Below, piece after piece: positions 1 to 64,000 of a stretch of 64,000 nucleotides of DNA (position 1 is the first letter of the stretch; every line of letters starts with the position of its first letter). A program made the translations under genes and the position numbers. The notes beneath the pieces are model-generated. The model did no database searches, was not told the origin of the DNA, and saw only the letters and a list, made by a program, of their open reading frames with translations. The stretch covers positions 16,995,467-17,059,466 of the forward strand of contig CAIIXF020000002.1 in assembly GCA_903813345.2 (NCBI GenBank). The letters run 5' to 3'. The stretch comes from Owenia fusiformis. Taxonomy: Eukaryota; Annelida; Polychaeta; Sabellida; Oweniidae.

Positions 1-799
1 GGCGTCATTAAGTCCCCATATATACTCCCAAAAGTATTTAATTTCTATTGCTGCAGAAAACTTATTTTTCACAGTCTTGGACTGTTGTGTGTTGGTCTTG
101 GACTGTTGCCTTAGTTGAAATTCATCTTTTCCTGATGACATTTTCACTATTCAAGATGGCCACTCAGTCAAAATGACCTGTGATTATTCTCCTATGGGAC
201 CCATGACATGACAGGTTTTTCAATTGTAGTACATCATCAATGATGACAATTCTTTTTAATTTCCAGGAATCCACTTTCATTTTTGCTTAATTTCTGACTT
301 TGATGCAACTATGAAAACTTAATACTTACCCACACTTTATACAAAAACGACTATTTTTACAAATATGACATATATTTTGCCGGTTGTTACACCTGCTCCT
401 CCTACCCTGCCCCTGGGTTACTATATCAACCATATTATTAGGTCTACTGACCTTCATGATATACAACTTCCTCGATGCATTTATAACTAACGTGTACACA
501 TTTTGTCGAAAATTCAGCTGGATTGAAAAGAAAACAACTAAAATACAGCATCATTCCTGAAACACATGGAACACCCTGTAGACGCCCGATCCTGATTATT
601 CAAGAGGGTTCTTTGAGAGAAATTTACGTATTGGATATGTTAAAATACTGATTGTCAAGACACTTGATAATGTTATCTTTGTACAACAATGGCAAACATC
701 AGATGTAAATAAGAGAGATTCATATCAATGATTTGTTTTATGATTGCCAAAGTCTCTTAAAAGTGGTGTTCATTACAAACTCTATCAGACCCCACAAAG
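1..799. other. Upstream intergenic region
   Basis: AT-rich sequence with no recognisable gene. A short phrase around a TCTTGGACTGTTG motif is repeated at about 74-86 and 95-107. The last part is presumably the promoter and 5' UTR of the first SLC22 gene; no clear TATA box was identified. Confidence 0.5.
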
Positions 800-2626
800 A
801 TGAAGTTTGACGACGCTTTGGGATTGTTGGGAGGATTCGGGCGATACCAACTATTGGTAACGGTAGTATGGAACGTATTTGCATCAGGGAATGGTTGGCA
901 ATATACACTTACTGTGTTTATCGCTGGTAGAATGGACCATTGGTGCAAAGTACCCGAGTTGCAGCACTTGAATGAAACCATGCAGAAGTTGATTGCTATT
1001 CCTCAGACGACTGGTCCATTGGGCGATACGGTATATAAACAATGTAGTATGTTCAACTATAACTACAGCGCTATCAACTTCACCGATTCAAATACAATCG
1101 ATTCATGGATGAGAAATGAAACAATTTCTGAAATTGCTTGCAACAGTGGTTGGGTGTTTGATAAATCTGTACGTGATTCAACCGCTGTGAGCCAATATGA
1201 ACTTGTCTGTGAAAATGACTGGATGTATACCCTTCCGGCGACTTTTCAAATGGTAGGACTATTATTCGGATCTTTTATCGCTGGACTCATGTCAGACAAA
1301 TTTGGTCGAAAGCCAACAACAATAGGCATGGCGTTATGTGCAATCGTAGCCATTATCGGTGGAGCTTTCTCTGATAATTTCTACCTCTTTTTAGCAATGC
1401 GTTGGCTTTCTCTCTTAGCGTCAATAGGAGCAAACACAAGTTGCTGGATCCTTTGTCTTGAGATGATGCAACCTGTGCATAGGGCACACGTTACTCTTTA
1501 TAGCGCCATAGTGCGTATACTCAGAGCATTAGTAACTCTGACGGCGTTCTTCGTGAGAGGTCATAAATGGCTCCAGATTATATCAGCATTGGTAACCATC
1601 CCCGGTCTCGTTGGTGTGTTCTTCCTTTCAGAGTCGCCTAGATGGTTAATTGCAAGGGGACGATATCAAGAAGCCGAAAATGTAAGCAGGAGAGTCGCTA
1701 AAATAAATAAAATAAATCTTCCTGATGATTTTACCCTGATAGATGACGTCACAACTAAAGAGCAACACGTGAGTGATGGACCTGCGAAGAAAGTTCTTGT
1801 CATCGACTTATTGCGTACTCCAAACATGAGGAAAAGAACATTGGTGATCTCGTTCCAATGGTTTGCTGTTGTGTTTGGTTCTTACGCCATGTCACTTAAC
1901 GTCGGCACTTTGATTCCCGGGAACATTTACCTAAACAATTTAATAATCAATGGAGTTTCTAATCTCCTTTCTCCAATAATACTGTTGATTGCATTATTCA
2001 AAATGGGTCGGAAGTCCATAATCATTTCGTTATTTATTGTGAATGGGGTTTTAGCTTTGTCATGGATTGGACTGTTGCTGACAAAGATCGTGGCTTTGAC
2101 TACAACAATTGCAATGTGCGGAACATTACTAATTAACACCGCTTTTAGAGTGATATATCTATACAGTGGCGAAATATTCCCTACCCCTGCAAGGAATGTC
2201 GGTCTTGGTAGCGTTTCCAGCTTTGGTAGAATAGGAGGTCTAATAAGTCCAAACATACCCTTACTCGGAAACATTTGGTACGGTTTACCTTATTTAACCC
2301 TGGGAATTTTCCCTTTGATTGCTGGTGCACTGGGATTTCTACTCCCAGAAACTAAAGATAAACAACTGCCAGAGACGTTCATAGAGGCAGAGCTGTTTGG
2401 TACTGGAAGGGCGACTAACAGCAAAGAAAAGGCGATGAGAGATAGTGAGCCTGGGTCAGTGGACGATAATTGCACAAACCATTATGGAATGGCTAATTCG
2501 ATTGTGGATGACAAGTATGATAAAATTGAAAACGATAGAAGAACCGACGATGGATTGGTGAACATAGCGGATAACAAAAGCAGGGACACAGGCTCAAATA
2601 ACACTGTTGACCTCACTATTTTATAA
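800..2626 (+). CDS. SLC22-type organic cation/anion transporter, copy 1
   Basis: A 608-aa major facilitator protein of the SLC22 family, which moves organic cations, anions or zwitterions across the plasma membrane. The coding region is one uninterrupted exon. Seen in the sequence: TM1 near residues 17-43; a large extracellular loop (about 44-145) with cysteines and N-glycosylation sequons at N58, N88, N93 and N106; the loop 2-3 signature GLMSDKFGRK near 162-171; the SESPRWLIARGR motif near 277-288; GEIFPTPARNVGLG near 457-470; and the family C-terminal LPETKDKQLPETF near 515-527. About 80 hydrophilic residues follow, poorly conserved with copy 2. The start at 800 is the first Met and matches the start of copy 2. 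Length is slightly above the usual 540-580 aa because of the tail. The substrate cannot be deduced. Candidate AATAAA signals lie at 2792 and 3243. Confidence 0.95.
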   Translation: MKFDDALGLLGGFGRYQLLVTVVWNVFASGNGWQYTLTVFIAGRMDHWCKVPELQHLNETMQKLIAIPQTTGPLGDTVYKQCSMFNYNYSAINFTDSNTIDSWMRNETISEIACNSGWVFDKSVRDSTAVSQYELVCENDWMYTLPATFQMVGLLFGSFIAGLMSDKFGRKPTTIGMALCAIVAIIGGAFSDNFYLFLAMRWLSLLASIGANTSCWILCLEMMQPVHRAHVTLYSAIVRILRALVTLTAFFVRGHKWLQIISALVTIPGLVGVFFLSESPRWLIARGRYQEAENVSRRVAKINKINLPDDFTLIDDVTTKEQHVSDGPAKKVLVIDLLRTPNMRKRTLVISFQWFAVVFGSYAMSLNVGTLIPGNIYLNNLIINGVSNLLSPIILLIALFKMGRKSIIISLFIVNGVLALSWIGLLLTKIVALTTTIAMCGTLLINTAFRVIYLYSGEIFPTPARNVGLGSVSSFGRIGGLISPNIPLLGNIWYGLPYLTLGIFPLIAGALGFLLPETKDKQLPETFIEAELFGTGRATNSKEKAMRDSEPGSVDDNCTNHYGMANSIVDDKYDKIENDRRTDDGLVNIADNKSRDTGSNNTVDLTIL

Positions 2627-3200
2627 ACTAACTAACTAAAATAACTAATAAACTAACTACTAAAATAACTAATAATTATTGTTAGTATTACTTGTATAAG
2701 TGTCGGGTGTGACACACAAATAGTTATTAGTGTAATTCGATGAACATTTCTAAGCCCTCGGAAGTTTGAATTTTTATTTTCAACTTTAGAAAATAAATAG
2801 TTTTTGAGACTGAAAAAAGTTGACATCTTTCAATACGTCACGGAAAATCATTGCTATAAATGACTGGCATGCCCGCGCTATTAGCTGTAAAATAGATTTT
2901 CGGTGATAAGTTATAGATAACTAAACATTCTAAACATCCTGATATGCCACTTGTTAGTTGATTTCATGTAGCATCAATTCACATATGTCTGGGTTGTGTT
3001 AGTTTGTGGACGAAGGATTCTGAGCCTTTTTACCCCCTAGAGTAATATTTGAGGAGGGTATTAGTTTATCATTTACTAGTACAGTGGTGAGTGTATCCTA
3101 AGATTATAGAGAGATATGTTGATTAGTTTGGGAGAAAACATAATTTATAGAAATAGAATAGGATATTTTTATTGTTGTTATTTTGAGAGAGAAAAAATCT

Positions 3201-3249
3201 GTCATCTCGGATGGCTTTATTTATTTTGAAATATTTTTCATAAATAAAA
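3201..3249 (+). promoter_or_regulatory. Conserved 3'-UTR island with AU-rich element, SLC22 copy 1
   Basis: About 45 nt, starting GTCATCTCGGATGGC and running through TTTATTTATTTTGAAATATT, are almost identical to 9335-9386 downstream of copy 2, while most of the surrounding UTR has diverged. It lies 575 nt after the stop (569 nt in copy 2). It contains an AU-rich UUUAUUUAUUU core and an AATAAA at 3243-3248, so it probably marks the 3' end of the transcript. The role in mRNA stability is inference. Confidence 0.55.
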
Positions 3250-3790
3250 GTTAGTTTTTACTGAACCTCTTCAACTTTGGAAACGCCGGGGGTCACCTGA
3301 CCTGTATCTTGAACACATTTGTCGTTCCCGGGAATTTGAGTAATTGACCTTTCGTTTAGTGAAGTGTTGCAAGAGCTAAAATTTGTGAAAACCTAGATTT
3401 AATGTTGGCAAACGACATCGAAAATAATCGAAATAGGAATATTCTCGGGAGCCCTTCATTCAAGCATGAGACTTAGAATTGCTTTCATGATAAAACATGC
3501 ATTTAAAGCTGGACTTCCCTCCGAAACGCAATCTTGGGTTGTTTCGGGGGTGAACTTTATCATTTTGACCTTAATGAAAGATTATAGAATGATGAACAAA
3601 TGGGGCAAATCTTGTGTAGAAATACTTACGATAAATGTGTAATTTCAAAGATTTTTCATTGAATTTGCTTCGATCGGTGCCGGCGATATGATTTTGGAAA
3701 GGTTTCTAAATGAAGAACGTGACGTCACCTCCGAATCATAGCATTCAAAATAAGTAGCGTTTAATTACTTCCACTCTTCACAAGAACACG

Positions 3791-3859
3791 ATGGTGTAGG
3801 GGTAGACTCCTCGCTTAGCACGCGGGTGGCCCGGGTTCGAATCCTGCACCCGCCTTTTT
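3791..3859 (+). tRNA. tRNA-Ala(AGC)-like sequence, probably degenerate or a SINE head
   Basis: A consensus internal box B (GGTTCGAATCC) and a box A-like stretch are present. The anticodon arm CTCGC-TTAGCAC-GCGGG reads AGC, and a T-tract terminator follows at 3855. The acceptor arm does not pair over seven bases with the expected partner, and the T-stem and D-arm spacing are irregular, so a functional tRNA is doubtful. A tRNA-derived SINE or pseudogene is more likely. Confidence 0.45.
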
Positions 3860-5225
3860 ATTTTTTTAACTAAATGATTGTTCTTTGATATTACGCAGAA
3901 AAAAACAATTTTTATTTACATAAACTTTATATTAGAGCTTGAAAATGTAAAAACAATATATGTCAACATATTGCGTTTTGGAGCGATGTGCAGGTTTAAG
4001 TATATAAATGGATTTCACTTTAAAACGCTATTTTTCGTACAGATTCAACACACAGGCAGTCCCCTTTCACAAACAAATCTGATAATTCTTGCTCCTCGAT
4101 TTGACAACATGTTTAAGTTGATATATTTAAATGTATTTGTATTAATATGAACCTATAATGGAAATACATCACTTGTCTTGATGTTTTGAATAGTAATTAT
4201 ATAACATATGGCCTTGACAATAGCACCCTTGACGATTTCTGGTTTGAGTCGTAGATTATCAATTCGAACATCACGTGGCGGTGATGCTTATATGTTTGTT
4301 TGCACATGTAGTATATAGAAATTAATGTCGAATCGTCATTCAAAATCGATATGAAAACAAATACTATGAGACATCCGTAGACATATTGATATTATATAAC
4401 AAGTGCATGATAGAGGAGGTAGAAGTTTAGGGGATGGGGTTATTTCTATTTGTGCTTGATACAGGATATACAGGGAGGGGCCAGATTTCTTTACTTGATG
4501 CCCCCGATTTGGAGGGAACAATCTCGAAGGGGCAAAATTTATTTACTTGATGCCTCCGGTTTTGAGGGAGCAATTTGTGTATTTGATACGTGTAATGTCG
4601 TATAGGGGAAAGGGCAATATTTTTTGTATGTATTTAATTGTATTTTGAATATATATTATGGGACCCTGCCATGGGCTAAGGAAAAGAAAAGATTCATACG
4701 ACTCTGTTGCTGCCATATTTATATTGGCTCAAAACCTATGATTACCAATGGAAGTAGTTATTAATAAAGGGGCAATAAGGACTGTAGAGAGAAAATTCGA
4801 GTTTTTTTTATTTTTTCTGAGCTATTAGGTCAATATTTGGCTTAATACCTTCTTTGACATACCTATTTTCATAAAATGTATGTATAAACTATCAATTTCA
4901 GCATTAAGAAGTGTAAATTCAATTCAAAGCTTCTATAAAGTGAGTCCCACTTATAGATTTTTAAGATCCACCATGTTTCAAGAGGAATATCAGCTGAAAT
5001 AATGTTCATCCAGAGGGTTTCTTTGTAGATAATGAAAATATATGTTAGTCTTGATGAAATATCCAAACCTGAATATATTTTGACACTTGTCGATGGCCCC
5101 CCTGCACTATTTGTAGCACCTTTAATTTAAAAATAGCAGGATTGCAATTAGATCTAGTTGAAAGTCCATGGTTTATCGGAGATTGGCAAAATATTGTTCT
5201 TACGTAATTCCTTTTAAATCACGAT

Positions 5226-5780
5226 CGAATTTCTGCCGATATCGATGGATAAAGCTACCATTAACAGATTGTAAAGTTGTATCAACTTTGAAGAAAGAAT
5301 TGTGCACATACTGTATGTCCATTTACTATCGAGATATCGAGGGGAACAATCCCCAGTTCAAACTTCCCCGGGAAAATTCCTACCCCGTAGACGATCCCGG
5401 GTTGACGAAAGTCAACCATAGCTTGCTGAAAGTATTCCTTGGATTTATTTTGTTCAAATTTTATCTTTGCTTGAATATCGATGTTATTTATCCATAACCA
5501 TAAATGAATCAAGATAATTATTTTACTGTTTTACGTGTTCCGGAGTCAATCAAACATCGACTTGGTGCATAATCCACCCAGCAGAAAGTGTACATTCAGC
5601 ACATTCCGCACAAAACTAATCTAGTGCTATGAGATTTATTCCATAACTTTAGTAAAATATTTCGAATTTCTGCCAATATCAATGGATTAAGCTACTCATC
5701 GAAAGATTGTTGAGATGTACACCGTTCATATCTTAAATCTGACAAAGGAATGATACAAACGTATCATTTACTATCGAGAA
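5226..5780. repeat. Diverged two-copy direct repeat
   Basis: About 5226-5345 and 5663-5780 share an order of matching blocks (GAATTTCTGCC-ATATC, ATGGAT-AAGCTAC, AGATTGT, CATTTACTATCGAGA). The family is not recognised. The small reading frame over the first copy is not supported by a similar frame in the second. Confidence 0.45.
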
Positions 5781-6960
5781 ATCAAGTAGAAAAATCGAGG
5801 AAAACCTCACTTCAAAAGTTCGACACTAAACAGTACACTATCACGAATGGTATTCGGACTATTCTCCATACAAGGGAAAAGGCGTAGTTAATACTTTACT
5901 GTCTGGGAATTGCCACTCTCCATAAATGGCGAAAAGGCGGAGTTTACCTATATGGGCAGATTATGGGCGATTCTCCGGGAAAATCACGTGAATTAAGGTC
6001 GTTGTCTAATTTTGCTCTGTAACTTGCTCCGGGCAACTCGCGAGACTTCGCCTCCTAATCAGAAGTTTCAATTTTGAGTGACATTGCATACTAAGTCTCA
6101 CTAGTAATGCTTATCTATACGTTAATAACATACATGTAAGTATTATATGTCTCTGTCTCAGAGTATGTCAAGACTAGCAACGTACTTTATCTTATAGCTT
6201 GCTTATTTTAAGTGCAAATTCGCGATTGGTAACGTATGATTTTAAAATCTCACCTCGAGTACGTTTATGCAATACCTTTATCCAAATAAGAGATCTCATA
6301 TAACATAATTGTTTACACTTTTCATGTCCAGTCTATTGTTCTATTTCACCTCAATTTCGAGTTTACATAAAGTATAGGGTGACTCACATTTAAGTCCAGA
6401 TAAGATTGTTTCCCGAGTGAAAAATGCATTTTTATAAGGATAAATCAATTAAAAAAACATGGGGATGGTTGTTACATTTACATAATTATGTGCTCGCAAG
6501 GCATTGTTTGCTTTAATTTCAATACCTGTACGTGGTATCGATTAATATCACTTGTGAAAATTGCACAGGTATTCACCGAAAATAGAATTAGATATTTGTG
6601 TTATATTAGCTTTTAAAATGTATATTTCTCTTTTTTGACCACCCTGTATATATTGTTGTTGTTGTTTTCGCTTAAAAAATCTAAAACCTCACAAAGTTGT
6701 ATTGCATTACTTGAAAACAATGCATGGTGTTATGGTATGTATGTGAGGGAAATTTAACTGTTAACATTATAATAATATCATTCCCGTTGTGAGCCATTCT
6801 ATAAAACAACAACAGCTATTGTAAAGGGAGCTAGATATAGAACAATCAATCACTTAACCCCAGTGACCTTACTTATCCAATTCTTTGAATATATAATGCT
6901 TATGTAAATTATTTCATTGATACTTATTTTCAGGTTATAGCTACTCCTACAACTGTTGGC

Positions 6961-8766
6961 ATGACGTTTGACGAAACTCTGGGTTTGTTGGGAGGTTTTG
7001 GACGATATCAGCTATATGTATTGCTCGTATGGAATATATTCTTTACAGCGAATAGCTGGCAGTACATCCTTACTAATTTTATAGCTGGTAAGATGGACCA
7101 TTGGTGCAATGTACCCGAGTTGCAACATTTAAATGAAACCATGCAGAAGTTGATTGCTATTCCCCAGACGACTGGTCCACTGGGGGATACGATATACAAA
7201 CAATGTAGTATGTTCAACTATAACTACAGCGCTTTCAACTTCACCGATTCCAGCGTAATCGACTCATTGATCGGCAATGGGACAACTTCTGAAATTGGTT
7301 GTAACAATGGATGGGTGTTTGATAAATCCGTGCGGGAAGCAACAATTGTCAGCGAGTTCGAACTTGTATGTGATGACGACTGGATGTTTACTCTGCCTGC
7401 TACATTTCAGATGATCGGACTTCTGATTGGAGCATTCCTTTCCGGACTTATTGCCGACAGGTTTGGAAGAAAGCGAACTGCCCTTGGTATGATACTTTGT
7501 TCTATCGGTGCTATTGTAGGAGGAGCTTTCTCAAATAACTTCATCCTGTTTTTGATAATGCGTTTGCTGTCACTTTTGACTTCAATCGGGGCTTACACGA
7601 GTCTTTGGGTCCTTACTCTCGAGGTGATGCCACCTGTACACAGGACACACGCTACACTTTTAGCCAACTCAATGCGCGTACTAGGCGCATTTATGACCCT
7701 AACGGCCTTCTTCATTAGAGGTCATAAATGGTTGCAGATTATTTCAGGATTAATAGCAATTCCAGGTTTCATTGGTGTGTGTTTCTTGTCAGAATCCCCT
7801 CGTTGGTTAATCGCCAAAGGGCGATACCAAGAAGCTGACGATATAAGCAGGAGGATCGCCAGAATAAATAAAGTTACTCTTCCTGATAATTTTACCTTAT
7901 ACGATAAGGCCTCAACAAAAAACGAATGCATAAAGGAAGAGCCTGTGAAAGTGTCAGTCATAGACTTATTCCGTACCCCAAACATGAGGAAGAGGACCTT
8001 GGTTATCTGGGTCCAATGGTTTGCTGTTGTGTTTGGTTCCTACGCTATGGTACTTAACGTTGGTACATTGATACCCGGAGACATTTATCTAAATAATTTC
8101 CTTGTCAATGGACTATCTGATCTTATTTCGCCATTATTTATGTTGGTTGCATTATTCAAGATGGGCAGGAAAACAACAGTAATTTCGTTTAGCATCGTGA
8201 ACGGTGTTTTTGCTTTGGGGATGATTGGACTTTTACAGACAAAGATCATGGCATTGACATCGACAGCTGCCCTGTTCGGATCACTTATGATAAACCTTGT
8301 GTTCAGAGTGATGTATTTATATAGTGGCGAACTATTTCCTACACCTGCACGTAACGTTGGACTTGGAAGTGGCTCGAGTGTTGGAAGAATAGGAGGTCTT
8401 ATAAGTCCAAATTTACCATTGTTCGGTAAAATTTGGTATGGATTGCCATACGCTATGTTGGGAGGATTTTCTTTGATTGCTGGTGCGCTGGCTTTCTTTC
8501 TCCCAGAGACTAAAGATAAACAACTGCCAGAGACGTTCGAAGAGGCAGAAGTTTTCGGCACTAGTGACATGAAAAGCGATAAACGAAATGTTGGTGCCAC
8601 AATGGGTACTGTTAAGTCAGTATATGGTGGTATTACACACAATGGAAATTATAAGTTTATTGACAATGCACATGTAGAGAACAGCCGAAATGGAGTTGTT
8701 AACAAATCATATAAAGAAACCAGAGAGGAGAGTATCTATGATCCAATCGACCTTAATAAGCTGTAG
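6961..8766 (+). CDS. SLC22-type organic cation/anion transporter, copy 2
   Basis: A 601-aa paralogue of the transporter at 800-2626, also a single coding exon. It is a plasma-membrane facilitator with the same landmarks: TM1 near residues 17-43, a glycosylated cysteine-containing extracellular loop, GLIADRFGRKR, SESPRWLIAKGR, GELFPTPARNVGLG and the LPETKDKQLPETF terminus. The tail after it shares little sequence with copy 1. The reading frame starts at the first Met, equivalent to that of copy 1. Lack of introns in both copies suggests that an intronless ancestor, perhaps a retrocopy, was duplicated in tandem. Part of the extracellular-loop coding sequence is unusually similar between copies (see findings). 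The substrate is unknown. AATAAA signals lie at 8842 and 9381. Confidence 0.95.
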   Translation: MTFDETLGLLGGFGRYQLYVLLVWNIFFTANSWQYILTNFIAGKMDHWCNVPELQHLNETMQKLIAIPQTTGPLGDTIYKQCSMFNYNYSAFNFTDSSVIDSLIGNGTTSEIGCNNGWVFDKSVREATIVSEFELVCDDDWMFTLPATFQMIGLLIGAFLSGLIADRFGRKRTALGMILCSIGAIVGGAFSNNFILFLIMRLLSLLTSIGAYTSLWVLTLEVMPPVHRTHATLLANSMRVLGAFMTLTAFFIRGHKWLQIISGLIAIPGFIGVCFLSESPRWLIAKGRYQEADDISRRIARINKVTLPDNFTLYDKASTKNECIKEEPVKVSVIDLFRTPNMRKRTLVIWVQWFAVVFGSYAMVLNVGTLIPGDIYLNNFLVNGLSDLISPLFMLVALFKMGRKTTVISFSIVNGVFALGMIGLLQTKIMALTSTAALFGSLMINLVFRVMYLYSGELFPTPARNVGLGSGSSVGRIGGLISPNLPLFGKIWYGLPYAMLGGFSLIAGALAFFLPETKDKQLPETFEEAEVFGTSDMKSDKRNVGATMGTVKSVYGGITHNGNYKFIDNAHVENSRNGVVNKSYKETREESIYDPIDLNKL

Positions 8767-9334
8767 ACTAATTGTACTGTTCCGATGAGAATACAATTGC
8801 AAATTATATTTAACTTCAATAAGGTTGTTTCTATATAGCTGAATAAAAAAATGAAAACTAGTGCTGCACTTTACTTTCTTTTGAATATATACCATATCGT
8901 ATAGTGAATACATTTTCGGTCAAACCACTTAAGGTAATCGGACTTTTATAGACTGAGATGCAATGTTTTCAATATCATATTGTAGCGCATGACTGTCCAG
9001 TCGCCTTTCAATCAAAATAATTTGAGTAGGAAATATATCCATGAATGAAATTGATCTTTCAAAGAAGTCCCGAACATGTCTGTCAGATGTTTGCAAAACA
9101 TTGTAACGTATCTCTATTACTTTCTTTAGAAATAATCTTATTTCTCTCCCCTCTCCCAAGATTTTTCCATTCCGCGGCTGTTTTGGTCATTTTCCTATCC
9201 AAATATGCATGCAATTTACAAAGTAGTGAATATTTATGCATCAAACTATTACAAACTGATCTGAAGTATGTAATAGACATGTTGCTAAGAGTTATTGGAT
9301 TCCAATTACTAGTTTTTGTGAGAAAACTTTTTTT

Positions 9335-9386
9335 GTCATCTCAGATGGCTTTATTTATTTTGAAATATTTTTCATGAATCAATAAA
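9335..9386 (+). promoter_or_regulatory. Conserved 3'-UTR island with AU-rich element, SLC22 copy 2
   Basis: Counterpart of 3201-3249: the same GTCATCTC(A/G)GATGGC phrase and the TTTATTTATTTTGAAATATT run, followed by AATAAA at 9381-9386. Its distance from the stop codon (569 nt) matches copy 1. Confidence 0.55.
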
Positions 9387-9925
9387 TATAGAACAACAAA
9401 TACAAATCTGTGTTATATTTTGATTATATCAGGATTAATCTATAATCTATAAACATACAGCATCTATAATTAGAACCAAAATAAATTATCATGAAAATTG
9501 GCCAATGCTGCAACTTCTGACTCAAAAATGCTATTTTCAACATTATCAATATTATGTAAATATGTTAATATGATTGTAATAAATAAAAAATCACGCGATA
9601 TTGCGTTTTCGCTGGCAGAGATGCATAAACCTATTTTTCCCAGCCAATACTCATGCCAATGTCCAATATTTTAAACTGTATTATAGCCAGGGGTACATGT
9701 ATGTTTTTTGCAAAAATTTATTTCTTCAGTATTTTAAGGTTATATCCTGTGTTTTGTCCCCCCTCCTCCCATTTTTATCATTTCTTCAAATTGTAGACCA
9801 AACTACCAGATCTAAAAAAAGTATTTACCCATATTTATTTTGTCCTTAAAAGGTAGATCCTTTATACATTTATCATATTTATTACCCTTTTCTAGCTAAC
9901 AAAACATTACTGTATACCCTCTGGT

Positions 9926-10270
9926 CCAAACAAATCTATGCGTCGTCATGAAATGCTCATAACTTTTGAGAATTGAAACCGTACAATTTCATACTTGCAG
10001 GGTTTTGATGCCTTATGTGTACCAAAGATCTATGTAAAATTTGGATAAAATGTATGGAATATTGAACAAATTGGAGATCGGTAACTGAAAAGGTAGAAAA
10101 ACTGCTTCATAAAAAATCAATGAGAAAGCTTGAAGGTTACGGTAACTGAAAAAGTAGAAAAACGTATACCCTCTGATCCCAAAAAATCTATGCGTCGTTG
10201 TGAAATGCTCATTACTTTTGATAATGGGAACCATACAATTTCATACTTGCAGGGTTTGGTGCCCTATATA
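9926..10270. repeat. Direct repeat of about 105 bp
   Basis: 9926-10030 and 10166-10270 match over the blocks CTATGCGTCGT, GAAATGCTCAT, CAATTTCATACTTGCAGGGTT and ACCAAAGAT. Between them a GGTAACTGAAAA(G/A)GTAGAAAAAC block is itself doubled (about 10080 and 10140). The family is not recognised. Confidence 0.6.
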
Positions 10271-11095
10271 CCAAAGATTAAAAGCCACTCTTCAAATATT
10301 TCTAAAAATGCACTATTAGAGCTTCCATAACAATAAAGCTGTATTATTTATCTGTAGCTGGCAACAGTTTACTGATTTCTGTTTTTTCAATGTTCCGCAA
10401 TGTCCCTAATGGTACTTTTATCTACTTTTGCATGACCTATAATATGGTGCCTTACTTTCTACTGTACCTCTCCAATCTCCTGGAAACGCCAGGGGGTCAT
10501 CTGCCCCCCCCCCCTGTCCATAAGTATTATGAAATACTTTACAATCTCGGCATAGTTACTTCATTTTATGATTCATCTGATCAAAAAGAGTTGGTTGAAA
10601 ACTGTCTGAAATGATGATAGAGAATCGACAACTCATTTACCTATATATTACTCTAGGAGCTAGCAAACATTTATAAGACATCTCAAGTACAAAAGGTTTG
10701 AGGCCTGCAATTTGTAGATGTCGGTCTAGCATCCCCAAAAAGGCAACTCTTTATAAGTGACAAGTTTGGGGCTACCACCAGGGGGCGCTTTTTGAAATGC
10801 CCCTAAAATTAGTTTTAAATGACATCTCGAGTACATCAATGAAAACTTTGTCAAAATGTTCCTTTGGACCCTCTGAAACATTATGTGTCTTTAAGAGTAG
10901 CCAATTATCAGGCCATAATACATCAATCTATGACAACTGAATCCAGAGATATTGAACCCTTTGTCTCAATTTTTATCAGAGGAACAAGAACACTTCTGTC
11001 AAAAAGACTCGTGAATAAACATTTTGGAAAATCTGTTGAAAGTGAGAGGAGAAAACAGAGATACATTAGATGAATATGACAAGCACACTTTAACT

Positions 11096-11262
11096 ATGGA
11101 ATAAAGAGAACATCCTTTGACTTACTTGTGACATGATTTTAATCCACTCATGGATATTGATATCTGCACTCTCTTGCTACGCTCGCTCGTACAGATATCA
11201 TATCCATTCGTGGATAAAAATCATATCACTCATAAATCATAGGATATCCTCTATTCATGTTG
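11096..11262. repeat. Fold-back element
   Basis: Imperfect palindrome. Arms include ATGGATATTGATATCTG and CAGATATCATATCCAT, with outer arms around GATTTTAATCCA and TGGATAAAAATC. The apex is CTTGCTACGCTCGCTCG. It has no coding content. Confidence 0.6.
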
Positions 11263-11688
11263 TGAATATTACATGTTATTTTTAAACCCTGACAATTCCA
11301 TAAGTAACCCTTGTAAATATATCAAACTGAAACCACATTCATATGATTTGATATAGAAGGTACATGTACCCCGTTATATATACTGCTATTCTTTTCTCGT
11401 TGATAGCTCACGTAATGCATTTTATTTGACCTGTCAAATACCCCGTGAAAAAGCCTGAACTCTCATTCCCAAATGTATTACCAAAGGAGAGTAATGCTTT
11501 ATAAGATGCATATTTTCTGGACCGCGCTGTACTGTGTGCTATTTCAGATCTTTTGAAGAGGTGATAAAGTATTTGCTCGTTGTGTATAACAAGCGGTTGT
11601 AACCGTGCGTCGTTCAAAACGAGAGGTGGTCTTATCATCGCAAATATTTCTGATCAGATCTGAAAGATCTGGAACACAGAGGTTGGAG

Positions 11689-14600
11689 ATGTCGGACGAT
11701 TCATCATCAGTAAGTGTGATTACGTTTCTATTAATAACTTCATGATGAAAACATTCATTTTTTACAGATTCGCCTTTATGTTGTGTTATTTATATCAGAA
11801 GCAGGATATGAACATGCGAAATCATTTATATTTTTCATACTTTAATAAACTTAAAGTGCTTACTTAAATACATGTAGATGAATACATTTTAGAGAGATGT
11901 TTATAAAACGAGATGTAAACGCTTAAACGGTCACTTGTTTCCCTTTCAATATTTGTGAGTTTTTTTATGTTTACACATCTTTATATTAATTTCATTTCAC
12001 TAATTATTATTGCTGTGATGGATTAATAGGCTAGCCTATGAAATGATACATTTTAAATAATCCCATTTATTGTTTTTAGCGATTAGGCAGCACCATGACG
12101 ACATTATACTATCCAAATGCGTTAATTGTCAAGACCATATCAAAATATGTGCATACTCCTCTTCATAATGCATCGACTTTAAGTTAAATTTTTCTTCGGC
12201 ATCAGAAAATATCCACAATCAATATTCGTTTTGGATAAATAAAAAGTGAAGGTGAACGCTCTTGTTCGGTTTAACATCTTAGGTAGCTCAAAAAGTGGTA
12301 AATAGCCTTACACGTAAACGATTCTAAAATGTTAACAGTGTCAAAAATGTAATTCCATTTTTGAATCATTTGTTTGATAAAGGCTTACTAAAACTCAGAG
12401 TGTTAATTAAAAGCGTGCATTGATTGTATGAAATTTGACACCATCGGTCGTTGGTGCATAAGAGGAGTCTACATTCGTTTTTCTCTTATAAAGAAGATAC
12501 TATTATTAATAGTAATAGTCCTAGCCTACGTAAAAAGATGCGTAGTTCAACCCCCATGTGATATACGTTTATCTAATTTACTTATCTTTTATTTATGCGC
12601 TGATTTATACGCACACGTACATACACCTACATGTTTACGGTTTTAATTGTTTACATTTCATTGAGGGTGTCATAAAACAAAGAACACGTAGAAAGTTTTA
12701 TGAACTTAGCAAACACTTGTCAATGATGTACTGAAGCCACTTACAATAAAAGCACAACCTACATACAAATTTTACTATACAGGGTACGTTTGTCTTCCAC
12801 TCCAACGTACCTCTACTAAACGCACAGGGTGTCCCACTAAAAGTGTATAATGTTGATAACCTTGAAACCGTCCGTTATACGCATCAATAATGTCACGCTA
12901 TGTTCTATTATTACCACCTTGCCGGGCCAGTTCTAGGGATTTTAGTGCTAGTTTAGAAGGCATTCATTTTACTATATCGACCTGAACAATATGTGACGTC
13001 ATAGTGGTGGTCAAGAATGCATTTAACGACCGGTCGAGAATGCATTTAACGACCGGCAATTTTCCCCGGGAAATTAGATATCGTTCAGTGCGTAAGATTT
13101 TCTTGCTGTTTCAGTCCTGGTCGTTCGGCCTTATGTCCAATATTTCACTATATTGCCCTTCGAAATGACGTTATTGTACTATTATAGAAGCTGTTACATG
13201 TTCCGTAAATATATTTCGATTGTATTTGTGCATTTTATTGTTTACCCTCGAGTTAACTGTTTGTTGGCAAAATACCATGTGAGGTATGGCAAGTGCTTTT
13301 AGACGGTTCTTTAACCCTGATTACTTTCTGGCCATAAATACAGTGTTTTTTATTAAAACAATATGTTTTTTTTTCAAGTGAAGTACCCATGATTGTAAAA
13401 TATCAATCCAACTCTCTGAAAAAAATGTTGATTTTCACCCCACCATGGCACTTTTAAAAAATGTTAGGCTTACATTCTCAAAAGAGGATCTTGTTTTTCT
13501 TAATGATCTTAATGATCTGGTCGGGTACATTAACAGTGTGACTGGTGCGGTACACAGCTATTTTTATTCAAATTACCCATAACCAGCTTAATATCTACCA
13601 TTTCGTGTCAAGTTTGATATTTATGATATCTTTAATACTTGTGGAAGCTCCTCAACTTTTTAAAAGGTTTTAGACGAAGTACATGTAACAATGAAAAAAC
13701 CTCAATTTGTACTTTATAGGCCCCGTATAAACCCACTTTGTCTTATATTCTTGTCCAATGATACATATTCAAAACATGATAAAACTTTTTTTAACCTAGA
13801 TAGGCCAATAATATTGCTCCATTTCGAAAGATTGGCTACTCTATCAGGAGAGAAATAGTCTGGCAAGGAATAATCTTTCATAACATTGAAATATATGACT
13901 GGAATACCAGAGTGCTTGTATATCTGTTGTAGAGCAGTAGCAGCAGTGGAAGTGGCACAGAGATCGATGATTATGACGACCATAGGCAAAGGGAATACAA
14001 TCACAAGCACTCTAAAAAGAAGAAGTAAGTCTCGCCATGCGCTTTGTAAGATATCACGAAAATAATAATAGGAAATGTAGTTCATTTATGCTCGTAATCT
14101 TTTAATGTAAAGAAAATTCAGTGTTGCATTTGATTATATTTCTATAGGTACTTCTTTATCACCAGTCGAATGAATGGTCTTGTCCTAGATGTAAAGAACA
14201 ACGGTTGTGATCCGGGGGCGAGGCTGATTATGTGGGAAAGGAAAAGTGATGAACAGGTCGACAATCAGATGTGGTGGGCGCACAGACCGACGCGTACCAT
14301 AAGATCCAAACTCAACGGATTCTGTCTGGACATATGTGGTATGCATATTATGCATTTTTTGAAATTCAGTATGATTTTATTAGTATCATCTAATTAATAT
14401 TCATTGTTACACTTTTGTAATTTTCAAGTGATGACATTTGAATTTAGTGTACATTCTTTACTACACACAGCTGGTTTACACAGATCTGTCCTTCAATCTG
14501 ATTTCTAATAATATCGAACTTATTTAAAACACAATGGCACCATCATGATAAGCCATGACATCTCATTTCTTCTCAGCCCTAAGATCATTTTTCAGGTGAA

Positions 14601-15430
14601 ACAGAATGATGCTATTTTTAATAAGTATCAGAATGCAATGACACACAATGTTAAAGATTTAAAGTCGATTAACACATTGTAAGCTTAAATCATAATCTTC
14701 ATCTCTACACGATCATTTAGTTGTATGTGTATGTCAATAAACTGAAAAATCAAATATGGATAAATATTTGTTTGATTAAAAAGTAAATCAACTCGCCATT
14801 TCTCCATATTTGGGATTGATATACTATCCCGGCCAAAGATTGCATCGATATATCCAACTATGTATCGAGTTCTCTGTTACAGATGATCGTATTGTTTTGA
14901 ATCCTTACGAGAAAGGGCGTTGTGAGCAGATCTGGCTGGTTCGCGGAGAGAAGATCAAGAATAGGAACACGAGCAATTGCCTTGACATAGTTGGAGCAAA
15001 CCAAGACTCCGGGGCGGAAATATGCTCCTGGGAGCATAACGGCCAGGAAAACCAACAATGGGAATTCAAACGAAGGTGCTGTAATTTGTCTCAAAAATAT
15101 TATAAATTTTTGGTTCGTATATGGCAATAGTTTTGATATTGATCTAACGAGATTTGATAAAATGCCGCAATGAAATTATGATAAACGTTTCAGTTATTAC
15201 GGTACGTATAAGAACGCAGTGTGCTTGATCTTCGAGTCTTATCTCTAGAATCTGTTGTTCTCAATGCAGCGGATTGCTCTGTTTATTCTCAATTTTAAAC
15301 GAAGTTTTTTTTAATTAAATTTCAACTGAATCTTTTTCCCAAACCAACATCTGAATCATCCATTTAAAATATTGTAAGAAATCATTATTCATGAGTAATC
15401 AAATTGTTTTTCAGGAACAAAGACTTCTAA
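11689..15430 (+). CDS. R-type (ricin-B fold) lectin, small intracellular-type
   Basis: Carbohydrate-binding beta-trefoil protein. Well-supported exons are 14148-14338, 14883-15075 and 15415-15430 (stop TAA at 15428). Their junction phases agree (1 then 2) and all have GT-AG borders. The protein reads MNGLVLDVKNNGCDPGARL at the start of the trefoil and then NQMWW. The second exon gives NSCLD-type repeats: TSNCLDIVGANQDSGAEI and NQQWEF. These are the LD-x-G and QxW signatures of R-type lectins, a family common in molluscs and amphioxus. Only about 135 residues of one trefoil are seen. The proposed first exon (11689-11709, encoding MSDDSSS, donor GTAAGT) ends in phase 0, whereas the exon at 14148 needs phase 2. 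So either an exon is missing from the model or the true first exon lies elsewhere. No signal peptide is evident. AATAAA lies at 15776. Confidence 0.8.
13015..13056 (+). repeat. Short tandem duplication
   Basis: The phrase GAATGCATTTAACGACCGG occurs twice in succession, separated by a few bases. No function is suggested. Confidence 0.7.
13796..14011 (-). CDS. Exon-like open frame, possibly receptor ligand-binding fold
   Basis: On the minus strand a good acceptor (TCTTCTTTTTAG) precedes a 216-nt open stretch that can end at a CTAG|GTTAAA donor. The frame then stays open to 13714. It reads VLVIVFPLPMVVIIIDLC, then TAATALQQIYKHSGIPVI, then PDRVANLSKW. The ALQQ...IPVI pattern resembles the N-terminal ligand-binding fold of ionotropic glutamate-receptor-like proteins, but no signature residue settles this. 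It lies antisense within the lectin gene's intron and has no recognised partner exons, so it could be a gene fragment. Confidence 0.3.
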
Positions 15431-17785
15431 TTCAGCTATGAATACACATCCAGTTACTGTAAACAGTCCTACCTTGGTGCTATTACGAAATGTTAATTTG
15501 CTGCAGCATTCCATGTCGTTATATAATCAATCAATTAGAGACAGTGGCACAATCCCTGGCCGTTTCTCATAATTTAACATTGTTACTTCATATACGTGCT
15601 TTAAGTTGTGCATTCTACTTAGAATCTGTGGTCTGCAAATTTGCGTTTTTGGTGTTGTCACTAAGGCGTAAATATCTCATAAAACATTTAGAAGTGATTC
15701 AAAGAGGCTTTAGAATTTTTTCCCCGGAAATTGATATTTTGTATTGCATGACATGAAAATAACGATTGTATGATTAAATAAAAAAACTATGTACATTATT
15801 ATTCACCTATATGATTAATAAAGATTACATACACATGTACATCGAGCAACTTATTTACAGCCCCAGTGTAAACGATGTAGTAAGCAATGAAGCTATGCCA
15901 TTTTACTTTCGTTTCAGCAGATTGTCATATTTCATTCATATTTCATTTTGAATCAATAGATTACAGTCCCTATCTTTATTTTCCGAATATTCATTAGGGC
16001 ACAAGTACTTTTTGTTATATAATCATAAAAATAAATATTTCTTGTAATTTAATGTTGTGCTTTCCGTTTATGTACTATAAGTTATTCAATGATTCGAGTG
16101 AAATACAGAAAATATTCTTCCCGAGAAGGTCGTATTTCACGATGCGCTAGCAGAGTGAAATACAGACGTTCAAGGGAAGAATATTTTCTGTATTTCACGA
16201 GAAATCATTGAATAACGTTTTTATTCCATGATTACTCAGATAAAACTCCCCTAAATTAAGTCCATTTCCTTGGCTTGGGACCGGAGAAACAGATCAACCT
16301 TCTCACCTCAAAAATATTTTACATCGATATTCCTTCAAAATCTTTTCGGCCTTGTTGTTTTGCTTTTATTGTATTATACGATACGTTTGATTTTCTTCAA
16401 CATTTTTCTTCAATTTCATCAGCTGGAACAGTGTAACGAAACGTTTTTTCGACTTTCGTCTGCCATATTGGATTTTTACTAGTTCGTGAAAACAATGTGC
16501 ATGCTTCATACTGATTTTTTATAATTACAGATGAGTGTTTTTTATCCTAAAATAATAAATTGTGGTGATCACCGTATCATTTCTTGATATTCAAATCAGA
16601 TATTTCTAGCAAAATGCAAATATTAGCATGCGTTGGTGTAAACAGATCGCCATTGATTTTTTCAGTAATAGTCATATCCTGGATGGAAATCTGGGGCGTT
16701 GGGATACTGGACCGTATCCCAACGCTGACGTCATTTTCACTCTGTATTCAATGCTAAGTGGAAAGTGCGTGTAAATACAAGATATATTTAAGTCACATGG
16801 ACCAATCAGATTGCAGGGAATTTCACCATCATGGAATAATATAAGTTCTTGAATGATTTGAAGTGCAATACAGGATATATTCTGCTCGAGAAATTCCTGT
16901 ATTGGAACGAGACGAAGTGTATTTTATATAAGAATTATGAAATTAATAAATTGTAATTATAATTGAACTACATCAAATAACTATCCTAACTTCCCCGTAC
17001 ATTAATGTATATATTTTCTGGGTAACTCTGAAGTGCGCTCTTCACAAGAGCAATCAATATCCCAGATGCGAGTAGAAATAATCTTGATTTACGTCATTAA
17101 AAATTCACAATTCAGTCAAACTGATGTCATATTTGGAATCTACATGTAAAATTACATTTAGAAATGTGGTTTTGAAAAGAGTTTATCAACTTTGAAAATT
17201 TAATTTTCTTTGAAAATGTGACTTCTAGGTCGGGGAGATTCTCTATAGAGCCCATGTTGTAAAACCACAAAAAGTGAAATATCTTTGCTTGTGTTGTGCA
17301 GATAATATTTTCTTGTACTGGACATATTTTAATTTGTATAACTATCAGATACATAAAGGTAGTATGAAAAGTGAACCATTAAAACTGATGCATATTCAAG
17401 TTTAAGGGAATTTTGTAATACCCTGCCATGTTAATTCCCCCGAATCAGCCACCTGGTGGCGAAACTGGTAACTACCTACTTGCATCTGAGTATAACTGCT
17501 TTGCAGTTGGTCTAAAGTACACGCAAGCCACGTTTCATCAATCTAGTTAGTGCATGTTCAATATCCAGACTGGCACGTAACCCCGGAAGGTTCGGGGGTT
17601 TCCTGGCCAGATATTCAGTTTTCACCATTCTGAGCACTTTTCTTCAAGTGATTTTGGTCCAAAGATGTCAAATGTAGACCCCTCTGGAATTCTTTAATGA
17701 AAAGTTAACCCCCAAAAGCTGGCTAAGGACCTGTGTTTAACATGGTGAATACAGTACACAACGGTCTAACTACTATATATAGTAT
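15431..17785. other. Intergenic region between the lectin and the CAP-Gly gene
   Basis: Lectin 3' UTR up to about 15800, then AT-rich sequence with fold-back structures between 16060 and 16945. Nothing gene-like was found between 16950 and 17785. Confidence 0.5.
16064..16945. repeat. Nested fold-back element
   Basis: A palindrome at 16081-16217 has arms TTATTCAATGATT and AATCATTGAATAA, enclosing GTGAAATACAG and its complement, with a GCGCTAGC apex. The flank ACGTTTTTATTCCATGATT (about 16214) is inverted near 16829-16850. A second CAGGATATATTC hairpin lies at 16860-16920. A perfect 12-bp stem (GCGTTGGGATAC) lies at 16697-16726. It may be one composite element or several nested ones. Confidence 0.5.
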
Positions 17786-20700
17786 TCATGCAGAAGTGTC
17801 ATTCCATTGGGAAAATTTCATTCCTTCCCTCCCAGTATTGACGGACATTTCTCTCACGTAATGACTGTCCGTCCAACCCCGTCTCACCTGTCGCTTGAGG
17901 GCGCTGTGAGGCATGTGTATTTTAGGTATAGTTGGTGTGGAGCAAAACGGTTCTTTGCCAGGCGTGTAATGATGTATAGGTGCACTGGTGTATGTGAATT
18001 GTGCCATTGCAGAATAGGGACGGCGCATTGTTGCAGCAGGCATTGTGTTTCCGACTGAATGACTTAAATGATGACTTCGTCTTCTCTCCGTATAGCTCTC
18101 GACGTGCCTCTCTGAAGATTAAAAGTAAATGTAACATCGTCGCGTGAGAATAACTTTGTACTAACTGCCATTTTCAAAAAAATTGAGATAGACATGGAAT
18201 TTTACTATTTGAAACACAGGCTTTCATCTCAGATACATGCCCCATCTCAATTCCCTCTCATTAAGCTAGAATTCAGTGTGAAATTGTACCATCTCCAGAC
18301 AAACAGCTTATTTCTAATTTCAAATTGTCATATCTGATATCAACTGTTTCAACCAATCAACTGTCTAAGAATTGGTCATGTGACTTACAAAACTTGGAGT
18401 TATAACAATCTTATATTAAAACGAAGTATGCCAATATGCATGTTATTGTATCTAGAATGAAATAATGTTTTGTAACACAATACCATGCCAGTTTGCATGC
18501 CTGGCCTTTCATGTTTTAATTTTAGAACTATTACAAGTAGATCAAAAAAATAAAATGATACAGTATGTGTAATCCCATGCATATTCAAATTATATGCCCT
18601 CAATTACTCTTTGTATTATGGATGCTCATTGGATTATTCATGGCCACATGATATGAAATAGAATTACTAATTTCCTCGAAAACCTAAATCCTCGCTACCA
18701 GGGAAGATGAAAAGTACAAATGACCAGTTAATTAGATCATGTGAGCAGTCAAAAGTACCCTTTATCTTCCCTGCTACCAGGTCTTATAGGGGTTTGGATG
18801 ACCAAATGCAATAGAAATGCATATACGAAGCTGTCATCATTAAATGTTGAAAATGAAAGACTACTTATTTGTTTCTTCAAATAGAGTACATAATAATAGG
18901 TTATATACTAGATATAGTAATCAAAACAAATAGTAACTGTCATATTTTGCTCTACATTGCTCAAAGGCAATCACTGTCTGTATACTATTGAAATCTCTTT
19001 CAAAATGATGTTTTATAGTTTGTGGAAAAAAGCTAAATCTATTTAAACTAGCTTTAACTTTTACTGACCATACACTATATCAATAAGGAGTTATCTTTAT
19101 GTTAGTATAGTCCCTTAAAACACTTATTTTATTTTCTCTTCATCTATGATTTACTTTGCGCTTTTCACTGAACATCTGGGATCTTTTTAGTTATTTTATT
19201 ACTAGTATGTTTTTCAGATTTGTCCTTTCTTTTGCATTTTTGGGATCATTGTTTTTAGATCATCTACATTTTATTTTGGAAAAGTAACAAATTGGTTCAA
19301 TTTCTTTACAAAGAGCCACTCTTAGTCTCCACTTCTACAATTGCTTCAATTCCCAATTGTACTCCACAGAGTAGCAAACAACAGAAAAAAATGAATGGAT
19401 AATGATAGCTGCATCCCAATGAACAAATGTGATTACCTAAATCGAGGTTTCATCACTTTCATTAATCTAAAATGAATTAGAATTTTTTTTTCTATTTTCA
19501 AATTTCTTCCATGTGCATGTAATAAAAATTGGTTATGTCTTAGGCCCTAAGAATCTGAAACCTGCTGGTCAAAATGGAATTACGGACCAGTTGCAATGTT
19601 ATTCTCCTATACCCAGTAAAAAAATCAACTGGTCTGTATCAAAAATAACCTGATAATGACCAGCGGACCGGCCCTTAGGGGCTACATTGTAATGTGCTGG
19701 GAGGTTTAGGCTACAGGGTTTATACTGAGGGAAATATGTGGGGGACCGTATTGGCATCATTGGTTTCAATGCATTGTACTTCTGCCTTAGTTTCAAAGGC
19801 AATACATTCTTTTTGAAGGGTGTCCTGAGATTCCAAAATTAAGAAATAATTGTACTTATTTGAGAAATTGATTTTAAAGTTTTATAAATTGAATTTTCTT
19901 TATTTTATTAAATAATATTCTTTGGTTTTTGAAGACCTTTTTACAAAGCAAAACATTATTTTTCATTCTAGATACAATAACATGCATATTGGCATACTTT
20001 GTTTTAATATAAGATTGTTATAACTCCAAGTTTTGCAAGTCACATGACCAATTCTTAGAGAGTTGATTGGTTGAAACAGTTGATATCAGATATGACAATT
20101 TGAAATTAGAAATAAGCTGTTATTCCGGTGGGAAATTGTATCAACTCCATTTCCATAGTTTTAAAAAAGGATCTTGTAAATTGTTTCAAGGTATGATATT
20201 TCATATAAGATATCTCTAGGGTGAGACCAGGTGACATACAAAAAATCAAGTTTCACATAGCAATACTAAGTAAGATACAGACCTCTAAACTTTCAAACCT
20301 TGATTTCTCAGTTCCGTAAAAATGTGAGATAGTACAAAGTTATTCTCATGCGACGACATATAGAAAAACAATAGTTCAAGTATGCTAAGTGTATGTAAGC
20401 TAGTCAGTAGTATTCCAGTGCATTAATTCAAGGTAAATGGTCAACTGAATTGAAACATTATTTACAGTGCATTATGGTTTCACAATGAACTGAGCAATGC
20501 CAGTGACATTATTACCCCTTTTAAGAGGTACATCATGGTGCGTTATATTTGGATCATTTCAATACGCTTAAAGGATTGGTGTTATATTTGAATTCCATTG
20601 AGGAGCCCTGTATCGTGTATCGTTCTTAATCGTATTTAAAAGCATCCATCATGTGGTACTAACCCATTCTCGTCCATTATGCGTCCGGTTTCTACATGAC

Positions 20701-23574
20701 ATGCTTTGAACATGACATGCCGTTAAGTTTCCAATTAAGAATGATAAAGGATTCTTTATTTCTTTTGAATCAAACTTTATTTTCATCAGTTGCAACCAAT
20801 AAAACTAAAATTAATATTAAATTGTGTCTTTGTATATGGGTTAAAATGGTAAGTTGTTTGGAAGTCTGTATCTGGAAGTAAACTTAATGTTGACAAATTC
20901 TGAAACTCTGGCAAAAATCGTACTCTCAGGGAAGGTATATACATGTATTATATACTCTTCGAAATTAATGTAATAAAACAATTGAATACATATACACACC
21001 TGGGAAAAGTTCTGTTGCGTCTTCACTGTAAGATCTTGAAATCCGGATTGGGTCATAGGGGCTATCTCGAACATCTGGTCCTAGAAGATGATTTTAGTAG
21101 TGATATAATTAATATGTTATATGATAAGGAAAAGTAGTGTTTTAACAATCGTATACTTGATATTTTGGCATGCTTCAGTACGTGAAGAGGGGAACATACA
21201 TCATATATATTTTATTTGGGGTGATGTTATTCATAAATCTCATTCATTTAGTTTGGAGGAGTTGAATGAGAAGTAGGATGAAAAATGGAGATAATCAATT
21301 GTACCATCTCTTGTATACATGTAGAATCGTTTTACTAAAGTGCCACGCCATGACGTACAATATTATGAGGTTATATAATGGTTCTTTCTGTATATCGTGT
21401 TTATACTCGAGTGAGTATATGATATATTCACAAGTGAGCGTAGCGAACGAGTGAATATATTATATTCTCACGAGAGTATAAAATGCACGATATACAGAAT
21501 GAACCATTATATAATCTTATTATGCCACTCTAAGTTCAATTAAAAATATCCCATAGCCAACTCAATAATGCTGATGTTGATCTCGAACCATTTATGACGT
21601 GGCTTGATTCTAGCAAATCATGCCGGAACCATTTATGACGTCACTTGATTCTAGGAAATCATTAGTTCCCAGAATGCACTTCTACAGTGGTATACGCTGG
21701 AGTGTATACGGAGGAGTTGTATACGATGACGATATACCACTCTCCACAGTATATCATTGTTATAGACCCATGTTATACAACTGTAATTGTACTTAGAGTG
21801 GTATAAAACATTATATACAATGTAATAAAAAAGTAATTCGACATGATGAGTAAATTGAAATAGCGTGCGATTGTTACTCACTTGGTGATGTATTGAACAA
21901 GTCTTCTTCGGCAAATTCCTCCTCTGGTTCAACAGTATGGTAACGATTAAACATGCTGAAATGGTCAATAAAAGTCATCACTTGATGTTCCATTTGGTAT
22001 ACAGGGCTAATAGCGTTGGGCCAGTTTATATTCTTCACTCATGTAATATATTTAAAATCTTAATTTTGCCATTTTTGAAATAGAAAAAACAGATAAGCAA
22101 TGGGCGCAATGTGCAGCATACAATTACTTATTAATCCAGGTAGGATTTGTTTAGTATAAAATATATATTACTAGGCAGCACAGAATAGCCTAGGTCTATA
22201 ATGCACACTAATACCCTACACACTAATGGCGAAGGCAAGGGAAAAGTAGTAGTATATAAAGCCTTTAAGCTTTATGAATTAAATATTCATGTAAGCTTAC
22301 TGTGCTGCGCGCATCTAACGTAACATAAAACGATCACAGTTTTAAAATTATGTTTTGCTCATAGCACTGCATGTCATCTATACAGTTCTAGAGCTCGGAC
22401 AATTTCTAGTTAACGTGCAGTTCTTCAGTTTTCAACGTTGATTGCCAACAAAAGCTTTTACCCGAAAGCCCAGCTAGAAATTCTGTTAGTTGATTGAATC
22501 TGGATAATGCTGAATCTTAAATATTCCATATAATATATTTGATGATGCTATCACAAATCTTTTAAACTGTGTCTTGATTATACAATACATTGTATTGCCA
22601 GTTTAATTGAAACGATTGCTTTTAACATTGCAATGTTGTTGCCAATTGACACAATTTTCAATTTAAATAGATAAATAACATGTCGACTGACATGTAAATG
22701 ATCATATAGGTTAAGCCTATTCCTTTTCAAATATTTATTCAACTTAAAATCGGCGCAAGCCTATTTGCAAGGGATGAATATCAACTATCGATACAAAAAA
22801 ATATGAGAAAATAACTTTGATATGGTCGTTGGTCATTTAAATTTACTTTTTTCAAGTACTACACTGTATATGTACTATTACTTACCATCTTTTCATTGGA
22901 ATGAATCGAATATGTTGAGCTTGAGTGAATATCCCATGACCCTCCCTGCACTGGAAGTAACGACTGCCACGCACAGTGCCATTGTGTTTGCCGGCTGGAT
23001 AAAAGCAAGGACATAATTAACTTTAAGCCTGTTTATAGCCTAATTTTTTAAAACAACATGCAATACCAAATAAGACTGTGTATTTGTACACTGTACAATG
23101 AATTGTACAAATAAAAATAAACACTATATTTCAATATAGGTTACAATTACTAGCAATAAAGTAAATGTATACATCTACATTTACATTTACATTGTATCCT
23201 ATGTACGTTTCTCTCAGTTGAATCTATATAGTTCGCCTAAAAAGGTACGGCCTACTTGAAAATACCAATGCAAAGATTTAGTTGCATACAGTGCATATGC
23301 AAGTTCTTATCACATCTTTGTAGACCACTATAATGTATAAGCCATACTGTAAGTGTGATAATTCAAAGTCAAGGTTTACTTATAATAAAGTCAGTACGCC
23401 AGATTTCAATTGCAATGTTATTGTTTATGTACCTTTCTTGTCAAGATCCACACCGACCCAGTCTCCTCGTCTATTGACCACACCCCCTTTGTATCTCACC
23501 GTACCAAGGTGGACATCTCCTTTATACAGAACCTCTACACGTTGACCTACGTTCACATTGATAAAGAGAACCAT
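17786..23574 (-). CDS. CAP-Gly domain protein
   Basis: A 243-aa protein on the minus strand in five exons (transcript order): 23574-23433, 22994-22886, 21955-21882, 21080-21000 and 18111-17786 (stop TGA). All junctions are GT-AG, and phases 1, 2, 1, 1 agree throughout; the coding sum is 732 nt. An in-frame stop lies just upstream of the ATG. Residues about 8-83 form a CAP-Gly domain, a fold that binds the C-terminal EEY/F tails of tubulin and EB proteins: VGQRVEVLYKG, GTVRYKGGVV, GDWVGVDLDKKAGKHNGT (the GKNDG loop appears as GKHNG), RYFQC and GHGIF. The rest is low-complexity: an acidic stretch TVEPEEEFAEEDLF, then a Ser/Tyr/His/Pro-rich tail ending in KFSQWNDTSA. It is shorter than CLIP or p150 proteins and has no coiled coil. 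A role at microtubules or cilia is inference. It is divergent from FRG1, and a 2.2-kb inverted-repeat element sits in its last intron. Confidence 0.85.
18137..20356. mobile_element. 2.2-kb element with long terminal inverted repeats
   Basis: The outer termini TCGTCGCGTGAGAATAACTT (18137) and its near-perfect complement (ending about 20356) enclose arms that match again over about 18300-18476 and 19945-20120, including ATGCCAATATGCATGTTATT and its complement. The centre (18480-19940) shows no transposase. It lies wholly within the last intron of the CAP-Gly gene and looks like a non-autonomous fold-back DNA transposon. Confidence 0.7.
21366..21523. repeat. Palindromic fold-back element, family A copy 1
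   Basis: Arms TTATATAATGGTTCTTTCTG and CAGAATGAACCATTATATAA, then TATATCGTGTTTATACTC and its complement. The apex is GAGCGTAGCGAACGAG. A second copy of the same family is at 55651-55787. It lies in a CAP-Gly gene intron. Confidence 0.75.
21585..21665. repeat. Tandem duplication of about 40 bp
   Basis: GAACCATTTATGACGT and CTTGATTCTAG(C/G)AAATCAT appear twice head-to-tail. A GTATACG-rich stretch related to the repeats at 52.4-53.8 kb follows at 21686-21750. Confidence 0.6.
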
Positions 23575-24219
23575 GATAAAACAGCGTTTTCTGACAGCAA
23601 TACTGTTATCCCGTAGTCTACAGTTTTCCTATATAATTCATCCACTCACAATCACATTGAACAATGAACACTGATAATTTCAATTGTCAATGGACAGGTG
23701 TTTGCCTTTCGCCCTCGGGATGTTAAAAACGCAATGTACAGTAATTCTAGAATGTTTTCTGTCCCAATTTAACAAACTATCAATGTCGATATGGTGCACT
23801 AAAACAGTATCAGGATAATAAATCAGTTTTCAATTAGTGTAGCCATAATTTTCGTCTATGTTGTTTACTGTCGCCACTTATCAACGAAATGAGCAACTTG
23901 ATAAGGAAACGAAATTATAAAATGAAAATTGTGCAAGCTTCAATTTGCCCTGTATAATTTCATTTAATTTATAACTATTATGAATTATCTCGTTTTGAAG
24001 ACTCCTATGGCGCACAGAAGTAAAAGTAACAAAGATATCCTGATTCTAGCAATGTCATTATTTCGTGACTCAATTGGCACAATTAGTGAATGTATCACCG
24101 CAATCTTCACTTCCGGTTGCTTAAAAAATTAAAATCTAAAAAAGCAAGCGAAAATGTGTTTTTAACTCAAATTACTTGATAATCTGGCCTTCGAGTAAGT
24201 GTTTCTAACCGTTTAGGTG
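23575..24219. promoter_or_regulatory. Divergent promoter region between CAP-Gly gene and FRG1
   Basis: 645 bp separate the two start codons on opposite strands. No TATA box stands out for FRG1, as expected for a housekeeping gene. Shared regulation is inferred from the arrangement only. Confidence 0.45.
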
Positions 24220-27200
24220 ATGGCAGATGCATACAGCTTCGTGAAAGGGGGAAAATTAAAGCTTAAAGGAGAAAAGACGTAAGAACTAATAATATTTTTT
24301 TATTTTATAGATAGCCTAGACTTATCCCGTTCCAGGACTATGGTCCTGTACGGAGCCCATACATTTGCCTGTACGATTACAACTTGGGAGAATTATCTAC
24401 GCCCCTTCCACTTAAGAAACCTACCTCAATGCATTCTAGAACTCAAAATGTAACTTCTAATATATTGGAACCGCCGATTGTCTGGGTTAGTTGGCAGAAC
24501 GAGGTCTTTTTGTTTCTTATGGCTCTTTTGGTCGAAGTTCGATTAAGATGGCGGTTATAACGGAATTTCCCGAACTCTTCCGTAATAGCACGAACTTGGT
24601 TTTTCGTTACGTCACTTCCGTGTAAAATGGATTTGTCACCGGTAAGAGGGAATTTCGAAAATTTCGGACAATATTTTCAATATTTACTGCCATGTCGACA
24701 TCCTATGCTCTTAACTGTATACCGAATGGTTAAACAATGTTTCTTACCGGAAACAAATCCATTTTACACGAAAGTGATGTTACGAAAAACCAAGTTCGTG
24801 CTATTACGGAAGAGTTCGGGAAATTCCGTTATAACCGCCATCTTAATCGAACTTCGACCAAAAGAGCCATAAGAAACAAAAAGACCTCGTTCTGCCAACT
24901 AACCCAGACAATCGGCGGTTCCAATATATTAGAAGTTACATTTTGAGTTCTAGAATGCATTGAGGTAGGTTTCTTAAGTGGAAGGGGCGTAGATAATTCT
25001 CCCAAGTTGTAATCGTACAGGCAAATGTATGGGCTCCGTACAGGACCAAAGTCCGGGAACAGGATAAGCCTAGACTAGGTTAGACCTACATGTAAAGTGG
25101 GGGACAAAAATAAACCTCAACCATCAAAAGTTGTCACAATGAGCTAATTTATAAGTTTCGTGTCTCAAACTCTCCCAAGTGGTAGAAAAATAATTCCCGT
25201 TTACTTGAAGTAGCACAATAAATGAATCCAAAGCTTTATACCTGCAAATGATGGATAAATCCCTACCAAATCGAAAGAATGTTTTCATGAATCGCCATGT
25301 TTGTGATCCAAGAAGGATTGACTCCCAGAATGCAACATAAGTTAACCTTATTTACTCGTGACAGGTTTCAAAATGGCGTTCCACCATTTTGAAAGCTGGC
25401 ACGTGTCATATTTGCATTTTGGGAGTCAATCCTCCCTTGCGGCGTAATCGGGCTCCAAAATCACCTCAACATTTGAAGAGTCGGCATTAACATGTGAATA
25501 TCCACTTCAACTTTTTAAGTTCTTATTTGTCATTATGGACACAAATTTCACTATATTTTGACTTACTAGGACGGAGAAAATAGAGCACTGAATACACTGA
25601 GGTAAGAGTTTATGCGACAGCATGTAATTTTCATAGCTATAGTACTGCCCTGTCAACCCTCACGCATTAGGCGTGATTGTCACGCATTTGCTGGAAAAAT
25701 AGAAATCACGCATCAATTCAGCGTGTATGATCAAATATCACGCAAATCACGCATTTTGTTGAATTTTTTAAAAATCTTTTTTTGTGAAATGCCGATACAC
25801 ACGGTGACCAAGAGTTAACAGTGCAAATTGGCCCGGTCATGTTTTTTCAAACTCTTTAGTCGTGTTTTGTAAAAACATGGGATGCGACATTCGATAGAAT
25901 GGAGCAAAAAGATAAGAATATTCTATATTTTACAAACTTACATATCTTGACTTCTACCTTAGATGTTCTTCTTCATACCCACGAATCTATTTTGGGGATA
26001 GATCCATCATACTTCATATCAATCGCAATTATATACCAAAAGTGCCAGAAATATGGACTTAATTTGCATTTAGTGTTATTTATTTACGTTTAAATAGACA
26101 ATCCATTCAACAACGTGGAATAATATTCACTAGTCTAAAGATCGTGTAAATATTTTAACTGTATTTATCTAAAAAAATTGCCATAAATGACCGTAAATGT
26201 AGAAAGTGGAGTTAACTATGGAGAAGGGACAACATAACATAAGCATGTTAACGTTTCGGAATTGTAAAGATAACGTTTTAGACGTGATAAAATTAACGAC
26301 TGAATTGTCTTGTAATAGTGTTCACATTTCACATGTTTTGTTGCTTAATAATTTGTCTGTGCTTCTGAAAATACCAATTTGACTAAATCTGTTTTTCAAT
26401 GGAGTGAGAAAAATATGAATCTGTGATAACAATATTGTGGTATTTCTTCAAGCCTAATTGAGATGAAAAGATCTGAAAATAGTAAGGTCTTTGTGGATTT
26501 GTACAGTGCCACCTGGCCTAAATAAGTTCACATTTTTATGTTATTGAATGCACATGTTTCTGTTTCAGCAAGAAGAAACATAAGAAACACAAGAAGCGTA
26601 AACACGAAGAGACAGAGGGGGGAGATGGGGATGCCACAGATACATTACAACATGGTAAAGTTGACTATATTTTCAAGAGAAAATTTTACTGCAAAAAATA
26701 TAAAGAAGTGCAAATAAACAATCTATGGGGTCACTTAAAGAGCAAAATTACTGAAGTAGGTAATATGATAATCTACTGATTTACTTTGGCTATGCAAGGG
26801 TTGACACAAAAAAATAAGATTGTTGTGTTTTTGTCTCACTGAAATTATTTACATTTTAATGTTGAACACCTCGTTTTAGGTGGCTGGTGGCGAGTGAGCA
26901 AGCATAAGGAAATCACAGGATCCATTGCGATAGAACTGGGAGAAAATTGTTATATTCAAGCACAAGACAATGGTTTGTTCTCCACTGGCCCTCATAGAGA
27001 AATAGGTGTGTAGGAGGAGGGGAATGAAAAAATTGTGTATCCAAGGTTGAAACTTGCATATTTTGGAAAGTACAATAACTTTGGGGCAATATTTCAACCG
27101 TCTTAAAATCTGATTTGAAATGGAGAAAATGTTTCAAAAAGACATGGTCATGTTCCCAAATATGTACATATTGTACACAGTACTCGTATGTTTGGATGGA

Positions 27201-30200
27201 AGTTCAATAAAAGTTTTAGAAATAGTTTATGACACTTCAGTCATTAAAGTTTCAGCCTAGCCTCATGATAGTACATCTGATAAAGGCCAATATAAGGAAA
27301 GTGAGATATTCATTATGATAGCAAATTGCTAAAGTACAGATTTATTTTAATATCTAATAGTCTTGGCATTCTTGAAATTTGTGTCAGGCAATATTTTAAT
27401 AACATTTGTTTCCAGAAGACTATGCTTTGCCCTCCTGAGATATTAACATCATACTAAATATTCAACAAACAGTTATGTTTAGTCTTTTCATAATATATAA
27501 CATATTGGAACATTGAAAACATTTACACTCGACACCCTAAGTCAGTGGGAGTATCAGAGCCAATATCAGATTGTGTTGCAGAGCAACCTAAGTACATACA
27601 ATTTACAGCATGCAATGAAGAACTTTGAAGTATTTATAGAAATAATTGAAATCAACAAAATGAAAAAAGAAAATTGTAATTCTGGCCAGCAATATGTCTT
27701 AACTAGTCGACTTTGTAATGAGGATATATCGTTGTGTCTATAGGTGAAGGACCTGATCCCACTGAAGAAATCACAGCAGTGTATATATCAGACACAAAGA
27801 TTGCACTGAAATCAGGCTATGGAAAGTATGTCAGCGTAGACAGTGATGGTAAAGTTGTAGGCAGATCTGACGCCATTGGTAGCAGAGAACAATGGGAACC
27901 AGTATTCCAAGAGGTAAATTTTCCTGGTGATGTAGTTGATTACAATTTGGTACACTAGCATAGAACCCGAGTTCAGGCCATTTCAAAGGCCTCTTGCAAA
28001 GTTTGAAAACATTGTTTTATCATTCAAATATTATTATTCATGACTCAAAAAGTTGTTGGTATTCTGATTTTGATATTTCTGAATTTTTTGATGGCATTCT
28101 TGTTGGTTTCAAATTTTGAGGTAAATTAGTATAGAATTCAGAGTTAGATGCCAACCAGTTTATAGCATTTAAGCTTAAGATTGGATCAGTTTTTAAAGAT
28201 GATTTGGCAGTTAAGGGGTTCTGCCCAAAGTTTTAACAAGCAAAGGATATTCATTTCTATGATTGTTTATTTTTTGTTGGGTTGAGATTTTTAGTACCAA
28301 CTTTCAGATATGTTTCTTCATTATAAAACAAATGTCAAAATATTTGAATGAAGCATAACTGTGTCTTCAAACTGACACTGATTCTGTTATCACATTGTTC
28401 CAGGGTAAAACTGCTCTTCTGGGTTGCAACAGTTGCTTCCTGTCAAAGGAGGAAAGTACAGGGGACATTGTGTGTAGGAGCAAGACTGCTGGGACTGAAG
28501 AGATGCTTGCAGTGAGTATTTGAATCCCACTTTTTCAAAGTGCTTTATTGTCATCATCTTGTGTTGCTTGGTGTGTGAGCGCACCACATAAATCTTGTCA
28601 TCAAAATTCCAGTAAAACTGCTCACCTATTCAACTTGAATTTATCATCATTTTATACAAAGTGACAAAAAACAACAATCTTTCCTTTCTCTCTCCCCTAC
28701 AGTAAACCTGTAAAATAATATGTGAGAAGAAAGATTTATTAAAAAAGACTTGAATTTATACAGATGCAAGAATAGATGCCAAGATTTTGGGCATGCTGGG
28801 TAAATTATTTGAAGGTCTTTGAATTTTTTAACAAATATAGATAAAGTGTGATATTTACAACTGTGTCTTGTAAGCAATTACCATTATTGTGGCTAATATG
28901 GATACAGATTTTGAAATATGGTATTTTTCTGACTTTTACACAAAACATTGAATGATTCATATAATAGTTGTACATTGTTATTTTTATATTTATTTTTTTC
29001 TAGATTCGGTCTAATGCAGTTAAGGAGTATGTCAGTGAAATACCCAAAGAGGAAAAGGGCAAAATAAAAGACACAGAAATAAATTATGTGTAAGTTTACA
29101 ATATCTCATTTTCTAAGTGTTTGTGTATTTTACCAAAACAGCTTTGATTTGCAAGAAACTCCTACATAGTCACTATAATGAGTTTGTATGTTGTATTGTA
29201 TGTACCGTATTCTCTGTAATTAGCGCCCACTCTCTAATAAGCGCCCACCCCGCTTCACAAAGTTCAAGAAACATCGAGGAATCAACAAGAATTGAAGAAT
29301 ATATCAGGAAAAAAATATTTCTCAAAATCCAGGAGCGGGCGATAATAGAGTACTTACCCTAAAACTGCTGTAAACACGACGCGTTTTGTAATTCTATGCA
29401 TCCTCTCGATACATATCTATCGATGGGTGCTTCCCACACCATACCATGCTAATATTGTCTCCAAATAGTCCATAATGAATGAAGGAATTGTTCTTTATCG
29501 GCATTCAGAAATTTCAAAAGCTACTGCGCAGATGTTCTGCGCATGTCAAGGTCGTGAACTTTCTGGTTTCTTTTTAATGTTTCTCGACTTTTACACGACT
29601 TTTGCACGAATAATGATGATCTCTCATCAAATTAGAAATAATGTATAACTTTAGATCGATATCCAGCAGTCTCTAGTGGAAATATTGAAGGTAATCGGCG
29701 ATAATGACAAAGTGGGCGTGCCGGAAATAAATTAGACATAGACGGGTCTTCAACCACTGTCAATATTGTCTAAGCGATCTTTACCGTATTCTCTCCAATA
29801 ACAGCACTTGTCATATTATTATAAAAATATGTTGAAGAAAATGCATTCTTGTCAAGAAAAATTGCCATACATGAAATTCCTCGGGATTTCTGATTTCTTT
29901 CATACATGGGCGCTTATTAGAATGGTCTAAATAATGTATTTTCAATTTTCTAAACGCCCTGGGCGCTAATTACAGAGAATACGGTATGTATAATTTATTT
30001 GCCTCTTAATAACAAGAGAGTTACATTCACAAATTTATACAAAAAAAAACAAAAAAACGTGAGAGCCCTCTCCGAAGAATAAAATATCACTTTTACAATG
30101 TTGATCAATGCGACCTATATCATTGAAGATGAACATTTGGTTCATTAGATAGACAAGCCTAGATTGAACTCTTTGAAACCCTAGAAGCCTAAAATAAAGT

Positions 30201-30550
30201 GTCTAAAAAATAGGATCTAGGAAGTATGGAAGGAAATGTAATATTAGAAATTCTGAATGTATATTTACCATTTTTAAAAGTGAAGAAATGCATGTAGCAT
30301 AATCCAGAGTCAAAAAATCATCTAATAGTATCAAATCCATGGAATAATTTTAATCAAAGCATTAAGTTTCTGCAACAGCTCATTCTGAAAATCTGATTCC
30401 AGGAAAAAATTCCAAAGCTTTGAAGATCGGAGGTTACTTATTAGTAAGGAAGATGTTTCTGCATTGAAAAAGGCTAAGAAATCAGGGGACTTTCACGAAG
30501 TAATGTTGGACAGGAGAGAGAAAATGAAGGCTGATCGATACTGTAAATAG
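24220..30550 (+). CDS. FRG1: FRG1, actin-bundling / RNA-processing protein
   Basis: A 260-aa protein in seven exons: 24220-24278, 26569-26654, 26880-27005, 27744-27913, 28404-28511, 29004-29089 and 30403-30550 (stop TAG). All junctions are GT-AG, the phases agree and the sum is 783 nt. FRG1 is a conserved single-copy eukaryotic protein linked to pre-mRNA splicing, nucleolar RNA and F-actin bundling, with a fascin-like beta-trefoil. Seen here: the basic N-terminal stretch [14 protein letters not shown]; the trefoil core with [55 protein letters not shown] and [12 protein letters not shown]; and the C-terminal INYVKKFQSF then LLISKEDV and [15 protein letters not shown]. Its length equals that of the animal orthologues (about 258 aa). 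Intron 1 carries a 758-bp long inverted repeat and intron 6 a 780-bp DNA transposon. AATAAA lies at 31053. Confidence 0.96.
24316..25073. mobile_element. Long inverted-repeat element in FRG1 intron 1
   Basis: Two arms of about 330 bp (24316-24647 and 24742-25073) are near-identical inverted copies, separated by about 95 bp. The termini read CTAG(A/G)CTTATCC. Both arms carry ACGGAGCCCATACATTTGCC or its complement. The small frames seen within are mirror products of the arms. Flanking CTAG or TAG may be the target duplication, but this is not certain. It has no transposase and is a young-looking fold-back element or MITE. Confidence 0.85.
29205..29984. mobile_element. 780-bp non-autonomous DNA transposon in FRG1 intron 6
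   Basis: The termini CCGTATTCTCTGTAATTAGC and its exact complement are bounded on both sides by TATGTA (29199-29204 and 29985-29990), a 6-bp target duplication. A second partial terminus lies near 29783. No open frame of note is present. The superfamily is not identified; most common classes use 2, 3, 4 or 8 bp, so 6 bp is unusual. Confidence 0.8.
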
Positions 30551-33500
30551 AATGTACAGTAAAACTTGTGAAAGTAGAACACCTTTGTAAATGGAACACT
30601 TCAGAGACCCACGATCCATTGTCTTAATGTTAAATGAGCCTCTGTAAGTGAAACACCTACAGAGTGGAACATTTACACAGGATTCACAGTACCGAAAGAC
30701 AGTTTGATATTTATTTAATCCAATATAGAACAAAATGGATACGACATGCACATTGTACACAATGCATACCTGATGAAAAGACTTGGATCCATTTTATACA
30801 TTGGACTGCAGAAAAATGTCTTCATTTCAGATATAAATCACAAAAACGGGTTGTCATTCTCAACGATTAAGACATATTTAAGAAGGTTATACTCAAAGAA
30901 TTAAAGGCATTAGCTGCTCATGAGAATATAATATGCTAGATAGTACTAAAGCAGATTTTTGTTTGACGAGTTTCTAATTACCTACAGATGATAAATAACG
31001 GACAATATTTATGTGGTCATAGTCCTGTAACATTAATAATTTTATTCATTCCAATAAATTGTTATTGAATTCCAAACTATTAGTTAATTGATAAAACTGG
31101 ATAGGAAGATTTTAGTATTTTCTGAATGTGAGCTCTATACGTAGATACTAGATTAAAAACTAGATAAAAACATGAAACTTATTGTGAAATTATGAGTTCA
31201 ACGGCTGAACGTACTAGGATTGTATTAAAATAAAGTAACAACAGCGGCTTAAAATCCATGAGAGTCCAAAATTATCCCCCTGCAATATCTACATTATGTT
31301 CTCTGTTACCCATGCCCAGACAGGTAATGCAATGAGAATTAAGCAACTATTAAAACAAATATCGCCTTTCACTGTCCCAACTCACCCAATCTGCAGGAAA
31401 ACAGCAATCCATTTCCCATAAAAATAAGTGTGAAATATGGTCATTTATTTATATTTTATTGATGCCTCTCAGTGACACTATTATAGTTTGTTTTTCAGCT
31501 TACTTATTCTTTAATGAGATGCTCAGCTATTTAAGGTGGGACATTTCGAGCATTTTGCATGTCGTACACCCCGCCCCATCCCATCCAACGGTTTTCCTCA
31601 TTTGAATAACCATATTTACTTTATCTACACTCTTAAAACGAGTGTTGTTATGTAAACGTGTTAATGTGTTTGTTTTGGGTAATTTTTTGTCCATTTTTTA
31701 ATCTACTTCTGATGAGAATCAATCTGATAGAAAGTAACTCGACCTGCTTCAATCAATTAGCCCGATCGATTACCACTCGATCCATCTCACCCACCTTAAC
31801 GCAATCTAATGTACGTGCCTAATACCTTCATCCATAATCTCTCCGCAACAGTTCCATTAATATTATCACCAGTGTTGTGCTTCATCGAGCATAGACTTAA
31901 TCGACTCAGATTTACGACTTATTGACTATTTTACGGATGTTTTATGATGTTATGAGGTATTAATGTTGCCAATTTCCATATGCAAAATGCTATCTCTTCA
32001 TTAGAGCAACACTTTCGATGATTGTCTATTCAATGATGTCGGAATAAAGTGTTCGGGATAGTTGTTATTAACCTTTTTATTTTTAATAATCCAACATTTA
32101 TTTAAATAGGAACATAAACGTTGTTTTACATTTATATATGGTTTTATTTGTATTAACAGATTGAAATACCAGATAGCAGTCGGTAGCAGGTAGCAGTCCA
32201 AACTTCTTTTCGTATTTTTGTCATTTCGAATGCTTCAATTTTCAAACTGTTCACGCAACAACATTCACATAATGGCACATGTAAACCCAACTAAGAAATA
32301 TAATACGCCGTCGTATTGGTGTACCTGAAAGAGCGCCCTGCTTCGACCACCCGATCAACTGCATGTTAACTTAGAAGTTTACGCATACAAGTAGTACTTG
32401 TACGTTAAATTTCATTTCTTTGCATACATTACTTATTTATTGATCATATTTGACAGGTTTATATGTCTTGCATTAGTTCGAATGAAAATAGAAAAATACT
32501 CAAGCGTGAAATTAATGTGTACTTTAATGGTTTCATTGTCTCACAAAAAGTGATTTAATTGTTATAAATCAGATAAAAATTGTACTCCAGTTACTGTACT
32601 GTTTGGAGGAGTTTGCCTTGTTTTTATTTTCGAAGATTGACTACTGGGCGTTTCAATAAAATATTGGGCAGGGCTTGTCTTTTCATTTCTATATTAGTCG
32701 CTTAGTTTTCCTATCATGTTGAGATGATTTCACCGAGGCCTATGGTTAGATTCTTGGCCTTTTCGGGTCTCTGTCATACACTCATGTGTCATATTTTTAC
32801 ATTACCATAAAAAACCACGATTATAGTGTTAGAAAAGAGTGTAAAATGTTTGGAGCGCAATCCTTCCACAAAACCATTCCCTTTTACAATCCTAATTCAT
32901 TGTGCATCTGAAAATAGAATCGATATATCTGATTAAAGTAGTCGTCGTAGTAATGTAGTAAAATAGTTTATTTAAGTCTCACACATACATATATACATAT
33001 TTAAAAATAGTTTTTTAGAAAGCTAGGATTGTACGCCCAGCCGTCCCCGGCTTACGAGAGACTAGATACATGTTTATCAATATTCAGATTACAGATAGAA
33101 ATACATAAATAAAGTTACATTAGTATTGCACAAGTCATTTACGGTATACAGTTTTCTTCTTTTAAACATTTGAAAAACTAAATATATGGATTTGCAAATA
33201 TCCAGATCCATTGGAATTATGATGAGGATGTGCACTGTTTATATTAAATCATTGCCGATATTAAAATATTAGCATAAGATAAAGTGAGAATTGTAAAACA
33301 TTTCAGGGAGAAACGTTTTGAGCAGAAATATTCTAAAATTTTGACAATCTTTAGAAAGTTATTCTCCGGCTTATTTGACGAACAAAAACGGACAATGCGA
33401 TGCAGTAGCCCCTACTCGTCCTAATGGTTAACTATTCTTGAATAGCTATAAGCACTCTCGATATCGGATCTTATTTTACCTATTTGATAATCAATATACG

Positions 33501-33823
33501 TCAGTATGCTCATTACTAATGTATTTACGGGTCCGTGGTGTAATGAAATGTATAATGATGTGATTGATAGAGGAAAAATTAATTTAGAAAGAGGAAAACG
33601 GCAAAGGTAGCAAAAACACTATAAAACAAAGGATTAGGACGTTGTCGTCATCGTCATATCAAACACAAAATTGATGACTTATTTTTCAAACAAAACAACG
33701 CATTGATAGTTACGACACATTAATGTTACTGTAAGCATCTATCAGTCTATATAAAACACATTTTGAACAGGATAACGCATCATAATGGAGTTCTCCTTTA
33801 TTGAAGTGTATAACTTCATATAG
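30551..33823. other. FRG1 3' UTR and intergenic region
   Basis: The FRG1 3' UTR runs to about 31075. It includes a diverged repeat of GTAAATGGAACAC / GTAAGTGAAACACC at 30588-30655. From 31100 to 33820 the DNA is AT-rich with nothing recognisable. Confidence 0.5.
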
Positions 33824-36800
33824 ATGCAAGAAGCGAACACAGGTTTAAAAGCGGATTCAGATGTGCCGCATGTACCCCACCGATTTCAAGATGACATGGA
33901 GAAGCAGAAGTACCCACCGGAACCATGTCACGGTATGAACTATTATCGCAAGGGCATACGTCAAAGCTAATATGGTAACGTGCAGGTAATGAAGTAAATA
34001 TACATATACCGAAATTACAACCACGAATGGACCGCTAAATATACAACTATGTTCACAGCCTTAGCAAGAACGTCTTCAAAATATTTGCTACACTTTTCCC
34101 CGTTTAGTATATCGTTTGACCTCGATTCTACTTCGTATTTAAACAAGTCATTTTGAGGAAGATTTGGTGGATCGTAAAAAGAAAGACAACTTATGTATTT
34201 GTATAACCAGAAACAGTGAAGGTTAATCTCCAAAAGGGACTTACTACAAAAAGCAGCAAACTATACGAACGAGCCAGATAGCCAAAACCGCCTCCAGATC
34301 ACTATGCTTCTAAGGGCGAAGATGGCAATGCTTTGTGCGGGTCTCATCCATATGACGGTGGTCACCCTTGCGGCGCTGATTTTACTGATCAAGCCTTTAA
34401 CCAAAGCAGGTAAGCGAAGGAGGTGTCATCAAAAGGGTAGAAGGCAAACAATATGGGGTAGGGGTGGTAGATTAGTAATGTCCGAGGTAAGCTATACGAG
34501 GAATGTCCAAAATATCTTTAGATGATTTTTTGCTCTAATTTTACTATCAACTTGATTTATCTTTATTTGATGGTGATGTTTCACCTGGATTGTCTTAGAT
34601 TATGCGTTGCCCAGTTTGAAGCCTGAAGGTTGCACAGTTGAGTAGATTTATTTCTATGTACAAATCAGATGTATGAGTTTTGCCTCACTAATATCAAGAA
34701 AAAATATGTTGGAGCTAGATATCAATATATTGAATGCAAATTTGGGTCATGTGGACCCCCCTCCCCCTGTGATTTTTTATTACTCGTCTGAATTCAATGA
34801 TGTTGGCATTGTAGGACTTCAAAGGTGTGCTCAGTCTCAAAATGCACTGGCCATATCTTATATGTAGGAGAGAGGGTGGTGAAAAACAGAAATTTGAAAG
34901 AAACTTTTTGTAATTCAATTAGAATACTTACAAAGCGAGCGATTGATAGAGTGAACTTCTTAATACAGACATTACTATGGCTGAAATATGCATGCATTTC
35001 TTTCTGTGAACTCATTTCATTAAAATATGATAAAAAAAGATACATTTTTACCTTAATCATGATGTATATAGCTCCGGGGACAACAAACATTTTCTTTAAT
35101 TTTTATTTTAATTATTTTTTTCAAAACAATTAGAATAATTAGTAAATGAATAATAGAACAGCCCTCGCTGTTATTCATTGTTATTGCAGGTTGCGTATTC
35201 GGATTAAGTATTAATAAGTATGGAATACTTTTTCGGAAAAACTGTCGTGTAAAGTAATAAACAATGGACTAAAGGACATTCTTTTTCTGACAAGATTTGA
35301 GTAGTTAATGATCCGGAAATTATTTAATTCCTGCGTTGACAGTGCATTTGAATAAATTCTTTTTGAGGTCGTTTTATGAGTGACAGAATGTGAAACGCGT
35401 TCAAAAGAAAAACAGCAGTTTACGTTGAACTCTTGTTTACGTAAGACCTCAGTTAATTGTTTGTTTAGCTTTATTTAAAATTGAGTAGTCGGTCATTGCC
35501 TCGTAAGTTGTTTTAGAATTAATTACATGATTTTTGCTAAAGGTAAAGTGAACGGATAGAAGACACGGGCATTGAGGATACCACTACTGAAAATTTAGAA
35601 TTGAAATCTTCAGATCTGCATGTAGAAGAAAGAGAGAACTGATATAATGCTGTATTTTGTATGAAATATCACTGAAAAAACTTGAGATGAGAAAAAATGA
35701 GATGCTAAAGAAGTCATTTGGTGATGAGAATGGACTAAGCCATTCGCCAAACAATGTCTACAGTATGTAAAAGATGAAAAATCTTGAATCAAATTGACTG
35801 TGTCCCTTTAAATTAAAGGTATCAATAATGAATGCGAATATTGGACACTTGTCTGGGCTAATGTGTCATTATTTCAGTAGTAATCACGTATTTCCTTGAG
35901 ATTTGAATTAACAGATTAAGAAAAGAACAAATAGGATATAAATATTTCATTTTCGATCATAGAATGTGCTGCTAACGATACTGAGGCGTCGTTTTACTAA
36001 TGGATATCCTTTGTTTGAGGTGCCATTATCAGTCTACCAAAGTATTTGTTAATCGACAATGACCGTGATATCACTTCATTTATTACGTATCCTGTAATCG
36101 ATCATTTTAAACATTCTTGGTAATTAATTCTTTTAGAAGATTGTACGGATCAAATATTATACTCATCTGTGATACTTGGAACTCGGGATGGACCTACGCA
36201 CATGGAGCATGTAATTCACTCCCGGGAATTCACTACTATACCTAACCCCAAGAAATGCATAATATATTCTGTTTGTCTAATGTATATTTTTGACAATACC
36301 TTATTAACATCTAACAGTCATCCGATAAACCATTCATAAGGACCAGACACATAAAAGCAAATATCATAATCATTATTAATAAGCCAAATGGGTTGCTGAT
36401 GAACACGAAATGCAAGGAATAGTAGGATGAATTATGCGCTTCTGTTGTGGAGGCTATTCAATTAATCCAGGATCTTTTTATTTTTTTAATTAAATGTTGA
36501 AAGGCAATAAAATCAATATTTATCGAGCAACTTTTAAAAAAGTGTTCCAATTTTAGAATATGCTGCATGGTATTATTTCTTGTCTATCTATCTAAATGTT
36601 TTTCAATTGTAAATTCAACGATGCAAAGTGAGCAGAAACACAATTTTACAGTGCTTTTAAATATCCAATAAAGAATGATACAGGATAGAACAGCTACACT
36701 GTTTTCTGATTTGAATGAATATCACAGTCAAGACCTATTTATTCTATTTTTATGTCAACTCAAACTGCTTTCTAGCTACATTAATAATCATATTTGATAC

Positions 36801-39800
36801 CTGTCATACATACTTTGTTTACTGCTGTATTGTTTGTATTGCCGCATTGCAAAATAGTACTAATTTTTATCTTAAACGATTGAGCATTGGTAATTGGTGG
36901 CTCGTATCCCTATCGTGACCAAAAATGACGCGTAGTGCTACTTTAATCTAAAATTAATATAAATGTGATATTACAATGAAATCATATCTTCGGTATATAT
37001 CTTATACTTAATTCACAAGCTCACCTATAAGTATTCCAGTCAAATGAAATAATAAATATATCTCCTTACGATCTTCCAACAATGGCGTGGTATTACACCC
37101 AGATAAAAAACACATTCTTCTATTTAATTTTGAGTTATTACTAACTAAGGACTTGGGTGCTAAGTCATTGCGATGTCGTCTCATATTTCATAGATCTTCT
37201 AAGAATAATGACAGAAATACAATAGTTTTATGATGAAGGTAATTTTTCTTATAATCCTATTGATATATCGCATTAGGAATATCCAAGAGCTTTTAACAAT
37301 AGTTGGCTATTTGGATAATCCACAATAGGAAACGCACATTTCCTCTAGTAATGAGAACTCTATTGAGTTTGTAGCGTTTATATTTATATGTTTTGTCTAG
37401 CGCTACTTTATCAATCCATATTCTTTATATTAACAAAAGAATTCCTTGGCATTTATGAAGTCCATCTTTATCAAGATGCGTTACATTTGAAGACTCGGCT
37501 ACTTACTCTAAATCCTTACTTCTTTGCCAAGTATTCTATATTCTAAATGCATCAGCAGAGCAGCAAGTTAACCAAAGTACATGTAGTACTGTCACTTAAA
37601 AAGTTGACAAGAAGCACACACGGCCAAAATCTAAAATAAAAGTACTTTATATTTAAAACATATGTACTTTATGATGATTTAATTTCAAACACATTTATAT
37701 GTTTTGATTAAGAAATGCACTAGGTATATTCTGACCAAATTTCAGGATGTTTGGACCATATTTACAAAATACCAGATACTTTTAGCTTATTTATTGATTG
37801 AACGTGTACATGTACGTTTATTTGAAAAATGTTGTTTCAGAGAGGTACGGGCCATACCTGATGCAGCCCAAAAGTAACACACATTTGTATGTCGGAGCCA
37901 TTCTCCCGGATGATGTTTTCAATAGTAACATGGACCCAACAGCCATTTACAACTACACAAGTCGCCATCTTGGATTGATGAGTAGCGCCACCTATGGATT
38001 CTATATCAACTCACCAGCATTAAAACCTGGATTTTGGTCTGTATCTATAGAGATCATTGAACTAGACACAACCTCCACTGACAATGAACAATACTTTGTA
38101 AAATATATAAACGATTCGGATAATATTACAATTGCAAATAAGGATAACACAATTAGTAACGTACAATCGGACGCAGCGAAACAAAAGGGCAAATGGTCCA
38201 TGGAAGTAGGAGTATTCAATGATGAATGCCATACTTTCAAACGATTTGTGAAAAATGGTGTTGACTTTATCAGCTACTTAGCTGAAACGGATGCTCAGTT
38301 GCTCGTATTTCAGACTTACATTCCCAGACAGGATCCAAATGAGTTGGTCGACCAAAGCTGTTTTAAACTCCGCAACAGAGTCGGTGAGTACCACTCCTAT
38401 TGATTTCTGTTCCAGAACCGCATTACACAAAAACATAGATTTAATGTGAGTAAGCTGTAACCAGCAGAACAGTATTGAAATATTGTTTGATCTTACAGGG
38501 GAAACAAACCTAATCGAGAAGTGCCCCCCGAGATGGCTATGGGTGAAAGATGTACCCGACCCATTGAACGTAACTAAACTAATGAAGGGAAAGTGCGTGG
38601 TATCATGGATCAAAAGATGCGCCAACTTTGAGGCAGCGACACGTGGTTGCAGAGGTCATGGAGGACAAATAGGCATGGTCACAGATGAGATGATTGATCA
38701 GCTATATACTCAAGGATTGTAAGGACATAACATCGTAAAGAATTACTAATACTATAAAGTGTGTACCCAACAACCATCCTCCGAGCGCAGGGTAAAATTC
38801 ATCCACATATATTTCAATTTGAATCAAAGGGAATACATTCGAAGGATGTTGCAAAAGTAATGTCCCTGCATGTTCAATGTAACTTTACTTTCAGGTATAG
38901 TGGTGGCGACAAGCTCAAAGTAGACGACAATGTTTGGTTTAGTTTGCAGTACATTGATGGGCAATACAAGGCTTATGGTAATCAAAATATTACGTACATC
39001 ATCGAACAGGTACAAAAGTACGTAAACGTTTCACTGGTGCCGAAGGACGGCACGTGGTGTTTCACCAAACGCCGGGGCCAATCACTGGCTGTTCCCCGAG
39101 AATGCAGCGGAGGAGCTAATGGGTTCTTCTGTGTCATTGATAAAGGTTAGTTTCTTAAAAGTTCGACATGGAATGTTGTGAGCAAGATATATGGTAAAAA
39201 GTACCACATTATAGAGAATTGCTATACATTCTAAGATCTTTATCTGCCTATAAGGATCATCCCAAGGAAAGAGACCCAACTATTCCAAACCATAACCTCA
39301 AGTGAAAAGAAACAATGTTTAATACCCCCCCCCCTCCCCTTACCATTGAAGTACGATTATCACAATTCGAGACCGCTACATCAAGGGATATTGCATTCAT
39401 ACTGGAGTCATTACAATACATGTTAAAAAAGAAATTCAAAATCAATTGCCAATGCTCATGAACATCATTCAAAAATAATTGTAGATAGTAAATAATTTTG
39501 AAGTAGGATAGAGCATTCAGTCTCAAATGATGTGAGACAGACAAAATCCAAACTCGAAGTTCATAAGCATATCAAAGGGTCAACATCCATCCGCGAAGCC
39601 GACGTCATGATCCATTTAACACAATATTTCACAATGGTCATCAAGAGAAAACTATGACTGGTATCGATCCCTACCCTATTTCTCTATTGATACCATAGCC
39701 GGGATAAATCTATCTATATATTAATTTTGTATTGTCTTGGAAGATAAACATATTGTCTTGGCAGAACGCTCCTTTAGTTTATTCATTTTAATACTCCAGC

Positions 39801-41331
39801 GTATTCTGACGATCGTGCAGATACTGTACAGGGTGTCCCGAAAGTATGGGCCCCCCCCCCCCTAGGCAGACATATACCAGTGTCGTCATAGTAAGTGTCA
39901 TATATCATTTTAAAGCATATCCAAAGTTACATTGATTCACCAAGTATCATGGTTCAACTCTCAAATCTGAAAAAGTTACAGGCATTTCAAAATTTAGTGT
40001 TTGGTCAAAATTAAGTTCAATTTTATGCCAAATCACTAGTAAATGTGTCCTCCCAGGCCATCTTAACAGCAGCAATTCCTTTGGGTCAGATGGATATTGA
40101 GTTGGAAAAAGAGAACAGTGAGGGTAGAAACTCTAAGAAAACTCTTCTAAAGTCCCCTAACAGGTTTTAAGAGGGTTATAAAATTCCACACTCCTATATT
40201 TGAAGGGTTTTTGAGGTCATATCTGAAAATAATTGCCGCTGTTAACATGGCCAAGGGGGACACATTGACTAGTAATGTGGTGTGAAATCGAACTTTATTT
40301 TGACAAAACACTAACTTTTAAAATGACTGTAACTTTTTCCCATTTGGGAGTTAAACCATGATACTTGGCAAATCAATGTAACTTTGGACAAGCTTTAAAA
40401 TGATATATAACACATACTATGATGACACTGGAATATGTCTGCCTAGGGGGGGCCCCATACTTTCGGGACACCCTGTATATGTAACGTTTGCGTGACATTA
40501 TTTTATCTATTTACAGGGTATTATGACGACATGCACTACTTCAACTTGGAGAACGCCACATTTTGGCCTCAGAGACAAGACTGTGCCATCTATGCAGATG
40601 ACCTGGATAGGTATGGTCTTGGGTATACACCCCCAGTTAGTACTATACCTGGTGTAACTTTTTCACAAACGTTAGAAACGTCACAAACAACGTCTAAAAT
40701 AACAGAACTTACTAGTACTTCTGTGTCTAGTGAAACTATAGACCAGTCAACAATTGAACAAACTACTGAAAATCATAATACTAGCATCAGTACTGAATCG
40801 ATATCAGACTCGACCGGGCAAACTACTCTTATACCACATTCTACTTCAACTAGTGGTACAACTTTAAAGCATGTATCAACTGATAAAATAGGTGGAATAT
40901 TTAATACTGCTACTACTGAATCTCATGAAGCAATCAAACCAGTAAACAGCACGTTAGTACGTGTTAAATCAACAACTGTTGTGATGCGACCTATTCAACT
41001 GAAGCCAAGTACAACGCAAACTCCGGTCTATACGCCTGTGAAGAAATACGTGTATGAACCGGAAGAGGCGTTCGCCGCCCCTGTTATTGGGTCGATTCCA
41101 CTGGCGTTCATGTTAATCGGCCTTATCGCCATTATTCTGCTTGATAGTCAAAGACTCGCTCAAGATATATGCAAAGGATTAGGGCACCTGATACAGTGCT
41201 TTAGTAAGAGGCGAAAACATACGTCGGACGCTACATTAAACGTACCTTCGCGTAGTCATGATGACAGGGGTTACCTATATAGGCAGAGAAGTTCTAAAAT
41301 AAGTGCTTCCACGGTTCAAGAGGATGTCTAA
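33824..41331 (+). CDS. C-type-lectin-like membrane protein with mucin-like stalk
   Basis: A 696-aa model in six exons: 33824-33932, 34257-34409, 37841-38383, 38499-38718, 38895-39145 and 40517-41331 (stop TAA). The sum is 2091 nt and the phases agree at every GT-AG junction. Residues 1-57 are hydrophilic, and 59-81 are hydrophobic (AMLCAGLIHMTVVTLAALIL). An unrecognised Asn-glycosylated domain follows (about 87-268). A divergent C-type-lectin-like domain (about 275-425) has CPPRWLW, FEAATRGCRGHGGQIGMV, DNVWFSLQY, GTWCF and CSGGANGFFCV; no EPN or QPD sugar-binding triad is visible. A Ser/Thr-rich stalk (about 455-600) is followed by a membrane span (about 612-635) and a 61-aa basic cytoplasmic tail. 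If translation starts in exon 2 (34304 or 34322), the first hydrophobic segment would be a signal peptide and the protein type I. The acceptor before exon 2 has a weak pyrimidine tract. AATAAA lies at 42118. Confidence 0.75.
39829..40475. mobile_element. Mariner-type MITE in CTLD gene intron 5
   Basis: A 647-bp element flanked by TA on both sides (39827-28, 40476-77). The termini CAGGGTGTCCCGAAAGTATG and the complement CATACTTTCGGGACACCCTG begin arms that stay matched for about 190 bp, including AAAAAGTTACAG-type and TTGATT blocks. A poly-C / poly-G tract lies just inside each end. No transposase; CAGGGTG termini with TA duplication are typical of mariner/Tc1 derivatives. Confidence 0.85.
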
Positions 41332-43707
41332 GTTTTAAAATCAACACAAATTGATAATTAATTCAGTGTGTTTAGTTAATTTTCGAGTACCTCAAGCTAA
41401 TGATAGTAACCATTCAAATGTTGAGAGTGCGGCTAATAATAACTTGATAATGATGATAATAACTTAATTCAATGTGTTCTTATGAGTATCGTAACAACAT
41501 GTAACCAACAGCCTCTCATGATCATAATTTAATGCTCAGTATGGCTAGTCCGTTGTATCACGTCCGTAAACTCGCAATCGGGTGAAAACGGGCAAAGTGC
41601 ATCTAATTTTTAGAATCAACACATATGCAATGGCTTCCGCATATTAAGCGAATAATCCGATCAGAGGATGGGTCCGGGGGGTGGGCCTATTGAGCCATAT
41701 TTGGACAGACTGAAGAAGAAATTAATTTTTTTATAAGCATACACATGTTTATTGAGCATGCATGGTTCAAAAACTGAATGAAAACAATATATAATATCCA
41801 ATTATGAAAGACTCATGACAATGTTGCAATTATTAACTGAACAGTGGAATTTGGTAGAAATAGGCTATTGTTCGCAAAATCGCTGAAAATTGAAAAGGTA
41901 TTTTTGACCCCCATGTCACATTATTGGTTATATTTCTATATGGGGCTGTTGAAAATGGTGCTATTATATATCATTTTGTTGCAAATTAAATTATCTTTAA
42001 AATGATATATCATTATTGGTGTACATGTTAAAAAATAAATATTAATCAGGAATAGTGGCTAGGGGGTGTTTTTTGGCCCACCCTGTATATATCTATATGA
42101 AAGGACTACTTGAATTAAATAAAGCTTGTACTTAAATTGTATTATCAGTTATCACACGTTTCTGCATGTGATACAGGAAATATTCCACAAAAGGTAATAC
42201 TGTATCATCCACGAAGGCGAAGCTTGAGTGGTGATACATTGTTACTCGAGTGGAATATTTCATGTATCACATGTCTAGGAATTTTGAGGCATTTTGATTT
42301 GGTCAGTTATGATTGTTTTCAGTACTCTGTATTCCTGGAAACTATTATAATTTTTGGTTTTGCTTTGAAACAATATGACGTCATACCGTTGTATTCGTAC
42401 TTTTTTGTGAAATAGTATGTCGTCATATTGTTTTCCTTAGCTAGAAGTAAGAGGAGGGAAAGCCCCAGAGTTTAAAGATGACAGGCATAATTACCTCTCT
42501 TGCTTACCACCTTCGTTCGTTCGAATTTTCATCGGCTAGTTATCAAATACTTCACTTCGATGGGATGTTTTAATTGGTATAGGCATATTCCGTACACCTT
42601 TCTTTATCTTGATGTGAAATGAGAAGCTATGATATTGATTAACACTCCAGAAATGAACGTAATATTATTCGAAGCCTATTTCGAAAATTTTGAAACCGCC
42701 ATTGATGACGTCATTTGTTTGTCGACTTTTGACCAATCAGCGACGATGTCATCTCAATACAGATTTACATTATAAGCGTATGTCATCTTTGAACCCTGGT
42801 GTTTCTCCCCCTCTGGCTAGAAGTGATATAATCTGTGACGTCACATCGTTGCTATTGACTCCGTAGTGATACAGCTCACCGTATCACATGAAAATTAGTC
42901 ACGTGTCAAGTGATACGGAATACACATCATCACAATTGACCAATCAAAATGCGTAGACACTCCTAATCATGTGATAATATAAATTATTACTTGAATAATA
43001 AAAACAATACAGTACAAACGGTGCCCCAATTTGAATACGTAGATTATGACAGAAAGAATGTTCATCAGTAAAAATATAAAGAATGTCCATTGAAAGATGG
43101 CATAGTTGTAGTAGTCAAAGGCATTTTTGAGAGAACAGAGGGAACTGAACAATGTTAAAACACTTGAAGTTTTTTATGTCATTCTGAACCTCCAAAACAT
43201 AAGCTGCCAAGCATTCAAAGAACTTTATGAATGTCTAATACTTACTAAGAACATCAATGCGCTTTCATAAGGAGTTTTCGCATTCAGCAATGAACAACAA
43301 TAATAGACTAATATTGAGACAAATTAGGTAAAATAACGATTAAGTTAATCTAATTCGACTTTAATCCATCGGCGCGATATATTTCATTGAAAATCAGTTG
43401 ATAAATTTACACCTTTTGATCCAGTATTTATACATATGTTACATGCAATACATTTAATGACAGCTATGATTGGATTGGCAATGAAAACGAAATACAGAAT
43501 AAAGGCATGACGTGCTGAACTCAAAGTACAAATTATTGATCAAGGCATTTGAGACCGATTACGTGTGAATTAAGATCATGAGGTCAAACTAGGGCCAGGA
43601 CACCTAGCAAAAGTAAGATAAAAAGAGATAAAACGCAGTAGATACGGTTGCAACATTAACACTCGGCTAAAGTAGCCTAAGGTATTAATCCAACATCCAC
43701 GACTACG
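41332..43707. other. Intergenic region between the CTLD gene and the bicupin
   Basis: Contains the 3' UTR of the CTLD gene, a one-ended mariner-like terminus (GGCCCACCCTGTATAT, about 42075), a fold-back element at 42151-42275 and AT-rich DNA. No gene is seen. Confidence 0.5.
42151..42275. repeat. Fold-back element
   Basis: Arms GCATGTGATAC-GGAAATATTCCAC and GTGGAATATTTC-ATGTATCACATG. The inner arms GTAATACTGTATCA / TGATACATTGTTAC enclose the apex CACGAAGGCGAAGCTTGAGT. Related GTGATAC sequences recur at 42868-42960. Confidence 0.65.
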
Positions 43708-44487
43708 ATGAAGGTAACAGTAACGAACGGTCAGCCGCTCCTGGATATCGGTGAGACTGGACTAACCGGGAAAGTACTAGTTTCTAGCGCTGATAATGTC
43801 GGCTTCATGGTGTACGATGTATCACTGGGAAAAGGACAGGTAGCGACGCTCAAACCGTACGAGAGTGGGTACAATCATACCTACTATGTTATGTGTGGCA
43901 CTGCCTCTGTCATATCCGAAAAAGGTGAAAACGTCACAATCGGTCCTGATACCGTTATGGCAATGGATGCAGATACAACTACCACTATGACTGTATCAGA
44001 TGACATAAGACTATCCATAGGTTATGTTCCCAAGGACCCCGATCATAGCCCCGCTCGGTTTACTATCCGGAAACTGTCCGAACTGGAGGGTACAACAGGT
44101 GATAGGAATATGTTTTGGATCTCTGGATACAGTAGGCGATATCTAGTGAAATCTGATGGATACAATATGACCGTAACGAACACAACGTTGGATCCGAACA
44201 CGATGTCTCCCCTTCATTACAAGAATCACATCGAGGCTGTGTTTATGTTCAAGGGGTCTGGGAAGTACGTTTGGAACAGTGGGGAAGATTCTCACGCGTA
44301 CGACCAAGAGAAACACGATGGTACGATGTTTCTAATCAACGGTCACGAGGCCCACAATATTTACAATGATGATAAGGAATCCCAGTGTATTTGCTACTTC
44401 TTCCCAGCTTTAGTGGGACACGAAACTCATTATTTCACCAAAGAGACAACGGGACATTCAGTCTACCCCAAAGATTCCGAAAAATAG
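43708..44487 (+). CDS. Ectoine-synthase-like bicupin (EctC family)
   Basis: A 259-aa intronless protein. The C-terminal half (about 120-245) follows bacterial ectoine synthase block by block: a RKLSELEGT start, SRRYLVKSDGYNMTV, LHYKNHIEAVFMFKGSGKY, a GTMFLINGHEAHNIY turn, and CYFFPALVGHETH, corresponding to the family's CxFxPxLxGxExH ending. Bacterial EctC is a metal-dependent cupin of about 130 aa that cyclises N-gamma-acetyl-diaminobutyrate to ectoine. E176 and H216 align with iron ligands; the position of the ligand tyrosine appears to be Phe208. The N-terminal half (1-115) has the same order (VGFMVYDVSLGKG, YNHTYYVMCGTA, DTVMAMDADTTTT, IRLSIGYVP) but lacks the Glu and His ligands. So this is a tandem cupin with one degenerate half. 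No signal peptide or TM segment. Catalysis is unproven. AATAAA lies at 44790. Confidence 0.8.
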   Translation: MKVTVTNGQPLLDIGETGLTGKVLVSSADNVGFMVYDVSLGKGQVATLKPYESGYNHTYYVMCGTASVISEKGENVTIGPDTVMAMDADTTTTMTVSDDIRLSIGYVPKDPDHSPARFTIRKLSELEGTTGDRNMFWISGYSRRYLVKSDGYNMTVTNTTLDPNTMSPLHYKNHIEAVFMFKGSGKYVWNSGEDSHAYDQEKHDGTMFLINGHEAHNIYNDDKESQCICYFFPALVGHETHYFTKETTGHSVYPKDSEK

Positions 44488-46347
44488 GACAGTAACCATG
44501 ATTTACAGGGGATGTTAGATTTGAAACACTTAACCTATTTAGATATTATTACCATATGTCCACAAAGCCAGTGGCGGATACAGGGGAATCCAGTACTGAG
44601 ACAATCATTTAGTCCCGATGATACCGACGACGTCAGATCACGGTGTAACATTGTAATTGTTCAATTTACAATGTTCCTCAGATTTATTGTTAAAGGACAA
44701 CTGAAATAGCTTTTCTCAACTTGCAGCTACAAAAATGCGGTTTTCTCCATTGTAAGCCCATCGTAGAGTTCTTGCGATAGCCATTATAAAATAAATGTTA
44801 GATAACTGCTATAGATAACGAAATAAAACTCAGGTATATTTTTGAAAATTACAGGTTTTGTTCAGATCAACCTGAGACTAAGTGTTTTGGGGTTATTTTC
44901 ATACTGAACATCCGTGCATAATTAACAGCTTTCAATCCTGCAGTCTAAATATCGCTTTCAATTGTTAAACTACCGACTTTGAATGAACCTTCGTGCATAT
45001 TTCGAAAATCATGGGAGAAGGTTTTAAAGCAGGCAATCATCTCTAAAACCAGAAAAATAAAGCCTGACGGATTTCAGTTTGATCCTCATGATATGGAATT
45101 CGCTTTGTAGCCTATTATGCGCGGAATAAAAAATTTCTAAATTTTTAGGAAAATTTAAAATGTTCAGAAATGTTCAGAGTGTAGCAAATGACATCCAAAT
45201 CCTAACATTTCCTCGCGTCGGACCCCTTGTTAGTTGCCATCTAGCCTTCTTTGCTCATTCATCGGCCTCCAATTCAACAATTAAGGCGCAACCCCTAACC
45301 TGGACTAACTGGGAAAGAGAACACAATTGAGTTCACTTCATACAAATTGCTTTCAATAGCATCCAGCTCGAACTCGGCCATCATGTCGGCTGACATAGAA
45401 AAAAACGGATCGAGAAATGTGTTTGAAAATGTGTGTTTTATTTCGTTTTTGAATGGTTATAAATGATAAAGTGGGGGGAGGGTAAGTTGAATACAGGAGT
45501 TTAGCCTTGCTAAATAGTTGAAAATACTCTATAAACAGCCAATAGATGTCTAGCCCATTTTCAGGAAAAGAATCTTAGGCCTAAAGCAGATCCCCATTGA
45601 ACCAACATGTAAAACATCACATTTATACTATGATTTTAACATCATAAAGCTACCATTTCTGTTTCCTCATTCATTTAGAAAATCAACAGATTTTTAGGTA
45701 AGATCTTATACATCATTGGTATGAAGTTTTTTAGTCTTTTAAGGATATACCAGTGTAACCTCCGAAAAAATCGACCATTTTCAATCTCAATGAAACTAGG
45801 TTTTTATTATAGACCTAGATGTAGCGATTCGAAAAATGTAATAAAAAAGGTGGGTCAACGGATTAGTTTTTTCATGAGAAGCTTCTGAAAATAGGTGTGA
45901 CGTTATCATCATTTGAACATTTGAGGCGCCATTGATTCCAAAGCAAAAAAACATATTTTCCTATATTTCGTTGATAAAATGATGATTTAGGGAGTACTGA
46001 CGATTTTTTCGAGCCTAGATAAACAATTTTGACTTTAAAGCCCTATAACTTTGTTACACTTTAAGAAACGTATCAATTTTTGTTAAATAAAGTTATCAAA
46101 TTCAATTGCCTGCCTAACTCGTATTTTTGCAAGGACTCAGATGGATGGATATTCTGTCATATGACTTGCGGCAAACCTACCATTTCCCATTGGTTAACAT
46201 GGGAATGTCGAATTTAAAAAATTCATCAAATTTATCATCGATTTTCGACTTATTGTAATTGAGGAAAAAAATTGAGAAAATTTGGTAATCATGGGGGGCT
46301 TTAAAGTCAAAATTGTTTTTCAAAAAAACCTCTCCTATATATATAGT

Positions 46348-46760
46348 AACTGGGGACTGGGGACCAGAAGAGACTAATATATAAATAGATGCATGTATAT
46401 GCATATACACAAACATATATAAAGGAGGGATTGGAGACTGATATAAATATATATATAGCTACTGGGGACTGGGGACTGGGGACCAGAGGAGACTAATATA
46501 TAAATAGATGCATATATATGCATATATACAAACATATATAAAGGAGGGACTGGAGACCGATATAAATATATATATAGCTACTGGGGACTGGGGACTGGGG
46601 ACCAGAGGAGACAGATATATAAATAAGTACATGTATATGCATATACACAAACATATATAAAGGAGGGACTGGAGACCGATATAAATATATATATAGCTAC
46701 TGGGGACTGGGGACTGGGGACCAGAGGAGACAAATATATAAATAAATACATGCATATACA
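46348..46760. repeat. Minisatellite, unit about 118 bp
   Basis: Nearly four head-to-tail copies of a unit that contains ACTGGGGACTGGGGACCAG, a TATATAAATA stretch and AAAGGAGGGA(C/T)TGGAGAC. The minus-strand frames rich in Tyr, Ile and Ser here are products of the repeat. Confidence 0.85.
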
Positions 46761-46787
46761 CATTTACAAGAATATAATATATAACTA

Positions 46788-47410
46788 CAGGGTGGGCCAA
46801 AAAAACGCCACTTTTTTTTCAAAATGCTATAACTTTTTTAATTTTTAATACAAAGTCATAATTTGCATACCAAATGAAACTTGAGGTTGTTATCTAGCCA
46901 TGGATCATGAATTCTACACTTTTGCTTGAATAAAATATGTCACCAGCGTCTCACTTAAACATGTGGTGTGCCATGGGAAATAAGCATAATTTGCAAAATG
47001 TTCCTGAACTGATACGCCCTGGTGACCGCCAAGCTAATAGCCCTAATGCAAACCCCAGTGAGTATAGGGTATGGGAAGGTCTCCAGGAGATGGTATGAAG
47101 GCACCCAATCTAAAAAATTGCTCAACTAAAGCTGGCAATTAAGACACGTTGAAAAAAATATAGCTAACATTTCATTGATACTGCTATATCAGCAAGGCGA
47201 CTTAAACTAAAATATATCATCAAATAGGGTGGCGGACCAATTGAACTCCTCCTTTAGATCAAATATAATCCCAGTTGAAGGACTTGTTACATTATATTAT
47301 TACTAAGAACCCTTGGCACTATATAACTACAAAATTTGGGGTATGTAGGTTGGAAAATAAAAAAGTTATAGTGTCTTGAAAAAAAAGTGGCGTTTTTTTG
47401 GCCCACCCTG
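46788..47410. mobile_element. Mariner-type MITE
   Basis: A 623-bp element flanked by TA (46786-87 and 47411-12). The terminal inverted repeat begins CAGGGTGGGCCAAAAAAACG and runs through CCACTTTTTTTTCAA. No transposase frame. It abuts the minisatellite. Confidence 0.85.
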
Positions 47411-47886
47411 TATATATATAACATATACTTTTATATTATATTATATTATATATATAATACGCCATTTAATAATATTATAACTATATTACTTTTATATTAT
47501 ATTATACATATAATACACTAAATTTCGTGTGGTCTTACACCAAGTTCATGCCCACTAAAACCACGGCTTATTCAAAATTAGAATAAAATTTTACCAAACT
47601 GATTACATTTTTATGTTTTCCAAATGGTCATATAGTACACCCCTTGCAAGTGAACATTCCGCGGCACTGGACTTATTTAACAATACCACTTAATATAACT
47701 GATCATCTCGCAAAAACGTAAAAATAGAAGAACTTTTTGAAAACTCGATTATCGGAACAGATTTCACTTTCGGCTACGGATATTTCAATTGTACATGAAC
47801 TGAGCAGGTTATTGCCGTTCGTAATAATCTTCATGACCACCAGTTATATACTGTATATATACATCTAATTCAAAGCCATGTGTTAC

Positions 47887-47955
47887 CACGGACCGGAATG
47901 GATCATTCATTAGATATCCCCGGGAAATAAGATGAATGATCTATTCCGTCGTCAC
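47887..47955. repeat. Hairpin element
   Basis: Arms CGGAATGGATCATTCAT and ATGAATGATCTATTCCG surround a TCCCCGGGA centre. The ACGG/CGTC flanks partly extend the stem. Confidence 0.6.
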
Positions 47956-48761
47956 GCATGATCTTGCATAGGATGTATTTTACTAGTAGAGAAATTGGAC
48001 ATTGCGAATGGCACCTGTTTAGCGACACTGACCTACTCATTTTGGATTTTTGTGCACAACTAAAATAGCTAGCCGGACGAGTAAAATCTGTTCCAATAAT
48101 CGAAATTTAAAAAATCATCACCATGTTTTCTGTTTTTACAAATTGGCGAATGTAAACAAAGGAGGCTACTTCGCCAAGGCTTTTTAATTCTTTTATTAAC
48201 AGATTTACAATTGTTTTCTATTCAATAGTTCATTCCCTGAAGACTGGCTACTGTAGTATCGCGCTCCAAACTAGCTGTGAAACATTATCTCAATTCCCCC
48301 GCATGGAAGGGTCACCATCCTTACTGTGAAATGGTCAGTTGTATTCCGATCCGTAGCTAGCAATGTATGCAAATCCAGTGCCAAATTATTACTCCATCAC
48401 AGCAGATCCTGCCATTCACGCCAATCTATAGTGTAGTGCCATCTTTTTGAACGATGTAAAAATGCCCAAGTCACCCCCACCACTGTAACCCTTCACAAAT
48501 ACAACCACTTTATTAATGTTTGATTGCAGTTGTGCACTTGTTATAAAGTATTCTTTGTATAAATAAATACAAAAACAAATAAAATAAAATACAACGACAA
48601 ACAATTAAATAAAATGATATAAGTAACAACAGTTTATTTTTCCTTGGATTAAGGAAATAAAAACACATATATATTCTGAAGTCGTCATTTCATGCTTTAT
48701 TCAGCATATTGTTTGCTACAAAATTACAATTACATTTCATACGCATACAGTAATTAATAGG

Positions 48762-49160
48762 ATGTTTAACTTGAATGTAGGGTTTCTCCTTAAGGGGCCG
48801 TTTGACTACAAGGGGGTGACCGGACTACTGCTTCGTGAGAGGACACAGCGTTCCGAACTAGATGTTAAACATGACTGCTACAATATAACAATGGGAATCC
48901 AGAACAGGAACGTGGTGCATATTTTAAATAATAAGGTTCCAAACGCAATGTCGTTAGACAAGTATGAATTCTATGGACGGTAACGTATTGTATAAGTTGT
49001 ACATTAGATATTTAGCGGACGGTTATGTGCATGTTTACCTTTCAAGTCAAGGTTGCTAGTTCTGATAGCCTCTTTCCATGTCATTGTTATAATGGGTAAG
49101 AAATGGAATATTGAATTGCTTATATTTGTTTTCAGGACTCGCAAGAGACGCTCTATTTGA
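48762..49160 (+). CDS. Unrecognised small two-exon gene
   Basis: Exon 1 is either 48762-48979 (with its own ATG) or 48781-48979 (after a TGTAG acceptor). It has a GTAACG donor and joins in phase 2 to 49136-49160, after a TTGTTTTCAG acceptor. The product is about 80 aa: it includes FLLKGPFDYKGVTGLLLRER, CYNITMGIQNRNVVH and AMSLDKYEFYGR, and ends in the basic TRKRRSI before TGA. The codon pattern looks coding but no domain is recognised. If exon 1 starts at 48781 the gene continues upstream and this is its 3' end. Neighbouring frame 49188-49301 may belong to it. Confidence 0.45.
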
Positions 49161-49187
49161 GCCTCTATAGGGCAGGAAAATTTATTT

Positions 49188-49301
49188 ATGAAACCAATGA
49201 AAATCAAAAAAGATAGCAATGAAGAAGCAAAAGAAGAATTATCATCAAGTACTGATGAATATGACAAAATTAATAACAATGAATCGGTGATACATATTTG
49301 A
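49188..49301 (+). CDS. Acidic open frame in the same frame beyond a TGA
   Basis: 37 codons, starting ATG with KPMKIKKDSNEEAKEEL, then SSSTDEYDKINNNES, and ending TGA. It is in frame with, and only 27 nt beyond, the TGA at 49158. Its charged composition looks like a cytoplasmic tail. It could be an alternatively spliced end, a readthrough extension or a relic. Confidence 0.3.
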   Translation: MKPMKIKKDSNEEAKEELSSSTDEYDKINNNESVIHI

Positions 49302-51280
49302 ACGAGGTCCGCGTAACTGTCAATCAATTTTTTGCGTAACTAAATTTAGAATACATTATTATGGCTTGAGTAGAACATATTAGGTGGTTTCCGATGCTCA
49401 ATTGGCTTTTTATGATCGTATGTAGGTTACATCCATATACCCTGAGGTCGTTAGGCAATGTAGACCATGCCCTAACGACAAAAATAAACAAATTACTATA
49501 TTTTGTGTATTTTTTAATTTCAAACTCAACAGTTTTTCGCTTATTTCATGTTATCCCCGGGCATCAATTTGTAAAGACTACGTTCAAAATATACATTACT
49601 AAATGCATCACCGAATGCGACGCTTACATAAATCGTTCATCTTTTCATTGATACACAATAGTAGAAAATAATGCACCAACCTTAGTTTTCTGTTCCCTCG
49701 CGGCCATTTTATTGGATAAATCAGTGAACGAAGCCGTCCAACCTCGTTTTCAGAGGTAGCGTAACCGTCATGCTATAGCAGGGTGTTTCTGTTGACACAA
49801 AACTACATTACACCGAGTCAGATGAATAGATGTCACTGTTTAAATCAATTCTGACCAGTGTTCTTGATATACAATGAGCGGTTTAATAATGCCATAATTG
49901 TTATTTATCAGTATACTAGTAATTGATACGTTTGTGAAAGCCCAGTTGTTCTGGGTTTCCCAAGTGTTCAGACTATTGCCCAACCTCAGACAACCCAAAT
50001 ATTTCTAGTTTATAGAAATATTCTATCAGATTCAGAATTCAAAATTGCGTGAAAATATTTTTGCTGGACGGAAAAATGTTTGACCAATATGTTGGTCTTT
50101 TTTCAAAATTTGGACTCACTTTTTAGACTAAACTGAATATTTGGATATTTATATTCAATTTAGATAAATCTATTACTCCATCGTTCAAATAGTCGACCAC
50201 CCAGGAATTTGCCATTCAACAATTGGTATTCTGTTATCATTACTCAAAATCGAATGATTTAAAGATTAGTAAACCAAGAATACTTTCGGCAACCGAATTA
50301 AATCAATAAGGAAATCAATTAATTAGTCAGTAATTTTCATTGTATTGCAAGCTTGATACAGAAAATTTTGAATAAATGCGATATTCTAATCATAGAATAT
50401 GCTAAGTTGCAATTATGCACAATATCTAATTTAAGCTATTCTTGCATACTTTAACAGTATCTTATTCATCAACCCTGAAAACACGAGTTTAGACAAAATG
50501 ATATGCTGCTATTATTCTTACTTTTCAAGATATCGAAAACAATCAATAGTTCACTGATGGCCTCGGTAATTAGCCTTTATTATTTTTCCCCATACTAACT
50601 TTTTGTCCAACCCAACTATATCTCTTCAGGAAACCCTTATTATCATAAATTAACCAAAAAACATCGTGTTATGCAAAGGTTCACTATAGGATGCATAGGG
50701 GTGACAAATGGACTAATTGTATCGCAGCCATATATTATATACCTAGTACATGGACCTGTACTTAATATAAGGGTTATATTATGTACTGGGAGGTTTTGGA
50801 TATGGGGTTTAATTTTTTCCAGATTTTTTCACATTTTTTTTAAAAAAAAATTTAAAATTTTTTTTTCACAATTTTTTCAATTTATTTTTCAAAGCGGGAA
50901 GATATGCCCTGAAACGGAAGACATAGAGGTTCTGGATATGGGGACCTTAAAATCAGCACACGAGATATATCTTACCAACTTATCTCCCTAAAACTCTACT
51001 AGGCATAGCGGGATGATATTACTATCGTCATGTAAGTGTACAGTTTATATTATGAGTATGATGTGATCAAGTAAGTCCAATCCAGTAAAGCTTGACCAAT
51101 ATCCTACTGACCTTTTGACCAATGACCTTTGATTACTGGAAAAGGTCCTATGACTGAGCTATGAAACACACATGTTATTCCATAATTATATAGCATTCAT
51201 CCAGTCACAAAAATAGTGGTTATAACATCCAGTCAATAAAATGAAATGGAAGTTATAACGATCATTAAAATGATATGCCA

Positions 51281-51500
51281 TAAGTCACTGGGGAGTATCG
51301 TGATGCAACAACACCGTGTTGTTGCATCAAGATGGCCAGACTTCCGGTGATAGATTTTCGTACGATATTTTGTTTCCCCAATTAAACCCATTTCTAGGAC
51401 GAGTTGCTCAATAACCATACACGAGCAGTTAGCGCCAAACGGAAGATGCAACAACACTCCTCTAGATTTGAGCAATGATGCAGCAACACCAATTAATAGT
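51281..51500. repeat. Inverted-repeat arm with a 29-bp palindrome
   Basis: Inverted relative of about 57560-57770. It includes the palindrome centred on ACACCGTGT at 51301-51329, GGCCAGACTTCCGGTG and CCCATTTCTAGGACGA. GATGCAACAACAC-type phrases recur at 51445 and 51475. Confidence 0.75.
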
Positions 51501-52675
51501 ATAATTTCAGAAGACCATAAATCTCGAGATGAACAGATTTTAAATGCTACACCGTTACCCATTACCCATATTTGCGTTCTTCTCAAGGCATTCAAAATAT
51601 ACGTCCTGCGGGCGAAGATCCTTTATATGTATTTTCAAAAATTTATACTTTTAAATATTATAATGTACTGGACGTTGTTCTATAACATAGTTAAATCGCC
51701 TTTAACATGGCAAGCTTTGGTAACCCAATCTAATTTCATAAACCACTGTTCCATAGCTTGATGACACTGACTCCAGTTAGTATCATTCAAAATGGTGGAC
51801 AAACATCTTTCGTTCTCGGTAAACATGATGAGCTATTGGAAATTATCTGTCATCCATTTGTGGAACAGTGATAAACTAGTAGATGTACGTTACCACTGTT
51901 TATCAAATTATAACTAAAACAGTTTAACTGTGACATTCGTGAGCTTATGTTGATGGGATGATTGCTTCATCTATGATATAATATGATATGATTCTTTATT
52001 TCCTCCAATTTGGAGAGCCAACGTGTAAAAACGTCTAATTGACTTTATTAGAGAGGCCGTTTAGTTACACGTTTAATGGAAATCTTGCACGACGCACGTG
52101 TAGAATTATTGCTCTCTTTGGATTCCTTCTCTCCCACGGGGGTAAAGCAGACCCGATGATGCAATGAGCTTGCTCGGCGGTATCATGACTGTGTAACGGG
52201 TCTTAATGTATAAGTGTGCTCGGCGGTAGGTTCAAACAACGCGGATCCTCAAAGCATGTGCTCATGGTATATTCGTAAACAAAAGTGATAAGATTAAGGG
52301 CCCAAAAAGGTAAATTTATAGGGGTACAGTTAATCCAGATATCCCGGTCCCTCGGGAAATATCATATTGTCTCTCGGAATAAAACCAATATTGAATCCCT
52401 CTCAGTAAATAACCTTTATATAATAGCATTGTATAACTGCAATATCATTAAACCAACACTCATCCTATACAACTCTTGAGAACGATATACAACTCCTGGA
52501 TAGCGTAAACTCCTGAGCAGCGTATACAACTCTTCAACTTGATATATGACATCATACTTTGGGTGCGATAACAAAGGTTATCCCACCCTAAGTGCTTTAT
52601 ATGATTGTATAATAGCATTGTATAAATGCAATATAAAAACAACACCCATCGTATACAACTCTTGAGAACGATATA

Positions 52676-53724
52676 CAGGGCGTTCAATAAGTATTGCTAA
52701 TTTTGTTATCTTGCTATTTTCTTCATGAAACTTGCACAACCTAAGAAACCCATACCTGACCTTATCCTATCCAAATGTCCGGACAACTGACTTAGTATTG
52801 ACAAAGTTATGGTTACTATAGTAACCATTGTCACTGGTACATGGGGCATCTTTAAGGGTTTACATGATAAATTATTGTTATACATCAAATAAACACTTTG
52901 ATTAATAAAAACTGCTCATATCTGGTCAAATCTTGATGTTGTCATTTTGAATTATATGTATTATCTAACAACGAGCTATGACATAACAATATGTATAGTA
53001 CATTAATTATCAAAGGAGTAGATGATAGTCGCATGATGATGTCATACCCCCTTGAAACAAAATGGCTGATAGAAAGGCTGTCCTGCCAAGCAATATCGAC
53101 CTATAGGTTCCACCAGGATAATGGCCTGCTCACTTATCCTCTATTGTCCAAAATACAATAACAGAGCTTGGTATGGAAGCATTGGCCCACGCAGCATATT
53201 CCCCAAATAATGTCCCACTTGATTTTGCTGTATTCGCCCCAGCGAAAAGAGATCTGAGAGGAATATCACACCAGAATCTCAATCAACTGATGTCTGCAGT
53301 GAAAACCTTCCTAGCCACACGCTTCAAGGGTGGCTTCAAAAATGTGCACCACGAGTGGGTCCACAGACAGCAACTGTGCATTGACGCTGAGGGTGCCTCT
53401 TTTGAGCACCTCATGAAGTGAAAATGGATCATGAAGTGACTCTGGAATGGATTATTTATAATTGCATTGAATATCCCAAGAGTATTACATGATACTGATT
53501 TCAATATTCAAAATGTTGTCCAAAGTGACGTCAGAACTTTGCCCCGCATATCCATGACACTGGTTACCTTAGTAACCATAACTTTACTAATACTAATTCA
53601 ATTGACTTGAAATTTTTATTGGTCAAAGTCAGGTATATGTACCTTGTGTTGTGAAAGTTCCATGAAGAAAAAGCAAACAGAACAAAAGTTATAGCAAAAT
53701 TAGCAATACTTATTGAACGCCCTG
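52676..53724 (+). mobile_element. Mariner element, truncated and inactive
   Basis: 1049 bp flanked by TA (52674-75 and 53725-26). The terminal inverted repeat begins CAGGGCGTTCAATAAGTATT and ends with its complement. It encodes a damaged transposase at 53105-53421. The intact target sequence survives in the neighbouring duplicate copy. Confidence 0.9.
53105..53421 (+). pseudogene. Mariner (DD34D) transposase remnant
   Basis: FHQDNG at 53108 matches the second catalytic-Asp motif of mariner transposases, and YSPNNVPLDF (to about 53226) matches the third, with the Asp codons at 53117 and 53221. The 104-nt spacing is one base short of the 105 nt expected for DD34D, so a single-base deletion separates the frames. 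The frame then runs through a WVHRQQLCID block typical of the family's C-terminus, to a stop at 53421. The first catalytic block was not recognised, so the gene is broken. Confidence 0.75.
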
Positions 53725-54481
53725 TACAACTCCTGGATAGCGTATACAACTCCTGGGCAGCGTATACAACTCTTCGACTCGATATACAACTGCTGAATTT
53801 AGATCAACCTTTTGTTGATTAAAGATAAGGGTGGGATAATAAGATCATATTCACCTTTCCACAAAGTCAGCTCATGAATATTATAATGAGCTGCTTAAAA
53901 ATCTGTGACGTCAATGAATGAAACTTTTTCCCGCGAAAAACAAATGCAATTGAGTTAACATGTAAATCCTCGGTTGATTGCTGTAAGTTTTACCTCTTCA
54001 AATGTGCAAGTAATCAGTAAATGATTGACAGATTTTTATTGAACGTCAAATTGACATTTATTTACGCCTTCTAAGCGATTTAAATATTAAATTTCTGTTC
54101 ATAATGAGTAAATAATTTGAAGAGAATTACTCCCGGTCAGTTTTCAATCATGATAGGAACTGGATGTGAACAGGTGAACTTATCATAATCATTAGTTCAC
54201 CAACATTATAACATGTCTCTCATGCATAAAAATATATAGATAGACAATCTATTTTAAGTTAATCTTCAGTGTCATTTGATGAATGACCTGTTCAAATTAA
54301 AAACATTTGCTCTTATTCATTAAATCATTGACTTCACTACTTCCATAATTCAATCAACTAAACGATTACTTCCTATTTATTTCTGCAAGTCATATCAGAT
54401 CGTACCTTGAAAATATTATACTTGAAAACATTGGGATATAGAATTGATATCTTAGAGGAGCGTGACATGTATAGAGATTAT

Positions 54482-54605
54482 CCTACATGAGGTTCAGGAT
54501 ATTGGGATTATCCCGAGGCAATTATAATATATCTGCCCGAGGGCCGAAGGTCCCGAGGGAAAATATATTATATTGGCCAAGGGATAATCCCAATATCCTG
54601 AACCG
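54482..54605. repeat. Fold-back element
   Basis: Arms GGTTCAGGATATTGGGATTA and its complement near 54580-54604. The inner arms AATATAT-CTGCCCGAGG enclose the apex GCCGAAGGTCCCGAGGG. Confidence 0.7.
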
Positions 54606-55650
54606 ACTATAGGATAGTATGTTTATCTCATACCAATATTGGTCATCTGGTTCACATTGTTCAATCGTGGAAATATTTTAGAATATTCATGTCCAGTTTT
54701 GTTTTCTTGGCCGTGGGCGGATTTTCCTGTTCTCTCAAATATTCCGAATATACGTCCAATATACGTCCAAGTATGTATATATATTCCAATGTATATTTCC
54801 CGTTGCGTATCTCCCGATCCAAATATCCCCGGGAAAATGTTTTTTATTCAGTGTAGAAACAGTCAATTTGTTAAAATATCTTGCTAAAGCAAAACTGTCA
54901 AATAGATCCAGCAGACCGTAGAATTTTTCTTAACCAAAATGATGATGGATTTCTCGAAAATAATGAGAATGAGAACGCTTAATAGAAATCAAACATGGAT
55001 ATGATATGGGTGTCCTGATTTCACTTGTCATTGGATAAATTAGTTATGTGATGATCGGTTTTGAATAATGATCACTGGGAAGATTTCAGAGAAAGAGCGT
55101 ATATCATATAATGTTTATTGATGATATGTTGACATTGCTGATCATTATTGACATCGCTGATGGCGAATAAATACCAAAAGGTAACGCTTTGCGCGAATGT
55201 CACTCATGGTGAATTTCTGATGGAACTTCTTACTACGACATAATAATCATTTAACAGGATAGTGTATGACCACTATCAGATAATTTAGCCGATGTTTGTA
55301 ACTTCACAATTTACATTTTTTGTTTACAATCGCACGAGACACGTGAGCCCGGGTATGTGAGGCTGATCTGAGAAGTCTTAATAAACAATAGTTCTGTCAA
55401 AAAATGATTAAATTAAATTACATAAGATTTGGAAAGAAAGTGCCCCTTCAATATTTCATATTTGCTTAAAAATAAGTAGTACGTTGGGCAAATAGAATCC
55501 TTTTTATAGCAGTTAATTCAAAATATTCCTATGCTGGCTGTACTAATTCTTCAAAACTTTCCATCATTGACGTCATTGATTTGACTCATTTGCATACAAC
55601 CAATCAGCGCGCCGGAAATTATCGATTTTCTTTACTTTGTGGAAAGGTGA

Positions 55651-55787
55651 ATAATGGTTGATTTTTGTATATCGCTATACTCTCGTGAGTATATGATATA
55701 TTCACTCGTTCCCTTCGGTCACTCGTGAATATACCATATACTCACTTGAGTATAAACACGATATACAGAATCAACCATTATATAACC
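55651..55787. repeat. Palindromic fold-back element, family A copy 2
   Basis: Same family as 21366-21523: arms ATAATGGTTGATTTTTGTAT and its complement, TACTC(T/A)CGTGAGTATATGATA in the stem, and apex TCGTTCCCTTCGGTCACTCG. Confidence 0.75.
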
Positions 55788-55796
55788 TCATAATAA

Positions 55797-56530
55797 ACAA
55801 TATACAATTGTAGACCTCTCTTGAGGTCAACTGGCAAAATTGTATACCGAAACTGTAATCATTGAAAGTTCGGAGGTCGAGGTCAACAGTACTCTCAGGG
55901 TTTACTGTTGATGTATACACTTTGGCCAGTTGACCGAATAGAGAGGTTAACAATTGTTTGTTAGTTTGAAGGATATAATATACAATTGTAGACCTCTCTT
56001 AAGGTCAACTGGCAAAATTGTATACCGATACTGTAAACCTTGAAAGTACTGTTGATCAAGACCAGAGGTCGAGGACACTTTTGCCAGTTGACCGAAAAGA
56101 GAGGATCACAATTGTTCTGTTAGTCCAAATAATATAATAATTGGACAAATATATTATCGAATATCACGTGAACATATTTGTTAAGTAAAGGTATCATATT
56201 TTAGCAAAAAATCCCCAAACCGTCGAATACTTGTAATTTTTTACACAACTTATTTTTTCAAAATTAAAAAAAATTTCAACATTAAAAATACAATTTTTCG
56301 AAAATAGTGGTCAACAGTACCTAGTAGTGGTCAACAGTTTACAATTGTTGACCTCCCCAGAGGTCAACCGGCACAATTGTATACCGAGAATGTAAACCGA
56401 AAAACTACTGTTGACAGAGACCGAAGGTCGAGGTCAACAGTAATTTCAAGGTTTACAGCCGAGGTATATGATTTTGACGGTTGATCGAATGGAGAGGTCT
56501 ACAATTGTTTTGTTAGTCCGAGTAAACTAA
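55797..56530. repeat. Three tandem copies of a palindromic element
   Basis: Units at about 55797-55970, 55977-56150 and 56337-56530. Each starts TACAATTGT(A/T)GACCTC and includes AGGTCAACTGGCAAAATTGT and GTTGACC..GAGAGG inverted ends. The third copy is the most diverged. Confidence 0.75.
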
Positions 56531-57087
56531 TAATACACATTTAGACGACAATCAGCAATCGGCATGGCTTCATTTCACAACCTTTTCTCCGAACCACGTT
56601 AGCAATATTTTTTAGAAAATCTGGAGACAGTGCAAGTTGCTTAACTCTGTATTTGGCACATCACAGCGTACTCGTTAGTGAATTAATGTTAATTTTAAGT
56701 TTCTATTTGTATTTCTGCTATACTTGTCGCCTAGTAAAGTCATTTTCATCAACGTTTACAAAATGTCCGTATTCCATGTTTTTTTGTGAAGTCATGAAAC
56801 TTTTTTTCAGAAGTAGCGGTCAACAGTACCTAGTAGCGGTCAACAGTACATAATTTTGACCGCTAATCACCCAATCAGAATCGAGTATTTCAGTTGAGGT
56901 ACTAACAATACATTTTGTTGACCGCTCATCAACCAATCAGAATTTAATATTTCAATTGAGGTACTAACAACACAAAATGACTGATATCTGCTGTCTTTCC
57001 AAAATTATATTAGTTATTTGTAAGCAATTTCCATACGGTAAATCAAGGGCATTTAATTTAGAAAATGTATAATCTTTATTTTTCAGA

Positions 57088-57236
57088 TACAATATCAATG
57101 AGATTGCCTCCCGGGGATTCTGTACTTTATTTAGGTTGCCTTGTATATCCTTTTAACTTTGATATAGACAAAGAAACCAAACAATATACGTTTCGTTCAT
57201 GGACCACTGACTCACGCGTTTTATTCATGTCCAGGT
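57088..57236 (+). CDS. Orphan exon, product unknown
   Basis: 149 nt between a TTATTTTTCAG acceptor and a CCAG|GTGTAA donor, open in one frame. Includes RLPPGDSVLYLGCLVYPFNF and TKQYTFRSWTTDSRVLFM. No domain is recognised. It could be the first part of the cysteine-rich gene downstream (which also has an LPPG and a GC-I/L-V phrase) or a relic. The intron that would start at 57237 is homologous to the one starting at 61393 on the other strand. Confidence 0.35.
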
Positions 57237-57360
57237 GTAAAAGGGTAGGAGGTCCTATCAAATTATGGTCCTACTCTCCATTGATTTATATGATGACCTA
57301 AATACAACTCTTTCCCTCATTATCTTATACGCAATCAGGGCCAGTAAGGGCCGTTAAGAA
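57237..57360 (+). repeat. Element starting at a splice donor, plus-strand copy
   Basis: Begins GTGTAAAAGGGTAGGAGGTC, includes GGTCCTACTCTCCATT and ends near AATCAGGGCCAGTAAGGGCC. An inverted copy occupies about 61272-61393. Confidence 0.7.
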
Positions 57361-57559
57361 AGGGGGCCATAATCCCTGGGGGACCATCATTTCTTTCACA
57401 CCGGCCTACACCTGTAAACAGAACATAAAACAGTTTATCTTGTTGTTCAAAGATACATTATATTGGCGTTTTTGCATCAGCACATTGGTGTTGTTGCATC
57501 ATCGATAAGAAACAGAGTGGTGTTGTTGCATCAATAGTGAGGAATTAAAACCACGAATT

Positions 57560-57790
57560 TATCGCTTCTTGATGATGCTATATGTATAACAATGACAGTT
57601 TTTTAAAATATAGATCATGCGCTAACTGCATGTGTATGATTATTGTCGTCCTAGAAATGGGTGTAAATTGGGAAAACAAAACATCGTACGAAAATCTACC
57701 ACCGGAAGTCTGGCCATCTTGATGCAACAACACGGTGTTGTTGCATCACGATACCCCCCAGTGATAAGTGTTCCGTACGCCAGAATCATA
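57560..57790. repeat. Inverted-repeat partner arm with a 29-bp palindrome
   Basis: Inverted match to 51281-51500: GCGCTAACTGC, TCGTCCTAGAAATGGG, ACCGGAAGTCTGGCCATCTT and the palindrome at 57720-57748. Extra GTGTTGTTGCATCA phrases lie at 57488 and 57522. Confidence 0.75.
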
Positions 57791-57914
57791 ATTTGCCCGA
57801 ACACATTGATGATTGATCGAACCGCTGAACCAACAATGTAATGACGACAGTCCCACGTATACAATAACCACAAACAGGAAACTTTTAATACAAATATATG
57901 CAATCCCATTGTAT

Positions 57915-58322
57915 CACGCGGTACTAACTTCGACCGTTAATTTGAATTTTTGACCTACCAGATGCTTGAAAATCAAAGATTGCGAGTCTCAAACTGCACC
58001 GTTTTTCTTCAAACTTATACCATTAAAAGCAAAACAAAATTGCCTTTCTGTCGGTGCATTACTTTATTGAAAAGAGTCCCTCGTTCAAGCAGCGTTTTGG
58101 TCCCCAGCTGTTAGAAGGCCTTCCTACAGCTGGGGACCAAAATGCCGCTGGAAGTAGGGACTCTGTTTAGGAGAATAATGTACCAACAGAAAGGAATTTT
58201 TGTTATGCTTTGAATGCAACGATTTTGAAGAAAAACGGTGCAGTATGAGACTCGTAATCCTTGATTTTCAAACATCCGGTAGGTCAAAAATTCAAATTAA
58301 CGGTCAAAGTTAGTACCGCGTG
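57915..58322. repeat. 408-bp palindrome
   Basis: Full-length imperfect palindrome. The outer ends are CACGCGGTACTAAC and GTTAGTACCGCGTG, the middle arms include AAAAACGGTGCAGT(A/T)TGAGA and its complement, and the core is TTTGGTCCCCAGCTGT with its inverse near 58130. No coding content. Confidence 0.85.
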
Positions 58323-58801
58323 TGTATAGGCGTATGTACATTAACACTAACATTTTGAACATTGAATGAGCGACACTACATTTGCTGAAGGATTTCATCT
58401 TGAACAGGAATGATGTCACGGTAAGTATGTTTAAACTGACTTTCAAATACTTCAGAGACTGATTTGGGATTTCAAGGAATACTTTTCAAGAAAATAGTCT
58501 TACCTTTCTACAAGAATGGGTTCAGGTGCCAAAAATAACTGATCCATGGATACATATCATTTTGAAAATTGGAAGCAAGAAATATTTTTTCGAGGCCATG
58601 TTTTTTACGAGTCATAACAGGAAATAGATTATCTAAATGAAAACTGGATTTACATTATTAATCCAGATTTTGGCTTAGAATATTTACTTAAATATTATTT
58701 CAATATTATTAAAATGATTATTGATCTTATGCAGTGATTCGTCGACTGTTTTCTAAAATGTATTAAATAGCTTGAAAAGCACATTCACATATTGTCTTAA
58801 T

Positions 58802-58897
58802 GTCCCTGTGGCCTAATGGATAATGGCTCTTGAATTCTACACCAGCTTTTGGCAATTTAAATCCAACTTTCGGTGGTCCGAATCCCGGTCACGCCCA
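58802..58897 (+). tRNA. tRNA-Arg-like pseudogene or SINE head
   Basis: GTCCCTGTGGCCTAATGGAT is the expected 5' half of an arginine tRNA with box A. TCTTGAATTCTA resembles an anticodon arm interrupted by an intron, and GGTCCGAATCC is box B with one mismatch. A T-tract follows. The 3' arm does not pair with GTCCCTG, so it is unlikely to be a working tRNA. Confidence 0.4.
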
Positions 58898-59625
58898 AGT
58901 TTTTTTCTTTTTTATTTATCTCTCGGCCACAATCTTTTTAAATCTCTTTTTATACAACATATACTCATATATACAAAACCATTGAATGACAAAATACAAT
59001 ACTCCATGTCATTGTCTGATAACTCAAATGCCCCGTGAAGATTCAAATTATACATTTCGATCAAAGCATGTCGCAAAACAATTATGTTCTCAACGTCATG
59101 AGAAAAATTGAGTAAATATTATACTAATAAAATGTCGGTTTATGTGCAGGTCTAAACATCTAACATTTTGTGATGTTACAAAATAACACTGTGATATGGT
59201 TAAAGGTGCATCATTTCAGAAACAAATCCCTAAATTGTTTCTACGGGAATTCTTTCTAAATACATTCAATAGCCATAACATACAAGTATTGCTTGACAAG
59301 GTTTTCCAAGAAATTTCCGTGAAAGCGTTTTAAATGGAATCAAAAGGAAATACAATCTTAAATGTATTTATCTAGGGAGTAATATTCTTGTCATATTTTG
59401 TTGTGATCTCATTCTTTGTTTATTGGTATAATGTAATAATGGTCCCCAAAATAACTATTTTCAAAAATATATGACAAATTCAACATTTTCAAATTTATAA
59501 TTAAAACAAAGTTCACATATCATACATATGGGAAGACAACAATATTATCAAAAATGGTTTGAATTAAATCGTTCTTTGAGTAATACGTTGAAGTATCTAT
59601 TTTTGTTTTGATGAGGCCATGTGTT

Positions 59626-60630
59626 GCTTGCAGTGCCTTGAACTGTGTTTCTTCTATGTTTCAGTTTAAATCAAATGATTGTAATGATGTTGCCTGTAGT
59701 GCCTTGAACTGTGTTTCTTCTATATTTCAGTTTAAATCAAATGATTGTAATGATGTTGCCTGCAGTTCCCTGAACTGTGTTTCTTCTATATTTCAGTTTA
59801 AACCAAATGATTGTAATGATGTTGCCTGCAGTTCCTTGAACTGTGTTTCTTCTATGTTTCAGTTTAAATCAAATGATTGTAATGATGTTGCCTGCAGTTC
59901 CCTGAACTGTGTTTCTTCTATATTTCAGTTTAAACCAAATGATTGTAATGATGTTGCCTGCAGTGCCTTGAACTGTGTTTCTTCTATGTTTCAGTTTAAA
60001 TCAAATGATTGTAATGATGTTGCCTGCAGTTCCTTGAACTGTGTTTCTTCTATGTTTTAGTTTAAATCAAATGATTGTAATGATGTTGCCTGCAGTTCCC
60101 TGAACTGTGTTTCTTCTATATTTCAGTTTAAACCAAATGATTGTAATGATGTTGCCTGCAGTGCCTTGAACTGTGTTTCTTCTATATTTCAGTTTAAATC
60201 AAATGATTGTAATGATGTTGCCTGCAGTTCCCTGAACTGTGTTTCTTCTATATTTCAGTTTAAACCAAATGATTGTTATGATGTTGCCTGCAGTGCCTTG
60301 AACTGTGTTTCTTCTATATTTCAGTTTAAACCAAATGATTGTAATGATGTTGCCTGCAGTTCCCTGAACTGTGTTTCTTCTATATTTCAGTTTAAACCAA
60401 ATGATTGTAATGATGTTGCCTGCAGTTCCCTGAACTGTGTATCTTCTATATTTCAGTTTAAATCAAATGATTGTAATGATGTTGCCTGCAGTTCCCTGAA
60501 CTGTGTTTCTTCTATATTGCAGTTTAAACCAAATGATTGTAATGTCGATGTTGCCTGCATTTCCCTGAACTGTGTTTCTTCTATATTTCAGTTTAAATCA
60601 AATGATTGTTATGATGTTGCCTGCAGTTAT
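59626..60630 (+). repeat. 66-bp tandem array carrying splice acceptors and signal-peptide starts
   Basis: Fifteen units of 66 bp (one with 3 extra bases near 60545). Each holds a pyrimidine-rich acceptor (TTTCTTCTATATTTCAG), then TTTAAAT/CCAAATGATTG, in which ATG opens the frame MIVMMLPAV. In all but the last unit a TGA follows the tenth codon. One unit has TTTTAG and one TTGCAG in place of TTTCAG. TTTAAATC and TTTAAACC variants alternate irregularly. Long open frames across the array are a consequence of 66 being a multiple of three. Confidence 0.9.
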
Positions 60631-61174
60631 GCTGATTGGCCATCAATCTTCCGCAGAAACAACAACTCCTGAAATACCTGACATGATAGACTTGCCACCG
60701 GGTTTTGGTGATTTGACTGATGTATCACGATTGGGTGGAAGTGATGACAAATATCCTGGTTGTATTGTTCCATTACGTTTTATTAAGAAGAAAAAAAAGC
60801 ATGACTTTGATCTCACAAATGGATGCTGTGTTGTCTCCTTTGTAACAAGTCATGAGCGAAACCGAACAGACCTAGATTTCATTCAATCGATTGAATGCTT
60901 TTCAAATTGTGAAGATGCATATACGCCACTTGCCATTAATGAAACAAAAACTTGTGTTAAAGAAGAATTTGCAGATACTTTATGGGATGAATTAGGCCTT
61001 TATGGAAATTATCTTGGCGGTAGTCTCTTTTGTTCCCCAAGTGACAACAAATGTCTTTCGTTGAAAGTAGATACAGATATTTATTTTGAAAACTGTTGTT
61101 CATTTTCAAAGAAGTTGTTAGGATACAGCTGTAAGTCATATAAGAAGTGCAAAAAACAATCTCTAATTAAATAA
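60602..61174 (+). CDS. Secreted 12-cysteine protein, unrecognised
   Basis: 190 aa from the ATG in the last unit of the 66-bp array, after the acceptor at 60591 (TATATTTCAG). The N-terminus MIVMMLPAVMLIGHQSSA is a plausible signal peptide with cleavage before ETTTPEIP. The mature part has 12 cysteines (GC, GCC, ECFSNC, TCV, FC...KC, NCC, SC...KC), a KKKKK stretch near residue 60, one NET sequon and a Lys-rich end. Twelve cysteines could form six disulfides. No known domain is recognised. Any 5' exon would be untranslated, or the gene starts inside the array. AATAAA at 61183 lies just past the stop. Confidence 0.65.
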   Translation: MIVMMLPAVMLIGHQSSAETTTPEIPDMIDLPPGFGDLTDVSRLGGSDDKYPGCIVPLRFIKKKKKHDFDLTNGCCVVSFVTSHERNRTDLDFIQSIECFSNCEDAYTPLAINETKTCVKEEFADTLWDELGLYGNYLGGSLFCSPSDNKCLSLKVDTDIYFENCCSFSKKLLGYSCKSYKKCKKQSLIK

Positions 61175-61271
61175 GTTAAAATAATAAAATAAAATATACG
61201 AAGAAACAATTAAAAATTGAGAAAGGACGTATTGATATTGATGGAAATGCATATCATTGGATAATTAATAT

Positions 61272-61393
61272 GGTCCAGCTCCTTCTTAACGGCCCTAACT
61301 GGCCCTGATTATGTATAATATAATAAGTGAAAGAGGTCACCATATAATGGAGAGTAGGACCATAAATTGATAGGACCTCCTACCCTTTTACAC
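61272..61393 (-). repeat. Element starting at a splice donor, minus-strand copy
   Basis: Read on the minus strand it begins GTGTAAAAGGGTAGGAGGTC directly after the exon at 61394-61549 and ends near CAGGGCCAGTTAGGGCCG. It is an inverted copy of 57237-57360. Confidence 0.7.
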
Positions 61394-61549
61394 TGGTCTT
61401 GTCTTGAGAGGCAACCTTCGATGCATCGGGTGAAGACTTCTCGCTCACAGTTGTTGTTAATTGCTTTCTTTTTCCTTCTTATCTCTTGTTCCAACTCTAT
61501 GATGCTTCTTGGAATGCTAGTGTATACATTACGTTTGAAATATTCCCAA
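61394..61549 (-). CDS. Exon-like open frame, charged and cysteine-containing
   Basis: 156 nt on the minus strand, acceptor ATTTTACAG, donor CCA|GTGTAA, phase 2 in and out. It reads WEYFKRNVYTSIPRSIIELE, then QEIRRKKKAINNNCERE and TRCIEGC. The first part could form a short helix. It may be a downstream exon of the coiled-coil gene at 62.4-62.9 kb, but the phases do not join directly. An alternative acceptor gives a short terminal frame ending in LAFQEAS. Confidence 0.4.
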
Positions 61550-61943
61550 CTGTAAAATTCTGTTCGTTCATATTGGGTATGTTTTGCCATTTGGAGCTTG
61601 TTTTGTAAAATGACCATAGAATCGTGACTATTTGGAATAAACCAAAACTATAATTGTTGCTAATAATTCTATAAAGATAACTGATATATTTGAATTGATA
61701 AATAGTGTGTCTCATGAAGAAAGGCTGATTCATTATCGTAACCACAGTGTGTATATAGTCTAGATAACAATTTCATAATTGACAATACCACATATTCAGA
61801 TCTGAGAGATACTAATTTCCAATGAAATATATTTACTGTAAACAGTAATAAATGAATTATCAATAAATATGATGTTTATTTGTACACCTTTAGGGATGGT
61901 GTCAAGATTCTGACAGTTGTGGAAAAACAAATTTCATTTTTAG

Positions 61944-61971
61944 TGCTGTTTTACCCCCCCCCCCCCCCCTA
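61944..61971. repeat. Poly-C tract
   Basis: An uninterrupted run of about 18 C after TTTTA near 61952-61970, inside the 3' flank of the coiled-coil gene region. Shorter C-runs occur at 10506, 39325 and 39850. Confidence 0.8.
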
Positions 61972-62429
61972 ACAAAACATACACCATACCATATGACATA
62001 AAAAAAGCAAAATTTGAATACACCGATTTGCCATTTACTTTGAAATCAAAATTTGTAACTAAATTTATTAAGATGTTGTTTATCGATAACTGTTGATAAT
62101 TTGACACGACCCCTCAGATGTGATAATAATTGTTAATGGTTTTGTGGTGAAGCCATAAGTAAATGAGAGTGAGGTTGTTCAGTGCTATCACGTTTTATAA
62201 AACACAATCAAATGAAAAAGAGAGGGATAGGTAATAGTTCCAATTGACCCTGCCACCTTTTGCTCAATCCAATAAACTAGGAAGTATCACCTAAGTTGAT
62301 AATTTTCGAGATTAGTAATGCTTTTAATTACAGCTTAAAGCTTAAATGCTGCTATGATAACTATTACAACACGCAACATATTATTCTTAACATAACATTT
62401 TCAATGAATGTTTTATTCAGTCATCTCAC

Positions 62430-62876
62430 CATTTGTTTGCCCATTTGTGCCTTCAGCTCTGCTATTACATTCTCGAGTAGTTTGACAATATCCTTATAAT
62501 CATGCTCCATGTTCCTGGCTGCTCTCTGCGCCTGGTCTGCCAGGTGCACATTGCTCCTAAGCGCCCTGCTCTCATGTATTGCACCCTGCGCATCCTGCAC
62601 AGTAAGATAGAAACTGTTAAAGATTGAGGATCTATGGTTTATGAAGCGATACTTGGAAGGTGCCTTTTCTTTCTGTTTATGACAAAAGAACTCCACAGCA
62701 CAAGTATATATAGCAATCAAGTATAAGATACAATTATCATTCCTGTATAACTACAGGCATACATAAGTAGTGAACAACTATACATAATATATTCACAATA
62801 TACTATATATACCTATCAAGATGGATGCATCCGGAACCAACTCGTCTTCCAATAAACTAATAACCGATGCAGCCAT
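62430..62876 (-). CDS. 5' part of an unrecognised coiled-coil protein
   Basis: Minus strand. The first coding exon 62876-62813 (MAASVISLLEDELVPDASIL, donor GTATAT) ends in phase 1. A 20-nt candidate micro-exon at 62672-62653 (phase 1 to 0) joins it to 62594-62430. That 165-nt exon is phase 0 at both ends and encodes HESRALRSNVHLADQAQRA then MEHDYKDIVKLLENVIAELK, an amphipathic helical stretch. The family is not recognised. The large exon is convincing; the micro-exon rests on frame agreement only. The 3' part was not found with matching phase. It is divergently oriented to the gene at 63871. Confidence 0.5.
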
Positions 62877-63870
62877 GCATCTTACACAACTTTGGCATGT
62901 GAAATACTCAACCAGCCAATGTTCGTTGATTTGACATTTGACTCTGCTTCACAGTCCCCGAAAACGAGTACTCGTATATTATTGAAATGACTCGCACGTA
63001 GATAATTGGTATATTTTCGGTATGTGCATAGACAATTATGAGTCAAACATGTAAATGATACTTAAAATCTTTGGGGTAAATCCGTTAACTTTCCAACAAG
63101 GTAGACTAAGGCAATAATATACAAAATGGCACTAACTGCCAATTGTTACAGATTCTGAATACCGATAACCTACCACCAAACACCATCTACAGAACAACAT
63201 ATTGGCTAATCTTTGTATGCAAGTCTATGGACTTGCTCTTTGGCTAATCTCTATTACAATATTTTTTGTAGTTACACCCCAGTCACATTTCCTGCGGCCG
63301 CCGTGCGGTCTATCATTTCTGCGGCCAGTTGCTTTTCTACGCTCGCCGCGGAATTTCTGCGCTCTTACACCCCAGTCACATTTCCTGCGGCCGCCGTGCG
63401 GTCTATCATTTCTGCGGCCAGTTGCTTTTCTACGCTCGCCGCAGAATTTCTACGCTCTCATACTTTTGCAGTCACATTTTCCACGACATAAATGGTGACG
63501 CAAGGTCACCGTACGGTCTCCCTGCGGAGAGCGTAGTTTTTTGCAGATACAAGGGCATATGCAATGTGTCTCTGCGGCAAACGTACGTTGACCGTTCTGC
63601 CTTTTGGCCTCTACAACAGCCGTACGCACTTTTAATAGAAACATTGATACTCATTTTGATTTCATTTACATCATATATTGTGAGTACAATTTATAAATGT
63701 TATTTATAGGTCTACATGTAGGATCTTATGTGAAATAAAAAGTGTTGAGTGAAATATGGACCAATAGTAATATAGTTAATCTTTTATATAGAGGTTGCTG
63801 TGGTATCAGTGACCTTAAATGTGGCCCCATATTATGACAACTGTAGTAAATGCCATTACTTTCACTCACA
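62877..63870. other. Divergent intergenic region
   Basis: Contains a GC-rich two-copy repeat (63275-63455), standing out against AT-rich surroundings. No coding exon is recognised here. It may hold promoters for the flanking divergent genes. Confidence 0.45.
63275..63455. repeat. GC-rich direct repeat, unit about 90 bp
   Basis: Two nearly identical head-to-tail copies that include ACACCCCAGTCACATTTCCT, GCGGCCGCCGTGCGGTCT and TTTTCTACGCTCGCCGC. Parts of the phrase (CTGCGG, TACGGTC) recur at 63510-63580. NotI-like GCGGCCGC sites occur in both copies. Confidence 0.85.
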
Positions 63871-64000
63871 ATGCCTCAAAAGAAGAGGCAACACGTATCA
63901 AAAGAAAGGAACAAGAAGAATGCCATCCTTGATGATTCGGGTGATGAAGACGATTTCTCTGTCACCCAGAAAATAGTAGAATTCTATGAGGGACATCCAT
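63871..64000 (+). CDS. Start of a basic, probably nuclear protein (partial)
   Basis: Open from ATG at 63871 to the window edge (43 codons). Starts MPQKKRQHVSKERNKKN, a basic stretch like a nuclear localisation signal, then the acidic ILDDSGDEDDFSV, then QKIVEFYEGHP. The last phrase resembles the start of a MADF-type or related DNA-binding helix, but it is too short to say. The 3' remainder lies outside the window. Confidence 0.5.
   Translation, partial: MPQKKRQHVSKERNKKNAILDDSGDEDDFSVTQKIVEFYEGHP

Follow-up and report, generated by a model that had tools for sequence, protein, structure and literature searches.

The locus lies in a window of 64,000 nucleotides (the whole stretch of DNA analysed here) from the annelid Owenia fusiformis. 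On its forward strand, a single open frame encodes two ectoine-synthase-like cupins joined in one chain, followed by candidate signals for polyadenylation. The gene and its parts are as follows:

43708..44487, + strand: bicupin EctC-like gene, single exon, 259 amino acids plus stop (open reading frame, PF06339, NF009806, AlphaFold2 model)
43708..44061, + strand: N-terminal EctC-like cupin, about residues 1-118 (profile scores, alignments, N-half model against EctC entries)
44062..44484, + strand: C-terminal EctC-like cupin, about residues 119-259 (profile scores, ligand-position alignment)
44266..44331, + strand: four-residue insertion and Tyr84-to-Phe position, about residues 187-208, YVW...GTMF, common to bacterial bicupins
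44790..44827, + strand: candidate polyadenylation signals, two AATAAA (44790, 44822), motif match only

The gene begins with ATG within an open frame of 268 codons (43681-44484), a length reached in 0 of 20 first-order Markov simulations of the window, where the longest frame had 227 codons. On the whole bicupin the Pfam model Ectoine_synth (PF06339) scores 90.5 bits (1.3e-25) against a cut-off of 27, which is above the gathering score. When the protein is cut at residue 126, the C-terminal part retains a match of 6.1e-20, and the N-terminal part reaches 6e-4 and 20.5 bits, under the cut-off. The NCBIfam ectoine synthase model NF009806 matches with 99.5 bits (1.4e-28), under its cut-off of 128, and the solved chains matched at E<0.01 represent four distinct EctC sequences. 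Ectoine synthase EctC is a single cupin (EC 4.2.1.108, PF06339; 5onm, 5onn and 5ono from P. lautus, 5bxx and 5by5 from S. alaskensis), whereas the animal protein places two barrels in one chain of 259 residues. The C half follows EctC in fold and in the order of its motifs: NHIEAVF, GHEAH and CYFFPALVGHETH, which an earlier note made from the letters alone had read as the EctC order, are all found in the frame.

The same note had described the gene as intronless amid multi-exon neighbours. A single exon it is, but two further frames in the window, at 773-2623 and 6961-8763 (+), likewise run as single open frames of about 600 codons each, so that the EctC-like gene is not the sole intronless gene there. 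Both of these match Pfam Sugar_tr/MFS and are presumably SLC22-like transporters. DNA repeats as a trace of recent internal duplication are absent within 42500-45600. Elsewhere in the window, the forward frames 24315-24557 and 24734-24943 are found again, nearly unchanged in sequence, on the reverse strand (24832-25074 and 24446-24676), which makes 24315-25074 an inverted repeat of some length that may be what remains of a mobile element, and 59584-60669 (+) holds a tandem array of CNDVACSSLNCVSSIFQFKPND-like repeat units over long open frames.

A PF06339 search of the animal genome (498 Mb, 525 contigs) finds two loci, the window gene and a match at C11:31629923-31630288. The latter falls within a second copy, C11:31629908-31630642(-), whose one open frame encodes 254 amino acids and is 60% identical to the window protein. 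Between the copies, the N halves are 61% and the C halves 59% identical, dN is 0.32, synonymous sites are saturated and 86 of the 151 identical residues are written with different codons. As judged from these comparisons, both halves are under purifying selection. Since the N halves are as conserved as the C halves, the degenerate N barrel is being maintained and is not in decay.

A gene without introns, whose relatives kept from a scan of bacterial and archaeal genomes (80 out of 97) are all bacterial, might be suspected to be bacterial contamination or an assembly error. However, the two diverged copies lie on contigs of 35.8 Mb (C2) and 37.3 Mb (C11) beside animal genes, with FRG1, ricin-lectin and MFS-transporter sequences near the window gene and Death-domain exons beside the second copy, in agreement with the clearly animal context claimed before. 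Their GC3 values (0.49 and 0.42) are close to that of the transporter genes of the window (0.41). In addition, the bacterial bicupin matches are 31-32% identical, and no single cupin exceeds 40% identity, a value that covers one half. Contamination is thus ruled out by where the two copies sit and how far they have diverged, and we consider it virtually impossible.

How is this unusual protein built? The AlphaFold2 model, computed with a 45-row alignment, contains two complete cupins at a mean pLDDT of 89.0 and a pTM of 0.87, and the N half modelled alone (25-row alignment, pLDDT 78.5) also folds like EctC. In a Foldseek search with this N-half model the EctC entries 5onm, 5onn, 5ono, 5bxx and 5by5 occupy ranks 2-13 with query-normalised TM values of 0.65-0.70; rank 1 is another cupin, 6b8w, EutQ and further cupins score almost equally, and the bacterial EctC rows in the alignment might have biased the model toward the EctC fold. 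The best full-length fold matches of the animal model are bicupins of the (S)-ureidoglycine aminohydrolase/YlbA type (4e2q, 1sfn, 1sef, 1rc6), with Z between 22.9 and 24.5, 215-222 aligned residues and an rmsd of 2.2-3.0. These are 10-16% identical to the animal protein and carry out a different chemistry, and no ureidoglycine aminohydrolase family or chain appears among the sequence matches of the window protein. The fold neighbours therefore identify the two-barrel arrangement as a known one and tell nothing firm about function. With VIA-align, no EctC chain is among the 50 matches listed for the full bicupin model, which excludes nothing.

The active site is best described in the residue numbering of P. 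lautus EctC, where iron is bound by Glu57, Tyr84 and His92 and each alanine mutant retains 5-15% activity (15% for Tyr84 to Ala), according to PMC6344544. In the alignment, the corresponding positions of the animal N half read His57, Met84 and Thr92, which leaves no EctC iron ligand and fits the previous description of this half as a second, degenerate EctC-like cupin. In the C half, Glu176 and His216 retain the positions of Glu57 and His92, and Tyr84 is replaced by Phe208, or by Ile in the second copy. The pocket residues Ser23, Arg25, Thr40, Tyr52 and Phe106 are retained, while Trp21 has become Gly140 and Asn38 has become Thr. Since the Asn38 column is His in all five ectABC-linked sequences of the set, this position is not a sharp criterion for EctC. 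At the Tyr84 position, 83 of the 86 single cupins have Tyr and three have Phe, but the 13 distinct bacterial proteins with two cupins have Phe without exception. All 13 of them, like the two animal copies, retain Glu57, His92 and the greater part of the pocket.

Among single cupins, the orphan EctC proteins form a natural point of comparison. The set contains 81 that do not lie beside EctA or EctB, as judged on stretches of about 2-12 kb, so that some may be linked to these genes further out. In 53 of the 81, Trp21 is replaced by Gly, and many carry W..G.SRR, as does the animal protein; unlike the animal bicupin, they are single cupins that keep Tyr84 in 78 of 81 cases. Ectoine research has still to settle what these proteins do (PMC5924519, PMC6344544). 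Two orphan EctC genes have natural-product genes as neighbours: one in Gloeothece (L005) lies beside a tryptophan 7-halogenase and a GNAT gene, and one in Aliiroseovarius (L007) beside beta-ketoacyl synthases and an AMP-binding protein. EctC-like single cupins also occur at 57 loci in viral contigs. In one of these (L105, 4998-5942) the cupin continues, on our reading of the sequence, into a ParB-like stretch, and the phage records KJ567043 and MN313256 (hits H30 and H27) carry the annotation 'ectoine synthase/ParB multidomain protein'.

Bicupins make up four of the 80 bacterial relatives kept, three from Stappia and one from Mesorhizobium sp. Root554. In whole-genome searches of the Stappia family, 12 of 87 genomes had the bicupin. 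For the order to which the Mesorhizobium genome belongs, the count was 5 of 397, four of them already among the 12; at class level (E<=1e-25), the starting genome alone has it among 385. Together these loci (L012-L015, L158-L168) yield 13 distinct proteins when identical ones are counted once. No match covering 80% of the query was found in 101 and 118 plasmid records or in 5 phage records. Three wide matches were rejected as bicupins: the EctC frames of L057 and L064 are single cupins, and L030 (5036-5818) holds two separate EctC-like single-cupin genes in tandem, a pair that fusion could turn into a bicupin.

The bacterial bicupins share their layout with the animal protein at an identity of about 30%. 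In common are the degenerate N half, the loss of Tyr84 and the four-residue insertion before that strand, as well as W..G.SRR, SPL.Y and the YVW segment, which reads YIW in the second copy. Unlike the animal protein, the bacterial bicupins carry Asn where EctC numbering places His89 and Ser where it places Cys104.

What sets the bacterial genes apart is the company they keep. Behind the bicupin, L012 and L015 both encode a lysine/ornithine-type N-monooxygenase (PF13434), then an NIS synthetase of the IucA/IucC-FhuF kind (PF04183 and PF06276) and an oxygenase of the 2OG-Fe(II) type, with an MFS gene after them on the opposite strand, and homologues of the same operon genes are present in L013 and L014. 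The N-hydroxylase, the IucA/IucC gene and the 2OG oxygenase thus adjoin the bicupin in 4/4 long loci; over all 13 genomes, the N-hydroxylase adjoins it in 11 and the 2OG oxygenase in the other two, whose loci span about 3.7 kb. In the single-cupin loci compared, hydroxylase, synthetase and oxygenase all went unmatched at E<=1e-6, and the stretches compared of L012-L015 gave no hit to EctA or EctB. Heading such an operon, the bacterial bicupin is likely a component of an NIS-siderophore-type pathway and not of ectABC. Because the closest bacterial relatives of the animal protein sit in siderophore-type clusters, it probably makes something other than ectoine. The animal locus itself lacks such neighbours: for the N-hydroxylase, IucA/IucC and 2OG oxygenase, there are only chance-level short matches in the window and none at L170.

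The animal gene is apparently of bacterial origin and was most likely acquired from a bacterium. The earlier note had proposed horizontal acquisition followed by internal duplication. The first part is favoured by our results, but the second is not, because bicupins with a degenerate N half already exist in bacteria. A tree of C halves with all columns (95 rows, 9 bicupin C halves and 86 single cupins) unites animal and bacterial bicupin C halves in one clade with a support of 100/98, and the ectABC-linked EctC sequences (L010, L011, L043, L089, L090) group together elsewhere in it (98/90). When N halves are added (54 rows, 36 of the 86 single cupins), they group together with 89/87 (not starred) and the C halves with 99/98. 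The six near-identical bacterial bicupins were left out of the trees, and L064 was left out of all trees and HMM sets.

The competing scenario is that a single-cupin EctC entered the animal, was duplicated there and lost one half to decay, with the likeness to bacterial bicupins arising from convergence or long-branch attraction. The branches of the animal sequences are indeed long, and forcing animal N and C halves into one clade costs 18.5 lnL units without being rejected (AU p 0.125). Furthermore, when the 22 columns around the insertion are left out (50 rows, 41 of the 86 single cupins), the support of the C-half clade drops to 79/93, and placing the animal rows with Porticoccaceae single cupins lowers lnL by 3.6 and is not rejected (AU p 0.365). 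Profile scores are mixed as well. The window N half scores 31 bits on the HMM of bacterial N halves, against 24 on that of single cupins and 12 on that of bacterial C halves, but the N half of the second copy gains nothing from the HMM of bacterial N halves (15.8 bits, against 16.6 with that of single cupins). Conversely, the HMM of animal N halves gives three bacterial N halves 22.0, 12.7 and 8.3 bits and the best single cupin 20.7, and the HMM of bacterial N halves gives single cupins up to 48 bits. With the HMM of animal C halves, the single cupin L017 (95.6 bits) comes about as near as the bicupins L012 (102.2) and L015 (94.5). Nevertheless, duplication inside the animal would have had to arrive independently at a layout, a degenerate N half, a Tyr84 loss and a four-residue insertion that bacterial bicupins also have, and the best tree pairs N with N and C with C, so that we regard it as unlikely. 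Given the drop in clade support, the alternatives that the tests leave standing and the mixed HMM scores, transfer of a gene that was already fused is preferred as the best supported account, not a proven one.

Could the animal nevertheless make ectoine, as suggested when the gene was first noticed, or take up N-gamma-ADABA and cyclise it for use as an osmolyte? As a true ectoine synthase, the protein would explain why the C half retains Ser23, Arg25, Thr40, Tyr52, Glu57, His92 and Phe106. There are also precedents. Harding et al. (2016), cited in PMC5796728 and PMC5924519, reported EctA- and EctC-related sequences in the animals Branchiostoma floridae and Saccoglossus kowalevskii, together with EctA-EctC fusions in certain eukaryotes, and a solitary ectC of P. 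syringae yielded ectoine in an H. elongata ectC mutant, a result that the review PMC5924519 calls not yet conclusive. Against this stand the replacement of the Tyr84 ligand, whose alanine mutant keeps the 15% activity mentioned above (PMC6344544), the change of Trp21 to Gly, the score under the NCBIfam cut-off, the ligand-free N barrel, the lack of any match to ectA or ectB in the stretches compared around the bacterial bicupins L012-L015, and a tree position apart from the ectABC-linked EctC.

The partner genes point in the same direction. In profile searches of the animal genome, run exon by exon so that weak exon-split matches can be missed, the EctA HMM gave no match at E<=1. The EctB HMM gave a single one, at 34.9 bits against a cut-off of 552.2, which was rejected as an ornithine aminotransferase exon. 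The model for EctD found no match and recovered no control either. The search for siderophore-type partners turned out similarly: IucA/IucC (PF04183) had no candidate in the animal genome, with 2 of 14 controls recovered, and the N-hydroxylase model PF13434 had two matches on C6, at 24.3 and 24.2 bits against a cut-off of 21.3 (E about 0.0024), of which L149 was rejected as a flavin monooxygenase exon (FMO-like 125 bits versus 26.5). Because of the exon-by-exon design, these nulls are absences of evidence; on what they show, the enzyme would appear to work in the animal with neither set of bacterial partners. All in all, we consider ectoine synthesis very unlikely.

In our reading the gene works in the animal and encodes a bicupin that belongs to the orphan lineage of EctC, outside ectABC; it was most likely acquired already fused, and its product would be a non-ectoine cyclodehydratase with the dead N barrel as partner. 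To this reading as a whole we assign a probability of roughly 0.5. In mechanistic terms, the N barrel would serve as a covalently attached dimer partner that holds the live C barrel, and the latter would bind its metal through Glu176 and His216. The chemistry is proposed by analogy with EctC: an amine would attack a neighbouring amide carbonyl, water would leave and a cyclic amidine would form, on a substrate other than N-gamma-acetyl-diaminobutyrate. In bacteria this substrate could be an intermediate or building block of a siderophore-like product, and in the animal a free small molecule.

The idea of a built-in partner comes from the EctC dimer, which is assembled head to tail with the N-terminal strand of one protomer on 81-GMMYAL-86 of the other (PMC6344544). 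The bicupin model places strands at the positions equivalent to both of these pairs, namely 2-5 with 206-210 and 118-122 with 82-86. Moreover, residues 1-20 fall from a pLDDT of 83-86 in the full model to 42-49 in the N half alone, which was modelled with a different alignment. With strands at both equivalent pairs and a segment that loses confidence on its own, we infer from the models that the bicupin may be a fused EctC dimer with one dead site.

One objection to a cyclodehydratase is that the loss of Tyr84 might abolish activity and not change it. The second barrel would then be disabled too, and the protein would be kept as a non-catalytic bicupin that binds a small molecule or has a structural role. 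One of three iron ligands is indeed lost in the C half and three of three in the N half, and the full-length model also matches vicilins, which are bicupins of seed storage, in fold. It is difficult to see, however, why Glu57, His92 and most pocket residues should then persist throughout both animal copies and the 13 bacterial bicupins, or why the bacterial copies should lie in a biosynthetic operon. We therefore hold such a role to be quite unlikely, and return to the non-ectoine cyclodehydratase as the preferred reading.

A bolder version of it, in our view a long shot, is that the animal uses the fused cyclase of a siderophore operon without the rest of the pathway and thereby obtains an undescribed cyclic amidine or metal-binding metabolite. 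Such a compound could be derived from glutamine, for example ADPC, which H. elongata EctC forms from glutamine in a side reaction (PMC6344544). Were this true, the bacterial operon would lead to a siderophore with a new kind of ring.

EctC-related sequences in two deuterostome animals had been reported before, by Harding et al.; the bicupin form and the operon link appear to be new. Our literature search found no paper treating EctC together with a bicupin form and, judging by titles and the openings of abstracts, none that looked to link ectoine-synthase-like genes to an NIS-siderophore-type operon. A bicupin branch of orphan EctC can now be connected both to such an operon in bacteria and to a duplicated gene pair under selection in an animal, which gives the question of orphan EctC function concrete substrates and hosts. 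If the preferred reading is true, EctC-type cyclisation would take place outside ectoine synthesis, and an animal would have kept a bacterial cyclase with one of its barrels turned into a built-in dimer partner.
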